Positions 1 through 64,000 of a DNA stretch of 64,000 nt are shown one piece after another. Both the position numbers and the translations under genes were made by a program. The DNA lies in NCBI GenBank assembly GCA_033549065.1, contig JAWSUE010000003.1:124001-188000 (forward strand), written 5' to 3'. The notes beneath the pieces were generated by a model. It worked only from the letters and a program-made list of their open reading frames with translations. It was not told the origin of the DNA and made no database searches. Within the stretch, counting starts at the first letter, position 1; each line of letters opens with the position of its first letter. This DNA is from Bacillota bacterium (GTDB taxonomy: Bacteria > Bacillota > Dethiobacteria > DTU022).

Positions 1-89
1 TGTTGCATGGAAAACCTGAAAATTATTAACATTATTTGTGATAAAATATTTTTTAATGATTACAATCTTTTCCTGCCGGAGGTATAATA

Positions 90-791
90 ATGCGTTTTAT
101 AGTTGATGAACACTTTTTTGCGAAACTGCCCCATGCCTGTTTTGGAGTAGTTGTCGCCAGAAAAGTGAATAACCAGGGGAGTGTATCTGAGATAAAATCA
201 TTGCTTGAACAGGCCATAGAAGAAGTACGGAAAAAATTTCAATCATCCAAGCCGAAGGAACATCCAGCAATAACTCCCTACCGTGATGCATTTCAAATGC
301 TGGGAATAAACCCTAATCGTTTTCCATGCTCCGTAGAAGCGCTAATAACAAGAATTGCCAAGGGTGGAAGCCTCCCGGATATTAACCCTGTTGTTAACCT
401 GGTCAACGCTTTCTCGCTTAAATATATCCTTCCTATGGGCGCTCATGATCTCGGCGCTGCTTCGGGAGATATTGAAGTCCGTATCAGCAGGCCTGATGAC
501 CTGTTCATACCCTTCGGCCAGAAAGATGCAGAAAAACCGGATGACGGGGAAATTGTTTATGCCAGTGGTAATATGATTAAAACGAGAAAGTGGATCTGGA
601 GACAGAGTGATCAGGGCAAGGTCACCGAAAGCAGCAGGGACATCTTCCTGCCTATTGACGGTTTTGCAAACTACAACCTGGAGTCTGTAATTTCCGCACG
701 GGACGAACTCGCCAAAGTATTAGAAGATTTTTTTAACGCTAACATTAAAACTTTCTTGGTCGATAAAAATTGTAGTAACATCGAACTGTAA
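90..791 (+). CDS. B3/B4 domain protein (PheT-like tRNA-binding fold)
   Basis: A 233-residue soluble protein resembling the stand-alone B3/B4 domain family, the fold that in phenylalanyl-tRNA synthetase beta chain edits misacylated tRNA. Family-like stretches include the N-terminal hydrophobic strand, the NPNRFPCSVEALI segment near residue 73 and the D-IEVR-S---E/DDLFIPFG region around 125-140. Stand-alone copies are thought to act on amino acids or aminoacyl-tRNA, but the substrate is not known. The ATG at 90 follows CCGGAGG at 76-82 with ideal spacing. No signal peptide or membrane segment is seen. It appears monocistronic, because the next reading frame is a degraded gene. Confidence 0.7.
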   Translation: MRFIVDEHFFAKLPHACFGVVVARKVNNQGSVSEIKSLLEQAIEEVRKKFQSSKPKEHPAITPYRDAFQMLGINPNRFPCSVEALITRIAKGGSLPDINPVVNLVNAFSLKYILPMGAHDLGAASGDIEVRISRPDDLFIPFGQKDAEKPDDGEIVYASGNMIKTRKWIWRQSDQGKVTESSRDIFLPIDGFANYNLESVISARDELAKVLEDFFNANIKTFLVDKNCSNIEL

Positions 792-842
792 ATCGGAGAT
801 ATGATATTGGAGAGAACAGAATTGGACAATAATAATCAATAA

Positions 843-1175
843 TACCGAGGCTTGGCCGAAATCTATGATCAAATTATGTGCGGCGTTGATTATGCTGGCT
901 GGGCTGATTATGATGAATTTACCATGATCTGGGAAACAAGTTACGATCGTAATAATGAATTATGGTCTGTCGTGCTGACTCTCTTTCAGAAAAATGATTG
1001 TGGTCTCTTCAAAAAATTCCAGGAAAAACACCGGGAGAAAGATTATGAACCCGATCTTATCACAGGGTTGCTTGAGAAATCTGGATTTACATTACTCTGT
1101 CTACATCCCACTTATACCTTCGATCAGGTGAATGGCAATGAACAAAAACTAACTTTCGTTGCCGCTAAGTTATAA
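843..1175 (+). pseudogene. Class I SAM-dependent methyltransferase remnant with internal deletion
   Basis: The reading frame after a stop at 840-842 begins Y-R-G-L-A-E-I-Y-D-Q-I-M, the usual N-terminus of a large family of Clostridial class I methyltransferases, but the expected start codon is missing. About 20 codons later it jumps in frame from GWADY to DEFTMIWE, which in full-length relatives lies well over 100 residues downstream. The whole SAM-binding core (glycine-rich motif I and the acidic loop) is therefore absent, while the C-terminal beta-rich part (R-F-E-H-RE-Y and L--SGF) is intact to the TAA at 1173-1175. A TTG at 852 could start a 107-residue peptide, but no ribosome-binding site fits it. 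It is best read as a pseudogene. Confidence 0.7.
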
Positions 1176-1253
1176 ATCCATCACCGTTTCCCCCAATATA
1201 TCCCTATTATTTAATAAAAAGGTAGAGAATAACTGTGAAAAAATAATTTTAAA

Positions 1254-1298
1254 TACTATTGCATGTAGTAGAAAGGTATAGTATGATACAAATACTAT
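1254..1298 (+). promoter_or_regulatory. Promoter with two operator-like palindromes ahead of the BlaI-type repressor
   Basis: A TTGCAT (1259-1264), 17 bases, TATGAT (1282-1287) promoter is overlapped by two dyads. The first is TACTATTGCATGTAGTA at 1254-1270, covering the -35 box. The second is ATAGTAT-7-ATACTAT at 1278-1298, covering the -10 box. TACTA/TAGTA half-sites resemble the dyads bound by BlaI/MecI repressors, so autorepression by the adjacent gene is inferred. A third copy lies at 2740-2756. Confidence 0.6.
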
Positions 1299-1317
1299 TG
1301 AATTACTGGGGGTTAAA

Positions 1318-1761
1318 ATGAAAGGTCATTTCTTAAGCGGTTACCGTCCGGGCAAGCAGGGTTTGGAAAAAGTCCTTGGCAGTCTCGAATCCGAGGTTAT
1401 GGAGATCATCTGGCAAAAAGACTGCGCTGTATGCGTCCGCGATGTGCTTGAAGCTTTAAATCCCGAGAAAGATCTGGCCTATACTACGATCATGACAATC
1501 ATGGGTCGACTGGCTGATAAAAAGCTGCTGACCAAAACCAAGGTAGGAAATGCTTTTTTCTTTCAGCCATCTTTAAGTCGTGATGAATTTACCGGGCAGA
1601 TTGTCGGAGGTATGATCGATGACCTTCTCACTGATTTCAGCGATGCTGCTTTAAGTCACTTTATACGACGGGTAGAAGAAAAAGACAGGGCTGTTCTTGA
1701 AAAACTGGAACAGGCTCTTGCCAAGTCCAAGGAGCAGGATAATGAACATACCACTAAGTGA
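1318..1761 (+). CDS. BlaI/MecI/CopY-family transcriptional repressor
   Basis: A 147-residue winged-helix repressor of the BlaI/MecI/CopY family. The N-terminal half carries the typical LE-EVM-IIW start, V-DVLEALN and the recognition-helix segment LAYTTIMTIMGRLADKKLL (about residues 57-75). The C-terminal half is the helical dimerisation region. Family members bind TACTA-type dyads as dimers and are usually inactivated by a partner M56 protease or by metal. The next gene is such a protease, overlapping this one by 20 bp. The sites at 1254-1298 suggest autoregulation, and the site at 2740 suggests control of the downstream operon. ATG 1318 follows a GGGGG stretch. Confidence 0.85.
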   Translation: MKGHFLSGYRPGKQGLEKVLGSLESEVMEIIWQKDCAVCVRDVLEALNPEKDLAYTTIMTIMGRLADKKLLTKTKVGNAFFFQPSLSRDEFTGQIVGGMIDDLLTDFSDAALSHFIRRVEEKDRAVLEKLEQALAKSKEQDNEHTTK

Positions 1762-2716
1762 ACTGCATACACACATAATTTATGTTCTTTTCGGGTATAC
1801 GCTGATCTTCCCTTTATTAATGGGTGTTCTGAAAGTTTTCAAAATCGAAGATCCCCTGCAGCGCTTACGCCTGTACCTTTTGGCATTTCTCACTCCTCCT
1901 GCAGCATTCATCATCTACCACACAGTCCTTATTAAACGCTGCCAGGCAGGGCTTCCTATATTCACTACAGATGGTGCATTCCATTTTCTCTGCACCATCT
2001 CAACCGGAATGCTAAGCGCCATCTTACCCCTTGGAGGTATTTTACTTCTGGTCGGCACCCTTAAGGCAGGAACAGCTGCACTTATGCTGAGGAGGCTTGA
2101 GAGTGAAAATCCACAGGTTGATGATAACTCAAGGAACAGCATAACAAAGATGATCCAGATCCAGAGTTCATCCCTCGGTATTAAACCGCCCCGGGTAGTT
2201 TTCAGTAGTAAAGAAGGATTCGCTGCTTTTACAACCGGTTTGCTGAAACCAGTTTTGGTTATTAATAAGAAGCTCCCGGGGAAGCTGAATGAACAGGAAC
2301 TGGCAGTAGTGATCAGCCACGAACTGATTCATATCAGCCAACGCGATACCTTGAAGAGCTGGTTTTTGCACCTGGTCAGGGATATTACATTTTTTAACCC
2401 GATAAGCAATATGCTGCTCAATAAATATCTTGCTGAAAAGGAACTGCTTTGTGATGAGAAAGCAGCCAACCTGATCAAGGTTAATCATAGGGACTTTGCA
2501 GCGGTTCTCTTAAAAATATGGAGATCACTTATGGATCAGCAATCAACAAAGCTGGGTCTGGTCAGCGCTTTCGGCGGACGTGGCAGCATGGAAAACCGCA
2601 TAGAAAAAATGTTACTCAATACTGGAACCGAAAGAAAAATGCCTGGACTGGTTACTCCACTTCTCGGCATAATTATATTTTCCACAACCCTGCTAGCTCT
2701 GGGTCTGGTTTGTTGA
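1742..2716 (+). CDS. M56-family (BlaR1-like) membrane metalloprotease without sensor domain
   Basis: A 324-residue polytopic membrane protein with three or four hydrophobic segments, the zinc-protease motif HELIH (residues about 193-197) and a downstream acidic stretch AEKELLCDEKA that would hold the third ligand. This is the BlaR1/MecR1 M56 domain, which cleaves or triggers cleavage of the cognate BlaI-type repressor. BlaR1 proper is near 600 residues and carries an extracellular penicillin-binding domain. Here only a last membrane segment follows the protease, so the signal sensed is not a beta-lactam by that route. The start at 1742 is chosen because AAGGAG precedes it. It overlaps and is translationally coupled to the repressor gene. 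Confidence 0.8.
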   Translation: MNIPLSELHTHIIYVLFGYTLIFPLLMGVLKVFKIEDPLQRLRLYLLAFLTPPAAFIIYHTVLIKRCQAGLPIFTTDGAFHFLCTISTGMLSAILPLGGILLLVGTLKAGTAALMLRRLESENPQVDDNSRNSITKMIQIQSSSLGIKPPRVVFSSKEGFAAFTTGLLKPVLVINKKLPGKLNEQELAVVISHELIHISQRDTLKSWFLHLVRDITFFNPISNMLLNKYLAEKELLCDEKAANLIKVNHRDFAAVLLKIWRSLMDQQSTKLGLVSAFGGRGSMENRIEKMLLNTGTERKMPGLVTPLLGIIIFSTTLLALGLVC

Positions 2717-2739
2717 TTAAAAATTTTTTTGGAATCAAA

Positions 2740-2756
2740 TACTACACACAGTAGTA
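2740..2756 (+). promoter_or_regulatory. BlaI-type operator candidate upstream of the FtrD-like operon
   Basis: TACTACACACAGTAGTA is a 17-bp palindrome with six-base arms. Length and half-sites match the TACTA...TAGTA dyad at 1254-1270 upstream of the BlaI-type gene. It lies 27 bases before the ATG at 2783, so a repressor bound here would block transcription of the operon 2783-6984. A -35-like TTGATT lies at 2713, but the matching -10 is weak. Confidence 0.6.
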
Positions 2757-2782
2757 GACTAAAAGGAGGCCACTTTAGAAAT

Positions 2783-3382
2783 ATGAATGAGAAAAACAAA
2801 CAACTAAAATCCAAGAAAGACCAGTTTACTGGATCACCAAAAAGCAAGTTACCCCTTATATTAATTGTAGTTGCCATACTGGGCATCGGAATTTTTTCGA
2901 TTGTAAGCCTTATGAGCAACCAGGAATCGGAAACCTCAGGATCATTTTTCGGCGAACCTTCGGCTCCAACCCGATCCTATATCGGCAGAGTCGTCACGAT
3001 GACCAGAGTTGAACCTCTGATTGACGACGCCTGGGCAACTATCACCCTTGAAGAGCTTGAAGAAAAGGATATTGTTTTTTTCGAAGTTGAAAATGATGAA
3101 GGATTTATGGTTCCCCTGATGGCCTATATCACTCCTTCAGGCCGTGTTTTTACCGGAAGCAGTATGTGTGAACCCTGCCAGGGACGCTATTTTTCATTAG
3201 CCGGAGAAACTCTGGTCTGTGATACCTGCCGTACGACTTATACCATAGAAAATCATGAATTCCTGTCAGGCTCGCAGGCCTGCGGACAATACCCACCGGT
3301 ATATATGAAACCCGAAGTAGATAACGGATTGGTGAAAATCGCACTCTCAGATATCATGAACTGGGAAATCCGGGCATATTAA
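2783..3382 (+). CDS. FtrD-like membrane-anchored Fe-S/metal-binding protein (DUF2318)
   Basis: A 199-residue protein with a basic N-terminus, one membrane segment (about residues 23-44) and an exported C-terminal domain carrying C129-x2-C132, C146-x2-C149 and C167. This is the DUF2318/FtrD-like pattern, predicted to bind iron or an Fe-S centre. Family members sit in iron-acquisition loci with FTR1 permeases, P19 proteins and MacB-like ABC genes. Here the ABC part follows directly, but FTR1 and P19 are absent. The start at 2783 is used because AAAAGGAGG precedes it; an upstream TTG would run through the operator. It is the first gene of a five-gene operon. Confidence 0.7.
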   Translation: MNEKNKQLKSKKDQFTGSPKSKLPLILIVVAILGIGIFSIVSLMSNQESETSGSFFGEPSAPTRSYIGRVVTMTRVEPLIDDAWATITLEELEEKDIVFFEVENDEGFMVPLMAYITPSGRVFTGSSMCEPCQGRYFSLAGETLVCDTCRTTYTIENHEFLSGSQACGQYPPVYMKPEVDNGLVKIALSDIMNWEIRAY

Positions 3383-3405
3383 ACCAACAAAAAGGAGAAT
3401 TTATA

Positions 3406-3765
3406 ATGAATAAAAATTTTGGGAAACTTGTCAGTATTTTTCTGATTATCGTAGCAGTTCTGCTGGTCTTCTCCATCGTAAATTCAAGGCTATCAGCGCG
3501 GCCATCTGAAACTGTATCCCCTCAGCAGAGCGGCTGGATACCCTCGGGAGGTAGCTGTTGCAGTTTCGGTACAGCAGCCAATTCAAATGATCAACTCGCT
3601 CTGGCCGGCATGGATTATTATCGGTCCAATGTAGAAAACACGAATAATTTGGAAGCAGTAGTTGATGATTTTGGGTGTCACCAGGAAATAACCATCTATA
3701 AAGATGGAGAAGCTGTTATACGTTACGGCTATTCAGGCGGCAGTTTCTATGAGATCGGTCAATAA
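3406..3765 (+). CDS. Small membrane-anchored Cys-containing protein of the FtrD/ABC operon
   Basis: 119 residues: one N-terminal hydrophobic anchor (about residues 8-26), a short linker, then a small domain with an adjacent Cys pair in G-G-S-C-C-S-F and a C-H pair in DDFGCHQE. Its position between an FtrD-like gene and MacB-type permeases suggests an extracytoplasmic metal or redox partner. The Cys-Cys and Cys-His spacing could bind a soft metal, but this is inference and no family was recognised with confidence. AAAGGAGAA precedes the ATG at 3406, and 23 bases separate it from the gene upstream. Confidence 0.6.
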   Translation: MNKNFGKLVSIFLIIVAVLLVFSIVNSRLSARPSETVSPQQSGWIPSGGSCCSFGTAANSNDQLALAGMDYYRSNVENTNNLEAVVDDFGCHQEITIYKDGEAVIRYGYSGGSFYEIGQ

Positions 3766-3786
3766 TTAGCGAACGGGGAGAAAACC

Positions 3787-4986
3787 ATGAATCTCTACAA
3801 CATTGCGTTCAACAACTTCAAACGTCGAAAAGTTAAAGTGCTAATGATCTTATGCGGGCTGGTAATCGGGACAGCAACAGCTATTGCCCTGTTCATGATT
3901 GTAGAGTCAATGCGCTGGTCCCTGGGAGATCAAATCGATGAATTCGGGGCAAATATTGTTATTGTTCCCCGTTCGGAAGGGATGGAAATCAACTACGGAG
4001 GGGCAGAGATTTCAGAGGTATCGCTTGATTATCAGCGTCTGGTTGAAGATGATCTGAATCGTATATCCGAAATACCAGATTACGACAGTATCAATATCGT
4101 TTCACCCAAAATGATTACAGCTGTAAATATTGGAGAAACAGAAGCTCTCTTCGTCGGTATAAAACCCGAAAAAGAGTTTATCATGAAACCCTGGTTCACA
4201 CTTCAGGACCAGGCAGGTTTGACTTCAAACCAGAAACCGGTTGATCTTGCATTGATTGAACTTCCAGATAATGGTTTGATTCTCGGTTATGAAGCTTCCC
4301 GGGCACTTGACCTGCAAAGTGGAGATGAAATCGAAATTAACGGAGTATCCTTTTATGTAACCGGAATAATCAACCCTCTCGGTTCAGTAGAAGATGGACT
4401 GATCTATGGAAATCTGGCCACGCTACAAAATATCCTGAACCGTCCGGGAGAAATTTCGATGATCGAGATCTCGGCTTACTGCAATTCATGTCCAATTGAG
4501 GAAATCGCAGCTCAGCTAAGTGATATACTGCCTAACGGGCGAGTCACTGCACTCCGCCAGGCTGCCCTTCTGAGAGAAGAAACCATTGACCGTTTCTCCA
4601 CATTCTCATTTATTTTATCCGGAATCATCTTGTTTATCGCCGCCCTGATGGTATTAACAACGATGATGTCTTCAGTACACGAAAGAACCAGGGAAATTGG
4701 CATCTTCAGGGCTATCGGATTCAGGGGCAGTCATATAATTCGAATATTTTTCTTTGAAGCAGGCTTGATCGGTTTAGCCGGAGGACTTCTGGGATATTTA
4801 GTCGGAAGCACCATTGCAAAAGTAATCGGGCCCTATCTTACTCTGGGAATAACTCTCAATTCCTGGCAGCCTGACCTGTTACTACCTGCAGTTTTAATAT
4901 CTGTTGCTGTTGCCATTTCAGCATCTGCTTATCCGGCTCTTAAAGCAGCCAGATTAGATCCCGTTGAATCACTGCGATTTATTTAG
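3787..4986 (+). CDS. MacB/FtsX-type ABC transporter permease
   Basis: A 399-residue permease with MacB/FtsX topology: TM1 near residues 18-40, a large extracytoplasmic domain of about 220 residues, then three C-terminal TM segments. The cytoplasmic coupling stretch RTREIGIFRAIGFRGSHI lies between TM2 and TM3, and the end is the usual YPALKAARLDPVESLRFI. It pairs with the ATPase at 5021 and a second permease at 5731. Paired permeases of this kind beside FtrD-like genes match the ABC part of P19-type iron systems. Whether they move a substrate or transmit force is not known. It ends in TAG. Confidence 0.85.
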   Translation: MNLYNIAFNNFKRRKVKVLMILCGLVIGTATAIALFMIVESMRWSLGDQIDEFGANIVIVPRSEGMEINYGGAEISEVSLDYQRLVEDDLNRISEIPDYDSINIVSPKMITAVNIGETEALFVGIKPEKEFIMKPWFTLQDQAGLTSNQKPVDLALIELPDNGLILGYEASRALDLQSGDEIEINGVSFYVTGIINPLGSVEDGLIYGNLATLQNILNRPGEISMIEISAYCNSCPIEEIAAQLSDILPNGRVTALRQAALLREETIDRFSTFSFILSGIILFIAALMVLTTMMSSVHERTREIGIFRAIGFRGSHIIRIFFFEAGLIGLAGGLLGYLVGSTIAKVIGPYLTLGITLNSWQPDLLLPAVLISVAVAISASAYPALKAARLDPVESLRFI

Positions 4987-5020
4987 GCAGCAGGGATCCT
5001 ACTAAATGAGGAGGAAAGTG

Positions 5021-5734
5021 ATGAAAAATACATTGATCATCATAGAGAGCTTAACAAAAAATTATATCAGCGGCAGCAATGCTGTTCCCGCACTGCAGGG
5101 CGTTTCCCTGGAGATTCAAAAAGGTGAGGCTGTTGCAGTGATGGGTCCTTCCGGTTCAGGGAAAAGCACCCTTCTAAGCATAATTGGCGGACTGAACCCA
5201 CCATCATCCGGTAAGATCTTAATCGATGATATTGATCTGTATGCCCTCTCACAGGAAAGACGTGCCGATTTCCGTCGCGAATACCTCGGTTTTGTTTTTC
5301 AACAATTTCAGTTGATTCCTTACCTAACTGCCTTTGAAAATGTTCTGCTACCGCTAACCACTACCGGTTATTCAAAACAACAAAAGCATGATATGGCCAT
5401 GCAGTCCCTGGAGAAAGTGAGTATGGATTCAAAATTTGACCGTTTGCCGAACCAACTCTCAGGTGGAGAACAGGAAAGGGTAGCTATTGCCAGAGCAATA
5501 GTCAATGAGCCGCCACTGATACTCGCCGATGAACCAACCGGAAGCCTGGATACAAAAACCGCTACAGAAATAATGGAGCTGTTCAGCAGTTTAAATGCTT
5601 CAGGTCTTACCATACTGATGGTAACGCATAACCCGGAAAACACAGATTATATGCAGCGAACTTTGACCATGCAGGATGGACGGCTAATCGATGATAATAT
5701 TTTTTCTTCATCCAAAGTGGTGAGTGTACCATGA
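5021..5734 (+). CDS. MacB/LolD-type ABC transporter ATP-binding protein
   Basis: A 237-residue ATPase with Walker [11 protein letters not shown]-loop [14 protein letters not shown], signature [15 protein letters not shown], Walker [12 protein letters not shown] and an H-switch in MVTHNPE. The Q-loop sequence is characteristic of the LolD/MacB/FtsE group, which drives FtsX-fold permeases. The ATG at 5021 is preferred over one at 5006 because the latter lies inside the GAGGAGG Shine-Dalgarno. The stop overlaps the next permease start by 4 bp (ATGA), indicating coupled translation. It would energise the two flanking permeases as a heteromeric complex. Confidence 0.9.
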
Positions 5735-6984
5735 ACCTCTATCAAATAGCTCTTCGAAATATATACAGGCGTAAAAGTAAAGTGATGTTCATGCTGCTGG
5801 GATTAATTATAGGTTCTGCAACAGTTGTATCTGTCTATAGCATTGTCACCGCCATGGAATCTGATATAAAACAACAGTTAACTGATATGGGTGCCAATAT
5901 TGTAATCACTGCTGACCGGGGAGAACTGACCTTTCAATACGGCGGGATTACGATCCCGGAACTTGTCTTCGATGCAGCATCACTGACTGAAGAAGATCTG
6001 GCATCTATAAAGTCAATCCAGGATAACCAATCTATTCTAACAATCGCACCGAGGCTTGTTGGTACGGCATCAGTTGGCGAGAGCAAGATTGTTATAGCCG
6101 GAACCAACCTGTCAGCAGAACTTATTGTTAAGCCATGGCTGCAATTTGATGATAATCATGAAGGTACTACTGAAGAAAATGGCGATCTGCCAGAAAATGA
6201 AGATATGACCATGGACTTTCAACGCCTGAATCTTGAACGTCTCGCCAGCGTGGAGGATCTTGAAAACAACCAGTTAGTACTCGGCTCAAACATTGCCAGG
6301 CAGCTGGAACTTACTTTAAGTGATATTCTGGAGATTGAAGGAAATAGTTACGAAGTAATCGCTGTTCTCGTTGAAAGCGGGTCGTCAGAAGATAACCAAA
6401 TCTTTATGAATCTGTCGGAAGCGCAAAGAATTCTGCAGAAACCGGGCGAATTAACCCTGATCGAAATATCTTCAGATACTGAACTTGTTGATGAAGAAAT
6501 ATTGATCGGTCAACTGCAGACGGTTCTTCCTCATGCCAGCGTGACCGGTGTTCGGCAGGCTGTTATGGGTAGGAATGAACTTCTGGCCAGTATCTCACGT
6601 TTCGGCATCCTGACCGGGATCATCGTTTTTATTACCGGCTTGCTCGTGGTTGTAATGACTCTCTCTGCCGCTGTCAGGGAAAGAACCAGGGAGATTGGCA
6701 TCTTCAGAGCAATAGGCTTTCGAAGCAAACATATTTTTAAAATAATCATAACTGAAGGAATCTTAATCAGTATTATAGGTGGCATTATTGGATATCACTT
6801 GGGTCTTTTCACTGCTAACCTGGCCGGCCCCCTAATTGCCGGCACAGTGCTGGATACGACTTGGCAAATATTAATTTTTCTTCCGGCTGTAATATTTACA
6901 GCTCTCGCCGGGGCGATTGCCAGTCTCTACCCGGCATATGCAGCTGCAAATTTGGATCCTTCTGAAGCGCTTCGTTTTATCTAG
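5731..6984 (+). CDS. MacB/FtsX-type ABC transporter permease (second subunit)
   Basis: A 417-residue paralogue of the permease at 3787. It has the same N-terminal TM, a large outer domain and three C-terminal TMs with the RTREIGIFRAIGFRSKHI coupling helix, and ends YPAYAAANLDPSEALRFI. The outer domain holds an extra acidic insertion (about residues 145-165, rich in E, D and N) not present in the first permease, perhaps a metal or partner contact. It is the last gene of the operon and ends with TAG at 6982-6984. No clear hairpin terminator follows. Confidence 0.85.
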   Translation: MNLYQIALRNIYRRKSKVMFMLLGLIIGSATVVSVYSIVTAMESDIKQQLTDMGANIVITADRGELTFQYGGITIPELVFDAASLTEEDLASIKSIQDNQSILTIAPRLVGTASVGESKIVIAGTNLSAELIVKPWLQFDDNHEGTTEENGDLPENEDMTMDFQRLNLERLASVEDLENNQLVLGSNIARQLELTLSDILEIEGNSYEVIAVLVESGSSEDNQIFMNLSEAQRILQKPGELTLIEISSDTELVDEEILIGQLQTVLPHASVTGVRQAVMGRNELLASISRFGILTGIIVFITGLLVVVMTLSAAVRERTREIGIFRAIGFRSKHIFKIIITEGILISIIGGIIGYHLGLFTANLAGPLIAGTVLDTTWQILIFLPAVIFTALAGAIASLYPAYAAANLDPSEALRFI

Positions 6985-7241
6985 AAGCTTCGACTTATGA
7001 AATTCAGTTAAATGTGAATGCCTCTTTTGGAGAAGGAGTTGCCGGATTGAGTGCCGGCTTATGAATAACGTTTTAATACTCCAAAAGACTATCTACTTGC
7101 TTCACAGTTCTTGTTGCTTTAGGCACTGAGCTTGGTTTTATCTCGAATATTTTCAGAGTAAGTTTTAACTTCCACGCCATCTCGTGGTAAAATGTAAACC
7201 AGCTTAATAATTCAATATAAATCGGAGAAGGTGATGATAAA
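6985..7241. other. Intergenic stretch holding a 24-bp duplicate of a flavoprotein start
   Basis: This 257-base gap has no supportable gene. At 7034-7057 it carries 24 bases identical to 11317-11340, which encode GVAGLSAG of the FAD-binding motif in the oxidoreductase at 11291. In the same frame here it reads G-E-G-V-A-G-L-S-A-G-L and stops at once. This looks like a remnant of a related gene or a short copied piece. The downstream part should hold the fabI promoter. Confidence 0.5.
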
Positions 7242-8021
7242 TTGACAGAAAATGTTTCCCTTAAGGGGAAAAATATTGTAATTATGGGCGTGGCTAACAA
7301 GCGCAGCATAGCCTGGGCAATCGCCCGGGCCTTCAATAGTTCCGGTGCTAATCTTGCTTTTACCTATCAAGATGAACGGTATAAAGATAAGGTTGAACGA
7401 CTGGTGAAAAAAGAAATGCCCGGAGCAATGCTTATCCCATGTAATGTGGCTGAGGATTCTGAATTGGATACCCTGGCCGAAAAGTTGAAAGAAAAATGGA
7501 GTGCCCTGCATGTTGTCGTACACAGCCTGGCCTATGCCAAAAAACAGGAATTGGATGGGCTTTATGTCGACACTTCCCGTGAGGGTTTTCTCCTGGCCCA
7601 CAATATCAGCGCATATTCGCTGGTCGCAGCATCTCAGCGCTTATACCCATTAATGAGCGAAGGAGGCAGTATCATCACCCTTACTTTCCAGGGTTCACAG
7701 AGAGTGGTGACCAACTACAATGTAATGGGTGTTGCCAAAGCTTCGCTTGAAGCTAGTGTGCGCTACCTGGCATCCGATCTTGGACCACAGAATATAAGGG
7801 TCAATGCCATTTCCGCAGGTCCAATTCGGACAATTTCAGCGAAGGGTGTAAGGGATTTTAATCGACTGTTAGATGGAGTAGAAAACAAGACCCCCCTGCG
7901 CCGTCTGGCTACGGCTGCTGATGTAGCGGGTACGGCGCTTTTTCTGGCAACAGATTTATCCCGTTCAGTTACCGGGTCTGTGATCTACACAGATGGTGGT
8001 TATCACATTATGGGAGCTTAA
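7242..8021 (+). CDS. fabI: Enoyl-[acyl-carrier-protein] reductase, FabI type
   Basis: A 259-residue short-chain dehydrogenase of the FabI group, catalysing the NADH-dependent last reduction step of fatty acid elongation. Visible features are the cofactor motif G-V-A-N-K-R-S-I-A-W-A-I near residue 16, the active-site stretch TNYNVMGVAKASLEASVRYLA with Tyr and Lys, and the C-terminal DLSRSVTGSVIYTDGGYHIMG. Where FabI normally has Tyr in the S-Y-L-G segment ten residues before the catalytic Tyr, this protein has Phe (T-F-Q-G). The start is TTG at 7242 behind GGAGAAGGTG. It lies alone or with the small gene after it. Confidence 0.88.
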   Translation: MTENVSLKGKNIVIMGVANKRSIAWAIARAFNSSGANLAFTYQDERYKDKVERLVKKEMPGAMLIPCNVAEDSELDTLAEKLKEKWSALHVVVHSLAYAKKQELDGLYVDTSREGFLLAHNISAYSLVAASQRLYPLMSEGGSIITLTFQGSQRVVTNYNVMGVAKASLEASVRYLASDLGPQNIRVNAISAGPIRTISAKGVRDFNRLLDGVENKTPLRRLATAADVAGTALFLATDLSRSVTGSVIYTDGGYHIMGA

Positions 8022-8027
8022 CAAACT

Positions 8028-8438
8028 ATGGTTATGAAAAAATTAAGTAATACAAAACCTTCGATTGATAAATGGCTTAGTGAAGCAAAAGCAGAACCTG
8101 TTGCTTCGAAGATAGGGATGTTTTTAATTCATAATGGTGTTGTACGTCAAACACCTAAAGCAAAGGTTCGCCAGGGGCTTGATAATGGTTCAGTGGTAAA
8201 GGGAATGGAATTTAGCTTTGATGCAGAAAAGGTTGAAGAGATTATTACAGATACCTATAAACTAAATGGCGTTTTTTATGTTAAGGTGTGGCTCAATGAA
8301 GGCCAGCTTAAGGTAGGAGATGACATTATGTATGCCCTTATCGGTGGCGATATCAGACCTAATGTAGTCGCAGCTCTTCAGTTCCTTGTTGAAAAAATTA
8401 AAACTGAATGTGTTACGGAAATCGAACTGAGAGCATAG
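8028..8438 (+). CDS. MoaE-like protein (molybdopterin synthase large-subunit fold), divergent
   Basis: 136 residues. The middle and end (IGMFLIHNGVVRQ, then VKVWLNEGQLKVGDDIMYALIGG, then AALQFLVEKIKTE) follow the MoaE fold, the catalytic half of molybdopterin synthase. True MoaE ends with a W-K-K/E segment supplying active-site lysines. Here the tail is C-V-T-E-I-E-L, so ordinary catalysis is doubtful. It starts 7 bases after fabI without a strong Shine-Dalgarno; ATG 8028 or 8034 are both possible. No moaD or other Moco gene is adjacent. It may be a MoaE-family protein with another role. Confidence 0.55.
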   Translation: MVMKKLSNTKPSIDKWLSEAKAEPVASKIGMFLIHNGVVRQTPKAKVRQGLDNGSVVKGMEFSFDAEKVEEIITDTYKLNGVFYVKVWLNEGQLKVGDDIMYALIGGDIRPNVVAALQFLVEKIKTECVTEIELRA

Positions 8439-8493
8439 TTGCTGATGTTCAGACAGAAAATGTTTAATGTTTATGGGAGAGAAGGTCGTTAAA

Positions 8494-9261
8494 ATGGCAA
8501 CTGAAAACTGGCAGAGCTTCAGGGTAAAAAACAGGCGTGATCAAAAGCTGGCCGCTATGCTCAGAAAAAGCAATACTCCGGATAGCACATTGATTATTGT
8601 CTGCCATGGTTTTACCGGTTCGAAAGAAGGCCAGGGCCAGGCAGTTGAGATAGGTGAACAACTCTATAATCGAGGTTACAGCACCCTTTTGTTCGATTTT
8701 GCCGGCAGCGGCGAAAGCGAAGGTGTAAACAAGGAACGCACTTTAAGCAACCAGGTTGAGGATCTTGAAGCAATAGTCACATGGGCTAAACAGGAAGATT
8801 TTAATCGGATCATACTTAGCGGCAGAAGCTTCGGCGGCAGCACCGTTTTGAGCTACTCTGCTCTCGATAAAGATATTACCGCAGTTTGCACCTGGGCAGC
8901 AGTGGCACGGCTGGAACGACTCTTTCTCCCACTTATCGGAGGAAAACTGGAAGGACCGGCAGATGAAGTGATTAAACTGGAAAGTGAGGAAGGCTGTCTG
9001 GAATTGAAACGCAGATTTTTCCTGGATCTCAGAAACCACGATATGCTTAAATACGCCGCTGAAGTTGCCCCACGCAGCTTTCTATTAGTGCACGGTACAA
9101 ATGATGAATCGGTGCCACCGAAGGATGCAGAACTAATTTATGATGCTGCCGCAGAACCTAAAAAACTGGTATGGATCGAAGGGGCAGATCATCGCTTTTC
9201 CGGATATAAAGAACAGGTTTGGAAAACTTTCTTCAGTTGGCTCGATAACCTTCCCGCTTAA
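8494..9261 (+). CDS. Alpha/beta hydrolase (serine aminopeptidase/esterase-like)
   Basis: A 255-residue cytoplasmic alpha/beta hydrolase. It shows the oxyanion region V-C-H-G-F-T-G-S-K-E-G, the nucleophile elbow G-R-S-F-G-G, an acidic residue in HGTNDESVPP and the final His in GADHRFSG, so the Ser-Asp-His triad is complete. The closest families are the prolyl-oligopeptidase-like and S33/BAAT-type esterases. The substrate is not predictable. ATG 8494 is chosen because GGGAGAGAAGG lies 8 bases upstream; ATGs at 8467 and 8473 precede that site. Confidence 0.8.
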   Translation: MATENWQSFRVKNRRDQKLAAMLRKSNTPDSTLIIVCHGFTGSKEGQGQAVEIGEQLYNRGYSTLLFDFAGSGESEGVNKERTLSNQVEDLEAIVTWAKQEDFNRIILSGRSFGGSTVLSYSALDKDITAVCTWAAVARLERLFLPLIGGKLEGPADEVIKLESEEGCLELKRRFFLDLRNHDMLKYAAEVAPRSFLLVHGTNDESVPPKDAELIYDAAAEPKKLVWIEGADHRFSGYKEQVWKTFFSWLDNLPA

Positions 9262-9310
9262 ATCAGGTATAATTATTTTAAGTCTTGTTCAATATTGGAG
9301 GAGAAATATT

Positions 9311-9871
9311 ATGAGAACACTATTTATTATCCTGATGGTTTTGGCAGCCATTGTGATAGTCACTGTGGCGCTGCTGAATACCGAAGCTGTTACCATTAAC
9401 TATCTCCTGGGCCAGATTACATTAACCCTTTCAATGCTGATCATCGGATCCGCTCTGGCTGGTGTCCTGGTTATGATTTTCTTTATGGTTTACCGCAGCA
9501 TTCAAAACTATATCAAAGCTGAAGGAGCACGCAGTCTGAAGCGTGAACTTCAAACCCGGGTAAAAACCTTGGAAAGTGAAAAAAGAACAATGGAAGATGA
9601 GCTGAACAAGCTGCATAAAGAGCGTGAGCTTGCAGCAGAGAAATCCCGAGTTGAACTGGAAACAGCGAAGAAAAAACTTGAAGAAGAGCTAACCCGCCAG
9701 CAAAAAGAGCGTGAAGATGCTGAAGCCAAGGAAAAAGCAGAGCTTGAATTGGAGAAAAGTAAGCTTGAAGAAGAGCTAAAAAAACAGCAGGATAATCAAC
9801 AACAATCTGAAACAGTACAGACAGATGATACACCGAAGAAAAAAGGCTTCTTCGACTTTCTGAAAAAATAG
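9311..9871 (+). CDS. LapA/DUF1049 membrane protein with long coiled coil
   Basis: A 186-residue protein. Two N-terminal TM helices (about residues 3-22 and 38-61) separated by N-T-E-A-V-T-I-N-Y form the LapA (DUF1049) unit, as in LapA/YciS proteins. They are followed by a highly charged coiled coil of about 110 residues with imperfect repeats (KKLEEELTRQQKERE / SKLEEELKKQQ) and a K-K-G-F-F-D-F-L-K-K tail that may sit on the membrane. ATG 9311 follows GGAGGAGAAAT. A role in envelope organisation is inferred from the family only. Confidence 0.75.
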   Translation: MRTLFIILMVLAAIVIVTVALLNTEAVTINYLLGQITLTLSMLIIGSALAGVLVMIFFMVYRSIQNYIKAEGARSLKRELQTRVKTLESEKRTMEDELNKLHKERELAAEKSRVELETAKKKLEEELTRQQKEREDAEAKEKAELELEKSKLEEELKKQQDNQQQSETVQTDDTPKKKGFFDFLKK

Positions 9872-9926
9872 CACTCCCCCATCTTTTGTTTATATCTAGT
9901 ACAAAACTAGTAGTGCCCTTTTTTTG
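9871..9926 (+). terminator. Probable rho-independent terminator after the LapA-type gene
   Basis: GCACT (9871-9875) can pair with AGTGC (9912-9916), and CTAGT (9896-9900) with ACTAG (9906-9910). A run of seven T residues follows at 9919-9925. The outer stem has a long internal loop, so strength is uncertain. Confidence 0.4.
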
Positions 9927-9978
9927 TATATAAACTAAATTATCATTCCTTTATGTTCGAGAGGAGTATCTAAATATT

Positions 9979-10554
9979 ATGGACAAAGAAAAAGAAAAGA
10001 TCATCGAAAAAGCCGGGGAATTATGTAATGAGTATAGGGATAAAGGGTTTCACTGCTCTGAATCAACTATCAGGGCAGTAGCTGATGTCCTTGATATCAA
10101 GCTGCCCGAAGATCTGCTGCGTGTATCCAGTGTTTTCCGTGGAGGAGGAGGCGGATACGGTGAACGGTGTGGAGCTGTCGAAGCCGGCCTGATGCTCATT
10201 TCATACCTTTACGGCCGTACGGATCCTGAACAGGATGTTTCCGATTACAGCTATCTTGCCCGTTTACTTCATGATCGTTATAAAGAGGAATTAGGTAGTT
10301 ATTACTGCCGAGTATTACTTCCTTTTGCCTATTATCTCAGCGGTGAAGAACAACATTGCGGGTATGTTTATAGAAACGGAGCAAAAATTGTTGCCAGGTT
10401 ACTGCTTGAAGCAGATGAATTGATCGCTAATATGCCTGAAGAAGAGAAGGCCGGATATGGTGAAGAAGATGAAAAGGAAAAGGAAACAAAGGTAAATGAA
10501 AAACTTAAAGACGATGAACAAAAATATTCAGATCACAAAATAAAGAATGGCTAA
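9979..10554 (+). CDS. C_GCAxxG_C_C family protein
   Basis: A 191-residue protein of the C_GCAxxG_C_C family. Seen are the first Cys in GFHCSES, the eponymous glycine-rich block with G-E-R-C-G-A-V-E-A-G, a third Cys in Y-Y-C-R and the last in E-Q-H-C-G-Y. The conserved Cys set suggests metal or redox binding; the function is unknown. A charged low-complexity tail of about 45 residues (E/K rich) is added at the C-terminus. It starts at ATG 9979 behind GAGAGGAG. The gene stands alone between a probable terminator and the TetR promoter. Confidence 0.75.
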   Translation: MDKEKEKIIEKAGELCNEYRDKGFHCSESTIRAVADVLDIKLPEDLLRVSSVFRGGGGGYGERCGAVEAGLMLISYLYGRTDPEQDVSDYSYLARLLHDRYKEELGSYYCRVLLPFAYYLSGEEQHCGYVYRNGAKIVARLLLEADELIANMPEEEKAGYGEEDEKEKETKVNEKLKDDEQKYSDHKIKNG

Positions 10555-10593
10555 AATAATCGTTAAACTCACCTGAGGAAATAAGAAGAATGT

Positions 10594-10618
10594 TGTCAAC
10601 AACCCCGTCCCCCTGACA
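10594..10618 (+). repeat. Degenerate REP-like sequence
   Basis: TGTCA...CCCCGTCCCCCTGACA resembles the reverse orientation of the REP family at 35259-35352, 36211-36238, 52778-52943 and 60248-60985. It has five-base inverted ends and the C-C-G-T-C-C-C-C core, but the A-G-A-A part is changed. It lies just upstream of the TetR promoter. Confidence 0.5.
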
Positions 10619-10643
10619 TTATGAAAAAATTTTATAAAACCTC

Positions 10644-10686
10644 TTGACAGGTTTTATATTATGCTTTATTATATAACTTAAGTTAT
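10644..10686 (+). promoter_or_regulatory. Strong promoter with palindromic operator for the TetR-flavoprotein operon
   Basis: TTGACA (10644-10649), 17 bases, TATTAT (10667-10672) is followed at once by the perfect palindrome ATAACTTAAGTTAT (10673-10686). A regulator bound there would cover the transcription start. The ATAAC-N4-GTTAT pattern recurs twice in the promoter at 30263-30304. The adjacent TetR-family protein is the likely binder (inference). Confidence 0.7.
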
Positions 10687-10715
10687 CTAACATCTGTTAT
10701 ATTGGAGTGATTCAT

Positions 10716-11294
10716 TTGCCACCGAAAACAAGATTCTCACGGGAAGAGATCATCAACGCTGCTTTTGAAATTGCCATAAAGGAGGGATTCAATAAGATTA
10801 CAGCCCGCAGCGTCGCCGAACGTCTCAACTCTTCTGTTGCACCTATCTATGTAAATTTTAAAACAATAGATGATTTAAATGCTGCTGTAGTAGAAAAAGT
10901 TTTAACTATTCCCGAAAAGCTGATAGCAGAGCAAAATGGGGCAAGCCTATTTGAAAAAGTAGGCAAGGCCAGCATTGTTTTCGCCCGCAAGTACCCGGTA
11001 CTGTTCCGGGAACTGGTTATGAAACCAAATCCTTACATGCCGGCTTACGAAACAGTTCAGGAGGCCATGGTAGAAGCTCTGGGTGAAGATGAAGATATGC
11101 GTGACCTGTCTCTTGAGGAAAGGAGAAAGCTATTTCTAAAGATGCAGATTTTCCAAACCGGTCTCTCTGTCATGATTGCCAACGGTAATATGCCTTCATG
11201 GCTTGATCAAAAAAGCGCAGAAGATCTGCTGATGGAAACAGGAGAAGAACTCCTGAATATTATTAAAATTAACCGAAAGGAGAATGAACAATGA
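10716..11294 (+). CDS. TetR/AcrR-family transcriptional regulator
   Basis: A 192-residue TetR-family repressor. The N-terminal helix-turn-helix reads FSREEIINAAFEIAIKEG, then ITARSVAERLNSSVAPIYVNF. The C-terminal ligand domain is unremarkable. TTG 10716 is preferred because GGAG at 10704-10707 sits 8 bases upstream; a GTG at 10707 overlaps that site. Its last four bases overlap the start of the flavoprotein gene, so the two are co-transcribed. The palindrome at 10673-10686 suggests autoregulation, presumably relieved by a lipid- or carotenoid-like ligand of the flavoprotein pathway (speculative). Confidence 0.85.
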   Translation: MPPKTRFSREEIINAAFEIAIKEGFNKITARSVAERLNSSVAPIYVNFKTIDDLNAAVVEKVLTIPEKLIAEQNGASLFEKVGKASIVFARKYPVLFRELVMKPNPYMPAYETVQEAMVEALGEDEDMRDLSLEERRKLFLKMQIFQTGLSVMIANGNMPSWLDQKSAEDLLMETGEELLNIIKINRKENEQ

Positions 11295-12781
11295 AAAAGA
11301 TAGTTATTATTGGGGGAGGAGTTGCCGGATTGAGTGCCGGTATATTCGCCCAGAAAAACGGTTTTGAAAGCATCATTCTGGAGAAAAATCCTGTACTTGG
11401 CGGGGAATGTACCGGTTGGGACCGCCTGGGTTATCATATAGACGGCTGCATACACTGGCTGGTCGGTACTGAAGAAGGTACCGGACTGAATGAATTATGG
11501 AAAACAGTCGGCGCACTGGATGGAGTCGAAATATATAACCCCGAAACTTTTCTAAGCTTCGAATTCGAAGGTGAAACTGTTCATCTATACCGGGACCTGG
11601 AACGTCTTAAATCAAGTTGGCTGCAAATTTCACCTGATGACAAAGAAACAATTGAAGATTTTTATAAAACTATAAAAAGGCTGCATTCATTTGAGGTTCC
11701 GACTAAAAAGCCGATGGACCTGATGAACCCGCTTGAAAAAATTCGCCTGATGCTCTCGATGAAAGAAGCAGGAGCAGTTATCCAAAAGTATGGTCGGGTG
11801 AGCTTGAAAGAATATGCCCATAGGTTCAAACATCCTGCATTGAGAGAAACCCTGGCCAACTTTGTTCCTGAAAATTACAGTGTCTTTTCTATATTTTTCG
11901 CTCTGGCCAATTTTACCAGGGGGCAGGCTTCTGTACCCCGGGGCGGTTCAAAAGCATTTGCTTTGCGTATGGTTGAAAGATACAAGAACTTGGGTGGTGT
12001 GATCAAATCACCCAGAGAAGCAGTTGAACTTGAAATAGACAACAAGCAGGTTAAACATGTGATCTGCAGTAACGGTGAATCATTCGAAGCAGATTATGTC
12101 GTCGCAGCTTGTGATGCGAAAGTGCTTTTTGAACGTCTGTTAAAGAACAAATACAACGATCCGGCATATGAAAATCGTTTCAATAATCCAGAAGACTATC
12201 CACTTGCATCGCAGGTTCTTGTCGCTTTAGGCTATGAAGGACTTGTGGAAGATTTGCCTAGAACTCTCTCTTTCCAGGTTGATCCATTCAATATTGGAAC
12301 TGATACAGTTAAACGTCTGCAGATGACCAACTTCGGTTATGAACCCGACTTTTCACCAAAAGGTCATAGCATTTTAACTTTTGCCATTAATCAATACCAT
12401 GATGATTATGAGTTCTGGAACAAGCTCAAGAAAGACAACGGAACTTACCGAACGGAAAAAGAACGGATTGGAAAAGATGTACTCAAAGCAACCGAACAAA
12501 GATTCCCGGAAATGAAGGGAAAGCTTAAGGTTATAGATGTAGCCACGCCAAAAACCTACGAACGTTACTGCAATGCTTACCGCGGGGCATTTATGGGCTT
12601 TATGCCGACTGTACGCGGAAAAATGATGGAACATCCGGGATATATAAAAGGGCTTGATAATATATTCCTCAGCGGACAGTGGCTGCAACCTCCGGGAGGA
12701 CTTCCCAATGCTGTGATTACCGGAAAAGATACAATTATGCGTATCTGCAAAAAGGAAAAACAACAGTTTATCAATTCCTGA
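11291..12781 (+). CDS. FAD-dependent oxidoreductase, phytoene desaturase/CrtI-like
   Basis: A 496-residue flavoprotein of the CrtI/carotenoid isomerase-like amine-oxidase superfamily. It has N-terminal dinucleotide motif V-I-I-G-G-G-V-A-G-L-S-A-G, then E-K-N-P-V-L-G-G-E-C-T-G-W. Near the C-terminus the second FAD motif follows as F-L-S-G-Q-W-L-Q-P-P-G-G-L-P-N-A. Many Clostridial homologues are called phytoene dehydrogenase although no carotenoids are made, so the substrate is open. No crtB/crtM gene is nearby. It is translationally coupled (ATGA) to the TetR gene. The sequence around 11317-11340 is copied at 7034. Confidence 0.8.
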   Translation: MKKIVIIGGGVAGLSAGIFAQKNGFESIILEKNPVLGGECTGWDRLGYHIDGCIHWLVGTEEGTGLNELWKTVGALDGVEIYNPETFLSFEFEGETVHLYRDLERLKSSWLQISPDDKETIEDFYKTIKRLHSFEVPTKKPMDLMNPLEKIRLMLSMKEAGAVIQKYGRVSLKEYAHRFKHPALRETLANFVPENYSVFSIFFALANFTRGQASVPRGGSKAFALRMVERYKNLGGVIKSPREAVELEIDNKQVKHVICSNGESFEADYVVAACDAKVLFERLLKNKYNDPAYENRFNNPEDYPLASQVLVALGYEGLVEDLPRTLSFQVDPFNIGTDTVKRLQMTNFGYEPDFSPKGHSILTFAINQYHDDYEFWNKLKKDNGTYRTEKERIGKDVLKATEQRFPEMKGKLKVIDVATPKTYERYCNAYRGAFMGFMPTVRGKMMEHPGYIKGLDNIFLSGQWLQPPGGLPNAVITGKDTIMRICKKEKQQFINS

Positions 12782-12838
12782 AGGAAAAATTTATTTTAAC
12801 TATTTCCTTCAGCTTAATAAAAAACAGGAGTGTTTATT

Positions 12839-12910
12839 ATGTTAAAGATTTTCAGGTTATTAGTATTATGCACAATATTAGCTTTATTGATTTCCGGATT
12901 TGCTATATAA
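12839..12910 (+). CDS. Possible 23-residue membrane peptide
   Basis: A short frame encodes an almost wholly hydrophobic peptide with a Lys and Arg at the front (M-L-K-I-F-R-L-L-V-L...), ending G-F-A-I. AACAGGAG lies at the right distance before the ATG, the main reason to list it. It follows the flavoprotein gene by 57 bases and precedes an inverted repeat. It could be a small membrane peptide or chance. No family is recognised. Confidence 0.4.
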   Translation: MLKIFRLLVLCTILALLISGFAI

Positions 12911-12925
12911 ATATTAATCCAATGC

Positions 12926-12979
12926 AGGGAGACAGAATTATTGATAGAGCTCAGCTTGGTTCAATCACCCTGTCTCCCT
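12926..12979 (+). terminator. Inverted repeat, possible terminator of the TetR-flavoprotein operon
   Basis: AGGGAGACAG (12926-12935) and CTGTCTCCCT (12970-12979) are perfect ten-base arms around a 34-base loop. The following T-C-C-C-C-T-T-T is only a weak T-run. It could terminate transcription or stabilise the mRNA end. Confidence 0.45.
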
Positions 12980-13051
12980 TCCCCTTTAATTGACCGTTAT
13001 AGACTAATATTGTTATAATTTTAGTTAACCCAAGTGAGGGAGGTTTTGAAA

Positions 13052-13714
13052 TTGGAACTTCTGGAAGGAATGAAAACACGCCGAAGTATTCGTGCCTTTA
13101 AACCGGATCCTGTTCCAGGGGAGGTTGTTGCAAAAATAGTTGAAACTGCCGGAAACTGTTCATCGTACCTGAGCACCCAACCATGGGAGATAACCGTTGT
13201 CAGCGGCAATAAAAAAGATGAAATTGTTAACAAACTATACAGACTGGCTGAAGCACATAATCCAATTAACCCCGACATACCTTTGCCAACCAGCTGGCCG
13301 CCTGAATTAAAGGAACGGAGTATGGAACACGGAGCCCGAAGGTTGAACACTCTTGGAATAGAAAGAGACGACAGGGAAGGCAGAGAAGAACTTAGACTTC
13401 AGAACTTTCAGTTTTACGGAGCGCCGTGCGCTGCTTTCCTCCTTATGGACGATTCACTTGGTGAATGGTCCCTTTTTGATATGGGATTATTTACCCAGAA
13501 TTTCGTTCTCGCTGCTCACGGTTATGGTCTCGGATGTTGTATCCAGGCTTCGGTAACTGAATATGCAAAAGAAATAAAAAGGTATCTTGGCATCAATGAA
13601 AAGATGAAAATGGTAGTCTGCATATCTTTCGGATATCCGGATCCAGAAGGGAAGTTGAACCTTTACAGAAGCCTGAAGAAAAAGCCTGAAGACTTTTTCC
13701 AATGGTTTGAATAA
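13052..13714 (+). CDS. Nitroreductase-family FMN protein
   Basis: About 220 residues, nitroreductase fold. It opens M-K-T-R-R-S-I-R-A-F-K-P, the FMN-phosphate-binding arginine motif, followed by S-T-Q-P-W-E-I-T-V-V-S-G. The C-terminal GYGLGCCIQ and V-V-C-I-S-F-G-Y-P-D-P-E segments are typical of the family. Members reduce nitro-aromatics, quinones or flavins with NAD(P)H, and the true substrate is unknown. TTG at 13052 fits best with AGGGAGG at 13037-13043. GTG 13034 and TTG 13046 are in frame but lie within or too near that site. Confidence 0.85.
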   Translation: MELLEGMKTRRSIRAFKPDPVPGEVVAKIVETAGNCSSYLSTQPWEITVVSGNKKDEIVNKLYRLAEAHNPINPDIPLPTSWPPELKERSMEHGARRLNTLGIERDDREGREELRLQNFQFYGAPCAAFLLMDDSLGEWSLFDMGLFTQNFVLAAHGYGLGCCIQASVTEYAKEIKRYLGINEKMKMVVCISFGYPDPEGKLNLYRSLKKKPEDFFQWFE

Positions 13715-13734
13715 AGAATAAATCTTATTCCACC

Positions 13735-13766
13735 GTAAAAGGAGGCCGGGATGGCCTCCTTTTATG
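13735..13766. terminator. Bidirectional rho-independent terminator
   Basis: AAAAGGAGGCC and GGCCTCCTTTT flank a short loop of five bases or fewer. The stem is GC-rich, with A-run on one side and T-run on the other, so it can serve the nitroreductase on + and the convergent mttB on -. Confidence 0.85.
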
Positions 13767-13792
13767 TTTCACCATAAGAGATACAGCTAATT

Positions 13793-15259
13793 TTAGGCAA
13801 ATTCCTTTTCTGCATCGGTAATTATATCTTTAAATGTTTGCGCTGCACCAGCGGGCAGGGGTTCCGGCTGATGTGTTGCCAGGACCTCTTTGGCAAATTC
13901 ATTACAGCGGGTGTGCATGTCTTTTCCGCCGGAATCTTTCCAGATTCCCCGTGTATTGCGGTCAATCAATTTACTCTGTGATTGGTGCATCTTAAAGTTA
14001 TCATAGGTATGCTGATGAGTTACAAATTCACCACCGATGCCTACTTCCCTGATTATATCCACAGCCAGGGTTTCATCATTTACCGGCACCCCGTCGAGCA
14101 TCCGTTTGATCATTCGCACAAATTCATTATCGGCAACCAAAAGGCCTAAATCCATGGTCATTCCAAGCTCTACCATACCAAGACCGTAAATCATGTTGGC
14201 ACCTGCCAACGCTGCGGTCATGAGTGTCAGAGTCCTTTCCTGACCGGCCTGAAGATCGCCCAGCTTACTGTCTGTCTATGATCCGGCCAGGAAGCTGGGT
14301 ATCCGGTATTTCTTTGCCATGGCAGCTACACAGGCTCCTATCATGGCCATTTCCGGACAACCTACCGTAGCAGTGCCCCGGCGCATTTCCATCATGGTGG
14401 TTGAACTGCCATAGATATTCGGGGTTCCCTTTTTGGTCAACTGGCTGAGACATATTCCGGCCAGAACCTCTGCATTATGGGTTACCAGGGTGCCGGCCAA
14501 GGTTACAGGGCTCGTCCCGCCAGCCAAAGCCATAGACAGAACATTGACCGGTATTTCATTTCTGGCATATGAAATTATCGTTTCGCAGGTTTCCCGGGCA
14601 AGGGATAAAGGACTCTGCGGACATACATCTGCAGAGATAATCGGCCTTTGCCTCAGTTTATCCTTCCCGCCAACTACTGCTGAAGCCATATCGATGATCA
14701 ACTCGGCCAGCCGGAAGTTGAAAGGTGCCGTACTACAGTGTTTTGAGGTGTTGGAAATCATGGCTTCGAAATTATGCAGTGGGAAAACGCTCTGTTTGAC
14801 ATCACGGGGCACTACCGGGCAGTCAAGGATATCATACTGGTCAAGATAGTCAACCAGTTTAGATATATCCTCAGTATCTTTCTTGGTCGACTCTCTTATG
14901 CTTCCGTCTTCAAGATCGGCAACCTGAACCCCGCAGCTGAAGTTGCAAAACCCGACACGTTTTCCGCCCATCACAAAATCATGCTCAGGGTTACGAGCGG
15001 CCATTATAAAACTTGGTGGCGCGGAACGGATGCAATCTTCGACAACATAAGCTGGAAAATATACTGTGCTTGTTGCTTGATCTACGGTACACCCACCGCT
15101 GTAATAAATTTCCAAAGCTTCATCACTGTAAACTTTTATTCCGGTAAATTTCAGAACTTCCAGTGTGGCATCATGGATACGATCAATCGCCGCATCGGAA
15201 AGGCAGCTGATGCCAAAGCCTTCATACATACTTTCACCCGCAGCTTTACTGCGTCTCAC
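13793..15259 (-). CDS. mttB: Trimethylamine methyltransferase MttB with in-frame UAG (pyrrolysine)
   Basis: One reading frame of 488 residues if the amber codon at 14276-14278 is read as an amino acid. Codon 328 is TAG, flanked by FLAGS and TDSKLGDLQAGQE, and the frame continues without shift to a TAA at 13793-13795. Methanosarcina MttB is of similar size with pyrrolysine near residue 334, so this is very likely pyrrolysine rather than decay. The enzyme moves a methyl group from trimethylamine to a corrinoid protein (MttC). No mttC, mtbA or pyl gene lies in this window. The GTG start at 15259 follows AAGGAGG. If UAG is not suppressed, a 327-residue fragment results. Confidence 0.88.
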
Positions 15260-15349
15260 TGTATATAACCTCCTTAAACTGTCTTATAAAACAGCAATCT
15301 TTATTTTTGCCAGAGCAATAATACCACAGTTATGAAATGCCGGTCAAAA

Positions 15350-16158
15350 TTATCTGGGTCTTTTATTTTTATTTTTGACAAAATCTCGGGCGTTTTTTAT
15401 GCCCCCGAAACCGGAAAACATTTCATCGATCTTTGCCTTTTCAATCTGCTTCGAATCGAGCCCGTCATAGCGGGCTTCCTTTTTCAATTTAAGGTAATTT
15501 TCGAGACGTTTTGCAGTAATTTCCCCGTTCTCAACTGCTTTTTTTACCGCGCAGCCGGGTTCTACCGTATGTGAACAGTCATTGAACCGACACCCGGCTG
15601 AGAGCCCTTCAATATCTGCAAACGTCTTCCCAATATCTGCAGTCTCTACTCCCAGTTCTCGCTTTCCCGGAGTATCAATGACAGCACCGCCGGACGGAAT
15701 AAAAAAAAGTTCTCTTCGTGATGTGGTGTGTTTGCCTTTTCCATCTTTCCTGATTTCTAACATTCAAGGCGGCGCAGGTTAAAATCACTATTCAATGCCA
15801 TGCAGATGAAAATAAAGTCTATATTGACTGCCACAACCTGGGTATCCTGAGCAGTTCCCGCTGCTTTCCGTTCAAAGATGCTCTTTCTGTTCAGGATGTG
15901 GTGGATTATGGCATTTCCAGTGCTGCTGTTATCGTGGTCAACCATGACAAAGTCACCTGTTACCGGATAATCTGCACTTCCTGCAGCATTGAATTTGATC
16001 CTTCCACTTACTTCCGCAAAAATTTCTCCTGAAGTTGTCGCCACCTTGTATAATCCCTGGTAGTGGGTAATCACCCTCCCCGGGAATAACTGGTCATAGG
16101 AGGAAGCTTCCTGGATAGCTCTTTCAGAAAATCCAAGTTCAATCAATTTATTGTTCAT
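15350..16158 (-). pseudogene. rsgA: rsgA (ribosome small-subunit GTPase) broken by internal deletion
   Basis: The 5' part (16158-15757) encodes the OB-fold N-terminus of RsgA/YjeQ and stops shortly after N-F-N-L-R-R-L-E. The 3' part (from about 15763 to 15350) resumes in another frame at the R-K-D-G-K-G-K-H-T-T stretch, then V-I-D-T-P-G (G3) and the C-terminal zinc finger C-R-F-N-D-C-S-H...C. In intact RsgA about 90 residues containing G4 (NKxD), G5 and the P-loop (GxxGxGKS) lie between. They are gone, so no GTPase activity is possible. RsgA normally matures 30S subunits and is dispensable in many bacteria. A sequencing or assembly collapse is an alternative. Confidence 0.8.
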
Positions 16159-16205
16159 TAAGTTACATCCTTCATATTCAGTTATCTTTTACTATTTTGT
16201 GAAGT

Positions 16206-18317
16206 TTAGAGCTTAACCCTTCTTAGCAACTGGGCATTGATTGCCACGATCACCGTGCTGGCTGACATCAAAAGTGCACCCATCGCCGGCTCGAGTAGAA
16301 TACCCCATGCTGCCAGGATACCGGCAGCAAGAGGAATGGCAATAATATTATAACCGGCAGCCCACCAGAGATTTTGCAGCATCTTTCTGTAAGTAGCCCG
16401 GGAAAGCGTTACTATTCTCGGTATATCACGGGGATCTGACCTGACTAAAACTATATGCCCTGCTTCAACTGCCACATCAGTACCGGCGCCGATAGCAATG
16501 CCAATATCGGCAGTGGCTAACGCCGGGGCATCATTTACACCATCACCCACCATGGCTACCTTGTTTCCACCATCCTGCAGTTCCCGAACCTTCGAGGCTT
16601 TATCTTGCGGCAGTACTTCAGCAAAAACAGTATCGATGCCGAGTTCTTTTGCAACTGCATCGGCTACGGCCTGAGCATCACCTGTCAGCATGGCTACCTT
16701 TATACCCCTGTTATGAAGAGCAGACACAGCCTCCCTGCTCTCTTCTCGAATCGCGTCGGCAACAGCAAACACGGCAATTATTTCACCGTCCCGGATCAGG
16801 TAGATCGCAGCCTGCCCTCGTTCAGCAGCTGCGTTTGATGCTTCAACCATCTCCGGGGGCATTTTCAGACCTTCGGTCTCGATCAAAGCCGGACCACCTG
16901 CCAGGTAATTATTTTTCTTTATTCTGGCCGATACTCCTTTACCGGGTATCGCTTTAAAATCCTCAGCTGAAGGAATATCAATGCCTCTATCTTCTGCTGT
17001 TTTAACGATCCCGCGGGCGATAGGGTGTTCTGATTCTCTCTCAACGCCGGCAGCAATCGTGAGTGCGTCCTGCTCCGAAACTCCTTCTATAGTTGCCATA
17101 TCAACAACCCTGAATTCCCCGAGAGTTAAAGTGCCCGTCTTGTCAAAAATCACTGTATCCAGATTACGCGCTTCCTCAAGACCTCGCCTGTCCCGCACCA
17201 GTAAGCCGTTTAGAGCTCCCATAGTAGTTGATATCGCCACAACAAGCGGAACAGCGAGTCCCAACGCATGCGGGCAGGCTATTACAAGAACGGTTACAAC
17301 CCTGATGATCGTAAAATCAATCTCTGCACCGGCAAATTGCCAGGCAATTAAGGTGATTATACCGGCACCGATGGCCACCCCGGTCAATAGCTGCGCCGCC
17401 CTGTCCGCCAAATGCTGTGCCCTTGATTTGGACTGCTGCGCATCGGCAACCAGCCTCATAATACCGAATAATTTTGTTTGATCTCCTGTTCCGGTAATCT
17501 CTACATGCAGTGAACCTTCTCCATTGATTGTCCCGGCAATCACCTCATCGCCTTCGTTTTTTTTCACTGGTCGCGATTCCCCGGTAATCATCGATTCATT
17601 AACATCGCTTTTTCCTTTAAGCAGCTTGCCATCGGCGGGGATGCTTTCTCCGGGACGGACAAGCACAATATCTCCCACCCTTAATTCATTTACAGCAACC
17701 TGCTCTTCCCCACTTTCAGACAACCTGGTGGCGGTATCGGGAAGAAGTTTTGCCAGTTCTTTCAATGCTCCCTGGGCCTGGTCAATTGAACGCATTTCAA
17801 TCCAATGACCCAGAAGCATGATTGTAATCAGTGTGGCCAGTTCCCACCATAGTGATTCTGCCTGAAGTAATCCCAGCTCGACAACCCAGGAAAAAATAAA
17901 GGCTACCATAATTGCCAGGGAAATTAGGGTCATCATTCCGGGCAGCATAACTTTCAGCTCTCTCCAGGCTCCCTGAATAAAAACCAGGCCGCCATAAAGA
18001 AAAACTACAGTGCCGATCACTGCCGGAATCCAGTTTGAACCGGGGAATACTGGAGCCTGGTAACCCAGGAGCATTTGAATATGGCCCGACCAGAAAACAA
18101 CCGGAACAGTCAGGATAAGTGATAACCAGAATTTTCTTCGAAACATATTGGGATCATGCCCTGCATGACTATCATGACCCTCATGACCATTATGCCCAGA
18201 CTGATCGTGCTGATCGTGCTGATCGTGCTTATCATGTTGATCATGTTGATCACCGGACACAACATGGTGATCATAACCGCTTTTTTGTCCATGGTGTTCA
18301 TGATGATCTTTTTCCAT
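16206..18317 (-). CDS. copB: CopB-type copper-translocating P-type ATPase
   Basis: A P1B ATPase of about 703 residues. An N-terminal cytoplasmic tail of about 55 residues is packed with His and Asp (H-D-Q repeats). It is followed by eight predicted TM segments, the TGES actuator motif, the ion-site motif C-P-H in TM6 (V-I-A-C-P-H-A-L-G), the phosphorylation site DKTGTLT, the HP dipeptide (S-E-H-P-I-A) and GDGVNDAPAL. CPH and a His-rich tail mark the CopB class, which exports Cu(II)/Cu(I) or Ag. ATG 18317 is used; a TTG at 18326 abuts the GGGG site. The kinase-regulator pair upstream is likely its controller. Confidence 0.88.
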   Translation of the reverse strand: MEKDHHEHHGQKSGYDHHVVSGDQHDQHDKHDQHDQHDQSGHNGHEGHDSHAGHDPNMFRRKFWLSLILTVPVVFWSGHIQMLLGYQAPVFPGSNWIPAVIGTVVFLYGGLVFIQGAWRELKVMLPGMMTLISLAIMVAFIFSWVVELGLLQAESLWWELATLITIMLLGHWIEMRSIDQAQGALKELAKLLPDTATRLSESGEEQVAVNELRVGDIVLVRPGESIPADGKLLKGKSDVNESMITGESRPVKKNEGDEVIAGTINGEGSLHVEITGTGDQTKLFGIMRLVADAQQSKSRAQHLADRAAQLLTGVAIGAGIITLIAWQFAGAEIDFTIIRVVTVLVIACPHALGLAVPLVVAISTTMGALNGLLVRDRRGLEEARNLDTVIFDKTGTLTLGEFRVVDMATIEGVSEQDALTIAAGVERESEHPIARGIVKTAEDRGIDIPSAEDFKAIPGKGVSARIKKNNYLAGGPALIETEGLKMPPEMVEASNAAAERGQAAIYLIRDGEIIAVFAVADAIREESREAVSALHNRGIKVAMLTGDAQAVADAVAKELGIDTVFAEVLPQDKASKVRELQDGGNKVAMVGDGVNDAPALATADIGIAIGAGTDVAVEAGHIVLVRSDPRDIPRIVTLSRATYRKMLQNLWWAAGYNIIAIPLAAGILAAWGILLEPAMGALLMSASTVIVAINAQLLRRVKL
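18190..18260 (-). repeat. Nine-base tandem repeats encoding the His-Asp-rich CopB tail
   Basis: Six to seven copies of a nine-base unit (TGATCGTGC and variants TGATCATGT, TTATCATGT on +) encode H-D-Q/H-D-K triplets. Such arrays expand and contract by slippage, so the number of metal-binding histidines may vary between strains. Confidence 0.8.
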
Positions 18318-18382
18318 TACCAGCAACCCCTTTTTTTATTTTAAGATAAGATCATACTTAGCCTGACAAATAGTTGAAGCAT

Positions 18383-19852
18383 CTATCTCTTCAGATATAT
18401 ATAGAAGGTTGTCCCTTCTCCCGGGATACTGCTAACCATTATAAAACCTCCGGAAGCACGAACCAGTTCTTTGACCAGTGACAAACCAATTCCCGAACCG
18501 GCACGGCTCTGTTCCCGTTCTCTTGAGGGATCAACCCTGAAAAACCGTTCAAAAACATAAGGTAGCTGTTGTTTTCCTATCCCGATTCCATTATCACTGA
18601 CCCTGATCATGAACATATCTTTTATTGACTTATCGCTTACTGTTTCATCGCCCATAACATAACCGACAGGGCTGATAGCTCCCGGTTCAATTATAGGTTT
18701 TTCACTTAAAGTAACCTCAACAACCCCACCCGGTGAAGTATAACGATAGGCATTATCGAGAAGATTGCCTATTATTTTCCCCAAAGCATAGGGATCCTGA
18801 TTTGACATAAGCTTTTGTTCAGGCAGTGATAAATTAAGTTCTACATTTTTAGCTTGATACATAGGCTGAAAAGTGGCCACCTTATCGAGCATAAATTGAT
18901 TCATATTCACATTTTCCCTCTTAATTTGTTCTTCTTTCATACTTTCAAATCTGGCCAGCTCATCAAGATCTGTTGCCACTCGATTCATATGCATTATCTC
19001 TTCCAGCAGCACTCCCATGGTTTTTGTATCGGCAGGCAGTACCCCGTCTTTTACCGCTTCCACATAACTGCGCAGGGTTGCCAGGGGAGTTCGCAGTTCA
19101 TGAGATATATCGGCCACAGAACGCTTGCGCAGTTGTTCCAGTTCCTGAAGGTGAGAAGCCAATTGATTAAAACACATTGCCAATTCATCAAGTTCCCTGT
19201 TCCTGTAGGCCGGAAGCTGCTGGCTGTAATCCCCTTTTGTTATATTTACCGCAGCCCTGGATATTTCTTCAAGAGGAGCGGAAAGACGGCGGGAAAAGAG
19301 CACCCCCAGAATCAGGGCTGCACCGATTGCGATCAAGCCTGTCCAGATGAGCGAGCCGGATATTGCTCTCCTGAAAGCAAGATCCTGCTGCAGCATTGCA
19401 CTGGTTTCCACAGTTAAAGGATGGGCAATCACTAAAGTTCCCACTACCTCACTGTCCAGTTCCAAATCATATTGATAGACTTGTAGATCTCGCAATTCCG
19501 GTTGTTGATCCCTCATCATCATCATTTGGTGTCTGCCCTGCCCGGTATCCCCAATTAACTGGCCCTGGGCGCTGTAAAGCAATAACCTGGTATTGGTGCT
19601 GAGAGCAGCATGAAACAGGGGCATCTGAACCCCCAACCAATTTCCGGTTTCCCGGTAATAATCGACCAGCAAACCGGCTATCTGCCTGTTTATCGTTTCT
19701 TCACGTTCCCTGCTGTACGATTCGAGGTGACCTTCCAGAGAGTAATTGAAAATAAGCTGAAAAAGCAGCAGTATCAGTGCAGAAAGCAGCAAAAAATGGA
19801 ACACCAGACGTACCCACAGTGAATGATTATGGTATATGCTAGTCCTCTTCAT
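18383..19852 (-). CDS. Sensor histidine kinase
   Basis: A 489-residue kinase. Its order is TM1 (about residues 12-34), an extracytoplasmic domain of about 130 residues, TM2 (about 168-190), HAMP, a HisKA domain with S-V-A-D-I-S-H-E-L-R-T-P-L (phospho-His), and a HATPase domain with N-L-L-D-N-A, D-N-G-I-G-I and G-S-G-I-G-L-S-L-V. The outer domain carries M-M-M-M-R-D-Q and scattered His/Met, which could bind copper, though this is only suggestive. It overlaps the response regulator gene by 14 bp. Position between the regulator and CopB points to metal sensing. Confidence 0.85.
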   Translation of the reverse strand: MKRTSIYHNHSLWVRLVFHFLLLSALILLLFQLIFNYSLEGHLESYSREREETINRQIAGLLVDYYRETGNWLGVQMPLFHAALSTNTRLLLYSAQGQLIGDTGQGRHQMMMMRDQQPELRDLQVYQYDLELDSEVVGTLVIAHPLTVETSAMLQQDLAFRRAISGSLIWTGLIAIGAALILGVLFSRRLSAPLEEISRAAVNITKGDYSQQLPAYRNRELDELAMCFNQLASHLQELEQLRKRSVADISHELRTPLATLRSYVEAVKDGVLPADTKTMGVLLEEIMHMNRVATDLDELARFESMKEEQIKRENVNMNQFMLDKVATFQPMYQAKNVELNLSLPEQKLMSNQDPYALGKIIGNLLDNAYRYTSPGGVVEVTLSEKPIIEPGAISPVGYVMGDETVSDKSIKDMFMIRVSDNGIGIGKQQLPYVFERFFRVDPSREREQSRAGSGIGLSLVKELVRASGGFIMVSSIPGEGTTFYIYLKR

Positions 19853-20534
19853 ATTTATAGCCTACCCCATATATAGTTTTGATCAGAGCCGGCATACCGA
19901 TGCTCTGCATCTTCTGGCGGAGATTCTTTATGTGGGCATCAACTGTCCGGTCATCAGTGAAGCTCTCATAACCGAATATAGCTTCGGCCAGCTGCGCCCG
20001 TGAAAAAACCCGTCCTGGCCGACGTGCCAGATACACCAACAAGCTAAATTCCGTCGGTGTTAAATCAAGTAGTTGATTTTCCCAGGAAATCCTGTGCCTG
20101 AGAGTATCGATTACCAGTTTTCCTCCAGCCATGTTCAGGATATCTGTAAGCGGTACTGGGTCCGCATCGTTTCGACGCAGAATTGTCCTGACCCTGGCCA
20201 CAACCTCCTGGGGGCTGAAAGGTTTAACCACATAATCATCTGCTCCGATCCCCAGGCCATAGACTTTATCTTCCAGGGTGGTTTTAGCCGTCAGCATAAT
20301 AACCGGTATTCTGGATCCTTCATCCCGCAGGCGCCTGCATATTTCCTCTCCGCTTAATCCGGGCAACATCAAATCAAGGATGATCAAGTCCGGCTTTTCC
20401 TCCCTGGCCATCCTCAGGGCTTCCACTCCTTCATTTGCGGTTAGCACGTAATACTTCTCACGTTCAAGGTAAGCTTTCAACACTTCGGTTATTTTACGCT
20501 CGTCATCAACAACAAGTATCTTAGGCTCAGCCAT
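19839..20534 (-). CDS. OmpR/PhoB-family response regulator
   Basis: 231 residues. The receiver domain has acidic pair D-D-E, phospho-acceptor in L-I-I-L-D-L-M-L-P-G, Thr in I-M-L-T-A-K and Lys in V-V-K-P-F. The C-terminal winged helix has SLLVYLARRPGRVFSRAQLAEAI and DDRTVDAHIKNLRQKM, as in OmpR/PhoB proteins. It pairs with the overlapping histidine kinase, and likely regulates copB and the DUF2680 gene that flank the pair (context inference). Start ATG 20534 follows a weak A-G-G-A-G-C site. Confidence 0.9.
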   Translation of the reverse strand: MAEPKILVVDDERKITEVLKAYLEREKYYVLTANEGVEALRMAREEKPDLIILDLMLPGLSGEEICRRLRDEGSRIPVIMLTAKTTLEDKVYGLGIGADDYVVKPFSPQEVVARVRTILRRNDADPVPLTDILNMAGGKLVIDTLRHRISWENQLLDLTPTEFSLLVYLARRPGRVFSRAQLAEAIFGYESFTDDRTVDAHIKNLRQKMQSIGMPALIKTIYGVGYKYEED

Positions 20535-20585
20535 CTTTTTCAGCTCCTACTAATTCTGTATATATTGTAACCAACTGATATATAA

Positions 20586-20611
20586 AAAGAAAGGCCGCAC
20601 GCAGGCGGCCT
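20586..20611 (-). terminator. Rho-independent terminator after the DUF2680 gene
   Basis: AGGCCGC (20592-20598) pairs with GCGGCCT (20605-20611). Read on the minus strand the stem is followed by T-T-T-C-T-T-T-T-T. It separates the DUF2680 gene from the two-component operon. Confidence 0.8.
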
Positions 20612-20655
20612 GATTTATATAACCAAAATGTTCTTGCTGAAATACTTATCTTATA

Positions 20656-20976
20656 TTAATACTGCCAACAATGACCAAAACCTCTTCCACCAGAACCACC
20701 CCAACCTCTTCCGGGCATTCCGTAAAAGCTTCCGGGCTCTTCTTCAAGACTTCTCTCAAATTGGTCCTGCATACGTTCCAGAATCTGCTCGCCTTCTTCT
20801 GCCGTTAAATAGCCCAGCTCAACCTGTCTTTCAACTACCTGGCGGCGCAGTTCATAAATCTGTTCATAAAGCGCATCCAGAGTTGCATCTTTTTCCTGGG
20901 CAAAGACGGCGGTTGAAATCAACAAGGTGCCGACTATTGCCGTAACGATTAAACCGATAATTAGTTTCTTTGACAT
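20656..20976 (-). CDS. Exported DUF2680 (YckD-like) protein
   Basis: A protein of about 106 residues with a clear signal peptide (K-K-L-I-I-G-L-I-V..., cleavage after A-V-F-A), a helical region L-Y-E-Q-I-Y-E-L-R-R-Q-V-V-E-R and G-Y-L-T-A-E-E-G-E-Q-I-L-E-R-M, matching DUF2680, and a Gly-rich tail ending G-F-G-H-C-W-Q-Y. The His-Cys-Trp tail could bind metal. ATG 20976 is chosen because AAAGGGGTT precedes it. The function of DUF2680 is unknown. Its place upstream of a metal two-component system and CopB suggests an envelope copper-stress role (inference). Confidence 0.7.
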   Translation of the reverse strand: MSKKLIIGLIVTAIVGTLLISTAVFAQEKDATLDALYEQIYELRRQVVERQVELGYLTAEEGEQILERMQDQFERSLEEEPGSFYGMPGRGWGGSGGRGFGHCWQY

Positions 20977-21107
20977 ATTTATAACCCCTTTCATTATTGA
21001 GCTCAATTGAACTCTGTTTATATCTTAGCCCTTAATTGTGAAGATCTTGTGAATATAGTTTGCATATCTAACGAATATTGATAATAATAACAGGGGAGGA
21101 ATGAAGA

Positions 21108-21926
21108 GTGACTGAAAATATTGCATATAATGATGACGACGTAATCAAGGTAAAAGAGTTGTGTAAAAATTACGGTAAGATTGCTGCCGTTAATAACATA
21201 TCTTTTACAGTCAAACGAGGCGAAGTTTTTGCCTTCCTGGGCCCTAACGGTGCCGGCAAGACAACAACGATAAAGATGCTGACTACCTTGCTTAAACCCT
21301 CTTCGGGAGAAATTATGGTCAACGGGTTTGATCCGGCTCATAATCAGGATGCGGTAAGGCGCTCTTTCGGAATAGTATTTCAGGATCCCAGTCTCGACGA
21401 CGAACTGACTGCCTGTGAAAACATGGTCTTTCATGCAGTTCTCTACAGCATACCACCTCTAGTACGCAATGAGCGAATCGAGATGCTTCTTAAATTGATG
21501 CAGCTATGGGACAGACGAAATGATCAGGTTAAAAAATTCTCGGGCGGTATGAAACGCAGGCTGGAAATCGCCAGGGGACTCTTGCATCATCCAAAGATTT
21601 TATTTTTAGATGAACCTACTCTTGGTCTGGATCCCCAGACCCGTAACCTGCTCTGGGAACATATCAGAAATCTGAACAAACAGGAAGGAATTACTATTTT
21701 TTTAACAACCCATATAATGGAGGAAGCAGAGAGAGTTGCCGATACAGTTGCCGTGATTGATTACGGTAAAATTATCGACCAGGGTACTCCAAAGGAGCTC
21801 GAAGAAAGAACGGAGTCATCTTCCCTGGAAGAAGCCTTTCTCGCCTTGACCGGAAAGGCAATTCGTGAAGAAGGGCCTGAAACTGCTAATGAACGGGTAG
21901 GCCGTTACCTGAGGGGGAGAAAGTGA
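21108..21926 (+). CDS. ABC transporter ATP-binding protein, DrrA type
   Basis: A 272-residue ATPase: Walker A G-P-N-G-A-G-K-T-T, Q-loop F-Q-D-P-S-L-D-D-E-L-T, signature FSGGMKRRLEIARGL, Walker B I-L-F-L-D-E-P-T-L-G-L-D and H-loop T-T-H-I-M-E-E-A. The SGGMKRR form and C-terminal extension of about 50 residues are typical of DrrA/ABC-2 exporters for drugs or lipids. GTG start at 21108 behind GGGGAGGAAT. It overlaps the permease gene by 4 bp. Confidence 0.9.
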   Translation: MTENIAYNDDDVIKVKELCKNYGKIAAVNNISFTVKRGEVFAFLGPNGAGKTTTIKMLTTLLKPSSGEIMVNGFDPAHNQDAVRRSFGIVFQDPSLDDELTACENMVFHAVLYSIPPLVRNERIEMLLKLMQLWDRRNDQVKKFSGGMKRRLEIARGLLHHPKILFLDEPTLGLDPQTRNLLWEHIRNLNKQEGITIFLTTHIMEEAERVADTVAVIDYGKIIDQGTPKELEERTESSSLEEAFLALTGKAIREEGPETANERVGRYLRGRK

Positions 21927-22675
21927 GCATGAACGTAATATATATACTCTGGATTCGCCAGTTAAAACGTTATTTTCGCTCCAAAGCACGAATAATCGGT
22001 GCCCTCGGACAGCCGCTGCTCTTCCTTTTTGCCATGGGTTTCGGTTTTGGTTCTGTATTCGAAAGAGCCGGTGAAGGAAACTATCTGCAGTTTTTAGTTC
22101 CCGGTATAATCGCTATGAGTATACTGTTTACTTCCATGTTTAACGGGATTGAAATTATCTGGGACCGCCAGTTTGGCTTCCTCAAGGAAACTCTTGTTGC
22201 CCCTGTTTCGAGGGTAAATATAATGCTGGGCAGGACACTCGGCGGCGCAACGGTCGCTGTATTTCAGGGAATTATTATCCTTACCATCTCCCTGATAATC
22301 GGTTTTCGTTTCGTCAGCCCTGTGGGGCTCCCCATTGCCCTGCTCTTCATGTTCCTGATTGCTATTCTATTTACCGCTCTCGGAACAGCTATTGCTTCGG
22401 TCCTGGAAGACATGCATGGTTTCCAGCTTATCATGAATTTCCTGGTAATGCCGCTTTTCTTTCTATCCGGCGCGCTGTTTCCCATCCATGATCTGCCCTC
22501 TATAGTAGGTGTTTTGGTTAAAATTAATCCATTATCATACGGCGTTGACGGCCTGCGCGGCTCACTGATTGGAATATTTCAACTCGGCTTACTGACAGAT
22601 ATTGCGGTACTGGCTGTGTTCGGGCTGGTTCTGGTGGTTGTCGGTGCATTTCTTTTTTCGCGAATTGAAGTTTGA
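21923..22675 (+). CDS. ABC-2 type permease, DrrB type
   Basis: A 250-residue permease with six TM helices and the ABC-2 signature region around L-S-G-A-L-F-P-I-H-D-L-P. The early segment L-K-E-T-L-V-A-P-V-S-R is the DrrB/NodJ coupling motif. Start GTG 21923 or ATG 21929; the second fits the GAGGGGGAG site better. It forms an exporter with the ATPase before it. The substrate is not predictable. Confidence 0.88.
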   Translation: MSMNVIYILWIRQLKRYFRSKARIIGALGQPLLFLFAMGFGFGSVFERAGEGNYLQFLVPGIIAMSILFTSMFNGIEIIWDRQFGFLKETLVAPVSRVNIMLGRTLGGATVAVFQGIIILTISLIIGFRFVSPVGLPIALLFMFLIAILFTALGTAIASVLEDMHGFQLIMNFLVMPLFFLSGALFPIHDLPSIVGVLVKINPLSYGVDGLRGSLIGIFQLGLLTDIAVLAVFGLVLVVVGAFLFSRIEV

Positions 22676-22700
22676 TGAACAAAAGGTAAGAGGTGATTTT

Positions 22701-22880
22701 ATGGGTTTCAGAAAAATACAGTTAATCGGAATTATTATTGTGGTTTTATTTCTTCTGGTCAGGATCGTCATTCTGCCCGGCATAGACAATGCGCTGCTCA
22801 ACAACGTGATTAATTATACATTCCTGGGCATCATGGCAGTTGTTTTAGTTTTAATGTTCATTTTCCGCTACCGTCCCTAG
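22701..22880 (+). CDS. Small two-TM membrane protein of the DrrAB-type operon
   Basis: 59 residues with two hydrophobic helices and a short R-Y-R-P end. ATG 22701 lies behind TAAGAGGTG, 25 bases after the permease stop, so it is probably the third gene of the operon. No family is recognised. It could be an accessory subunit. Its 3' end overlaps the convergent GNAT gene by 23 bases. Confidence 0.6.
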   Translation: MGFRKIQLIGIIIVVLFLLVRIVILPGIDNALLNNVINYTFLGIMAVVLVLMFIFRYRP

Positions 22881-23379
22881 AAATGATATATAATCTGACT
22901 TCGCTATCATCTCCAGGGTACTTAATCAATCCGTTTTTACGGAATCCAAGTTTTTTGAGAAGTTTAATTGAAGCCTGGTTGTTTTCACTTACGATGGCCA
23001 CCACTTTGCCTAACTTTAAAACGTTAAATGCATATTCAATAAGGGCGGCCGCAGCTTCATATGCATAACCCTGCCCACAGTATTCGGGTAGGAAGGCATA
23101 GCCTAGATCAACATCTTCTAAAAAATCGCGCTTGAGTATACCGGCCATACCGATTGGAATATCAATTCCACGAAGGCTAATCCTGGAAAGCCCGAACCCG
23201 AATTTTTCATAGCTTGCAACCGGCCCTTCCAAAATGTATTTTTCGGCATCATCAAGATTGCGAACTCCCCTGTCAGCTATGTTTTCAATAAACGATGGTT
23301 CATTAAGCAGCCTGAGGATTAAGGTTGAATCGTCAACTGTGAAGGGCCTGATCAGTAAGCGTTTTGTATCTATAATAAT
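22858..23379 (-). CDS. GNAT-family N-acetyltransferase with non-canonical start
   Basis: An acetyltransferase of about 173 residues of the RimJ/RimL type: R-L-L-I-R-P-F-T-V-D-D at the front, D-L-G-Y-A-F-L-P-E-Y-C-G-Q-G-Y-A-Y-E-A (acetyl-CoA loop) and V-S-E-N-N-Q-A-S-I-K-L-L-K-K-L-G-F near the end. The family's N-terminus is present in frame up to 23370, but no ATG, GTG or TTG occurs between it and the upstream GGGGGAGG. ATT at 23379 sits 8 bases from that site and may start translation, as ATT does in infC. A shorter TTG start at 23232 would lose a third of the domain. A mutated start is also possible. Confidence 0.7.
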   Translation of the reverse strand: MIIDTKRLLIRPFTVDDSTLILRLLNEPSFIENIADRGVRNLDDAEKYILEGPVASYEKFGFGLSRISLRGIDIPIGMAGILKRDFLEDVDLGYAFLPEYCGQGYAYEAAAALIEYAFNVLKLGKVVAIVSENNQASIKLLKKLGFRKNGLIKYPGDDSEVRLYIISRDGSGK

Positions 23380-23486
23380 TACTTTCGCCTCCCCCTGATG
23401 ATGCTATGCATATTATAAACGATTTTTAGTAACTGCCTTTCAAAAAATAAACTTTAAAAATCGGGATAGCCCTTATTAAAACAAAG

Positions 23487-23535
23487 ATAAGGTGCCAAAA
23501 GAACTGTGCCTGAGCACTACCTGATGGCACCTTAT
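23487..23535 (-). terminator. Terminator hairpin after the PT-repeat surface protein
   Basis: ATAAGGTGCCA (23487-23497) and TGGCACCTTAT (23525-23535) form an 11-bp perfect stem with a 27-base loop that has its own short stem. On the minus strand a T-rich stretch follows. Confidence 0.7.
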
Positions 23536-23548
23536 TTAAGTATCACTC

Positions 23549-24088
23549 TTATCGGGGGCGCGATGATGCACGTTTCTTGGTTATAAGCAGTAATATTAAT
23601 CCCAGAACCAAAAGCACAAAGACAATTAAATACCAGATGTTGATCTGACTTACGCCAAATATAACCTCATCAGCCTCAACTTCCGGTTCTTCTGATTCAA
23701 TAATAACCTCTTCTTCCACAACTTCTTCCACTTCTGTAATTACTGCCTCTTCTTCAGATTCTCCAGCAGCTTCCTCAGATTCTTCTGGAATTACCTCAGG
23801 TTCTTCTGCTTCCGGAATTGGGGCAAGATCACCAGGCGCTTCTGGCTCTTCAGACTCAGGCACCGGAGCTAGATCTTCCGGGCCTTCAGGCGTCGGAGTA
23901 GGGGTTGGAATGGGAGCCAGGTAGCCTGGAGCCTCAGGTGTCGGAGTAGGGGTCGGGATTGGTGCTAGATTACCTGAAGTATGATAGCTTGCCGCAGTAA
24001 ACCCTGGGAAAGCAAAAAGTAACAGAAGTAATACTATCAAAACAACCTTAATGTAAACATTGCGTTTTTTTGTTATCTTGGTCATCAT
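23549..24088 (-). CDS. Membrane-anchored surface protein with Pro-Thr and acidic repeats
   Basis: 179 residues with an N-terminal signal segment (about 11-33), then four imperfect repeats beginning L-A-P-I-P or L-A-P-V-P. The first two (41-52 and 58-69) continue T-P-T-P-T-P-E; the next two (73-83 and 88-98) are acidic. A Glu-rich stretch (100-142), one C-terminal TM (about 150-170) and a basic tail K-K-R-A-S-S-R-P-R follow. The layout is that of a cell-surface stalk anchored by its C-terminus, without a sortase LPxTG motif. It follows the similarly built protein at 24245. The function is unknown. RBS GGGAGGGAGG precedes the ATG. Confidence 0.65.
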   Translation of the reverse strand: MMTKITKKRNVYIKVVLIVLLLLLFAFPGFTAASYHTSGNLAPIPTPTPTPEAPGYLAPIPTPTPTPEGPEDLAPVPESEEPEAPGDLAPIPEAEEPEVIPEESEEAAGESEEEAVITEVEEVVEEEVIIESEEPEVEADEVIFGVSQINIWYLIVFVLLVLGLILLLITKKRASSRPR

Positions 24089-24188
24089 ACTAACCTCCCT
24101 CCCGGCATAACTTAAAGCCTCGGTTGTTGGTTAGCCGAACTGATTATAAAGTTATGCTTATTTCTTTCAGAAATCATTTGAACAAACT

Positions 24189-24223
24189 GCCATAAGAACT
24201 ACCGTTCAGGTAGTTCTTATGGC
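24189..24223 (-). terminator. Strong hairpin between the two repeat-protein genes
   Basis: A 15-bp perfect stem (24189-24203 with 24209-24223) around a five-base loop. On the minus strand it lies just after the stop of the 24245 gene, followed by a modest T-rich stretch. It likely terminates or attenuates transcription into the PT-repeat gene. Confidence 0.75.
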
Positions 24224-24244
24224 GTATAATACTTTAGCTTGCCA

Positions 24245-24775
24245 TTAACAACTGGCACTAACTAAACTGCAGCGTTTCCTGGCCAGGTCGATCTCGACTT
24301 CCTTAACATGGAAGATACGTTCCCAGGCCAGAATGGCAACTGCCATTATTGCAACTAAAAGAAACACCAGGAATAATGCAACATAATTAACTCCGGTAGA
24401 AACCGCCTCAGCTGCGCCTGGAACAACTGCAGATTCACCGGCAGCAATTCTGGCCAATACCATATCTGGCGATATAAACCTGATTGCACGTGCAGCTGCT
24501 GCACTCTCTGAAGCTACCCTGGCCAACACCATATCAGGTGATTCTACCCTGCCAACAGCAGCAAATGAAGCACCTTCAGCTTCAAATCTTGCCAGAACCA
24601 TATCGGGCGATTCCACCCTTGCAGTTACAAAAGGTTCACCTTCAGAAGTAATTACCGGTAGAAGTGACTCATGACCCAAACCAAAGGCCTGGCCGGGTAA
24701 CAGGAGCAATACAACAATTAGCAACACCAGTAAGGCTTTTCTCAATTTATTATTTAACAATAACGAACTGTTCAT
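24245..24775 (-). CDS. Membrane-anchored protein with three SPDMVLAR repeats of 23-residue period
   Basis: 176 residues: a signal segment (about 12-31), then the octapeptide S-P-D-M-V-L-A-R at 56-63, 79-86 and 102-109, spaced exactly 23 residues, with Ala/Glu/Gly-rich links. One TM helix (about 130-150) and a cytoplasmic tail ending K-R-C-S-L-V-S-A-S-C follow. I do not recognise the repeat. Identical spacing suggests a selected structural unit, perhaps a binding surface for a partner. The neighbour at 23549 has the same overall plan. TTAACCTCC-type RBS (AGGAGGTTAA) precedes the ATG. Confidence 0.65.
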   Translation of the reverse strand: MNSSLLLNNKLRKALLVLLIVVLLLLPGQAFGLGHESLLPVITSEGEPFVTARVESPDMVLARFEAEGASFAAVGRVESPDMVLARVASESAAAARAIRFISPDMVLARIAAGESAVVPGAAEAVSTGVNYVALFLVFLLVAIMAVAILAWERIFHVKEVEIDLARKRCSLVSASC

Positions 24776-25100
24776 TATATTAACCTCCTTTGCTATAAAC
24801 TGGATTCATTGCATCCTTCAACTTTTTTAATCGTAAGAAAATCAACCTTTCACTCTGCGTATAATAATTTATACCTTTTCTATAGGTTTAATTCCATTAC
24901 CCATAATTATTATAACACATATGATTACAATTTATGCAATAATTTTTCATAATATGGTAATAGTTATTCTTAATAACAACCACTACCATTATTAAGCAGA
25001 TTTACTCCTTCCCGATAATTGACTTCTAATCAAAAACCCTGATATTATCGAACTACCGGTACAGTTTGTTTTAAACTCTAAACATCAAGGAGCTGATTTT
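24776..25100. other. AT-rich intergenic region between divergent genes
   Basis: 325 bases, no supportable gene. It should hold the minus-strand promoter of the repeat-protein genes and, at its right end, the promoter of the sirtuin operon (25019-25048). Several short AT-rich repeats of A-T-A-A-T are present without clear dyad order. Confidence 0.6.
25019..25048 (+). promoter_or_regulatory. Promoter of the sirtuin-oxidase-permease operon
   Basis: TTGACT (25019-25024), 18 bases, TATTAT (25043-25048), 53 bases before the ATG at 25101. No operator-like palindrome is evident. Confidence 0.5.
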
Positions 25101-25859
25101 ATGGAACAGCTGATTAAAATGGTTAAAAAAATTGTCAGACTGATGCTCCAAAGCAGCTATACAGTTGTTTTAACCGGACCCGGAGTTTCAGAAGGCAGCA
25201 TTGCACTTGATCTGAACAACGCTGATGAAAGGATCTGGACCATGCTTGACCCCGATGAGTTCACCATCCAAAGGTATAAAGGAGATCCTTCCTCTTATTA
25301 TGATCTGGGGGCTCCTTTTTTCAGCACTCTTAACCAGATAAAGCCGGGAGAAGCACACGAGGCGCTGGCCTCTCTGGAAAAAGCAGGATTAATTAAAACA
25401 GTGATAACAGAAAATATTGACGGCCTGCATTTCTTGGCAGGATCCAAAAAGGTAATTGAAATTCACGGCACTTTAAGAAGCGCCAGCTGCGGGAAATGTG
25501 AAAGAAAAATCGCCCTTGAAGATCTTATCACCGATGCCGATCAAGAGTTATTCTCACCGGTATGCCCTGATTGTGGGGAACTGCTTAAACCTGACCTTAT
25601 ATTCGAAAGTGATCTTTCAAATACAGAATACACTAAAGCTCTGGAAGAAACGCGCCGGGCAGAGTTGATGATCATAATCGGTCCGGGCTCACAGTGGTCA
25701 CCAGATGACCAGCTATCCTGTGAATGCAAAAATATAGTGGTAATCAATGAAACACCTACTGTCTTTGATCGGAAAGCGGCAGTAGTCATTAATGATAACC
25801 CGGCAAAGGTTATTAACCTGCTCATGGAGGAACTGAAGAAGGAGAATCAAATAAAGTAA
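25101..25859 (+). CDS. Divergent SIR2-family (sirtuin-like) protein
   Basis: 252 residues with the sirtuin order of motifs: a Rossmann start at 22-40, T-E-N-I-D-G-L-H (103-110), E-I-H-G with the catalytic His (about 122), and zinc-ribbon cysteines 130, 133, 155 and 158. The NAD loop normally reads G-A-G-I-S-x-x-S-G-I-P-D-F-R; here it is G-P-G-V-S-E-G-S-I-A-L-D-L-N, losing the conserved P-D-F-R. The later G-T-S-L becomes G-P-G-S-Q-W. NAD-dependent deacylation is therefore uncertain; it may be an inactive or repurposed sirtuin. RBS AAGGAGC. It is followed after 20 bases by an oxidase gene. Confidence 0.75.
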   Translation: MEQLIKMVKKIVRLMLQSSYTVVLTGPGVSEGSIALDLNNADERIWTMLDPDEFTIQRYKGDPSSYYDLGAPFFSTLNQIKPGEAHEALASLEKAGLIKTVITENIDGLHFLAGSKKVIEIHGTLRSASCGKCERKIALEDLITDADQELFSPVCPDCGELLKPDLIFESDLSNTEYTKALEETRRAELMIIIGPGSQWSPDDQLSCECKNIVVINETPTVFDRKAAVVINDNPAKVINLLMEELKKENQIK

Positions 25860-25879
25860 CTTAGAAGGAGCCTGCATAA

Positions 25880-27235
25880 ATGTTTGACAAAGCAGCAGAA
25901 GAACTTAGAAAAATATTGCATTCAGATCAAATCGTGTCAACTGATAATTCTTTGATTATCAAACCAGGCTCGGCCGAGGACGTGTCGGCAGTATTAAAAG
26001 TAGCCAATCGAACCAAGACACCTGTCAGGCCAAAAGGTGGTGGTTCAGGTTGGTGGTCCAGCACCAAACCTCCTGAAAACGGCATACTATTACAGATGAC
26101 GGCTATGGATAAAATCATCAAGATAGATGAAGATTTGTTAACTGTCACTGCCCAGGCTGGCATTACCTATTCTGCACTGGAAAAAGCCCTTTCGGAAAAA
26201 GGTTTCCAGGTAAAAATCTTTCCGGAGAGCAGCAGAATGGCTACATTGGGCGGGCACATTCAAACCTGGGGAACCAGCCCTTATTCCAGCAGTTTTTATG
26301 AAGACCAGTCTACACAACTATTGGGATTGAAAGTCGTATTACCCACAGGGGAAATTATATCAACCGGGAGCGGTGCTGTACCCACATCACCGGGGCAATA
26401 TCACCGACGATTTTTCCCTGCCGACCTAACCGGTTTATTTACCGGCTCGGAAGGTGCTTTCGGAGTTATAACTGAAGTCACCCTGAAAATTCATCACAAT
26501 CCAGAATCTATTATCACCCGTGTAATCGGGTTTAGAGAAACAGATAAAGCAGTAAGTCTGATGACCCGCCTGCAGAATAGTCAAAGATCGGGAGAGATAT
26601 TGACCCTGGTTGAACAACGCTGGGTATCAAGGCAGGTTGTTATTGATGTTGTACCCCGGATGGCAGACAGATTACCTGAAAATATTAATATTTATTTGGT
26701 CGTCAGAACCGAGGGCAGTAAAAAAGATGCGGCTGAACATATGGAGCAGGTTTCCGAAGTTTGCAGAGAAGTCGGAGAACAAATGTTTCAAGAGGAAATC
26801 CCCGAGTGGTGGGAAGGAAAATATGATAAATCAGCAGCAGCCCTGGTTGGAAAAGGACCGAGGGTTATGATTGTAGCCATGACCCCCTTTAAACTTATTC
26901 CCCGTGTTTTGTCAATTATTGAACAATACAGTGCAGACTATAATCTTGACCTCAAGCTGTTCGGTTATCCCTTTGGCGGTCCCGTTTTTCTGGCTCACAC
27001 TGTTTTCCCCTGGGTTGCCGGCAAGCCGGAAACGAGGGAAACTGCCCAACATCAGGCAAGAACGGTAATGAAGGAACTGATCGAGATTGGCTGTGTACCT
27101 CACCGGGTGGGCAGTGACTTTCTGCCTGTTATCAACGATATGCTCGACCCAGAATACCGGCAATTCATCAGGAAACTGAAAGAAATGCTTGATCCAAATG
27201 GAATAATGAACCCCGGAGTAGTGGTTGAAAATTGA
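25880..27235 (+). CDS. FAD-linked oxidase, GlcD/D-lactate dehydrogenase type
   Basis: 451 residues. The FAD-binding (PCMH) domain has V-R-P-K-G-G-G-S-G-W-W and M-A-T-L-G-G-H-I-Q-T-W-G, then G-L-F-T-G-S-E-G-A-F-G-V-I-T-E-V. The C-terminal FAD-oxidase domain ends L-K-E-M-L-D-P-N-G-I-M-N-P-G-V. This is the glycolate/D-lactate oxidase superfamily. Substrate residues cannot be assigned. The electron acceptor would be a quinone or an ETF; no partner Fe-S subunit is adjacent. It lies between the sirtuin and an SLC13-type transporter, so uptake and oxidation of a 2-hydroxy acid is a reasonable guess. Confidence 0.82.
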   Translation: MFDKAAEELRKILHSDQIVSTDNSLIIKPGSAEDVSAVLKVANRTKTPVRPKGGGSGWWSSTKPPENGILLQMTAMDKIIKIDEDLLTVTAQAGITYSALEKALSEKGFQVKIFPESSRMATLGGHIQTWGTSPYSSSFYEDQSTQLLGLKVVLPTGEIISTGSGAVPTSPGQYHRRFFPADLTGLFTGSEGAFGVITEVTLKIHHNPESIITRVIGFRETDKAVSLMTRLQNSQRSGEILTLVEQRWVSRQVVIDVVPRMADRLPENINIYLVVRTEGSKKDAAEHMEQVSEVCREVGEQMFQEEIPEWWEGKYDKSAAALVGKGPRVMIVAMTPFKLIPRVLSIIEQYSADYNLDLKLFGYPFGGPVFLAHTVFPWVAGKPETRETAQHQARTVMKELIEIGCVPHRVGSDFLPVINDMLDPEYRQFIRKLKEMLDPNGIMNPGVVVEN

Positions 27236-27274
27236 TCTTGAATGTATTTGGGAAATATCCAGGGAGTCCAATTC

Positions 27275-29617
27275 ATGACTTTTGAAATTGCACTGACACT
27301 TGGCATATTGCTGTTTGCTGTAATCCTGTTTATAACTGAATTGATCAGGGTTGATCTGGTTGCCCTGCTTGTTCTGGTCCTCCTGGTTATTGTCGGTTTG
27401 GTCACTCCGGAAGAAGGAATATCGGGCTTTTCCAATCCCGCTGTCATAACTACATGGTCAGTATTTATCCTTTCCGCCGGTCTCACACGCACCGGAATTG
27501 CCGGGAAACTTTCCAGACAGGTTTTACGCCTGGCCGGTAAAGGTGAAAACCGTCTTCTTACAGTTCTGATGACCAGTACGGCTGCAATTTCAGCATTTGT
27601 GATCAATATCGGTGTTGTCGCCATGTTCATGCCGGTTACCCTTGATGTGGCCCGTAAAACCGGACGGCCTGCTTCTCGTCTACTTATGCCCATGGTCTTT
27701 GGAACAACTGTCGGAGGCATGATTGTTCTCATCGGTACTGCTTCTAACCTGGTTGTCGTTGACTTCTTAAGAGAAGCAGGACTTCGAACACCGGGTCTTT
27801 TTGAGTTCACCCCTGTTGGCATTGTTATTTTGATTGTTTCTATAATATACATGCTGTTGATCGGAAAGCGCCTGCTTCCGGAACGAAAATCACCATCGGT
27901 CGAAAGCATCAAACCCGGTATGGATTTCAAAAAGCATTATGAACTGGAAGAGAGACTGGCAACTATCATTATACCGGGAAACAACCCGCTTGCCGGCAAA
28001 AGCCTGGCTGAAAGCCGCTTTGGGAAGGCGCTCGGGCTGAATGTTCTTAGTGTTATGCGTAACGGAGGAGCACACCACATTCCTTCACCGGAGCTGATTC
28101 TTGAAGCAGGGGATCAACTTTTAGTACTGGGCAAACTAGATGTGCTGGATGAACTTTCAGGCAAACCGGTTATGCTGATTGATGATGATATACCCTCTGT
28201 TTCCTGCCTTTTGACAGAAAATATCAGCATGGCTGAGCTTGAAGTAACCGAAGAGTCCATTTTTAATAATAAAACTTTGGTTGAATTAAATGCCAGGCAA
28301 AGTCTCGGAGTCAACCTTCTCGCCTTGAGACGTAAAGAAAAAATCTACCGGACAAATTTACGTGATATCATCATCCAGGCCGGGGATCGACTGCTGCTGC
28401 GCGGTCCGATTCAAAACCTGAAAAAACTGCAGGAACAAGAAGGATTCTGCTTCATTCAGGATTGTGACACGGGAATGTTCAATCTTGATGAGCGATTACT
28501 ATATGTGCGCATTCCGGAAGGATCTTCTCTGGCCGGCAACTCTCTAAAAGATGTCCGCCTGGCAAAAGCTTACGGGATTTCTATTTTGAATATTATTCGC
28601 AACGGCCAGGAATATTATATGCCTGGTCCCGATGCCCTTTTGGAAGAAAATGATCTGTTGGTTGTTGAAGGACGGCCGGTTGATATCGAGGCATTGCGCG
28701 GGCATCAAACCCTGCAGATTAACCGTAATCCTTCTATCGATTTAAAAAACCTGGAAACAGATTCGCTAACAATTGTTGAAGTTATGTTATCGCCCCATAC
28801 CTCCCTAACGGGAAAAACGCTTAGACAGCTTAACTTCCGCGAAAAATTCGGTGTTTCCGTACTGGCAATCTGGAGGGGAGACAGGGCATTTCGGACAGGA
28901 CTCAATGATATAAAATTGCACCTTGGAGACACACTTCTATGTTACGGTAAGCGGGACAGGTTCGAGGTTCTGGCTCTTGAGAGAGATTTTATAGTCCTTA
29001 ATCTCGACTACCAGGAAAAACTAGTTGAAAGCAAGGCGCCGCTGGCTGGATTGATCATGGCCGGAGTTTTAGCTGTCACCCTGTTGAACTGGCTGCCCAT
29101 ATATATTGCCGCCATAGCAGGAGCGCTGCTGATGGTTATTACCCGCTGTCTGAGTATCGATGAGGCTTACCGATCAATTGAGTGGAAGGTTATATTCCTG
29201 ATTGCCGCTATGCTGCCCATGGGGCTGGCAATGCAAAAAACGGGTGCGGCCATGTTCATTGCAAACGCAGTTATCGAGGTAGTCGGTAATCATGGTCCAA
29301 CTGCTATACTGGCCGGATTAATGACTATGACGCTAATCATTAACCAGTTTATCCCGAGCGCCGTAAATGCAGTAGTAATGGCGCCAATCGCCATCGCAAC
29401 TGCTGCAGGGCTGGGAATCTCCCCTTATCCTTTTGTGATGGGCATTGCATATGCGGTTGCTTCAAGTTTTATGACCCCGGTTTCGCACCCTGTTAACCTG
29501 ATGATTATGAGCCCCGGTGGATACAGGTTCAGTGATTACATTAAAAACGGGCTGCCCTTTTCACTGATTGTCCTCGTTGTCAGTGTGCTGCTGCTGCCTC
29601 TGGTCTTCCCCTATTAA
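27275..29617 (+). CDS. SLC13/DASS-type permease with four RCK_C-like domains
   Basis: 780 residues. N-terminal TM helices (first about 190 residues) and C-terminal TM helices (about 590-780) belong to the SLC13/ArsB ion-transporter superfamily, with S-A-G-L-T-R-T-G and N-Q-F-I-P-S-A-V-N signatures. Between them lie four tandem TrkA-C/RCK_C-like units, each with a G-x-S/T-L-x-x-x-x-x-x-x-x-G-x-x-x-L-x-x-x-R pattern and a closing G-D-x-L. Two such units are common, four are fewer. These domains usually gate transport by ligand binding. ATG 27275 follows AGGGAG at 8 bases. Likely substrates are dicarboxylate or sulfate (inference). Confidence 0.8.
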   Translation: MTFEIALTLGILLFAVILFITELIRVDLVALLVLVLLVIVGLVTPEEGISGFSNPAVITTWSVFILSAGLTRTGIAGKLSRQVLRLAGKGENRLLTVLMTSTAAISAFVINIGVVAMFMPVTLDVARKTGRPASRLLMPMVFGTTVGGMIVLIGTASNLVVVDFLREAGLRTPGLFEFTPVGIVILIVSIIYMLLIGKRLLPERKSPSVESIKPGMDFKKHYELEERLATIIIPGNNPLAGKSLAESRFGKALGLNVLSVMRNGGAHHIPSPELILEAGDQLLVLGKLDVLDELSGKPVMLIDDDIPSVSCLLTENISMAELEVTEESIFNNKTLVELNARQSLGVNLLALRRKEKIYRTNLRDIIIQAGDRLLLRGPIQNLKKLQEQEGFCFIQDCDTGMFNLDERLLYVRIPEGSSLAGNSLKDVRLAKAYGISILNIIRNGQEYYMPGPDALLEENDLLVVEGRPVDIEALRGHQTLQINRNPSIDLKNLETDSLTIVEVMLSPHTSLTGKTLRQLNFREKFGVSVLAIWRGDRAFRTGLNDIKLHLGDTLLCYGKRDRFEVLALERDFIVLNLDYQEKLVESKAPLAGLIMAGVLAVTLLNWLPIYIAAIAGALLMVITRCLSIDEAYRSIEWKVIFLIAAMLPMGLAMQKTGAAMFIANAVIEVVGNHGPTAILAGLMTMTLIINQFIPSAVNAVVMAPIAIATAAGLGISPYPFVMGIAYAVASSFMTPVSHPVNLMIMSPGGYRFSDYIKNGLPFSLIVLVVSVLLLPLVFPY

Positions 29618-29625
29618 TAGTTCTG

Positions 29626-30225
29626 TTATTCCTTTTTCAGTGATATGAGACCGACAGTTTTCCCTTTATAATTCATAGTATTTCTTGACTCTGGCTCAAA
29701 TCCCAGTCTTTCATAAAAACTCTGAGCTTTTTCATTGTATATATTGACATCAAGGTATACCTTTTTATGTTTAGAAAACACCCATTCCATCATTTTTGAT
29801 CCGATTCCTTTCCCACGGTAGTCAGGGGCAACACACAGGCTGTTCACCATATATCCGTCATCATCAATTTCCTTCCAGGATATACCCGATAATCTCATAT
29901 AAGATGGAATTCTTATAAGAAAAGTTAAAAAGCCGAAAGCCTGGGCAAAGCACTTTCCTGACACCTGGTCAAGAGCTTTCTTCTCTTTGCCTTCAAAGCC
30001 GACGAGAACACCGACTACCTCCCCTTCATCTGTGACGGCACAATTTACATGTGGATAGGTGAAATAGTTGTATTCCATTTGCATCATCTTCTCTATCGCA
30101 TTAATCCCATTTTCTTTTTCTCCGTAAACAATAGTATTGAATTCCTGATCGGCAGAATAAATTAATGTGGCGACCAAACGGGCATCGTGCTTACCTTTTT
30201 CATACTTTTGCATATTAATTTTCAT
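29626..30225 (-). CDS. GNAT-family N-acetyltransferase
   Basis: 199 residues with the GNAT acetyl-CoA loop V-A-P-D-Y-R-G-K-G-I-G-S-K-M-M and the C-terminal N-E-K-A-Q-S-F-Y-E-R-L-G-F-E. The substrate is unknown. The promoter at 30276-30304 has ideal consensus boxes and two operator-like palindromes, so the gene is probably tightly controlled, perhaps by the TetR-family protein at 10716. RBS AAGGAGGAAAAAC before ATG 30225. Confidence 0.8.
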   Translation of the reverse strand: MKINMQKYEKGKHDARLVATLIYSADQEFNTIVYGEKENGINAIEKMMQMEYNYFTYPHVNCAVTDEGEVVGVLVGFEGKEKKALDQVSGKCFAQAFGFLTFLIRIPSYMRLSGISWKEIDDDGYMVNSLCVAPDYRGKGIGSKMMEWVFSKHKKVYLDVNIYNEKAQSFYERLGFEPESRNTMNYKGKTVGLISLKKE

Positions 30226-30262
30226 GTTTTTCCTCCTTGCCAGAGCTTATCAAATCAGTATT

Positions 30263-30304
30263 AATAACAACTGTTATTATATATAACACCCGTTATTTTG
30301 TCAA
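30263..30304 (-). promoter_or_regulatory. Consensus promoter with two ATAAC-N4-GTTAT palindromes
   Basis: On the minus strand TTGACA (30304-30299), 17 bases, TATAAT (30281-30276). One dyad, ATAAC-ACCC-GTTAT (30283-30296), fills the spacer; the other, AATAAC-AACT-GTTATT (30263-30278), overlaps the -10 box and the start site. Their centres are 19 bp apart. The same half-sites occur at 10673-10686. Confidence 0.75.
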
Positions 30305-30433
30305 GCCTCTTTGCTTTTTGCTTTCCAACTTATTGCATGATAACATATTGAATTGAGTAATCCTAAACGAGAATATATTTTATAATTAAACCTGTTTTAA
30401 AAATTAAGGTGCTGATAGGAGACAATTTCAGCA

Positions 30434-31906
30434 ATGAAAAAGATAAAATACGCAATTGTTATTTCAATTATTCTGATGGCTATATTAACAACTGCATCTC
30501 CTGTTTTCTCGAGTGAACTTGATTTTTCGATAATCGATAACTATATAGAACAAGAAATGAGGTTTTCCCGTATACCGGGACTTTCTCTCGGGATTGTAAA
30601 GAATGGTGAAATTGTTTACTTGCAGGGTTACGGCAGAACAGGAGATAAACAGCAGGTCACTCCCCAGACTCCCTTTGTCATTGGTTCAAACAGTAAATCT
30701 TTCACCGCCTTGGCAGCGATGCAGCTAGTTGAAGAAGGCAGGCTCGAGCTTGATAAGCCTGTCCGGAGTTACCTTCCCTGGTTTTCTATGAGCGGTGAAT
30801 TTGATTCTTCGGAGATTACCATCCGGCACCTGCTGGTACAAACCAGTGGAATATCCAATGCTGCCGGCAATACAAGGATTCTAGAAGATGATTCGAACAC
30901 TCTTGAGGAAGAGATCCGGGAACTAGAAAATGTTTCATTGGTTCACCGACCCGGTAAAGCCTACATTTATTCCAACGTTAATTATGATATCCTCGGCTTG
31001 ATAATCGATACCATCAGTAACCAGGGTTATGTCGATCATGTTAGGACCAGAATATTATCTCCCCTGGATATGCAGAATAGCTTTCTGACCAGAGAAGATG
31101 GAGAAAAAGCCGGCTTAACACCAGGGCACATAAAAGTGTTCGGTTTTCCCGTTTCCCCTGAACTTCAATACCTGAAAAATTCCCTTTCCTCCGGATTTAT
31201 TATCTCTTGTGCTGAAGATATGAGCCGTTACCTAGTGATGCATTTGGGAAATGGCCTCTACGAAGGCAATACTATAATTTCAGAGGAAGGTTTGGAAACA
31301 ATTTATCAACCGGGCGCCACTGAATCAGGTGACAGCGAATACGCCATGGGACTGATTGTTAGATCTGATGATAATTCGAGGTTAATCATGCATGATGGAG
31401 GAACACAGGGTTTTAATTCAGGGATGGTCTTTTCTCCCGAGGAACAATGGGGAGTTGTTGTTTTAACCAATATGACCAGCATGTTCGAAATGCCGGCCAT
31501 GTCGATCGCTTTGGGAGTGACAGAAATAGTTCGGGGCAATGAAACTCCGGCATTAAATCGTATTCAGGGGATAAGTTACCTGGTTGTTCTGGTTATAATA
31601 TTGGTGTTGTTAACACTAATCATAAGATCAATGATTCGCCTGCCAAAACGCTGGAGAAAAATCATAAGTGAAAACCGGCCTGCGGGATTCAAGCAAATAC
31701 TGCGCAAGGTGATCCTGCCTGTCATCCTTGAGCTAATCATTCCCTTTATTATATTTATTTTTATTCCTGTGAATGCGGGTTTTCCTGTTTGGAGGTTGCT
31801 TGCCCTGATGAACCCTGATATTGTATACGGACTGCTGATTTTATCCAGCCTGCTGATGATCAAGGCGCTGTGGAGAATTTATCTGGCCATAAGAATTTCT
31901 GGATAA
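30434..31906 (+). CDS. Serine beta-lactamase/D-alanyl carboxypeptidase-like protein with TM tail
   Basis: 490 residues: signal peptide (about 1-27), a class C beta-lactamase-like domain with S-x-x-K as S-N-S-K-S-F-T-A (about residue 87), Y-S-N for the second motif and H-D-G-G-T-Q for the third, then three C-terminal TM helices. Such ABH/PBP4*-like proteins act as peptidases or esterases outside the membrane; few are true beta-lactamases. The membrane tail resembles Bacillus FmtA/PbpE-type proteins. It stands alone, convergent with the PEP carboxykinase gene. RBS AGGAGA before ATG 30434. Confidence 0.82.
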   Translation: MKKIKYAIVISIILMAILTTASPVFSSELDFSIIDNYIEQEMRFSRIPGLSLGIVKNGEIVYLQGYGRTGDKQQVTPQTPFVIGSNSKSFTALAAMQLVEEGRLELDKPVRSYLPWFSMSGEFDSSEITIRHLLVQTSGISNAAGNTRILEDDSNTLEEEIRELENVSLVHRPGKAYIYSNVNYDILGLIIDTISNQGYVDHVRTRILSPLDMQNSFLTREDGEKAGLTPGHIKVFGFPVSPELQYLKNSLSSGFIISCAEDMSRYLVMHLGNGLYEGNTIISEEGLETIYQPGATESGDSEYAMGLIVRSDDNSRLIMHDGGTQGFNSGMVFSPEEQWGVVVLTNMTSMFEMPAMSIALGVTEIVRGNETPALNRIQGISYLVVLVIILVLLTLIIRSMIRLPKRWRKIISENRPAGFKQILRKVILPVILELIIPFIIFIFIPVNAGFPVWRLLALMNPDIVYGLLILSSLLMIKALWRIYLAIRISG

Positions 31907-31921
31907 AAGAAATGTTTATCT

Positions 31922-33697
31922 CTACAGAGATCTTAGTCTTCGATCCAGGGCAGAACATTCCTGCAATATTTCATCTGGCAGTTTAGAGCCAAACTGTTCG
32001 AAGAATTTACGATGTTCGTTTACTTCTGTCAACCATTTTTGTTGATCTATGCTGAAAAGTTCATTTAGATCCGAAGCACCCAAATCAAGGCCTTCCAGGT
32101 TGATATCATTTATCTCTGGTATGTAGCCCAGAGGAGTGTTGATAGCATCAATCTCACCTCTGGACCGGCGCAGTATCCAATCTAAAACCCTGAGATTTTC
32201 TCCAAACCCAGGCCAGATAAATTCTCCATCATTGCCTTTACGAAACCAGTTTACATGAAATATTTTTGGAGGTTTACTTATTATTTTACCCATTTCCAAC
32301 CAGTGACTGAAGTAATCTCCCATATGATACCCACAGAATGGGATCATAGCCATCGGATCATGCCTCAGTTTGCCGAGTTGGCCATATTGGGCTGCGGTCA
32401 GCTCCGACGACATGGTTGCCCCAATATAGACGCCGTGATTCCAGTTGAAAGCTTCAAAGACAAGGGGCACAGTGCTCGAACGGCGACCACCAAAAAGGAT
32501 AGCCGAGATCGGTACCCCCCGGGGATTGTCCCATTCAGGAGAAACTATAGGACATTGAGTTATCGGCGCGGTAAACCTGGAGTTTGGATGAGCACCCTTT
32601 ATCGGTTTCCCCTTTTCATCAACCATGCCGGGTTTCCAGCGGTTTCCCTTCCAATCTGTCCCTTCTGCTGGTGGCAAACCTTCACCCTGCTCCCACCAAA
32701 CATCACCATCATCGGTTAAAACCGTGTTTGTAAAAATCGTATTTTTGCGTATGGTGGCCAGCGCATTGGGGTTAGAATGAGCATTTGTCCCTGGAGCAAC
32801 CCCGAAGAAACCCCGTTCAGGATTGATCGCCCAAAGTCGACCATCCTCACAGAGCCTGATCCAGGCTATATCATCTCCAACAGTCCATATTTTGTAACCA
32901 CGGGAAAGAAAGGGCTCGGGGGGTATAAGCATTGCCAGGTTGGTTTTACCGCAGGCGCTGGGAAATGCAGCCGCAATATATTCAACCTTTCCGGAAGGAT
33001 CTTCAATGCCCATGATCAGCATATGTTCAGCCATCCATCCTTCGTTCAGTCCGAGATAGCTGGCGATTCGAAGACTCAGGCATTTTTTACCCAGTAAAAC
33101 ATTGCCGCCGTAACCGGAGCCAACACTCCAAATGGTGTTATCCTGTGGGAAGTGCAGAATCAGGCGTTTTTTTTCATCTAAATCCGCCTTGCTGTGCAGG
33201 CAGCGGGTAAACTTATCATCAGAACCCAACTGATCAAGGATCGCCTGCCCCACCCAGCAAACAATCATCATATTCAGCACTACATATATACTGTCTGTCA
33301 GCTCAATCCCAATTTTACTGAAAGATGAACCTACCGGACCCATGGAGAAAGGGATAACATACATAGTCCTTCCCTTCATTGACCCGTTAAAATATTCTCC
33401 AGCCAGCCGATATGCCTCCCGGGGTTCTATCCAGTTATTTGTAGGGCCTGCTTCTTCTTTTGTTGGTGTGCAGATATAGGTAAGCTGTTCAGTGCGGGCA
33501 ACATCATTTGTTGCAGTTCTGTGATAAAAGCATCCGGGTCTTTTATCAGGGTTCAGACGAATGATTTCCCCTGTCGATATAGCTTCTTCTTCAAGCGCTT
33601 CTTTCTGTTCCTTGCTTCCATCAATCCATACAATCTTGTCAGGTTTACAAAGTTCAGACATTTCATTTACCCAGGTTTGGAGTATCCGGTTTTTCAT
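31922..33697 (-). CDS. pckG: Phosphoenolpyruvate carboxykinase (GTP)
   Basis: 591 residues, GTP-type PEPCK. P-loop with the hyper-reactive Cys F-P-S-A-C-G-K-T-N (about residues 265-273), metal/oxaloacetate region T-V-G-D-D-I-A-W, and R-G-V-P-I-S-A-I-L-F-G-G-R-R. It interconverts oxaloacetate and PEP with GTP/GDP. In anaerobes it serves gluconeogenesis or energy-conserving CO2 fixation. Length and motifs are complete. The start is ATG 33697 behind a modest G-A-G-G site. Confidence 0.95.
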   Translation of the reverse strand: MKNRILQTWVNEMSELCKPDKIVWIDGSKEQKEALEEEAISTGEIIRLNPDKRPGCFYHRTATNDVARTEQLTYICTPTKEEAGPTNNWIEPREAYRLAGEYFNGSMKGRTMYVIPFSMGPVGSSFSKIGIELTDSIYVVLNMMIVCWVGQAILDQLGSDDKFTRCLHSKADLDEKKRLILHFPQDNTIWSVGSGYGGNVLLGKKCLSLRIASYLGLNEGWMAEHMLIMGIEDPSGKVEYIAAAFPSACGKTNLAMLIPPEPFLSRGYKIWTVGDDIAWIRLCEDGRLWAINPERGFFGVAPGTNAHSNPNALATIRKNTIFTNTVLTDDGDVWWEQGEGLPPAEGTDWKGNRWKPGMVDEKGKPIKGAHPNSRFTAPITQCPIVSPEWDNPRGVPISAILFGGRRSSTVPLVFEAFNWNHGVYIGATMSSELTAAQYGQLGKLRHDPMAMIPFCGYHMGDYFSHWLEMGKIISKPPKIFHVNWFRKGNDGEFIWPGFGENLRVLDWILRRSRGEIDAINTPLGYIPEINDINLEGLDLGASDLNELFSIDQQKWLTEVNEHRKFFEQFGSKLPDEILQECSALDRRLRSL

Positions 33698-33827
33698 TTA
33701 TATACCTCACATATCTGATTGTGATTGAATTTAGATTAATATCATGTGGTTTTAAAACCTCGTTGTTTACTATAATACAAACAAAAAAAGTTGTCGACTG
33801 TTATGGAGTAATCCAAACGGTCGCAAT

Positions 33828-34265
33828 TTAGCTTGATTCGATGATTATTCTTTCCAGTAACGAAAAGAACCTCTTATCATTATCCGGGGACCGTTTTTTG
33901 GGCCCCCTCGTTCTTCCTCCACCGCGTCGGAACCTGGCTTTAAGTTCCCGCTCTTCCAAAAGGAAATCCATATTTTCAGAAAGATATTCTCTACCGTCAG
34001 GGCTTAAACATCTGGCTTTCTTACCAATGACCATAGCTGCCAGACCCCAGTCCTGAGTCACAACTATATCGCCTCTTTCGGTAAGATTGATTACTTTAAT
34101 ATCCGCTTCCTGAGGATCGCTGCCAACTATTAAATGGTTGTCTGATTCAATATTATGGTTAAAGCTTGCTACAGTCCAAATCGGTATTTCATATTTATGT
34201 CCAAGCTGAAAGCATATCTGCAAAACATTTTTGGGGCAGGCATCAGCATCGACAATAATTTTCAT
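33828..34265 (-). CDS. YaiI/YqxD family protein (DUF188)
   Basis: About 145 residues of the YaiI/YqxD family: [11 protein letters not shown] at the start, D-N-H-L-I-V-G, and [12 protein letters not shown]. These belong to the PIN-like fold group; function is not settled. The C-terminal half is Arg-rich ([15 protein letters not shown]). ATG 34265 is the family start; an upstream in-frame GTG at 34280 is possible. No strong Shine-Dalgarno is seen. Confidence 0.82.
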
Positions 34266-34362
34266 ACTTAAATCAGTCACTTTCAGTATTTCGCTTAATT
34301 TACGAAATAAGCTAAAGAGTTAAATTGATGATCTTTATCTTCAATAGTTCAATAGCTCACCG

Positions 34363-34617
34363 TTACTTTTTCATCGATGGCGGATGCTCCATATTCATAT
34401 AAACTCCGCCTTTTTCAAGTTCATCCAACATCTGATTGAGCCTTTCCATTTTTGTTTCCTGAAGCTTTGCATCATTAATCCAGCCAAGGTAATCATTTTG
34501 CTGGTACTCAGGCCGCTTCTTATATGCTTTCAGTAAACCCCTTCTTTTCAAAGCCTGCTTGACAAAACCAGGCATGGCCTGTTTCGGGCGCTTCAGATTT
34601 GAATAATCCTTTGCCAT
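34363..34617 (-). CDS. YdeI/OmpD-associated-type small protein
   Basis: 84 residues. The segment Q-N-D-Y-L-G-W-I-N-D-A-K-L-Q-E-T-K-M-E-R matches the C-terminal helical unit of the YdeI/OmpD-associated family (bacteriocin-protection type), here without the N-terminal domain. It may be a short stand-alone form or a truncated gene, but the GGGAGGAG site and ATG 34617 look intact. The function is not known. Confidence 0.6.
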   Translation of the reverse strand: MAKDYSNLKRPKQAMPGFVKQALKRRGLLKAYKKRPEYQQNDYLGWINDAKLQETKMERLNQMLDELEKGGVYMNMEHPPSMKK

Positions 34618-34688
34618 GTTATTAAATCTCCTCCCAGCCTATTTTCGAACATATCACCAATTTGTTCATATTATGTTTAAGATTTAAA

Positions 34689-35243
34689 CTAATCAGCAGG
34701 TACCTTCTGGATAAAATCTTTCCAGTATTTTTTCCAGGTTTCTGAAGATTCTTCATCTGGTAGTTTACTATGAGTGACCGTTAACAAAGATTTGCCTTTA
34801 GCTTTATTATTAACGGATACGGCAAGCTGGCTTCCATCGGATAAATTCACGCGCCAGTAACGCCATTTCTCTGTTTCGCTAATACGCGGATTGCCTATCA
34901 TCGATAAATTATTAAATTTTTTGATCCCATCTATGAAGCTAAGCCACTGCCCAAAGACCTGATCCATCGAACCTGTCAGCGTTCTGCTCGCAGATACCTG
35001 AAAATAACCAGCACCGGTCTGGCCTACCTTCCGCCTGCCTGTGATGCGTTCAAATTCGACAGTAATAGTTTGAGCCCACCAACTATCTACTTTATATTCC
35101 GTTTCAAGTATTTTCACAATATCTTTATGCGTTAGGTTTTCAGCTTTTATTTCTTTCAACCTGGCAAGCCAGTCATCCCACGATCTGCCGGTTGCTTCGA
35201 TTACCGCTTCATTTGAAATCGACTGTGAACTATCTTTACTCAT
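34689..35243 (-). CDS. DUF4287 plus SRPBCC-like protein
   Basis: About 184 residues. The first 80 hold a DUF4287-like unit (A-T-G-R-S-W-D-D-W, L-T-H-K-D-I-V-K-I-L, S-W-W-A-Q-T-I-T-V-E-F-E-R), and the rest a lipid-binding START/AHSA1-like half-barrel (S-A-S-R-T-L, K-W-R-Y-W-R-V-N, W-K-K-Y-W). Such proteins may bind a small hydrophobic ligand. ATG 35243 follows AAAGGGTGG. The REP cluster begins 16 bases upstream, so its promoter may lie in or beyond the repeats. Confidence 0.65.
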   Translation of the reverse strand: MSKDSSQSISNEAVIEATGRSWDDWLARLKEIKAENLTHKDIVKILETEYKVDSWWAQTITVEFERITGRRKVGQTGAGYFQVSASRTLTGSMDQVFGQWLSFIDGIKKFNNLSMIGNPRISETEKWRYWRVNLSDGSQLAVSVNNKAKGKSLLTVTHSKLPDEESSETWKKYWKDFIQKVPAD

Positions 35244-35258
35244 TCCATCCACCCTTTC

Positions 35259-35352
35259 CGTGTCAGCGGGACGGTTCTCCCGTGTCAGCGGGACGGTTCT
35301 CCTGACACATTTCTCGCGTGTCAGCGTGTCAAAGGGACGGTTCTCCTGACAC
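35259..35352 (+). repeat. REP cluster, three units, left of the REP-associated transposase
   Basis: Three units with core GGGACGGTTCTCC and inverted ends GTGTCA/TGACAC. Unit 1 (35259-35280) is an exact 22-base tandem copy of the start of unit 2 (35281-35308) and lacks its right end. Unit 3 spans 35318-35352, with a duplicated GTGTCA inside. They can fold as hairpins and belong to the same family as 36211, 52778, 60248, 60296 and 60957. Confidence 0.85.
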
Positions 35353-35389
35353 TATTTAGAGGTTACCTGACAAATATTTTCGCTTCATT

Positions 35390-36166
35390 TCATGTTTTCC
35401 CAGCTCTTTCAATAATACCTCTGTTTATTTCCGTTATTTCCGCTAACTGCCTGATTCTAGCTCCACTGTCTTTCAGTGTTTTTAGTATCCTATTCCGCAC
35501 TTTCTTATCCATGGTTTTAACCAATTTTGGATCAGCCTGTCCGGTCAATTCTTTAATCAATTTAACTACCTGCTGATCCGAAATATTCTTGTTTTCTTCA
35601 TCATCGATATCCAAGCATTCGTCTCTGTTTTTCATGAGCATAAATGATTTGTAAGCAGTTACCGCCAATGGAGGATCTGGATTAAAAATTTTTAAGATAA
35701 AACTAAAATCAACAAGCTCACCGGTTTGATTCAAGTAGCTGTTATGACTGCTCCATTCAAAGTCTGATATATCTTTTACTATCTTAGCATTAAGTGGATT
35801 CTGATGAATGTACCGCAAAACTACAAATAAATATAGATCATCTTCAACCGGTTCACTTTTAAACCGGTCCTGAAAAAGGTGCCCACTACGCTCATATTTT
35901 TTATTAAACCAAAACACATAACTTACTCCGATTCGTTTTAATGTCAGGTCAATTGGCTCTTGGCCTTCCTTCAGTAATAAATGTATATGGTTATCCATGA
36001 GGCAGTATCCAAAAACATCATAGCCTGAGGACTTTTTATATTTCAATAGTGCAGATAAAAATTTTTCTCTGTCATTCCGATCAAGAAATATTTTTTGCTT
36101 GTTGATACCCCGAATCATGATGTGATAAATTCCTGTATTGCTTTTTTCTCTCGCTTGTCTTGGCAT
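35390..36166 (-). CDS. REP-associated tyrosine transposase (Y1_Tnp/IS200-like)
   Basis: 258 residues. The Y1 transposase domain holds T-G-I-Y-H-I-M-I-R-G, the metal-binding H-x-H in M-D-N-H-I-H-L-L-L (about residue 60) and a Tyr in V-L-R-Y-I-H-Q-N-P (about 120). The helical C-terminus (L-T-G-Q-A-D-P, R-I-R-Q-L-A-E-I) resembles a helix-turn-helix. REP units of opposite orientation flank it (35259-35352 and 36211-36238), as expected for a domesticated single-copy REP transposase that cuts and joins REP ends. Length is normal and no disruption is seen. Confidence 0.88.
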   Translation of the reverse strand: MPRQAREKSNTGIYHIMIRGINKQKIFLDRNDREKFLSALLKYKKSSGYDVFGYCLMDNHIHLLLKEGQEPIDLTLKRIGVSYVFWFNKKYERSGHLFQDRFKSEPVEDDLYLFVVLRYIHQNPLNAKIVKDISDFEWSSHNSYLNQTGELVDFSFILKIFNPDPPLAVTAYKSFMLMKNRDECLDIDDEENKNISDQQVVKLIKELTGQADPKLVKTMDKKVRNRILKTLKDSGARIRQLAEITEINRGIIERAGKT

Positions 36167-36210
36167 GATTGTAAACCTCGTTTTTGCATACTATATCAGA
36201 TGAAAAATAA

Positions 36211-36238
36211 TGTGTCAAAAGAACCGTCCCCGTGACAC
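36211..36238 (-). repeat. REP unit right of the transposase, abutting lepA
   Basis: TGTGTCA...GAACCGTCCCC...TGACAC in the inverse orientation to the cluster at 35259. It ends one base before the lepA stop codon complement at 36240 and may act as the lepA terminator. Confidence 0.85.
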
Positions 36239-36239
36239 G

Positions 36240-38039
36240 TTATTTGACTTTCAGGACTGCGGTAAAGGCTTCCTGGGGGATTTCAACTCTTCCGATCTTT
36301 TTCATTTTTTTCTTACCTTCTTTTTGTTTTTCAAGCAGTTTTCTTTTACGAGTTACATCGCCGCCGTATAATTTTTCAGTAACATTTTTGCGTAAAGCTT
36401 TTATTGTTTCCCTGGCAATTATCTTATTTTCGAGAGCTGCCTGAATAGGAACATCAAACATCTGCCTCGGAATAATCTCCTTTAATTTCTCGACCATTTC
36501 CCTGCCCCTCTGGTAAGCTTTATCCCTGTGAATAATAAATGAAAGTGCATCAACCTTTTCCGTATTGACCAGGATATCCATCAAAACCAGGGAAGATATC
36601 CTGTAACCATGAATCGTGTAATCAAGTGAAGCATAGCCCCTTGTCCTGGATTTCAACAAATCAAAATAATCATATATGATTTCTGCCAGTGGTAAATAAT
36701 ATGAAAGCCTGACTCTTCCTGATTCCAGGTATTCCGTATTACGGAATTCTCCTCTTTTTTCCTGGCAGAGCTCCATGACTGCTCCCAGGTATTCTTCAGG
36801 GGTAAATATTGAAGCTTCCACATAAGGTTCTTCTATAGCAACTCGCTCATCAGTATTAGGCATCAGGACCGGGTTATCAACTTCAATTATATTCCCATTT
36901 TTCAGGTGAACTTTGTAAATTACACTTGGTGCAGATACAATCAAATCCAGACCGTATTCCCTCTCCAAACGCTCCCGCACTATATCCATATGCAGCAGCC
37001 CCAGGAAACCGCAGCGAAAACCTAGTCCAAGAGCAGTGGATTTTTCCGGTTCATAAGAGAGTGCTGAATCATTTAGTGTTAAGCGTTCAATAGCCTCGCG
37101 CAAGATCGCATAATCATTGCTGTCCTGGGGAAATAAGCCGCAAAATACCATGGAAACCACTTTACGGTAGCCGGGCAGTGCCTGACTGGCCGGGTTTTCA
37201 GCCTTTGTTATGGTATCCCCGACCCTTGCGTCACTAACATTCTTGATAGAAGCCATCAGGTAACCCACTTCTCCTGCTGACAGAGCTGAAGTTGGCCTCA
37301 TCATAGGCCGGAATACCCCTGTTTCTGTTACTTCGAACATCTTCCCAGTATTCATGAATTGTATCTTTTCGCCGACCTTGATACTACCTTCCATTATCCT
37401 TATATAAGCAATTACACCCCTGTATTTATCATAGTGGGAATCAAAGACCAGAGCTCTTAAAGGTGCTTCCATACCACTCTGTCCCGGTGGGGGTATTTTT
37501 TTCACAACAGCTTCTAAAACTTCTTCGATACCAATACCCTGCTTCGCTGATACCTCGAGAGCTACTTCAGCTTCACTGCCAATGATATCCACCAGTTCCT
37601 GCCTGATTCTATCCGGGTCTGCATTATCCAGGTCAATCTTATTGATAACCGGAACAATTGTCAGGTTCTGCTCCACAGCCAGGTACATGTTGGCCAGAGT
37701 CTGTGCTTCAATACCCTGTACAGCATCAACAACCAGGATTGCTCCTTCACAAGCTGCAAGGCTTCTGGAAACTTCATAAGTAAAATCAACATGACCCGGT
37801 GTATCTATCAGGTTCAGGATATATTCTTCCCCATCCCTGGCCTTATACTGAAGACGAACCGCCTGAAGCTTGATCGTTATTCCCCGCTCACGCTCCAGAT
37901 CCATCTGATCGAGAACCTGTTCCTTCATCTGCCGGGCAGTTAAAGTGCCGGTACTCTCCAGCAACCTGTCAGCCAATGTTGATTTGCCATGATCAATATG
38001 AGCAATGATGCAAAAGTTCCTGATATTATTCGCTTTCAA
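36240..38039 (-). CDS. lepA: Elongation factor 4 (LepA)
   Basis: 599 residues, full length. G1 [10 protein letters not shown]3 D-T-P-G-H, G4 N-K-I-D, G5 S-A-K, then translation-factor domains II, III and V and the LepA-specific C-terminal domain ending [13 protein letters not shown]. LepA is a ribosomal GTPase affecting initiation and 30S biogenesis. AGGTTATAAT-type RBS (GGAGGTTATAA) before ATG 38039. Its upstream neighbour is divergent. Confidence 0.97.
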
Positions 38040-38210
38040 ATTATAACCTCCATGAACTCAACACCTGCTAGTCTCGTTGGATTATATCACCCTGAAAGGC
38101 GCTCTTCAATAAACTGTTCTCCCAAAGGTTTTTCTATCTGAAACTACATGCATGCCCCTTTTGATATAATAATGATAGAATCACTAAAAAAATGCAAAGA
38201 AGGTTTGGTA

Positions 38211-38918
38211 ATGAATACAAATACCTATATGAAATTCGTTATTTTACCGTTTGTAGTGTTATTAATTATGCTATTTGCTGTGGGCTGTGTTTCAGAAAGC
38301 AGTCCGGAAGAAATGCCCGAACCAACGATAGATGTTGTTTCCGAAGCAACTGAACAGCGCTATAAAGAATTGGAGATCAGGGACTATGAAGGTGCCAGAC
38401 TTGATCCTTCAGTAGGCCCACGGGATAATTCAATATCTGGCATACAGCAGGTCGATATCAATAATTATAATCTCAAAATCTCCGGATTGGTGGAAAATCC
38501 AATTGCCCTTAGCTATGAAGAAGTCCTGGAGAAAGAGAGCTTCCAAAGGTTAATCACCCTGTACTGCGTGGAAGGCTGGGATGCCACGATTTTGTGGGAA
38601 GGGGTCAGGATAATGGATCTTCTAAATGATGCTGCCGTCCTGGATACAGCAGAAATTGCAATCTTCCATTGTGTGGATGGCTATACAACTTCCATGCCCA
38701 TCGAAACCATTGAATCCAGAAATATGCTGTTAGCTTATTCAAGCAACGGTATAACCCTACCTGATTCACTGGGCTTTCCTTTTATCGTGATCGCCGAAGA
38801 TAAACTCGGTTACAAGTGGGCCCGCTGGGTAAATGAAATTGAACTGTCAGATGATCTTGACTACGAAGGATTCTGGGAAAGCAGAGGCTATTCAAATGAT
38901 GCTGAAACCAGCCAGTAA
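38211..38918 (+). CDS. Molybdopterin-binding (sulfite oxidase-like) lipoprotein
   Basis: About 235 residues. A lipoprotein signal ends L-L-I-M-L-F-A-V-G-C (Cys about 26). The rest is an Oxidored_molyb domain with the Mo-ligand Cys in T-L-Y-C-V-E-G-W, L-W-E-G-V-R, and G-F-P-F-I-V-I-A-E-D-K-L-G-Y-K-W-A-R-W. It would be a membrane-bound extracytoplasmic molybdoenzyme or molybdopterin-binding protein; the substrate is unknown. ATG 38211 follows GAAGG at suitable distance; an ATG at 38148 would put extra residues before the signal. The convergent or adjacent genes give no partner. Confidence 0.78.
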   Translation: MNTNTYMKFVILPFVVLLIMLFAVGCVSESSPEEMPEPTIDVVSEATEQRYKELEIRDYEGARLDPSVGPRDNSISGIQQVDINNYNLKISGLVENPIALSYEEVLEKESFQRLITLYCVEGWDATILWEGVRIMDLLNDAAVLDTAEIAIFHCVDGYTTSMPIETIESRNMLLAYSSNGITLPDSLGFPFIVIAEDKLGYKWARWVNEIELSDDLDYEGFWESRGYSNDAETSQ

Positions 38919-39024
38919 TTAATAATAAAACACTCACAGTCACTTAATTATCGAAATTTAATAGGTGTCTGCTAATTATATTATAAGTCTGGTAGAAATA
39001 TTACGATAAAGGAGGCTGAACAGT

Positions 39025-39516
39025 ATGTCGAGAAAAATGGCGCTACTTATAACTGGCGGACTGGTGATCTCACTGCTGGTTAATATATTTGTTGTTTCCA
39101 ATATCATCCGATTCAGGAATGATGCATTATCGGTAATCGTAACAACCAGGGATGGGCTGAGCAGGCTGACTTCAGAGCCCTTCATTGCGGAGGTTGCGGT
39201 TGATCAGGTTATTCCTCTAGAGCTGGAAATTGAAATCGATGAAACAATCAATGTTCCGATTGACACCACTTACTATCTTGATACAACCGTTCAAACCACA
39301 GTGGTGCTGCCATTAGTCGGACCACAGCGAATTACAATTCCCATTCGAGAAAATATTCCTCTCCAGCTTGAACTGGCACTGCCGGTCCAGTTAAATTTTC
39401 CCATTTCAACAGAATATCACCTGGACGCTGTTCTGCCGGTTTTAGTATCACTGCCACCCGAGACTGTAGAAATCATTGATCAAACACTTCAGGAGATTGA
39501 AGACGACCTGCGATAG
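39025..39516 (+). CDS. Hypothetical membrane-anchored protein with beta-rich repeats
   Basis: 163 residues: one N-terminal TM (about 5-27) then an extracytoplasmic region of alternating Ile/Val/Leu with polar residues. Three similar segments (P-L-E-L-E-I-E-I-D, I-P-L-Q-L-E-L-A-L-P, L-D-A-V-L-P-V-L-V-S-L-P) suggest stacked beta strands. A short acidic helix ends it. No family is recognised. RBS AAAGGAGG before ATG 39025; stop TAG. It may act in the envelope. It is not obviously linked to the carbon monoxide dehydrogenase operon, which has its own promoter. Confidence 0.65.
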   Translation: MSRKMALLITGGLVISLLVNIFVVSNIIRFRNDALSVIVTTRDGLSRLTSEPFIAEVAVDQVIPLELEIEIDETINVPIDTTYYLDTTVQTTVVLPLVGPQRITIPIRENIPLQLELALPVQLNFPISTEYHLDAVLPVLVSLPPETVEIIDQTLQEIEDDLR

Positions 39517-39559
39517 ATTACTGTTTAAAAATTTCTTTCAGATATTTATATCTATTTCA

Positions 39560-39588
39560 TTGACTTGAAATCTAAATTTTGATATTTT
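39560..39588 (+). promoter_or_regulatory. Promoter of the carbon monoxide dehydrogenase operon
   Basis: TTGACT (39560-39565), 17 bases, TATTTT (39583-39588). A start near 39595 would give a leader of about 127 bases before the ATG at 39722. No CRP/CooA-like palindrome is evident. Confidence 0.55.
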
Positions 39589-39595
39589 CAAGCCA

Positions 39596-39690
39596 GACGA
39601 ACATAGCAATGGAGATACCACTTCATTGCAGACAAGGTTGCAGCTACCGTCCAAAGGTTGAAAAGGTGGCAATAAGCCCCGGATCAAAAT
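39596..39690 (+). ncRNA. Structured leader, candidate cis-regulatory RNA of the cooF-cooS operon
   Basis: The leader can fold into stem A, GCAATGGAG (39606-39614) with CTTCATTGC (39621-39629), one G-U pair. A second domain has GGTT (39636-39639) pairing AGCC (39675-39678) and GCTACC (39643-39648) pairing GGTGGC (39665-39670), with an A-rich loop. It sits between a good promoter and a Shine-Dalgarno AAAGGAGG. It does not match a riboswitch class I can name. A metal, cofactor or CO-linked signal is conceivable (inference). Confidence 0.5.
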
Positions 39691-39721
39691 AGCTCAAAAC
39701 AGAGTTAAAGGAGGTAGATGC

Positions 39722-40339
39722 ATGAAAACGGTGTTTGTACAACCAGAACGATGTGTTGGCTGTAAACAGTGTGAAATTGCCTGTGCTGTTGAACACTCGC
39801 AAAGTAAGGATCTTTTCAAAGCTGTTTTTGAAAGCCCCAAACCGAAACCACGCATTCAGGTCGGCCCAGGAATTTACCTCAACTCATCTTTTCCCAATAA
39901 ATGCAGACATTGCGACCCCGCTCCCTGCATGGCTGTATGCCCTACCGCAGCTATCAACAGAACCCCGGACAGAGAAATTGTTCTTATCGATGGCAACAAG
40001 TGCATCAGCTGCGCCATGTGTGCCATGGTCTGTCCTTTCGATGTAATTCGCTACTACGAAACTGCAGATGCATTAAAAGGTAAAATTGTTGCATTGAAAT
40101 GCGACCATTGTGTTGATCGTCAATCCAGGGGGCTTGAGCCTGCCTGCGTCGAGGTCTGCAAAGTTAATGCGCTGCTATTCGGTGATATTAATGAACTGGC
40201 CAGAAGCTCCTCTTCTCAGCTGGCCAAAGCTGTATCTGTTGCAGCAGCTTCTGTTCCACCTGAACCAGCCCACCTGCCGGAAAACTTCCAAGCCTGGCGC
40301 AAATTCGGGGAAACCGTTTCCAAATTAAATGAACGGTAG
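39722..40339 (+). CDS. cooF: CooF-like 4Fe-4S electron-transfer protein
   Basis: 205 residues with four ferredoxin-type Cys clusters: C-V-G-C-K-Q-C-E-I-A-C at 12-22, C-R-H-C...C-M-A-V-C-P in the middle, C-I-S-C-A-M-C-A-M-V-C-P, and C-D-H-C-V-D...C-V-E-V-C. This is the HycB/CooF family. CooF takes electrons from the CooS subunit and passes them on. The cooS gene follows after 47 bases and the flavoprotein after that. ATG 39722 behind AAAGGAGG. Stop is TAG. Confidence 0.88.
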   Translation: MKTVFVQPERCVGCKQCEIACAVEHSQSKDLFKAVFESPKPKPRIQVGPGIYLNSSFPNKCRHCDPAPCMAVCPTAAINRTPDREIVLIDGNKCISCAMCAMVCPFDVIRYYETADALKGKIVALKCDHCVDRQSRGLEPACVEVCKVNALLFGDINELARSSSSQLAKAVSVAAASVPPEPAHLPENFQAWRKFGETVSKLNER

Positions 40340-40386
40340 TCTAAATTTCCGCGTACCTTTTTATTTTTTTAATGAGGAGGATCAAG

Positions 40387-42291
40387 ATGACTGATCACTA
40401 CAAAGATTTGAGTATTGCCCAGGATGCGCAAAAGATATTGCGCATCGCCGGTGAGGAAAATATTGAAACTGTATGGGATCGTCTGCATGCGCAGGAACCA
40501 CAGTGTGGTTACTGTGCTCTCGGTTTAAGCTGCCGCAACTGTGCGATGGGCCCCTGCCGGATTGATCCCTTCGGTGAAGGGCCACAAAAAGGCGTATGTG
40601 GTGCAGACGCCGATGTAATTGTAGCCCGCAACCTGGCCCGTACAATTGCCGCGGGAGCATCCGCTCATTCAGACCATGGAAGAGATATTCTGGAAGCCCT
40701 CTATCATGTCGGAGCCGGTGATACCAACTCCTATCAGGTTAACGATGAAGAAAAGCTAAAACGTGTTGCCGGTGAATTTGGTATTTCTGTTGATGGCAAA
40801 GATGCAAAGACCCTGGCAAAGGAACTGGCCTGGGAAATGATGGAAGATTTTGGCACCCGAAAGGAAAGTCTTACCTTCCTGGACAGAGTTCCTCCTGCCC
40901 GCCGGGAGCTGTGGGAAAAACTGCATATTACCCCGCGCGGAATAGATCGTGAAAATGTTGAAACACTGCATCGAACTCACATGGGTGTGGACAATGATTA
41001 TATTAATATACTTTTACATGCCCTGCGAACCAGCCTTTCCGACGGCTGGGGGGGCTCAATGATCGCCACAGAAGTTTCCGATATTCTTTTTGGCACCCCT
41101 TCGCCCCTTTCATCAAAAGCAAACCTCGGAGTGCTCAAACCCGATATGGTCAATATTGCTCTACACGGTCACAATCCCATGCTTTCCGATGTTATAGTGC
41201 AGGCAGCCTCTGACCCGACTCTGCAAAAATTAGCCGAAGAGCAGGGAGCAAAAGGCATAAATCTGGTTGGCCTATGCTGTACAGGAAACGAATTACAGAT
41301 GAGGCGGGGAATCCCGATGGCTGGTAATCACCTTATCCAGGAACTGGTAATAATGACCGGCGCGCTGGAGGCAATGCTGGTCGATTACCAGTGCATAATG
41401 CCATCTGTAGTTGAAGTCGCCAAATGCTTCCACACGAAGGTGATCTCAACATTTGATAAGGCAAAATTTACCGGCGCAACCCATATCTCATTTGATCCAA
41501 AACGGGGAATTGAAATCGGCAGGGAAATTGTCAAAATGGCTGTCGAGAATTACTCTAACCGTATTCCAGACAGAGTAAACATCCCTGTCTCGCCGACAGA
41601 AATGATGGCCGGCTTCTCCGTTGAAGCAATCGTCGGGGCGCTCGGTGGAAGCCCTGCTCCTCTTGTAGATGCGATCAAAGCTGGCAGTATTAGAGGTGCT
41701 GCTGCTGTCGTTGGCTGTAATAACCCGAAGATCAAGCACGATTATGGACATGTAACCCTGACCCGCCGCCTGATTGAAAATGATATCCTGGTAGTCGTTA
41801 CCGGCTGCAGTGCAGTTGCCAACGGTAAAGCAGGCTTGATGGTCCCTGGAGCCGCTGAACTGGCTGGAAAAGGGCTCAAAGAAGTTTGCAACGCCCTAGG
41901 GATTCCTCCGGTTCTTCACATGGGTTCATGTGTCGATAATACCCGTATCCTGGTCCTCGCGGCCGCACTGGCCAACTTCCTGGGAACTGATATCGATAAA
42001 CTTCCGCTGGCCGGTGCAGCTCCAGAATGGTATTCAGAAAAAGCAGTTTCAATCGGTGCGTATGTTGTGGCGTCCGGTATTTATACCGTACTGGGCGTAC
42101 AACCTAATATATTCGGCAGCCCGAATGTCGTAAATCTTCTGGCCGGCGGCCTGAATGATGTGGTCGGTGCATCATTTGCCGTTGAACCAGACCCCGAAAA
42201 GGCAGCCGTACTGATCAGACGCCATATCGAAAGTAAACGTAAAGGACTGGGCTTACCGGCTTTGGATCCTGATAAAATACAAATGTCTTAA
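40387..42291 (+). CDS. cooS: Anaerobic carbon monoxide dehydrogenase catalytic subunit (CooS)
   Basis: About 634 residues, the NiFeS CODH. The N-terminal C-G-Y-C-A-L-G-L-S-C-R-N-C-A-M-G-P-C carries the B- and D-cluster cysteines. The C-cluster ligands appear as H-G-H-N-P-M, G-L-C-C-T-G-N-E, D-Y-Q-C-I-M-P, V-G-C-N-N, T-G-C-S-A and M-G-S-C-V-D. It oxidises CO with water to CO2. No acetyl-CoA synthase or hydrogenase genes adjoin, so this is a mono-functional CODH coupled through CooF. ATG 40387 is chosen because an ATG at 40372 lies before the GAGGAGG site. Confidence 0.95.
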   Translation: MTDHYKDLSIAQDAQKILRIAGEENIETVWDRLHAQEPQCGYCALGLSCRNCAMGPCRIDPFGEGPQKGVCGADADVIVARNLARTIAAGASAHSDHGRDILEALYHVGAGDTNSYQVNDEEKLKRVAGEFGISVDGKDAKTLAKELAWEMMEDFGTRKESLTFLDRVPPARRELWEKLHITPRGIDRENVETLHRTHMGVDNDYINILLHALRTSLSDGWGGSMIATEVSDILFGTPSPLSSKANLGVLKPDMVNIALHGHNPMLSDVIVQAASDPTLQKLAEEQGAKGINLVGLCCTGNELQMRRGIPMAGNHLIQELVIMTGALEAMLVDYQCIMPSVVEVAKCFHTKVISTFDKAKFTGATHISFDPKRGIEIGREIVKMAVENYSNRIPDRVNIPVSPTEMMAGFSVEAIVGALGGSPAPLVDAIKAGSIRGAAAVVGCNNPKIKHDYGHVTLTRRLIENDILVVVTGCSAVANGKAGLMVPGAAELAGKGLKEVCNALGIPPVLHMGSCVDNTRILVLAAALANFLGTDIDKLPLAGAAPEWYSEKAVSIGAYVVASGIYTVLGVQPNIFGSPNVVNLLAGGLNDVVGASFAVEPDPEKAAVLIRRHIESKRKGLGLPALDPDKIQMS

Positions 42292-42338
42292 GAGCGCCGA
42301 CCTTTCTGGTCATAACCGGTCAAAGGAGTGATCAACAA

Positions 42339-43586
42339 GTGACAAAAATAATTATTATCGGCGCCGGACCGGCAGGTGTAACTGCTGCAGAAACTGTCTG
42401 CCGCTTTGATGAACTTGCGGATATTATAATGTTATCAAGTGAACCGTATCCGCCCTATTCTCCTCCGGCATTGGTCGAGTACTTTCTTACAGGCGAGCCC
42501 GTCCATTTCTGGAAAGGTAAAGACTTCCCGGAGAAATTGTCTATTGAATTCCGCCCTGGAATCCGAGTAAAACATATACAAACCGAGAAAAAAACCATCA
42601 TTCTGGACAGCGGTGATACGCTTGCTTATGATCGTCTGCTTATTGCTGCAGGGGCCAGGTTATACACTCCACTTGATGGGTCCGATAAAGAAGGAATCCA
42701 TAACTTTAAATCTCTTATGGCTGGAGAGAAACTGTTGTCACGGGTTCGAGCTGGAGAAGTTAAAACAGCTTTAATTGTAGGGGCCGGATTCATCGGTGTG
42801 GAAATTGCCCTGCTGCTTAATGAATTAGGCATAGCCGTCAAAATGCTGGTTCGCTCCAGGATAATGCGGGGAATGCTTGACCCTGAAACTTCAGCATTTA
42901 TTATGAACATGCTGCGTGCAAGAGGGATTGAAATAATTGAGGGCGAAGATGCCGATGCGCTAGCCTTCACCGGAAGGGACAGAGCCGAAGGAGTGCAGAT
43001 GAGATCGGGGAAGGAACTACAAGCCGATCTGCTGGTTGCTGCAACCGGACTGAAGCCAAACATCGAGTTCCTCGAAGGCTCAGGAATAGAAAGCGACTGG
43101 GGAGTTATGGTAGATGAAAAACTCTGCACAAACTATCCTGATGTTTATGCAGCAGGAGATATAGCGGAAACTACTGATCGGGTCAGTGGACGCCGCTATG
43201 CTCATGCTAATTTCCCAAATGCTGTAGCCCAAGGGGTGGTTGCCGGCCTTAACCTGCTGGGTCATGATGTAGTTTATAACGGCTCAGACAGTATGAACAG
43301 CCTTAAACATCTTGGGTTACCCGTCATGGCAGCAGGTATCATGGAAGGCGAAGAGTTATCCGTTCGCAGCGACGGTAACTTGCGGAAATTATGGGTCAAA
43401 GATGACAGGTTGGTCGGCTTCCGCCTGGCCGGCGACATAGGCGGAGCCGGAATATACCTTTCCCTGATCAGGCGTGCTGTTCCAATCTCTACCATAAAAG
43501 ATAAATTGACTGACAAAAATTTCGGCATGGCTTATCTGATGGAATCAGCCCTTGATCCCACCATAAATATTGTTCGCGAATATTAG
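42339..43586 (+). CDS. CODH-associated FAD/NAD(P)-dependent oxidoreductase
   Basis: 415 residues, pyridine-nucleotide-disulfide oxidoreductase class I fold without a redox Cys pair. FAD motif I-I-I-G-A-G-P-A-G-V-T-A, NAD motif I-V-G-A-G-F-I-G-V-E-I-A, second FAD motif V-Y-A-A-G-D-I-A-E. A cooF-cooS-flavoprotein arrangement is known from several anaerobes, where it is thought to couple CO oxidation to NAD(P)H through CooF. GTG start 42339 behind AAAGGAGTG. It ends TAG 23 bases before a terminator. Confidence 0.85.
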   Translation: MTKIIIIGAGPAGVTAAETVCRFDELADIIMLSSEPYPPYSPPALVEYFLTGEPVHFWKGKDFPEKLSIEFRPGIRVKHIQTEKKTIILDSGDTLAYDRLLIAAGARLYTPLDGSDKEGIHNFKSLMAGEKLLSRVRAGEVKTALIVGAGFIGVEIALLLNELGIAVKMLVRSRIMRGMLDPETSAFIMNMLRARGIEIIEGEDADALAFTGRDRAEGVQMRSGKELQADLLVAATGLKPNIEFLEGSGIESDWGVMVDEKLCTNYPDVYAAGDIAETTDRVSGRRYAHANFPNAVAQGVVAGLNLLGHDVVYNGSDSMNSLKHLGLPVMAAGIMEGEELSVRSDGNLRKLWVKDDRLVGFRLAGDIGGAGIYLSLIRRAVPISTIKDKLTDKNFGMAYLMESALDPTINIVREY

Positions 43587-43608
43587 CCGGCAACCACAGT
43601 AAATATTT

Positions 43609-43639
43609 AACGGAGAGGTAAAAAAATAGCCTCTCCGTT
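43609..43639. terminator. Terminator of the CODH operon
   Basis: AACGGAGAGG (43609-43618) and CCTCTCCGTT (43630-43639) form a ten-base stem with an 11-base A-rich loop. T-rich sequence follows on + and the A-rich loop gives little on -. It also separates the convergent dehydrogenase gene. Confidence 0.75.
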
Positions 43640-43665
43640 ATCATTTTCTCATGTCAAACCGGTTT

Positions 43666-44427
43666 TTAACCTGCAGTCCAGCCACAATCAACAGTAAAAG
43701 TTGTTCCGGTAATTCCTATAGCTGCATCGGAACAGAAAAATTTTATTATTTCACCGATTTCTTTCGGTTCGTGAAGTCTTTTTATCGCTGCTTTTTGCAA
43801 AACAATTTTCTCGATTACCTCTTCCTCAGAAATAGAATTGATCCTGGCCAGATCAGCAATCTGGTTTTCGAACATTGGAGTTCTCACATATGAGGAACAT
43901 ATTGAATTCACAGTTATACCATATTTCCCACCTTCAAGCGCAGATACCTTAGTCAGACCGCTCAAACCATGTTTGGCCGATACGTAAGCAGCCCTGAACT
44001 CCGAAGCAACCAGGCCGTGAATTGAGTTATGGTGTACTATCCTCCCCCAATTATTATTTTTCATTGAGGGCCATACATACCTGGTCAGCAAAAACGGCGC
44101 TGTCAGCATCAAACTGATCATATAATCCCACTTGTCTTCCGGAAATTCATCAATAGGGCTGATCGTCTGAATACTGGCAACATTTACCAGGATGTCCACC
44201 CGGGAATATTTTCCCATAACATAATCAACCAGGGCTTTACATGCTCTCCGGTCAGTTAAATCTGCTTTATAACAATCTGAATCAAGCCTCTTTGCTTCAG
44301 CCATCAACTTCTCTTCAGCAATATCGGTCATGATTACTTTTGCTCCATCTTCGGCGAGCACCTCAGATGCTCCCAAGCCAACTCCGACTGCTGCTCCTGT
44401 AACAATGCATACCTTGTTGTTCACCAT
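43666..44427 (-). CDS. Short-chain dehydrogenase, 3-hydroxybutyrate dehydrogenase-like
   Basis: About 253 residues. Cofactor motif T-G-A-A-V-G-V-G-L-G, N-V-A-S-I-Q, active-site S...Y-V-S-A-K-H-G-L-S-G, and the C-terminal F-T-V-D-C-G-W-T-A-G. Overall pattern (S-H/N-S-I-H-G-L-V-A-S) is that of D-3-hydroxybutyrate dehydrogenases, but N-N-S replaced by H-N-S is not specific, so the substrate is tentative. ATG 44427 follows AAAGGATGA; an ATG at 44439 abuts that site. Confidence 0.8.
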   Translation of the reverse strand: MVNNKVCIVTGAAVGVGLGASEVLAEDGAKVIMTDIAEEKLMAEAKRLDSDCYKADLTDRRACKALVDYVMGKYSRVDILVNVASIQTISPIDEFPEDKWDYMISLMLTAPFLLTRYVWPSMKNNNWGRIVHHNSIHGLVASEFRAAYVSAKHGLSGLTKVSALEGGKYGITVNSICSSYVRTPMFENQIADLARINSISEEEVIEKIVLQKAAIKRLHEPKEIGEIIKFFCSDAAIGITGTTFTVDCGWTAG

Positions 44428-44597
44428 GAGACTGATCATCCTTTATGTTTATAATCGGTTTCAGTTTATTATAAACTTTTTCCAGCTATTATTTAACTGG
44501 ATCCCCACAATTTTCTGATTAGGTATTGCCTGTTTAGCACATTACAGGTATAAAATACAGGGAGCAAATAATTAAGAATCCGTTGATTAAAGGAGCG

Positions 44598-45428
44598 ATG
44601 CGCAGAATTATGAATATGCCGGGAAGAATAATCGATTCCAACATCGAAATTGGCAAGAGCACCATGAATTATGTTTCATTTGGAAAGGGAAGCAAACCCC
44701 TGGTTATCATTCCGGGATTGAGTGATGGTTTAAGAACGGTTAAAGGCAGTGGCTTGATGCTCTGGTTTTTTTATAAAGCATATGCCCGGGATTTTCGTAT
44801 CTGGGTTTTCAGCCGTAAGAATAACCTTGAGCCGGAATACACAACACGCGATATGGCCGGTGATCAAGCTGAAGCGATGGATAAACTGGGACTCGATACT
44901 GCTTATATTATGGGCGTCTCCCAGGGCGGAATGATCTCTCAATGGCTCGCGATAGATCATCCTGAAAAAGTTAAAAAACTGGCCATCGTAATCTCCTTAG
45001 CACGACAGAATGAAGTCATTCAAAAAGTGGTAACAAACTGGATCGATCTGGCTGAAAAAGAGAAATTCGGAGAACTCTCGATTGATACAATGGAAAAATC
45101 TTTCACCGAAAAATATCTAAAAAAATACCGTTTATTTTTATCACTGATTAAAGCGATCGACAAGCCGCAGTCGAAAGAAAGATTCCTTATTCAAGCTAAC
45201 TCCTGCTTAACCCACAACGCCTATGAACAGCTATCAGAAATAAAGTGCCCCACCTTCATCATCGGCGGCGGATCTGATCAAGTTGTGGGTGGACCTGAAG
45301 TACAGGAAGAAATGGCCGCTGCCATAGAAGACAGTCGCCTTAAAATATATCCCCATCTTGGGCATGGGGCTTATGCCGAAGCTCCTGACTTTAATGAACA
45401 GATCCTGAACTTCTATAAAACTATTTAA
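44598..45428 (+). CDS. Alpha/beta hydrolase
   Basis: About 276 residues. Oxyanion segment V-I-I-P-G-L-S-D-G, nucleophile elbow G-V-S-Q-G-G-M, acid in G-G-G-S-D-Q-V-V-G-G-P-E and catalytic His in H-L-G-H-G-A-Y-A. The triad is complete; the substrate is not predictable. Start is uncertain: TTG 44583, ATG 44598 or ATG 44610, with AAAGGAG at 44590-44595. It stands alone on +. Confidence 0.78.
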   Translation: MRRIMNMPGRIIDSNIEIGKSTMNYVSFGKGSKPLVIIPGLSDGLRTVKGSGLMLWFFYKAYARDFRIWVFSRKNNLEPEYTTRDMAGDQAEAMDKLGLDTAYIMGVSQGGMISQWLAIDHPEKVKKLAIVISLARQNEVIQKVVTNWIDLAEKEKFGELSIDTMEKSFTEKYLKKYRLFLSLIKAIDKPQSKERFLIQANSCLTHNAYEQLSEIKCPTFIIGGGSDQVVGGPEVQEEMAAAIEDSRLKIYPHLGHGAYAEAPDFNEQILNFYKTI

Positions 45429-45549
45429 CATCTATATAAAACCGATGCGTGAAAAATTGCCTAATTAATGTGCCTGGAACCAATTTAAACCTATCTTTGT
45501 CTATCAGATATAAAGATAATAAAGGTAAACAAAGAGGAGGCTTGGAGCA

Positions 45550-46290
45550 ATGAGTACAAAAAATATAATTATCATTACAGCACTTGTATTGGTAGTAGGG
45601 TTACTCGTTGTTGGATGTGGTGGAAATCAGTTGTCAACCGGCACTGTTGAAGCGCCGAGAGTTATACAAACTTATGGTGAGGCAGAATTAACAGCCCCAC
45701 CAGAGCTGGCTAAGATCAGTCTTGCAGTAGAAACCCGCAGCACTGTAGCTGAACAGGCAGTTGAAGAAAATGCCCGGCTGGCTACATCTGTAAAAGAAGC
45801 CCTGCTTGCCTTCGGATTGGCTGAAGAAGATTTGGTCACCGGATCATACCGGCTTTACAGTTATCGGGAATGGATGGAAGGCCGCCCGCTCGGTCAGGAA
45901 GAGCAGCAAACCTTCCAGGTTGTAAATGAAATAATTGTCTCTACGAACGATCTGGAAGCAGTCGGCGAAATTATCGATATTGCAGTCCGTGCCGGAGCGA
46001 ACAGCATAAATTATATCACTTTCGAAATTGAAAACCCACAGGAACTCTTGATGCAGGCTCTAAAAGCAGCCACCGAACAGGCTGCTAAAAAGGCAGAATC
46101 TATCGCTGAAGGTGCAGGGGCAAGAATATCCGGTCTGCACAGTGTAAGAGAGGAAAGAACAGACTACCTTCCCTTCAGATTTCAGAGTGATATGCTGAAA
46201 GAAGAAATGGCCATGGGTGATGGTTCCACTCCGATCACACCGGACGAGGTAACAGTACGAGCTATGGTTGTAGCGGAATATGCATTTTAA
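45550..46290 (+). CDS. SIMPL-domain (DUF541) lipoprotein
   Basis: 246 residues. Lipobox L-L-V-V-G-C-G-G (Cys about 23), then the SIMPL/DUF541 fold with T-Y-G-E-A-E-L-T-A-P-P-E-L-A-K-I and V-E-T-R-S-T. BP26-type members form oligomeric rings outside the membrane and have roles in oxidative or envelope stress. RBS AGAGGAGG. It ends before a strong terminator. Confidence 0.85.
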   Translation: MSTKNIIIITALVLVVGLLVVGCGGNQLSTGTVEAPRVIQTYGEAELTAPPELAKISLAVETRSTVAEQAVEENARLATSVKEALLAFGLAEEDLVTGSYRLYSYREWMEGRPLGQEEQQTFQVVNEIIVSTNDLEAVGEIIDIAVRAGANSINYITFEIENPQELLMQALKAATEQAAKKAESIAEGAGARISGLHSVREERTDYLPFRFQSDMLKEEMAMGDGSTPITPDEVTVRAMVVAEYAF

Positions 46291-46316
46291 GAAACGCATA
46301 AGCCAATTAATAGATT

Positions 46317-46352
46317 AAAGACCGCATCGTTAAACGCTGCGGTCTTTAATTT
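46317..46352 (+). terminator. Rho-independent terminator after the SIMPL lipoprotein
   Basis: AAAGACCGC (46317-46325) and GCGGTCTTT (46339-46347) with a 13-base loop, followed by A-A-T-T-T-T-T. Confidence 0.85.
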
Positions 46353-46385
46353 TTATAATTTCCGTGATTAATGATTAATCATATT

Positions 46386-47312
46386 TCAACACTTGAATAT
46401 CGACTTTTCGCAGCACTTATCAACTTCTGCCTGCAGTGTAACATGGCTTATACCATGATTTTCTATTAAATATTGCTCGATTTCATCATAAATTTTCTCT
46501 GCCTCGCAAAGCTGCATATCTTCCATATCAATGTGTGCTTCGAAATAAATTGTTTTTTCATTGCTCATCCATGAATGCACATGATGGATATTTTTTACCC
46601 CTGCAATATTTTCAACTCCTGCTTTAATTGCCTCATAATCAAGCTCTGCGGATGATTGCATAAGTATATCCACAGTCTTTCGTATGACTACCCAGGCTTT
46701 ATTAATAATAAAAAATGAAATAAAAACTGTAACCAGCGGATCTATCCAAACAATACCCCAGATTCTGATAGCAATACCACCTGTAATAACACCCACTGAT
46801 GAAACTGTATCGCTGATCAGGTGGAGGTAACTCGATTTAATATTCAGGTTATTCCGTGAATCTTTTTCCAAAATAAAAACAGATAATAAGTTTGCCAGCA
46901 ATCCGATGAATGCCACCGTAATCATTAGTGTGCTATCTATAGGCTCAGGTGTACTGAATCGCTTGATCGCTTCGTATATTAACATGACTGATATGGCAAG
47001 CAAAACTGAAGAGTTTATAAATGCAGCCAAAATTTCCGCCCTTTTATAACCAAATGTCATCCTGGGATCTTTCGGTTTTTGGGCAATTCTGTTGGCAAAA
47101 TAAGATAGAGCAATAGCTACAGTATCACTCAAGTTATGGGCGGCATCCGACATTAAAGCCAGACTTCCGGAGAGCAATCCACCAATGAATTCTGCTACGG
47201 TAATTGCAGCGTTCAGTAAAACAACCCAAAATATTTTTTTGCCTGATATGTCGGAAAAATCATCAAAATGCCCGGTTGCCGGATATTCACGCTTAAGATT
47301 GTCTTCAGGCAA
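46386..47312 (-). CDS. Cation diffusion facilitator (CzcD/ZitB type)
   Basis: 308 residues, six TM helices. The metal site is H-x3-D in L-M-S-D-A-A-H-N-L-S-D-T (TM2) and H-L-I-S-D-T (TM5). The cytoplasmic C-terminal domain (about 210-290) has V-H-S-W-M-S-N-E-K and the usual acidic/His residues. It exports Zn, Co or similar divalent metal against protons. Ends with Cys-rich C-C-E-K-S-I-F-K-C. Start TTG 47312 behind GGCGGG, weak. Confidence 0.85.
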   Translation of the reverse strand: MPEDNLKREYPATGHFDDFSDISGKKIFWVVLLNAAITVAEFIGGLLSGSLALMSDAAHNLSDTVAIALSYFANRIAQKPKDPRMTFGYKRAEILAAFINSSVLLAISVMLIYEAIKRFSTPEPIDSTLMITVAFIGLLANLLSVFILEKDSRNNLNIKSSYLHLISDTVSSVGVITGGIAIRIWGIVWIDPLVTVFISFFIINKAWVVIRKTVDILMQSSAELDYEAIKAGVENIAGVKNIHHVHSWMSNEKTIYFEAHIDMEDMQLCEAEKIYDEIEQYLIENHGISHVTLQAEVDKCCEKSIFKC

Positions 47313-47377
47313 ATTATTTAAACCCGCCTATCTGCTCATAATAAATTCCAAATAATAGTATAGCACAATATAGTTAA

Positions 47378-47536
47378 TCACTTGTTGATAATGAGATTGA
47401 AATACGTGATTATCTACATCTGACCGTTTTAGTTGATCATGACGTTATAGATGGCGCTCCGGCAGTAAGAGCGCTGGGCAGGTTAACAGAACTTGTGGAA
47501 AGTGGTTTTGGTCTAGATTGTCAGGCAGGATTTTAA
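47378..47536 (+). pseudogene. 3' fragment of a 2-oxoacid dehydrogenase E2 acyltransferase-like gene
   Basis: After a stop at 47375 an open frame reads R-D-Y-L-H-L-T-V-L-V-D-H-D-V-I-D-G-A-P, then R-A-L-G-R-L-T-E-L-V-E-S-G-F-G-L-D, ending at TAA 47534. This is the C-terminal catalytic-site region of the 2-oxoacid dehydrogenase acyltransferase family (normally D-H-R-x-V/I-D-G). Nothing of the preceding 200 residues is present and no start or Shine-Dalgarno exists, so it is a relic. Confidence 0.65.
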
Positions 47537-47611
47537 TATAAACTTCAAGAACTGAAAGTATAATCCCAGCTAAACTCCAGGGAATATAAACAAATCGGAT
47601 GAAAGAAGTGA

Positions 47612-48196
47612 ATGATAATGTTAGAAAAACCTACCCGTGAAGATGCAATGGCAATCCTGAAAAAGTATAACCAGAATGATGCCCTGATTAAACATGCTCT
47701 GGCGGTTGAGGCAGTCATGGGCCATTTTGCAGAAATTTACGGAGAAGGCGATGAGGAAAAATGGCGAGTAATCGGGCTTATTCATGACCTTGATTATGAA
47801 AAGTATCCTGACCAACATTGCAAGAAAACTGAGGAAATATTAAAAGCAGAAGGTTGGCCGGAGGAATACATTAGAGCGGCAATCAGTCATGGTTGGAAAA
47901 TCTGTACCGACGTTGAGCCGGTCGAACGGGTTGAAAAGGTCCTCTACACTATAGATGAGCTTACAGGTTTAATCGTTGCGACAGTTCTGATGCGCCCCAG
48001 TAAAAGTATTCTAGATCTAACCCTAAGCTCGGTTAAGAAAAAGTATAAGAATAAAAATTTTGCGGCTGGTGTTGACCGCAATATCATTGAAGATGGCACT
48101 GCTTTGCTGGATATGGAGTTAGATAAAGTGATTGAAGAAACTATTAAAGGTATGCAGTCAGCTGCTGAAGAACTCGGCTTGAAGGGAGATCTTTAA
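47612..48196 (+). CDS. HD-domain (phosphohydrolase-like) protein
   Basis: 194 residues. HD motif G-L-I-H-D-L-D-Y-E-K-Y-P near residue 55, preceded by H-A-L-A-V-E-A-V and followed by I-S-H-G-W, giving the H...HD...D/H metal set. Common in Clostridia as a stand-alone HDIG protein. The substrate may be a nucleotide. Start ATG 47612 or 47618 behind GAAAGAAG. Confidence 0.8.
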   Translation: MIMLEKPTREDAMAILKKYNQNDALIKHALAVEAVMGHFAEIYGEGDEEKWRVIGLIHDLDYEKYPDQHCKKTEEILKAEGWPEEYIRAAISHGWKICTDVEPVERVEKVLYTIDELTGLIVATVLMRPSKSILDLTLSSVKKKYKNKNFAAGVDRNIIEDGTALLDMELDKVIEETIKGMQSAAEELGLKGDL

Positions 48197-48294
48197 TACT
48201 ACTCCCGCCAATATTCAGGCCGGTTCATGGTATCTGCACAAATAACCTTACCTTTCACTTTCCCAATAACTCCAGGGTGAAGTTCCTGAACCAT

Positions 48295-48478
48295 TCAGGC
48301 ATCAGCAACCTCGTCAGATATAGGGTAAGGTGCTTCAAATCCCGGGACCCCTGCCGGTCTAAATCCATGGATAGGATAATATTCCGGATGACCTAAAACA
48401 AAAACCAGTTTTACTCCCTTCTGAGATAATTGCTTTAAACCCTCCGCAATGAGCCTGCCACCTTGTTTGTCTTGACAA
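48295..48478 (-). pseudogene. C-terminal fragment of a GNAT acetyltransferase
   Basis: The frame reads Q-G-G-R-L-I-A-E-G-L-K-Q-L, V-K-L-V-F-V-L-G-H-P-E-Y-Y-P-I-H-G-F and ends E-A-P-Y-P-I-S-D-E. This is the second half of a YhbS-type acetyltransferase (acetyl-CoA loop onward). The N-terminal half is missing and the sequence beyond 48478 belongs to the DinB-like gene on the other strand. Confidence 0.7.
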
Positions 48479-48988
48479 ATGGAAACGCAGCGCGAAGCCA
48501 ATTTTTCTGAAATTGATGGATTGGATACCAGTATACTTTGGCAAAGACCGGCTGAAAAAGAATGGTCTATCGGTGAAAACATTGACCATGCCCGTGTTCT
48601 GCTCCGCTCCTTCAGAAGACTGTTAAAATTCATCTGGCCTATTCTGATGCCTTATGCAATGCTAAAACGAAAAAGAATATACCAGAAAACTATTGATGAT
48701 GTCTATGAGCGTCCAGGATTTCCTCTAAATGTTGGCTGGATGTGGCCTTCCAAGTTTAATAGAGAAAATCCTGTACCTTTGGAAACGCTCTATAATCTTT
48801 ATCAAGCAGAACATCAAAAAATAAGGAATTTCTACGAAACAAAAGAAGAGGATTTGTTGGGTAATATGAATGTATACGATCCAGCAATTGGTTGGCTCAA
48901 CCTTATACAGGCTTTGCGTGTCGGGATCTATCATGATGAACATCATTTTCGACAGGTGCGAGTAATCCATAAATCACTGGCTAATTGA
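48479..48988 (+). CDS. DinB-family protein, probably 5'-truncated
   Basis: 169 residues. W-Q-R-P-A-E-K-E-W-S-I-G-E-N-I-D-H-A and the late H-D-E-H-H-F-R-Q-V-R match DinB/YfiT four-helix metal proteins (three His). The first helix of the family seems short, there is no Shine-Dalgarno before ATG 48479, and a stop lies two codons upstream. It abuts the truncated GNAT gene, so a deletion likely removed both 5' ends. It may not be expressed. Confidence 0.6.
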   Translation: METQREANFSEIDGLDTSILWQRPAEKEWSIGENIDHARVLLRSFRRLLKFIWPILMPYAMLKRKRIYQKTIDDVYERPGFPLNVGWMWPSKFNRENPVPLETLYNLYQAEHQKIRNFYETKEEDLLGNMNVYDPAIGWLNLIQALRVGIYHDEHHFRQVRVIHKSLAN

Positions 48989-49006
48989 AAAATCTGAACC
49001 CAATGA

Positions 49007-50257
49007 TCAGAGGTGCCACCTGGGTCCTTCTTCTGTATCCTCCAGTACAACACCCACCTTCTGCAGAAGGCTGCGGACCTGATCGGCCCTGATCCATTGT
49101 TTATCTTTTCGGTATTCTTCACGTAATTCAATCATGTGGTTTACCAGATCATTGAATTTGCGGGGTATAACCTTTGAGGCCAACTCAAAACCGGTTCCGG
49201 CAAGAACTATCATTTCACGGAAAATTTCCCGTCCCTGCGATATAAACTCGGGATTTTCCAGGTCAAGTTGAGCCTGCCAGAGTTGTCTATCAGCTTCCAA
49301 CAACATGGTGGCCATCGCTGCTGAGTCGTTTTGCTCAAGAGCAGTCTGAAATGAATTTTCAATTTCATGCAGACGATCCCAAAACGAGGTTTCCGGCTCA
49401 GCTTTGCCTTCGGAATGAACCCCTTTTTCAACCCTGGTGCTTCCTTTTGCACTTGTTACAGATGGTTTGCCCTGTAATTGATCAAAAGTTATCCTGTCAT
49501 TGCGATCAAAATGCTGCTCTTCTTCATCTCTTCTGATCGTTACCTGCCCCAAACCTTCCACCATAGCTTCGCGGGAAGAAAAATTTAATATACAGGCAGT
49601 GTGCTCATCAAGTCCAAGAATAGTTGCCCCCTGAGGAAGTTTTGTTTCGAGTATTCTGAACCTCTTTTCACCCATATAACAAAACCGGGTATCATGGTTT
49701 CCACCTTCAGCATTATTCCAGTGAGGAACCACCACAATTTCCAACCCCAGGTGGCCCAATATATTCAAGCCTTTCACCCAATCAGGTTTTTCTCCGACCT
49801 TATATATTTCATAAACCGGAATAGTGTGGCTGCCTACAGTAAGTGCTGCTGCACTTGCAACTACCAGGCAGCCTCCCCTGGCAACCATAGCGCTTAACAG
49901 GCTGGGAATCGGAGAGGTTTCCAGGTTTTTAACTGTGTATGACGGACTGCCAGGACCGATCAGTACATATCCTGCTTCGCTTAAATCATGAAAAGCCTTT
50001 TCCCCTTCCGGCAAGTTAGCCATTTCAATCGACTTAAATGAAGCAACCTCCAAGTTTTCACCAATCTTATCTTGAAAATATTGCACCGCCCGACGGGCAA
50101 TCAAATCTACATTTTCCTGAAATCCCGCAGGAGTATCAAGAAAGAGTGATTTCCCCTTATATTCACTCTGGGAAAGAAGCTTCTTGTGAGTTTCGACCAT
50201 GGTACCGGAAAGTTCGCCGGAACCAATCAGGGCAATAGTCCCCCTCACTATCCCCAT
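49007..50257 (-). CDS. Peptidase S51/cyanophycinase-like domain fused to a CysRS-like C-terminal tail
   Basis: 416 residues. Residues about 1-240 form a type-1 glutamine-amidotransferase/S51 fold: I-A-L-I-G-S-G-E, L-I-G-P-G-S-P-S-Y-T, V-A-S-A-A-A-L in place of the nucleophile G-x-S-A-G-A, and D-E-H-T-A. Residues about 290-416 resemble the C-terminal helical region of cysteinyl-tRNA synthetase, with F-W-D-R-L, L-R-E-E-Y-R-K-D-K-Q-W-I-R-A-D-Q-V-R and G-V-V-L-E-D-T-E-E-G-P-R-W. The catalytic Rossmann part of CysRS is absent. A role with tRNA or Cys metabolism is inference. It is last in the minus-strand operon from 52708. Confidence 0.7.
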   Translation of the reverse strand: MGIVRGTIALIGSGELSGTMVETHKKLLSQSEYKGKSLFLDTPAGFQENVDLIARRAVQYFQDKIGENLEVASFKSIEMANLPEGEKAFHDLSEAGYVLIGPGSPSYTVKNLETSPIPSLLSAMVARGGCLVVASAAALTVGSHTIPVYEIYKVGEKPDWVKGLNILGHLGLEIVVVPHWNNAEGGNHDTRFCYMGEKRFRILETKLPQGATILGLDEHTACILNFSSREAMVEGLGQVTIRRDEEEQHFDRNDRITFDQLQGKPSVTSAKGSTRVEKGVHSEGKAEPETSFWDRLHEIENSFQTALEQNDSAAMATMLLEADRQLWQAQLDLENPEFISQGREIFREMIVLAGTGFELASKVIPRKFNDLVNHMIELREEYRKDKQWIRADQVRSLLQKVGVVLEDTEEGPRWHL

Positions 50258-50279
50258 AATTTCTCCTCCTTGGTCAGAT

Positions 50280-51377
50280 CTATCGGTTGGTATCTTTTTT
50301 CAGTATTGAAGTAAATTTATCTTTTACACGGCCATAAATACTTTTAATGCCGGTAATATAGAGCGCATCCCTGCTCTTACGAAGCGTCTCAATTGTACTG
50401 TCCTCAATAACTTTCCATAACAATTCCCTGTCCGGGGCGCTTAAAAAGTAATTCAATCTGACCTGATAAGCCCCTTTATAACGCCTACCTCCCCCATTCG
50501 GGGTGATTTGCTTAATTACACGGTTAAGATCAATATTGCGGCTCTTCGATCTCAGGGAGACATCAAGAAATAACTCACCTTTCCTTTGGTTCTCAATCAC
50601 GGCAAAAACGGCCACTGTTTTATGTTCAGTATTTTTCAAAAGCATATCAGCAGTAATTGCAATAGAATCGCGGCTCCTGGCATCGATGAAGCCTAGACCA
50701 TAAAACGCCCAATCTTTGTAGACCACTTCCTGTTCACGAGCCTTTTTATAATTGGTTAGAGTTTTTGTCGAGGGAGGCATGCTGTTTAACTCCTGTAAAA
50801 TCTCTTTATCGGCAAACCCTTGAAGGTACTCCAATGCTTCAATATCTTGTGGAGTTATATTATTGTACTTGTCTGTGTCGGTCTGAATGCCAAAGGTCAG
50901 GGCAGTAGCCAGTGAAGTCATATCAGTTTCGGAGATCTCTATGTTTAGGTTTTTTACCATCAGTGCAATTAGAGTACTGGTTGAACCCACATCAGTCCTG
51001 ATTAAAGAAAAATCTGCCTGTATTGTTTCATTAGATTTGACATGATGATCTATATGCGCTGCACAGGGGATACTATTATTTAGATAATCGATCCGGTTAT
51101 CCTGAAAATCCGGCACTATGTAAGCTTGATATTTCTTGGGGTTGATCTTTTTATCAAAGATTACAGGTATCCTTAATCTTTCTATGAATACCCTGTTTTG
51201 CGCCAAAGATAATCTGTGCTCGGCAAAAATGTCGGAATTAACCGAGATATAATTGAGCATAATATTTATGGCATAAGCTGAAGCAATGGCATCAGGATCA
51301 GGCGAACCGGGGATATAGATGGCTATGGCCTTATACTTGCTAACTGCTTCAATAAATTGTGCTGCTGCTTTGTTCAT
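50280..51377 (-). CDS. DHH-family phosphoesterase (NrnA/RecJ-like)
   Basis: 365 residues. DHH motifs: P-G-S-P-D-P-D-A-I-A-S (I), H-I-D-H-H (III) and the intervening P-D-F-Q-D; the C-terminal DHHA1 has G-G-G-R-R-Y-K-G-A. NrnA-type enzymes degrade nano-RNA and pAp; others are c-di-AMP or polyphosphate phosphatases. The second motif D-x-P is P-D-F, slightly unusual. It is in a minus-strand cluster with nucleotide-handling genes. Confidence 0.82.
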   Translation of the reverse strand: MNKAAAQFIEAVSKYKAIAIYIPGSPDPDAIASAYAINIMLNYISVNSDIFAEHRLSLAQNRVFIERLRIPVIFDKKINPKKYQAYIVPDFQDNRIDYLNNSIPCAAHIDHHVKSNETIQADFSLIRTDVGSTSTLIALMVKNLNIEISETDMTSLATALTFGIQTDTDKYNNITPQDIEALEYLQGFADKEILQELNSMPPSTKTLTNYKKAREQEVVYKDWAFYGLGFIDARSRDSIAITADMLLKNTEHKTVAVFAVIENQRKGELFLDVSLRSKSRNIDLNRVIKQITPNGGGRRYKGAYQVRLNYFLSAPDRELLWKVIEDSTIETLRKSRDALYITGIKSIYGRVKDKFTSILKKDTNR

Positions 51378-51426
51378 ATCCAGTATATTCCTTTTTATCT
51401 GTTATCACATTATCTGCTGTGCAATA

Positions 51427-51903
51427 TTACTCTACACCAATATCCTCATTCCAGAGATTGGGGTTTGCTGCAATAAACTCTTCCATCATTTTTATACAGG
51501 TTTCATCCTGTAGAACTTCAACTTCCACCCCTCTTGATCGGAGAAGGTCTTCTTCGCCCAGGTATGTCTTATTTTCACCAACAATGACCCGTGGGATACC
51601 GTAAAGCAAAATCGCACCTGTACACATCGAGCAGGGCGAAAGGGTTGTATATATCTCGCTTTCCCTGTAAATTGAAGCAGGCAGTCGACCTGCATTCTCC
51701 AGACAATCAGTTTCTCCATGCAAGATAGCACTGCTTTTCTGAATACGCCTGTTATGGCCCCGGCCGATGATCTTCCCATTATGAACAAGAACAGCACCGA
51801 TTGGAATACCGCCTTCCTCTAATCCCTTTCGCGCTTCACTTATAGCGGCCTCCATAAAACTATTCAATATTTCCCCGCTCCCTTTACTATCTATTCTGCT
51901 CAT
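51427..51903 (-). CDS. Nucleoside/cytidine deaminase-family protein
   Basis: 158 residues with zinc-site H-G-E-T-D-C-L-E-N (His and Glu) and S-P-C-S-M-C-T-G-A (two Cys). It resembles yeast-type cytosine/guanine deaminases and TadA. R-G-H-N-R-R and A-I-L-H-G-E-T are of the cytosine deaminase (Fcy1)-like group. ATG 51903 overlaps NudC by 17 bases; a TTG at 51867 with GGGAGCGGGG before it is another possible start. Confidence 0.8.
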   Translation of the reverse strand: MSRIDSKGSGEILNSFMEAAISEARKGLEEGGIPIGAVLVHNGKIIGRGHNRRIQKSSAILHGETDCLENAGRLPASIYRESEIYTTLSPCSMCTGAILLYGIPRVIVGENKTYLGEEDLLRSRGVEVEVLQDETCIKMMEEFIAANPNLWNEDIGVE

Positions 51904-52708
51904 CTACAAATGAATCGATCAGCCTCCGGGCTATACTGATCGGGCCAGGCAGGTTTGGAAAATTCTCCGGGGTAAACCATCCGGCATCTGCAATCTCTAT
52001 TTCATCAAGCCGAAGTTCCCCACCTGCATAATCAGCTGTAAAACCGACCATAAGTGAATTGGGAAATGGCCAGGACTGGCTGCCATAGTACTTTATATTC
52101 TTGACTTCAATTCCCGCTTCCTCCTTTACTTCACGTACCAGGCATTCCTCAAGGCTTTCACCGGGTTCGACAAATCCGGCCAATACGCTGTAAAATTCAT
52201 GCTTGTACCGCTTATTCCGAAGTAACAGGAGTTCTCTGCCCTTTTTTATGGCGACTATTACTGCTGGGGAAATACGGGGATAATATACAGCATCACAGCA
52301 TTTACAGATTTTTGCCCGTTCATCTGGGGCATATTCTGTCCGAGCTCCGCACTTGCCGCAGTACTGGTGCATTCTGTCCCAGTTAATTACCTGATTGGCA
52401 TGTACGGCCAGCGAGAATATTTCATCGTCGACCTTTCCGAAGAGTTCTCTGAGTCCTATAAATGAACTTCCACCCACAGCAGAACTGGCAGTGTCCAGGT
52501 CAACCGAATAACAGGACTGACCGTCCAGAGTGCCAAGAAAATGCCGCCGCACTATATTTAAATTCATTTTTTCCAGCTCAATACGCTCGGGAATACGGCA
52601 TACCTCACCATTATCGATAACCAGGATCTGGTCTTCTCTATAGGCAAAAACAAGTGCATGGCCATTATCCGCACCCGAATCCAGCGAAACTGACATCTTC
52701 AACCTCAT
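51887..52708 (-). CDS. nudC: NAD(+)/NADH pyrophosphatase NudC
   Basis: 273 residues. Zinc ribbon C-G-K-C-G-A-R-T...C-K-C-C (about 117-140), Nudix box G-F-V-E-P-G-E-S-L-E-E-C-L-V-R-E-V-K-E-E-A-G and the NudC marker S-Q-S-W-P-F-P-N-S-L-M (usually S-Q-P-W-P-F-P). It hydrolyses NADH and can remove NAD caps from RNA. First gene of the cluster NudC, deaminase, DHH, S51 fusion. Start ATG 52708 after GGGAG; ATG 52696 also possible. Confidence 0.9.
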   Translation of the reverse strand: MRLKMSVSLDSGADNGHALVFAYREDQILVIDNGEVCRIPERIELEKMNLNIVRRHFLGTLDGQSCYSVDLDTASSAVGGSSFIGLRELFGKVDDEIFSLAVHANQVINWDRMHQYCGKCGARTEYAPDERAKICKCCDAVYYPRISPAVIVAIKKGRELLLLRNKRYKHEFYSVLAGFVEPGESLEECLVREVKEEAGIEVKNIKYYGSQSWPFPNSLMVGFTADYAGGELRLDEIEIADAGWFTPENFPNLPGPISIARRLIDSFVDEQNR

Positions 52709-52777
52709 AAGCTCTACACTCCCAAAAATACGTCTTTTAATCTATATTAGTTTATCACATAACCGTCTAACCACCGC

Positions 52778-52943
52778 ACGTCAATCGCACAGGGGGACGG
52801 TTCTTCTGTGTCACTTATTTATTCTAAAGTCTGTAACAAAAATTTATAAAACATCCCAATTGACTAAATTGAACCGTCCTTTTGCGCAACTAAATGACAC
52901 AGAAGAACCGTCCCCCTGTGCGGTCCCCCTGTGCGATTGACGT
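52778..52943. repeat. Inverted REP pair enclosing an 81-base segment, MITE-like
   Basis: Left arm 52778-52813 and right arm 52895-52943 are inverted copies (ACGTCAATCGCAC ... TGACAC-AGAAGAACC-GTCCCC). The right arm has an extra 13-base duplication of GTCCCCCTGTGCG. The middle has a partial third REP core (GAACCGTCC at 52871). The ends are 13-base inverted repeats, as in a small non-autonomous element. Confidence 0.8.
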
Positions 52944-52999
52944 AAAATACTTTATATAGTATTATTATAAATGTTTATTATAGTGCTAAATATAGTACT
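52937..52999 (+). promoter_or_regulatory. Promoter and paired operators of the YefM/RelE-type module
   Basis: TTGACG (52937-52942, within the REP arm), 17 bases, TATTAT (52960-52965). Dyad 1 is AATACT-TTATAT-AGTATT (52946-52963) in the spacer, dyad 2 is AGTGCT-AAATAT-AGTACT (52982-52999); both are 6-6-6 and their centres are 36 bp apart. This fits the autoregulation by antitoxin/toxin complex. Confidence 0.65.
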
Positions 53000-53018
53000 G
53001 AAAAGAGAGGTGAATTCT

Positions 53019-53276
53019 ATGGACAATTATATCACCGCTAATGATTTAAAAACAAAAGGTGTCTCTGCAATTGATATGGCAGTTAAAGAATCTGATGAAG
53101 TGGTAGTAACTGTCAGAGGCAAGAGTACATATGTAATAATTCCAATTGAGAAATATAATTATTACCGGGAATGCGAACTTGAATCAGCAATTAATGAAAC
53201 TCTAAAAGAAATTGAGCAGGGTAAATATGTTGCTGAAAATGTAGAAGAACATATTAAGAGGATTACTAATGCATAA
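53019..53276 (+). CDS. Type II antitoxin, Phd/YefM family
   Basis: About 85 residues. The N-terminal D-N-Y-I-T-A-N-D-L-K-T-K-G-V-S-A-I-D and V-V-V-T-V-R-G-K-S-T-Y-V-I-I-P-I-E-K-Y are the Phd/YefM DNA-binding fold; the C-terminal helix would wrap the toxin. ATG 53019 follows GAGAGGTG. It overlaps the toxin gene by 8 bases. Confidence 0.88.
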   Translation: MDNYITANDLKTKGVSAIDMAVKESDEVVVTVRGKSTYVIIPIEKYNYYRECELESAINETLKEIEQGKYVAENVEEHIKRITNA

Positions 53277-53544
53277 AATCATCTACACTGATAATTATAA
53301 TAAAAAAGCGGCTGCTTTTCTAAAAAAGCACCCGGAGCTAACAAACCAATATAGTAAAACGCTGAAACTACTTGAACTCAATCCCGGTCATCCTTCCTTA
53401 AAACTGCACAAATTAAAAGGTTCATACGCAGATCTATACGGAGCTTCAATCAATATAAATTACCGGATCAGCCTTTTATTTATTATTCATGATGACCTCA
53501 TCATTCCTGTAAATGTAGGTTCCCATGATGATGTTTACAAATAA
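53269..53544 (+). CDS. Type II toxin, RelE/YafQ-like ribonuclease
   Basis: 91 residues of the RelE/ParE superfamily. K-K-A-A-A-F-L-K-K-H-P-E-L, L-K-L-H-K-L-K-G-S-Y-A-D-L-Y-G-A-S-I-N-I-N-Y-R-I, and the C-terminal V-G-S-H-D-D-V-Y. The fold would cut mRNA on the ribosome, neutralised by the antitoxin. The H/D-D-V-Y ending resembles the YafQ type; the active residue set needs structure. TA gene order is standard antitoxin-toxin. Confidence 0.85.
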   Translation: MHKIIYTDNYNKKAAAFLKKHPELTNQYSKTLKLLELNPGHPSLKLHKLKGSYADLYGASININYRISLLFIIHDDLIIPVNVGSHDDVYK

Positions 53545-53564
53545 AATTGCTAGGGAGAGATATT

Positions 53565-54713
53565 ATGGCTCAACTTGAATTAATCGCCACATCAACCTTT
53601 GGACTTGAAGCCCTGGTTGCCAAAGAGGTAAAAGCCCTGGGTTATAAGCAGGTGACTGTGGAAAACGGAAAGGTCACCTTTACAGCAGATGAGAATGCAA
53701 TCTGCCGCACTAATTTATGGCTACGCACAGCAGACCGGATCCGGCTTAAAGTTGGTGAATTCAAAGCTACAACTTTTGATGAACTTTTTGAAAAAACCAA
53801 GGCCCTGCCCTGGCCTGACATACTCCCGGCAAAGGCAAATTTTCCTGTTGATGGCAAATCAGTCAAATCAACTCTCTTCAGCATTTCTGACTGCCAGGCA
53901 ATTGTCAAAAAAGCGGTAGTGGAAAGCATGAAAAAGAATTACCAGACAGAGTGGTTTAAAGAAGACGGCCCGCTTTACCGTATCGAGGTGGCTCTCCTTA
54001 AAGATACAGCCACCCTGACAATCGATACCAGCGGCGCCGGGCTGCATAAGCGCGGTTACCGCCTGAGTGGCAGCGGTGCACCACTGAGGGAAACTTTGGC
54101 AGCCGCCCTGGTGCTGATCTCTCGCTGGGAACCGGATAGAACGCTTATTGACCCTTTGTGTGGATCTGGAACTATTCCGATTGAAGCTGCCCTGATCGGA
54201 CAAAATATTGCTCCGGGAATGAACCGGACTTTCGCTTCCGAAGAATGGCCGAATATACCACGGGATCTCTGGCGTAATGCCCGCAAGGAAACCCATGATC
54301 TGGCCAATTATTCACAAAAGCTCGATATCAGCGGCACGGACATCAGCAGTGAAGCCATTAAAACTGCCCGTCGGAATGCCGCAAAAGCTGGAGTAGAAGA
54401 TTCTATACACTTCCAGGTCAGACCGCTTGCTGAATTAAGTTCAAAAAAGAAATACGGCAAGCTTATCTGTAACCCGCCGTATGGAGAACGTTTGGGGGAT
54501 ATAAAAGAAATTGAAAAACTTTATCGAGAAATGGGCAAATCCTTTAAAACTCTCGATACATGGTCCTGGTATATTATCACGGCATATGAAGATTTTGAAA
54601 GGGCTTTCGGAAAGAAAGCCTCAAAAAGGCGCAAACTTTACCACGGCAATATTAAGGTCCAGTATTACCAGTATTTTGGTCCAGAACCTGCAACAAAAAA
54701 TAAAGAGGGTTAA
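53565..54713 (+). CDS. THUMP-domain rRNA/RNA N2-guanine methyltransferase (RlmL/YpsC-like)
   Basis: About 382 residues. N-terminal ferredoxin-like and THUMP domains, then a class I methyltransferase with D-P-L-C-G-S-G-T-I-P-I-E-A-A (SAM motif I) and N-P-P-Y-G-E-R-L (catalytic motif IV). Such YpsC/RlmL enzymes methylate 23S rRNA guanine. ATG 53565 follows AGGGAGAG; an ATG 53547 upstream is less likely. It sits after the toxin gene by chance or operon. Confidence 0.88.
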   Translation: MAQLELIATSTFGLEALVAKEVKALGYKQVTVENGKVTFTADENAICRTNLWLRTADRIRLKVGEFKATTFDELFEKTKALPWPDILPAKANFPVDGKSVKSTLFSISDCQAIVKKAVVESMKKNYQTEWFKEDGPLYRIEVALLKDTATLTIDTSGAGLHKRGYRLSGSGAPLRETLAAALVLISRWEPDRTLIDPLCGSGTIPIEAALIGQNIAPGMNRTFASEEWPNIPRDLWRNARKETHDLANYSQKLDISGTDISSEAIKTARRNAAKAGVEDSIHFQVRPLAELSSKKKYGKLICNPPYGERLGDIKEIEKLYREMGKSFKTLDTWSWYIITAYEDFERAFGKKASKRRKLYHGNIKVQYYQYFGPEPATKNKEG

Positions 54714-54740
54714 ATTATGTCACCCTTAATGCTGATTTTT

Positions 54741-55046
54741 TTAATCCTCATCTTTTTCCCACTTAAACTTATCCGCAGCCTCTTTGAAACCTGCCGACAG
54801 TGACTTCCAGGCAGATTCAAAACCATCCTTTAAAGATTCCCATGACTCTTCATTGGTCTCGGCCAACTCTTTCAATTTCTGAGTGCCTTCTTCAATCTTT
54901 TTTTCCAAAACCTTAATCTGCTCAGGCATGTTTTTGAAAGCTTCAGCCCCCGCTGCTCCAGCCTTCTTTTTCAAATCTTTAACCTCTTCAACCCAGCCTT
55001 CCAACTGCTTTTGCAGATATTTGCGATAGCTATCTTTGTCTTCCAC
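54741..55046 (-). CDS. Hypothetical coiled-coil protein
   Basis: About 101 residues, nearly all helix: Y-R-K-Y-L-Q-K-Q-L-E-G-W, K-V-L-E-K-K-I-E-E-G-T-Q-K-L-K-E-L-A, then W-E-S-L-K-D-G-F-E-S-A-W-K-S-L-S-A-G-F. The last motif, repeated G-F-E-S-A-W and G-F-K-E-A-A, is found in sll1863-like stress proteins. GTG 55046 fits AGAGGTG better than GTG 55055. The function is unknown. Confidence 0.65.
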   Translation of the reverse strand: MEDKDSYRKYLQKQLEGWVEEVKDLKKKAGAAGAEAFKNMPEQIKVLEKKIEEGTQKLKELAETNEESWESLKDGFESAWKSLSAGFKEAADKFKWEKDED

Positions 55047-55055
55047 AATTCTCAC

Positions 55056-55383
55056 CTCTATTATGTAATTTAGCTATTCTCCCAAAACATTAAACAATCT
55101 TCACGCTTCTGAGTTAATTATATAGCATTTTTGATAAATTTTATTTTTCAATACGCCCGAATGCATCCAGAAATAATAGTGCTTTCAGAGTCAGTATAGC
55201 TTTCCAGTTATTCCATGAATCCCTTAATTCATCTTCATAATATTGCCTATTTAGCTTTCCACAGTAAAAATTTTTCCCTTCAATTATTTTATAAAAATAT
55301 TTTATAAAAAACTATTGACTAATTTCATAAAATATATTATATAGTAAATAGGTTTATAATATAAAGTTAAAAGGGTGAGTCAA
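55056..55383. other. AT-rich intergenic region with promoter
   Basis: 328 bases between divergent genes. No gene is supported. It holds the promoter at 55315-55343 and stretches of A/T tracts before it. Confidence 0.6.
55315..55343 (+). promoter_or_regulatory. Promoter for the membrane protein-regulator-exporter cluster
   Basis: TTGACT (55315-55320), 17 bases, TATATA (55338-55343), with A/T-rich upstream sequence. No palindrome is clear enough to call an operator. Confidence 0.5.
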
Positions 55384-56055
55384 GTGGATAATAAACCTCA
55401 GGAACTGAAAGAAGTTATTGCTGACCTGCAGTTGATCAAGGAAGCCATCATCAAAAGCGACAGTATATTCAATTTTATTGATATCCGGAAAGCAGTTAGA
55501 AGCGTTACACTCATTGCGGGACTAATCATAGCCTTTTTTGCTGTTGTATCATACTACCTGGGTGAATACTACGAATCCTTTGGAGCAGTTCCACTCGGAA
55601 TCAGAATTGCCCTCTACATTTTAATCGGGCTGGCTTGCTGTTTAGTCGGGTTTCTTAAGATTGGTAACTTCCTGAAAAGCGCCAGGGGTATTCGCAATGA
55701 CATTAACCTGGACAAGTTATTCTCGGAAATCTACACTCCCCGCTTGCTCTTGTTAATGATCCCCAATATACTGGTCATAATTCTAGTAACCATCTTCCTC
55801 TGCAGCAAAGACCTGACAAGCTATATTATTCCAACCCTTTCGATCCTTTCGGGACTGATGTTTCTCTCAACCAGCCCCATCTTTTCTCTAAAGGAATATA
55901 ATCTGTTAAGCATGTGGCTGATCGCAACGGGTCTTTTATCACTCTTCACTGCTGAAATAATTCATCCCATGGCCGTTCTTGGTTTCACATTTTCAGCAGG
56001 ATTTATCATTTCATCCCTGCTGCTCTATCTGGATCTACCCGGGCATAAATCTTAA
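55384..56055 (+). CDS. Polytopic membrane protein, unknown function
   Basis: About 223 residues: a cytoplasmic helical start of about 40 residues, then five to six TM helices. No family is recognised. GTG 55384 is preferred for its AAAAGGG spacing; GTG 55375 also possible. It is followed after 12 bases by a winged-helix regulator, and both are found together in Firmicutes, so a joint role in a regulated membrane process is likely. Confidence 0.65.
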   Translation: MDNKPQELKEVIADLQLIKEAIIKSDSIFNFIDIRKAVRSVTLIAGLIIAFFAVVSYYLGEYYESFGAVPLGIRIALYILIGLACCLVGFLKIGNFLKSARGIRNDINLDKLFSEIYTPRLLLLMIPNILVIILVTIFLCSKDLTSYIIPTLSILSGLMFLSTSPIFSLKEYNLLSMWLIATGLLSLFTAEIIHPMAVLGFTFSAGFIISSLLLYLDLPGHKS

Positions 56056-56067
56056 GAGGTAATCACA

Positions 56068-56418
56068 ATGAGCAAAAGCAGAAAAAAAGATAATAAACCT
56101 GATCTTGACCGGTTAATCCACGAACCAGCCCGCCTCCAGATAATCAGCTACCTGGCTGCGGGAGGTCAAAATGTACCGTTTAGAGAGCTTAATGAAAAAT
56201 TAGGTTTAACTGCGGGTAATCTTTCAGTTCAGTTGAAAAGGCTGGAAGAAGCAGGCTACATATCCATTATCAAATCATTTAAAGATAACCGGCCGCTTAC
56301 TTCGGTTTCACTGACTCTGTCTGGAATGGAAGCTTTAAAGGAATACCTGCAGGAACTGGAAAAGATGATCGATCGCTTAAAGGAGGCAATGCCTCCACCA
56401 GAACAGGATAATGTATAG
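56068..56418 (+). CDS. Winged-helix transcriptional regulator (HTH_34/ArsR-like)
   Basis: 116 residues. D-R-L-I-H-E-P-A-R-L-Q-I-I-S-Y-L, then F-R-E-L-N-E-K-L-G-L-T-A-G-N-L-S-V-Q-L-K-R-L-E-E-A-G-Y-I (recognition helix) and a C-terminal dimer helix. HTH_34 family. It probably regulates the membrane protein, the MORN-ABC genes, or both. ATG 56068 follows AGAGGTAAT. Confidence 0.85.
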   Translation: MSKSRKKDNKPDLDRLIHEPARLQIISYLAAGGQNVPFRELNEKLGLTAGNLSVQLKRLEEAGYISIIKSFKDNRPLTSVSLTLSGMEALKEYLQELEKMIDRLKEAMPPPEQDNV

Positions 56419-56485
56419 ATGGTGAAACAATCTCCGCATAGATTTGGTCGAGAGTGAAAATATTAACTGAGAGGAGGCGAACGAA

Positions 56486-56608
56486 ATGCCGTGGTGGGGA
56501 TGGGTATTAATTGTTGTCGCAATAGCAATTATTTTACCGCTGAAAATCAAAGTGTGGAAAATGCTTTTCTTAAAACCTAAAAAAGAAGAACCGGATGACG
56601 ATTATTAG
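56486..56608 (+). CDS. 40-residue single-TM peptide
   Basis: M-P-W-W-G-W then a TM helix, then a K/E/D-rich tail ending D-D-D-Y. GAGAGGAGG precedes the ATG at 56486 with good spacing, and the stop is TAG at 56606. It lies between the regulator and the MORN-ABC gene. No family is known; an accessory of the exporter is possible. Confidence 0.55.
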   Translation: MPWWGWVLIVVAIAIILPLKIKVWKMLFLKPKKEEPDDDY

Positions 56609-56715
56609 AAAACAATAAGAAATGAGCACAGTAATTTGTTTTTCATGAATGTTTCCTGATAAGATAGGGCTGGTAATAAGTTATTTAAATTAGCCCAGAT
56701 GAAGGCTGGTGATTA

Positions 56716-57960
56716 TTGGTGGTTGAATTCGAAAAGACCCCGGAAAAACAAAGTATCCCATGGATGGGCGGCAAATATGCCGGGCAGCTTAGAGATAACA
56801 TCCCTCACGGACAGGGCAGACTGGCGCTGCCTGACGGTACAAGATATGACGGTGATTGGAAAGAAGGAAAACCTCACGGCAGGGGAACAGTATTCTACGC
56901 CGGCGGCGGAATTTACAAGGGAGAACTGGTTGAAGGTAAAAGACACGGTTACGGAATCTACAGTAAACCGGACGGTAAAGTCCTTAAAGGACTGTGGGAA
57001 AACGGCAGCTTTGTTAAGTCCTTCGAAGAGGTCTTCAAGCCTTTTGACGAAACCAAAGAGCCTTTGCCTGAGCAGACCGCTGGAATTAAAGCAAGAACTG
57101 ACACCCCAGCAATTAACGTTCAGAATCTAAGCCACTGGTATGGCAGTCTACAGGCTGTAAAAGATATCAGTTTCAAAGTCTATCCGGGAGAAATTCTCGG
57201 CTTTCTAGGCCCCAATGGAGCTGGTAAGTCGACAACGATCAAGGTATTGACCGGCCAACTTGAGCTTAAAGGAGGCGCCGCCCAAATACTGGGTCGCGAT
57301 ATCGGGAGGGATGATCCGGTTATTCAATCACAGATCGGTGTCTCTTTCGAAGAGAAAAACCTCTATCTGGAGATGACCGCCCTTGAGAACCTGGACTTTT
57401 TTGCCTCCCTCTTCGGTATCCGCAACCCCGACTCGCTGGGAGCACTACGCCGGGTAGGGCTTGCCGATCGCGCCAAAGATCGCGTATCGAACTATTCGAA
57501 AGGGATGCGCCAACGACTGATGATCGCCCGGGCTTTTATCAACAAGCCAAAAGTCCTGTTCCTTGACGAACCGACAGATGGCCTTGATCCGGTTACAGCA
57601 GCAGCCATAAGAAAAACTATCAAGGAAGAAGCCGACCGGGGAGCAGCCGTTTTATTAACAACTCACAATATGCATGAAGCCGACGAGCTCTCAGACCGGG
57701 TAGCCTTCATCAATGAAGGAGAAATTGTCGCCCTCGATACTGCTGAGAGTTTAAAACTGAAGCACGGCAAAAGATCGGTAAAAGTCCGCCTACGCGACGG
57801 TAACGAGGTAAGAGAGGAAAACCTTCCCCTGGATGGTGAACAATCATCATCCAGGTTAAGCACTCTGGCTGCTTCACCTGACCTTATGACTATCCATACG
57901 GAAGAAGCAACCCTGGAAGCGATCTTTATCAAGCTTACCGGTAGGGGGCTGGTGGGATGA
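56716..57960 (+). CDS. MORN-repeat/ABC transporter ATPase fusion
   Basis: 414 residues. Residues about 21-99 hold three to four MORN units (Y-A-G-Q-L-R-D-N-I-P-H-G-Q-G, Y-D-G-D-W-K-E-G-K-P-H-G-R-G, Y-K-G-E-L-V-E-G-K-R-H-G-Y-G, K-G-L-W-E-N-G). A linker leads to an ABC ATPase from about 133 with G-P-N-G-A-G-K-S-T, Y-S-K-G-M-R-Q-R-L signature, V-L-F-L-D-E-P-T-D-G-L-D and T-T-H-N-M. The two permease genes after it are its partners. MORN repeats often bind lipids or proteins; a sensor or membrane contact for an exporter is inferred. The start TTG 56716 is weakly supported. Confidence 0.82.
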   Translation: MVVEFEKTPEKQSIPWMGGKYAGQLRDNIPHGQGRLALPDGTRYDGDWKEGKPHGRGTVFYAGGGIYKGELVEGKRHGYGIYSKPDGKVLKGLWENGSFVKSFEEVFKPFDETKEPLPEQTAGIKARTDTPAINVQNLSHWYGSLQAVKDISFKVYPGEILGFLGPNGAGKSTTIKVLTGQLELKGGAAQILGRDIGRDDPVIQSQIGVSFEEKNLYLEMTALENLDFFASLFGIRNPDSLGALRRVGLADRAKDRVSNYSKGMRQRLMIARAFINKPKVLFLDEPTDGLDPVTAAAIRKTIKEEADRGAAVLLTTHNMHEADELSDRVAFINEGEIVALDTAESLKLKHGKRSVKVRLRDGNEVREENLPLDGEQSSSRLSTLAASPDLMTIHTEEATLEAIFIKLTGRGLVG

Positions 57961-59201
57961 AATCACAAATTTCAGGAAGCAAGCTTCTTCTGGCCATACT
58001 CAAAAAGGATCTCAAGGTGTACAGCAGGAATACCATTTACCTCTTCCTGACCATTATTAGCCTAGTCTTCTTTGTCGCCATTTTCTGGATAGTGCCTGAC
58101 ACTGTAGAAGAAGATATTACCTTTGCCATAACCCCTCCACTCTCTGAATTATTCAGCGAAGGAAGGGATGTTTTGCTGGCTGCCGGAATCCCGGAGCAAC
58201 TCCTCGAACAATTTGACGATCTTGAAGCAGCCTTCGAAGAAGAAGGCCTGATGCTGGTCGAGTTTGAAAACGAAGATCAACTGAAAAAAGCAATTACGCA
58301 GGACCTGGAAGTTTACAAGACAGAGCAGGGTCGGTTTGTTATTCATGATCCTGACGGAGAACAAAAAAAGCCCGAGAATTCGAAAAGAATCAGGTTGGAC
58401 ATCGGTATGTCATTTCCCCCTACCTTCTTTGGTGATGTGGTTGTGGGAGTAAGACCAACAGTTACCGTTTTTGCCGACGCGGCTGTCCCCGATGAAATCA
58501 GGGGAGCCATGCAGGGATTTATTCGCGAGATGGCTTACCAGCTGGCCGGACATGAATTGCCGGTCGAACTTCCCGATGAAGAAATGATCATTTTAGGGCA
58601 GGACCGCCTGGGTGCCCAGATCTCAACAAGAACAAAAATGAGACCACTGATTGCCTTCTTTATCCTGATGATGGAAACATTTGCCCTGGCTTCGTTGATC
58701 TCCAACGAAGTTCTGCAGCGCACCGTTACTGCCCTTCTGGTCACACCAATGCGGGTCTGGCACTTTCTGACAGCCAAAACAATTTTCGGGATGGCCCTGG
58801 CCATGAGCCAGGGATTGATCGTTCTAATATTCGTCAGGGCTTTTACTGCTGAAAATTGGCCGCTGCTTTTATTAACAATATTCCTCGGTTCGCTGCTCTT
58901 TACAGCAGTTGCCATGCTTGTTGGTGCGGCAGGAAAAGATTTTATCGGACAACTGATGTTCAGCATGCTCTTTATCATTCCCTTAATGATCCCTTCATTT
59001 GCCGTCCTCTTTCCTGGTTCGGTAGCAACTTGGGTCAGGGCTCTTCCCAGTTACCCCATAGTCAACCTACTTTATGAAGTAACCATTCATGGAGCAACCT
59101 GGGCTGATTCGTATACTTCATTGCTCTATGCTGCTTTATGGGTCCTGATTATCTTTGCAGCGGGACTCTTCGTCTTGAAAAGGAAGGTGGCTACGCTATG
59201 A
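57957..59201 (+). CDS. ABC-2 type permease (exporter subunit 1)
   Basis: 414 residues: TM1, an extracytoplasmic region of about 180 residues, then five C-terminal TMs. ABC-2/NatB-like. Overlaps the ATPase gene by 4 bases (ATGA). With the next gene it would form a heterodimeric exporter. The outer region is Glu/Asp-rich, possibly for a cationic substrate. Confidence 0.85.
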   Translation: MKSQISGSKLLLAILKKDLKVYSRNTIYLFLTIISLVFFVAIFWIVPDTVEEDITFAITPPLSELFSEGRDVLLAAGIPEQLLEQFDDLEAAFEEEGLMLVEFENEDQLKKAITQDLEVYKTEQGRFVIHDPDGEQKKPENSKRIRLDIGMSFPPTFFGDVVVGVRPTVTVFADAAVPDEIRGAMQGFIREMAYQLAGHELPVELPDEEMIILGQDRLGAQISTRTKMRPLIAFFILMMETFALASLISNEVLQRTVTALLVTPMRVWHFLTAKTIFGMALAMSQGLIVLIFVRAFTAENWPLLLLTIFLGSLLFTAVAMLVGAAGKDFIGQLMFSMLFIIPLMIPSFAVLFPGSVATWVRALPSYPIVNLLYEVTIHGATWADSYTSLLYAALWVLIIFAAGLFVLKRKVATL

Positions 59202-60247
59202 GTATCAATCGAGTATTAAAGATCCTATTCAAAGATTTTTCTGTTGGGCCGCGTAAATCATTTTTTATCTGGGCGCTGATCATGCCCTTTGCCCTAACCC
59301 TTCTTTTTCAGGTTACGTTCGGGTCTCTCTTTGAACCGAAACCACGGGTAGGTATTGTCGACTTCGGTAATTCGGCTGTTACCACGGCGGTTCAGGAGCT
59401 GGAAGGATTTGAGGTTTCCATCCTGGATTATACCGACGAACTGATTGAAATGGTTGAACAGCACGATCTTGATGCCGGACTGATCCTTACAGCCGGATTC
59501 GACGAAGCTGTTAAAGCCGGCGAAAAACCGAAGCTCGATTTCTATATTAGCGGAGAAAGCCTTGCTTCTAACCGGATCATTATCAGTGTCATGGCTATTG
59601 AACAGATCAGGGAGTTGGAAGAAGGAGATCCTCCTGTTGATGTACAGATGGTATACTTCGGTGAGCCAGGCCTCCCTATATCAATCAGGCTGGTCCCGGT
59701 TATTGTCTTCTATGCACTGGTCATGGCCGGTATATGGGTGCCGAGTTCCAGTCTTGTTGAAGAAAAAGAACGGGGAACCCTGACTGCCATGATGGTTACT
59801 TCAGCCAGGTTGAATGAAATTCTGGCTGCCAAATGGCTTCTCGGTTTTATATTCGCTACTTTTCTTGCTGTAGTAACCTTGCTGTTAAACCGGGCATTCG
59901 GTCCACGGCCTTTGGAGGTTATAGTGGTTATTATCGTTGCCGCATCGCTTACATCAATGATCGGTCTGTTGGTCGGACTCTATTCCAAAACCGCAACCAT
60001 GCTCTTTACGCTGATCAAAAGCCTCGGAATGTTTCTATTTATTCCCGTAATCTTTTATATCTTCCCGGACTGGCCGCAGTGGATCGCCAAGATCTTCCCA
60101 CTATATTGGATAATCAGCCCCATCTGGGAAGTATCTATCATGGGTGAACCCTTAAGTTCGGTCTGGTTTGAACTTACAATTGCCATCGCCATTACCCTGA
60201 TCCTGATACCGCTATTGCTGCTTATCAGGAAAAGAGCAATGGTATAA
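59198..60247 (+). CDS. ABC-2 type permease (exporter subunit 2)
   Basis: 349 residues, same plan as the previous: N-terminal TM, outer domain of about 140 residues, five TMs with S-S-S-L-V-E-E-K-E-R-G-T-L-T-A-M-M (ABC-2 coupling region). ATG 59198 overlaps the preceding stop by 4 bases. The stop TAA at 60245 directly precedes a REP pair, which may serve as terminator. Confidence 0.85.
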   Translation: MSINRVLKILFKDFSVGPRKSFFIWALIMPFALTLLFQVTFGSLFEPKPRVGIVDFGNSAVTTAVQELEGFEVSILDYTDELIEMVEQHDLDAGLILTAGFDEAVKAGEKPKLDFYISGESLASNRIIISVMAIEQIRELEEGDPPVDVQMVYFGEPGLPISIRLVPVIVFYALVMAGIWVPSSSLVEEKERGTLTAMMVTSARLNEILAAKWLLGFIFATFLAVVTLLLNRAFGPRPLEVIVVIIVAASLTSMIGLLVGLYSKTATMLFTLIKSLGMFLFIPVIFYIFPDWPQWIAKIFPLYWIISPIWEVSIMGEPLSSVWFELTIAIAITLILIPLLLLIRKRAMV

Positions 60248-60326
60248 AACGTGTCAAGGGGACGGTTCTCCTGACACGTTATTCATTATTAAAAAATGTG
60301 TCAGAAGAACCGTCCCCTTGACACAT
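60248..60326. repeat. Inverted REP pair after the exporter genes
   Basis: Unit 60248-60280 (GTGTCAAGGGGACGGTTCTC orientation) and unit 60296-60326 (inverse) face each other with 15 bases between. Each has inverted ends and can form a hairpin; the pair is BIME-like. It abuts the permease stop and can terminate transcription. Confidence 0.85.
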
Positions 60327-60354
60327 GTTAAACACCCTTTTGAAAGGATATGAA

Positions 60355-60981
60355 ATGAGATATATCAAAAAAATACCACAGACTGACCAAAAACTAAGTG
60401 AAACGCTGCTGGCTGATGGGTGGCGAAAAATTAAGGAAGCACCGAATTTATATCTTTCCATACTTTTTTCCATACCATTCATGATTTTGAATGCCCTAAT
60501 CAGTTACTTGATTATCGCCTCTATTGATAATCAATTAGCTGCATCAATCCGGGAAATAATGTTTTCCGGGTCATGGTCAATAACTATCCGGTTTGACTAT
60601 ATTATATATGCTTACATATTAATTATTCTTCACGAAGCAGCTCATCTGCTATTTATACCAAATTTCCTGAAATCAGAAAAAACCTATTTCGGGATAAAAC
60701 CATGGGGTGGGTTTGTTTTTACGACCGAGCCTTTGACTAAAGGCAGATTTTTATTAATTTCAGTTACACCATTTCTATTGATTTCAGTTATCCTACCGGT
60801 GATCCTGGGTTTAATCGGAAATCTGAGCAGCCTTATAGTATTCACGGTTTTTCTGAATGCCCTGGCATCATCAGTGGACATGCTCAATACATTTTTAATC
60901 GCCGTCCAGGTTCCGCAGGGCAGCACGATTGTGAACAACGGATTTGAATCTTACTATGTGTCAGGAGAACCGCCCCCTTGA
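60355..60981 (+). CDS. DUF3267 metalloprotease-like membrane protein, C-terminus supplied by REP
   Basis: About 208 residues, four TM helices and H-E-A-A-H near residue 95, as in DUF3267 (site-2-protease-like). The last nine residues, V-S-G-E-P-P-P, are read from a REP (60957-60985), so the natural end has been replaced. ATG 60355 follows AAAGGA; an upstream ATG 60325 lies in the REP border and lacks such a site. It may be active, as the lost tail is short. Confidence 0.72.
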   Translation: MRYIKKIPQTDQKLSETLLADGWRKIKEAPNLYLSILFSIPFMILNALISYLIIASIDNQLAASIREIMFSGSWSITIRFDYIIYAYILIILHEAAHLLFIPNFLKSEKTYFGIKPWGGFVFTTEPLTKGRFLLISVTPFLLISVILPVILGLIGNLSSLIVFTVFLNALASSVDMLNTFLIAVQVPQGSTIVNNGFESYYVSGEPPP

Positions 60982-61835
60982 CACACAAAATCCAGTATTA
61001 TTTTATTTACAATTTCAGGATAATCACGTTGGATCCAATGCCCGGCGTTTTCAATCACTTCCAGTCGGGAATTTCTGATTAATGACGCCGCTCGTCTGGC
61101 ATATTTTACTGGCACGCCGATATCATGTGTTCCGTGGATAATGAGTACAGGCATTTGCAATTCCGGTAAACGATTTGTAAAGTTTGTTTTAATTTTTTTA
61201 CATAATATCTCATCTTGCTGCATCTCATTGAATGCCTTATGTGACGATCCATTCTTCATCGCCTCGAGAACTTCATCAACTAAACTTTCGGTTCGCGAAC
61301 GGGGGTTCCGGATAATGCTCTTGATACTAGTCTTGGCTACCCACCTCGAATTACGAATCATTGACCAAAGGGCATTATTTAAACCGGGGATTTTAAGATA
61401 GAGGTAGCTGTAAAAATGATAAGGTGCTTTATCCTGAATCCCATATGAACCAATCAGAACCAGGCTTGAAACCTTAGAAGGCTTGTTAATGGCATATCCA
61501 AGAGCTATTGCGCCTCCCATTGAAAGACCGATTAGTGTTACTTGATCCAGTTCAAGATACTCGATGAAAGAGTCAAGATAACCTATTAAGTTTTTAATTG
61601 TAGCCGGTTTATTGCCTGGCGGACTCTCGCCATAGCCTGGATAATCCGGAGCGTATACCCTGTATCCGGCATTGGCTAAAACCGGGATTGTTTCTCTCCA
61701 GGATAGAAGGGCATGATCGGTTCCACCTCCGTGTAGTAATATTAACGGCTTACCAATCTGTTCCCCTGCTAAATAGTAATTAACCTGTAATCCATCTTCG
61801 AGAGTGATCAATTGTCTTTCGAACTTTTTTCTCAT
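60954..61835 (-). CDS. Alpha/beta hydrolase, C-terminus supplied by REP
   Basis: 293 residues. Oxyanion L-L-H-G-G-G-T-D, elbow G-L-S-M-G-G-A, acid in H-G-T-H-D-I-G-V-P and final His in E-N-A-G-H-W. The core up to I-L-D-F is that of the family; the last nine residues V-C-Q-G-G-G-S-P-D-T come from the REP at 60957-60985. It is convergent with DUF3267 and overlaps it by 28 bases, all within the repeat. Confidence 0.82.
   Translation of the reverse strand: MRKKFERQLITLEDGLQVNYYLAGEQIGKPLILLHGGGTDHALLSWRETIPVLANAGYRVYAPDYPGYGESPPGNKPATIKNLIGYLDSFIEYLELDQVTLIGLSMGGAIALGYAINKPSKVSSLVLIGSYGIQDKAPYHFYSYLYLKIPGLNNALWSMIRNSRWVAKTSIKSIIRNPRSRTESLVDEVLEAMKNGSSHKAFNEMQQDEILCKKIKTNFTNRLPELQMPVLIIHGTHDIGVPVKYARRAASLIRNSRLEVIENAGHWIQRDYPEIVNKIILDFVCQGGGSPDT
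60957..60985. repeat. REP unit inside the overlapping ends of two convergent genes
   Basis: TGTGTCA (60957-60963) ... TGACACA (60979-60985) with GGAGAACCGCCCCC core, a 29-base unit. It provides the stop of the + gene and most of the terminal codons of both. Confidence 0.85.
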
Positions 61836-61904
61836 CCCTATAATACCTCTCTACCGTTCATATCTAGTATTATATAACTTTTTCAATTTATTTATACTTT
61901 TCTA

Positions 61905-61959
61905 TTGACAACTGTATCGTCTGCCGATATAATTTATACCGGTATACGATATATCGGCA
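61905..61959 (+). promoter_or_regulatory. Consensus promoter with nested palindromes ahead of the PadR gene
   Basis: TTGACA (61905-61910), 17 bases, TATAAT (61928-61933). TGCCGATATA (61922-61931) and TATATCGGCA (61950-61959) are perfect ten-base arms; TATACCGGTATA (61935-61946) lies at their centre. A PadR dimer bound here would cover the -10 box and start. Confidence 0.75.
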
Positions 61960-61996
61960 CATGTTATAACGGCAATCGAGTTATGGAGATGAAGTT

Positions 61997-62317
61997 ATGC
62001 AGGAAAATATTGCATTAACCGAAGCTGTCTTCTACATCATGCTTTCTCTTTTTAAACCGCTTCACGGTTACGGAATAATGCAAAATGTAGCTGAGTTAAG
62101 CAGCGGTAGGGTAAATCTGGCTGCAGGAACACTTTATGGAGCATTAAATACATTGCTTGAAAGAGGTTGGATCAAAGCGCTACCCGGAAAAAGCAATTCA
62201 AGGAAAAAAGAATATATTATAACTGAAAGTGGCAAAGTTGCAGTAAATAATGAGTTATTCCGCCTGCGTGAACTGATCAAGAATGGCGAAATGATAATCG
62301 GGGGTTCCGAATCATGA
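61997..62317 (+). CDS. PadR-family transcriptional regulator
   Basis: 106 residues. F-Y-I-M-L-S-L-F-K-P-L-H-G-Y-G-I-M-Q, then L-A-A-G-T-L-Y-G-A-L-N-T-L-L-E-R-G-W-I (recognition helix) and Y-I-I-T-E-S-G-K. Short PadR type. It is coupled by 4 bases to the DUF2812 gene. Operators at 61922-61959 suggest autoregulation. ATG 61997 after GGAGATGA. Confidence 0.88.
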   Translation: MQENIALTEAVFYIMLSLFKPLHGYGIMQNVAELSSGRVNLAAGTLYGALNTLLERGWIKALPGKSNSRKKEYIITESGKVAVNNELFRLRELIKNGEMIIGGSES

Positions 62318-62856
62318 GACAAACTATATATAAAGTTTTTATGGCCTGGGATTATGAAAAAGAAGAAGAATGGTTAAATGAGATGTCGGCTAAAGGCTTG
62401 CAGTTGGTCAGTGTAAGTTTAATAAGATATGAATTTGAAGAGGCTGAAGCTGGTGAATATATCTATCGTATCGAACTTTTAGATCATCTCCCAGCCCATC
62501 CTGAAAGCAGAGCGTATATAAGATTTCTTGAAGACACCGGAGCAGAACATATTGGCTCGTATTTTCGTTGGGTATATATCTGTAAAAAAAGAGCTGACGG
62601 AGCTTTTGATTTATATTCCGACAGACAGTCCAGGATCAAGCATTACGGGAGGATTTTACTTCTTCTCTACTCAATATCTGCGTTATTTGTAATCACCTTT
62701 ACAGTGAATTTCATAGACTATGTCTCCTCAGGCAATACTACTAACCTGGTATTTATGATCATTCACTTTATAGTTGGTCTTTTAATGGTAAGAGGTATAT
62801 TCAGCCTTCTGAAGAAAATCAGAAAGCTGAAAAAGGAAACAACAATTACAGAATAA
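62314..62856 (+). CDS. DUF2812 membrane protein
   Basis: 180 residues. The N-terminal Y-K-V-F-M-A-W-D-Y-E-K-E-E-E-W-L-N-E-M-S-A-K-G is the DUF2812 start; two TM helices are in the C-terminal half. Such proteins are commonly paired with PadR regulators and sense or modify envelope stress by unknown means. Coupled to PadR. Confidence 0.8.
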   Translation: MRQTIYKVFMAWDYEKEEEWLNEMSAKGLQLVSVSLIRYEFEEAEAGEYIYRIELLDHLPAHPESRAYIRFLEDTGAEHIGSYFRWVYICKKRADGAFDLYSDRQSRIKHYGRILLLLYSISALFVITFTVNFIDYVSSGNTTNLVFMIIHFIVGLLMVRGIFSLLKKIRKLKKETTITE

Positions 62857-62904
62857 CATCTTTACCGCCTTGTTCAAAATAAAAATGACAGGAGCGATTA
62901 TAAA

Positions 62905-63867
62905 ATGCGTGGGCTTAAAATCTTTCTGCTGATTCTTCTTTGGCTGGTAGTATTTATTGGTGTTTGGGCTTATCTGGGTTTATTTAGCGCAGATAATACT
63001 TTGTTAAATGCAGATTATTACGATGAACTATTCCAGGAAACTGAACTGGTTCCCCGGGTTTATGAAGAAATGTCTGCCCGTTTCCCCGAACTTATCCAGA
63101 ACAGTTTAGAAACTGTATTAGAAGAGGTAGAACTTAATACTCCTGAATTTAATGAAATCATTCTTCCCCTTGTTATAGAATCTTACTGGGAAACTATTGA
63201 CCCGGTCTGGGCAGAAGAACAGATTCTACTTGTTATCAAAGATTATGTTTCAGTGATCCGGGGAGAAAAAGAAACCATTACTGCAGCAATTGATACTGCA
63301 GAAATGGAAATACGCTTCAGGGAATTATTATATAGGAAGATTAGAGTATTGCCACAGTCTACAGTTCGTCGGATAGAACTGCATCCGGCAGTAATTGAAG
63401 CACTGGCAGCCCGGATTGTCAGGGAAATGGGCCTTTTCGGAGAAATTCAACTGGCTGATCGAATATCCGAATCAGATTTATCGACAAACTGGGGCAGCAC
63501 CCTTACTCAGTACAGGTTTTACCGGGCTTATCCTTACCTACCCCCGATTTTCTTAATCTTGATGATGATCTTTATGATCCTGCTGGCCAAAATAGCTGCC
63601 GGCTTGAGATGGTTCGGTTCAGCTGTTTTACTCTCCAGTCTCTCCTTTCTCTTCTGCATCTGGATGCTGAAAGGAATCCTGCCTGTATTAGGACAGGATA
63701 CACTGAATTTAGAAGAACTGCCAATATCTCAAGATTTGGTCCAATCAGTAATAGCCTTAACTGCAGATAAAATAACTTATTTTGCTCTTATCTCTGTCGG
63801 TATTGGTCTGGCATTGCTGGTTTTCGGGATACTATTTAGTCTGCTTACCAGGAAGAACCCGGCCTGA
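62905..63867 (+). CDS. Hypothetical membrane protein
   Basis: 320 residues: one N-terminal TM (about 5-28), an extracytoplasmic helical domain of about 170 residues rich in Glu, then three C-terminal TMs. No family is recognised. ATG 62905 after AGGAGCGA. It is 48 bases after DUF2812 and may be in the same operon. Confidence 0.65.
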   Translation: MRGLKIFLLILLWLVVFIGVWAYLGLFSADNTLLNADYYDELFQETELVPRVYEEMSARFPELIQNSLETVLEEVELNTPEFNEIILPLVIESYWETIDPVWAEEQILLVIKDYVSVIRGEKETITAAIDTAEMEIRFRELLYRKIRVLPQSTVRRIELHPAVIEALAARIVREMGLFGEIQLADRISESDLSTNWGSTLTQYRFYRAYPYLPPIFLILMMIFMILLAKIAAGLRWFGSAVLLSSLSFLFCIWMLKGILPVLGQDTLNLEELPISQDLVQSVIALTADKITYFALISVGIGLALLVFGILFSLLTRKNPA

Positions 63868-63947
63868 AATTAATAGGTTGGAATTTTTATAAATAATGAT
63901 AGTATCTTTTTATAAATTGATAAATGAATTTCAGGAGGAGCATTATC

Positions 63948-64000
63948 ATGCAAAAAATTATTCCTCACATCTGGCTGGATGATCAGGCTGAAGAGGCAGT
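63948..64000 (+). CDS. VOC-family (PhnB-like) protein, truncated by the window end
   Basis: The first 17 codons read M-Q-K-I-I-P-H-I-W-L-D-D-Q-A-E-E-A, the usual beginning of PhnB/3-demethylubiquinone-type VOC proteins (F-W-F-D-x-Q-A-E-E-A). GGAGGAGC precedes the ATG. Only the start is visible. Confidence 0.7.
   Translation, partial: MQKIIPHIWLDDQAEEA

Follow-up and report, generated by a model that had tools for sequence, protein, structure and literature searches.

Pyrrolysine (Pyl) is the rare 22nd amino acid, and a gene that appears to encode it through an in-frame UAG raises the question of whether the codon is read through in its host and what the resulting protein does. In a 64,000-nucleotide stretch of DNA from a Bacillota bacterium (hereafter the window), a first-pass annotation made from the sequence alone had placed such a gene, mttB, at 13793-15259. 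These coordinates proved correct, and the strand, which had been left unstated, is minus. The features relevant to the gene are as follows:

13793..15259, minus strand: mttB, Pyl type, Ser110 subgroup; 488 codons from a GTG start to a TAA stop, interrupted by one in-frame TAG
14276..14278, minus strand: the in-frame TAG, codon 328, equivalent of Pyl334 of M. barkeri MttB
15269..15274, minus strand: AGGAGG, putative ribosome-binding site of mttB read from the sequence, 9 bases 5' of the GTG
14933..14938, minus strand: codons 108-109, Ser-Cys, where M. barkeri MttB has the Gly110-Thr111 cis peptide (ungapped alignment)
14186..14188, minus strand: codon 358, Tyr, equivalent of the catalytic Tyr364 (alignment)

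Translation with TAG read as O gave a frame running from the GTG at 15259 to the TAA at 13793, with the TAG as its sole interruption and 160 in-frame codons downstream of it, while the plus strand over the same interval contains many stops and is closed. The read-through protein matched the TIGR02369 profile (trimeth_pyl) over residues 16-484 with 679.7 bits, compared to a curated cut-off of 525 bits, confirming the earlier claim that codon 328 is a TAG followed by 160 in-frame codons of MttB homology. The TAG had also been placed near residue 334 of methanogen MttB, and a gap-free, full-length alignment puts codon 328 exactly at Pyl334 (given as X) of M. barkeri MttB (PDB 7xcl). The window protein has Tyr358 at the position of Tyr364, the residue that hydrogen-bonds the imine water, and Ser108 at the position of Gly110; the usual trait is absent at this latter site, and Gly110 is not part of the family definition. 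Standard gene callers split mttB in two, so that the pathway would be overlooked both here and in related genomes.

Reading UAG as pyrrolysine depends on dedicated machinery, and the first-pass annotation had proposed a search of the genome for pyl genes, with their absence counting as refutation. The genome (G000) is a 2.39-Mb draft in 61 contigs, approximately 98% complete, and it carries one complete bacterial pyl cassette on contig C5:

L015:7200-7271, contig C5: tRNA-Pyl, CUA anticodon
L015:7312-8154, contig C5: pylSc (TIGR02367, 351 bits)
L015:8212-9297, contig C5: pylB (508 bits)
L015:9318-10493, contig C5: pylC (434 bits)
L015:10506-11360, contig C5: pylD (250 bits)
L015:11314-11691, contig C5: pylSn (124 bits)

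In the profile search, PylSc, PylB, PylC, PylD and PylSn all exceeded curated cut-offs, and the tRNA-Pyl fold displays a 4-bp D stem, a 5-base D loop and a long anticodon stem. The pyrrolysyl-tRNA synthetase (PylRS) is split into PylSc and PylSn as in other bacteria, e.g., Ca. Formimonas warabiya DCMF (hereafter DCMF; PMC6778437). The genome contains four more methylamine methyltransferase genes interrupted by TAG, namely one mttB and three mtbB; a TAG-mttB and a TAG-mtbB are adjacent on C4, and TAG-mtbB genes are also present on C8 and C2, both adjoining corrinoid protein genes. A gene for mtmB was not found in this genome.

The TAG is also conserved. TAG occupies the position of codon 328 in all same-family homologues recovered from other assemblies whose sequence spans the site. 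In comparisons with six relatives (84-88% identity), dN/dS 3' of the TAG was approximately 0.05-0.10, a rough value given that dS is near saturation, and the excess of differences at third codon positions was alike before and after the TAG. These substitution patterns indicate that the part of mttB after the TAG is under strong purifying selection. Together with the conservation of the codon, this implies that the TAG is neither a chance occurrence, a true stop nor a sequencing error.

Among the 98 genomes of the class, 14 have both a TAG-MttB and PylS, 2 have a TAG-MttB only, 5 have PylS only and 77 have neither (Fisher p 4e-11 for co-occurrence). This pattern and the pyl cassette support the earlier designation of the organism as a pyrrolysine-using bacterium, and the description of that state as uncommon is fair: when 398 genomes were sampled from the phylum, 26 had an above-cut-off MttB, mostly with TAG. 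A different decoding system was considered for the two genomes with TAG-MttB and lacking pyl genes (G042 and G036), and was rejected. In G042, pylB lies near a contig end, which points to an assembly gap rather than different decoding. G036 (contigs C44, C73 and C102) is 96% complete and has several TAG-MttBs, with PylS and PylB not found, most likely as a result of incomplete binning. In G022 (C12:346-1376), pylSc is present, pylB is divided between two reading frames and TAG-MttB was not found, perhaps indicating a decaying pyl system. We also observed MttBs that nest within the Pyl-MttB family, or score alongside it, and whose Pyl site carries a sense codon for His, Ile, Leu, Met, Val or Trp (L132, L094, L095:9366, L096:4768, L097, L098, L099, L077 and, in DCMF, L157-L159), those in L095 and L096 adjoining a TAG paralogue. 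Their codons indicate repeated loss of pyrrolysine within the family.

Our preferred reading, to which we assign a probability of roughly 90%, is that the window gene encodes a Pyl-containing, corrinoid-dependent, MttB-type methylamine methyltransferase in which UAG 328 is decoded as Pyl and the Ser110 site is altered. PylB, PylC and PylD would synthesise pyrrolysine, the split PylRS would charge tRNA-Pyl(CUA) with it, and UAG codon 328 would be decoded as Pyl. The amine, most likely trimethylamine, would then be bound as an adduct of the Pyl imine, which would offer one methyl group to Co(I) in a corrinoid protein whose gene lies in another part of the genome. Ser110 would be expected to change the kinetics of activation or the choice of amine, without abolishing function. 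Against this reading stand the isolation of the gene, the ordinary use of TAG as a stop elsewhere in the genome and the draft state of the assembly.

Were UAG 328 instead to terminate translation, mttB would be a pseudogene or would encode a 327-residue protein. TAG is a normal stop in this genome, ending 45 of 191 long genes (approximately one quarter) in the 238 kb sampled, with no enrichment of back-up stops behind these TAG-ended genes, and the neighbouring rsgA is broken, both of which are compatible with termination. However, the genome holds a complete pyl cassette, the TAG is kept across the family and the 160 codons beyond it are under strong purifying selection, making termination highly improbable. 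A conventional suppressor tRNA might instead insert some other amino acid at UAG 328, but none of the evidence collected favors this; given that tRNA-Pyl and its cognate synthetase are present and that codon 328 coincides with Pyl in a homologue of known structure, we judge it even more improbable than termination.

With pyrrolysine decoding as the favored explanation, the fact that TAG is also an ordinary stop means that UAG must be interpreted in a conditional or leaky way. A passage of PMC8318568 citing Prat et al. 2012 describes pyl genes of other Firmicutes as being under substrate control, and by analogy, similar control is likely in the window organism. Given that UAG is a stop in about one in four sampled genes, the organism provides a good case for bacterial life with two meanings of UAG. 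Both meanings appear in a single gene, the mtbB on C8 (L053:9257-10642, minus strand), which has the Pyl TAG at codon 347, a terminal TAG and a TAA four codons on. An RNA element was also considered as the cause of read-through, based on the following match:

14179..14278, minus strand: Rfam PYLIS_3 (RF02510), 59.5 bits against a gathering score of 38

The fold of this region has a z-score of -1.2. PYLIS_3 also scores above gathering at L039:12096-12195, in an MttB homologue with TTG instead of TAG. A PYLIS stem-loop was rejected as the cause of read-through because the model matches the TTG homologue and the fold is not unusual; the match probably reflects shared coding sequence and not a needed RNA element.

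The most distinctive property of the window protein is its Ser110 site. Previous structural work reported Gly110 and Tyr364 to be fully conserved in Pyl-MttBs, with Gly110 at 100% in 66 sequences, and assigned Gly110 a part in activating the pyrroline: its carbonyl, together with Tyr364, retains the water molecule encountered by the pyrroline imine. The same study described binding of the corrin ring by the peptide NH of Gly110-Thr111 (PMC9842639). Across 59 TAG-MttBs plus M. barkeri MttB, Ser replaces Gly110 in the window protein and nine others, and the remaining 50 have Gly110. The ten Ser110 proteins come from the same family or from Bacillota bins without placement, the most distant being that of an AS08 Clostridia bin (58%), and all ten retain Met249, the Pyl TAG, Tyr364 and Gly372. 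The 50 Gly110 Pyl-MttBs share 53 invariant positions, and among these Gly110 alone is altered in all 10 clade members tested. The Ser110 group forms one clade (SH-aLRT 99) on a long stem (0.45), and when the tree was enlarged with the 13 TAG-MttBs of the complete DCMF genome, one of which has Ser110, the clade comprised 11 sequences (support 100/99), with Ser in 11 of 11. The clade is old and separate among Pyl-MttBs. Single DCMF TAG-MttBs also depart from conserved residues, with Ala110 in L154, Phe364 in L153 and Leu364 in L155. The Ser110 clade and these DCMF exceptions imply that the published Gly110/Tyr364 rule is not general in bacteria, and the clade offers a natural experiment on how pyrrolysine is activated in MttB according to the published model, in that the "universal" glycine is swapped and the rest is kept. 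No description of the Ser110 subgroup was found in the open-access literature searched.

In the family of the window organism the gene stands alone, and the window mttB has no corrinoid protein or transporter gene adjacent, implying that its corrinoid partner would be encoded elsewhere in the genome. Seven candidate corrinoid protein genes are present, two of them on C5, where they are accompanied by a URO-D-type methyltransferase at a distance of approximately 11 kb from the pyl cassette. In several relatives, the window-type mttB is preceded by ybeY, era and recO and followed by glyQS; gene neighbourhood was rejected as a clue to the substrate because these neighbours are housekeeping genes. 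Directly upstream of mttB in the window, rsgA (15350-16158, minus strand) is broken, the P-loop-bearing middle part being missing and the frame shifted compared to the intact L033 copy. Scans for promoters and terminators gave no more hits than in shuffles. In distant members of the Ser110 clade, from DCMF (L170:5454-9091) and the AS08 bin (L038), the gene order is mtbB(TAG)-corrinoid protein-mttB(TAG), and this operon ties the clade to methylamine use. The window MttB is therefore most likely a second methyltransferase for trimethylamine or a close amine.

It is possible, if somewhat doubtful, that Pyl decoding occurs as proposed but that the substrate of the Ser110 clade is another tertiary amine or an N-oxide, with the canonical mttB serving trimethylamine. 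A canonical Gly110 copy is indeed also present in the Ser110 genomes checked (G000, G028, G029 and G042), the clade combines its long stem with one replacement, common to all members, at an active-site position that is invariant elsewhere, and diverged substrates are known among non-Pyl relatives of MttB (PMC9768040). On the other hand, the remaining known active-site residues are retained in the clade, its distant members lie in the operon that points to methylamines, and DCMF has 13 Pyl-MttBs, so copy number alone is no sign of new substrates. We consider it unlikely that the clade is functionally distinct, either because Ser110 replaces the Gly110-bound water in pyrroline activation or because the pocket is reshaped for an amine other than trimethylamine; if true, the clade would provide the first case of a new substrate for a Pyl-MttB.

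Pyrrolysine is already known in anaerobic Bacillota, including DCMF, Desulfitobacterium, Desulfotomaculum and Thermincola (PMC6778437), which makes the window case a further example of a pyrrolysine-using bacterium. What is new here is the lineage, mostly uncultured Bacillota, and the Ser110 subgroup; the case is ordinary as a finding on the genetic code and mildly novel as an active-site variant. M. barkeri MttB (PDB 7xcl, 7xcm; PMC9842639) aligns with the window protein over its full length at approximately 42% identity with Pyl in the same column, and the two have Met249, Tyr364 and Gly372 in common. In contrast, Gly110-Thr111 of M. barkeri is Ser-Cys in the window protein, Asp297 is Glu, and Ser takes the place of Glu225, the residue that MttB contributes to the salt bridge with MttC. 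The other Pyl-MttB encoded in this genome (C4, L019:8573-10048) is 51% identical to the window protein and has its TAG at codon 331 and Tyr364, but unlike the window copy it has Gly110-Glu111, adjoins a TAG-mtbB and scores higher against TIGR02369 (729.5 vs 679.7 bits). The non-Pyl MttB superfamily, with MtgB-type glycine betaine methyltransferases (PDB 2qne, 9yce), shares the fold and the family PF06253 and is represented by seven copies in this genome; these enzymes differ in having a sense codon and no TAG at the Pyl site, and their residue 364 is mostly His, Ser or Cys. A DCMF Pyl-MttB of the same clade (4656657-4658066, L148) has the TAG and Ser110 and is 58% identical to the window protein; it has Lys at 111 and lies in an mtbB-corrinoid-mttB operon, whereas the window protein has Cys at 111 and its gene is alone. 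Metaproteomics of DCMF detected seven Pyl-containing MttB superfamily proteins (PMC9768040), and the spacing of two tags, 114321p22 and 114324p25, fits the operon at 4.654-4.658 Mb (a split mtbB, one gene and a split mttB). Based on this mapping, which derives from gene numbers and differs from PMC9768040 in that both tags are called MttB there, the DCMF Ser110 enzyme may be among the proteins already detected.
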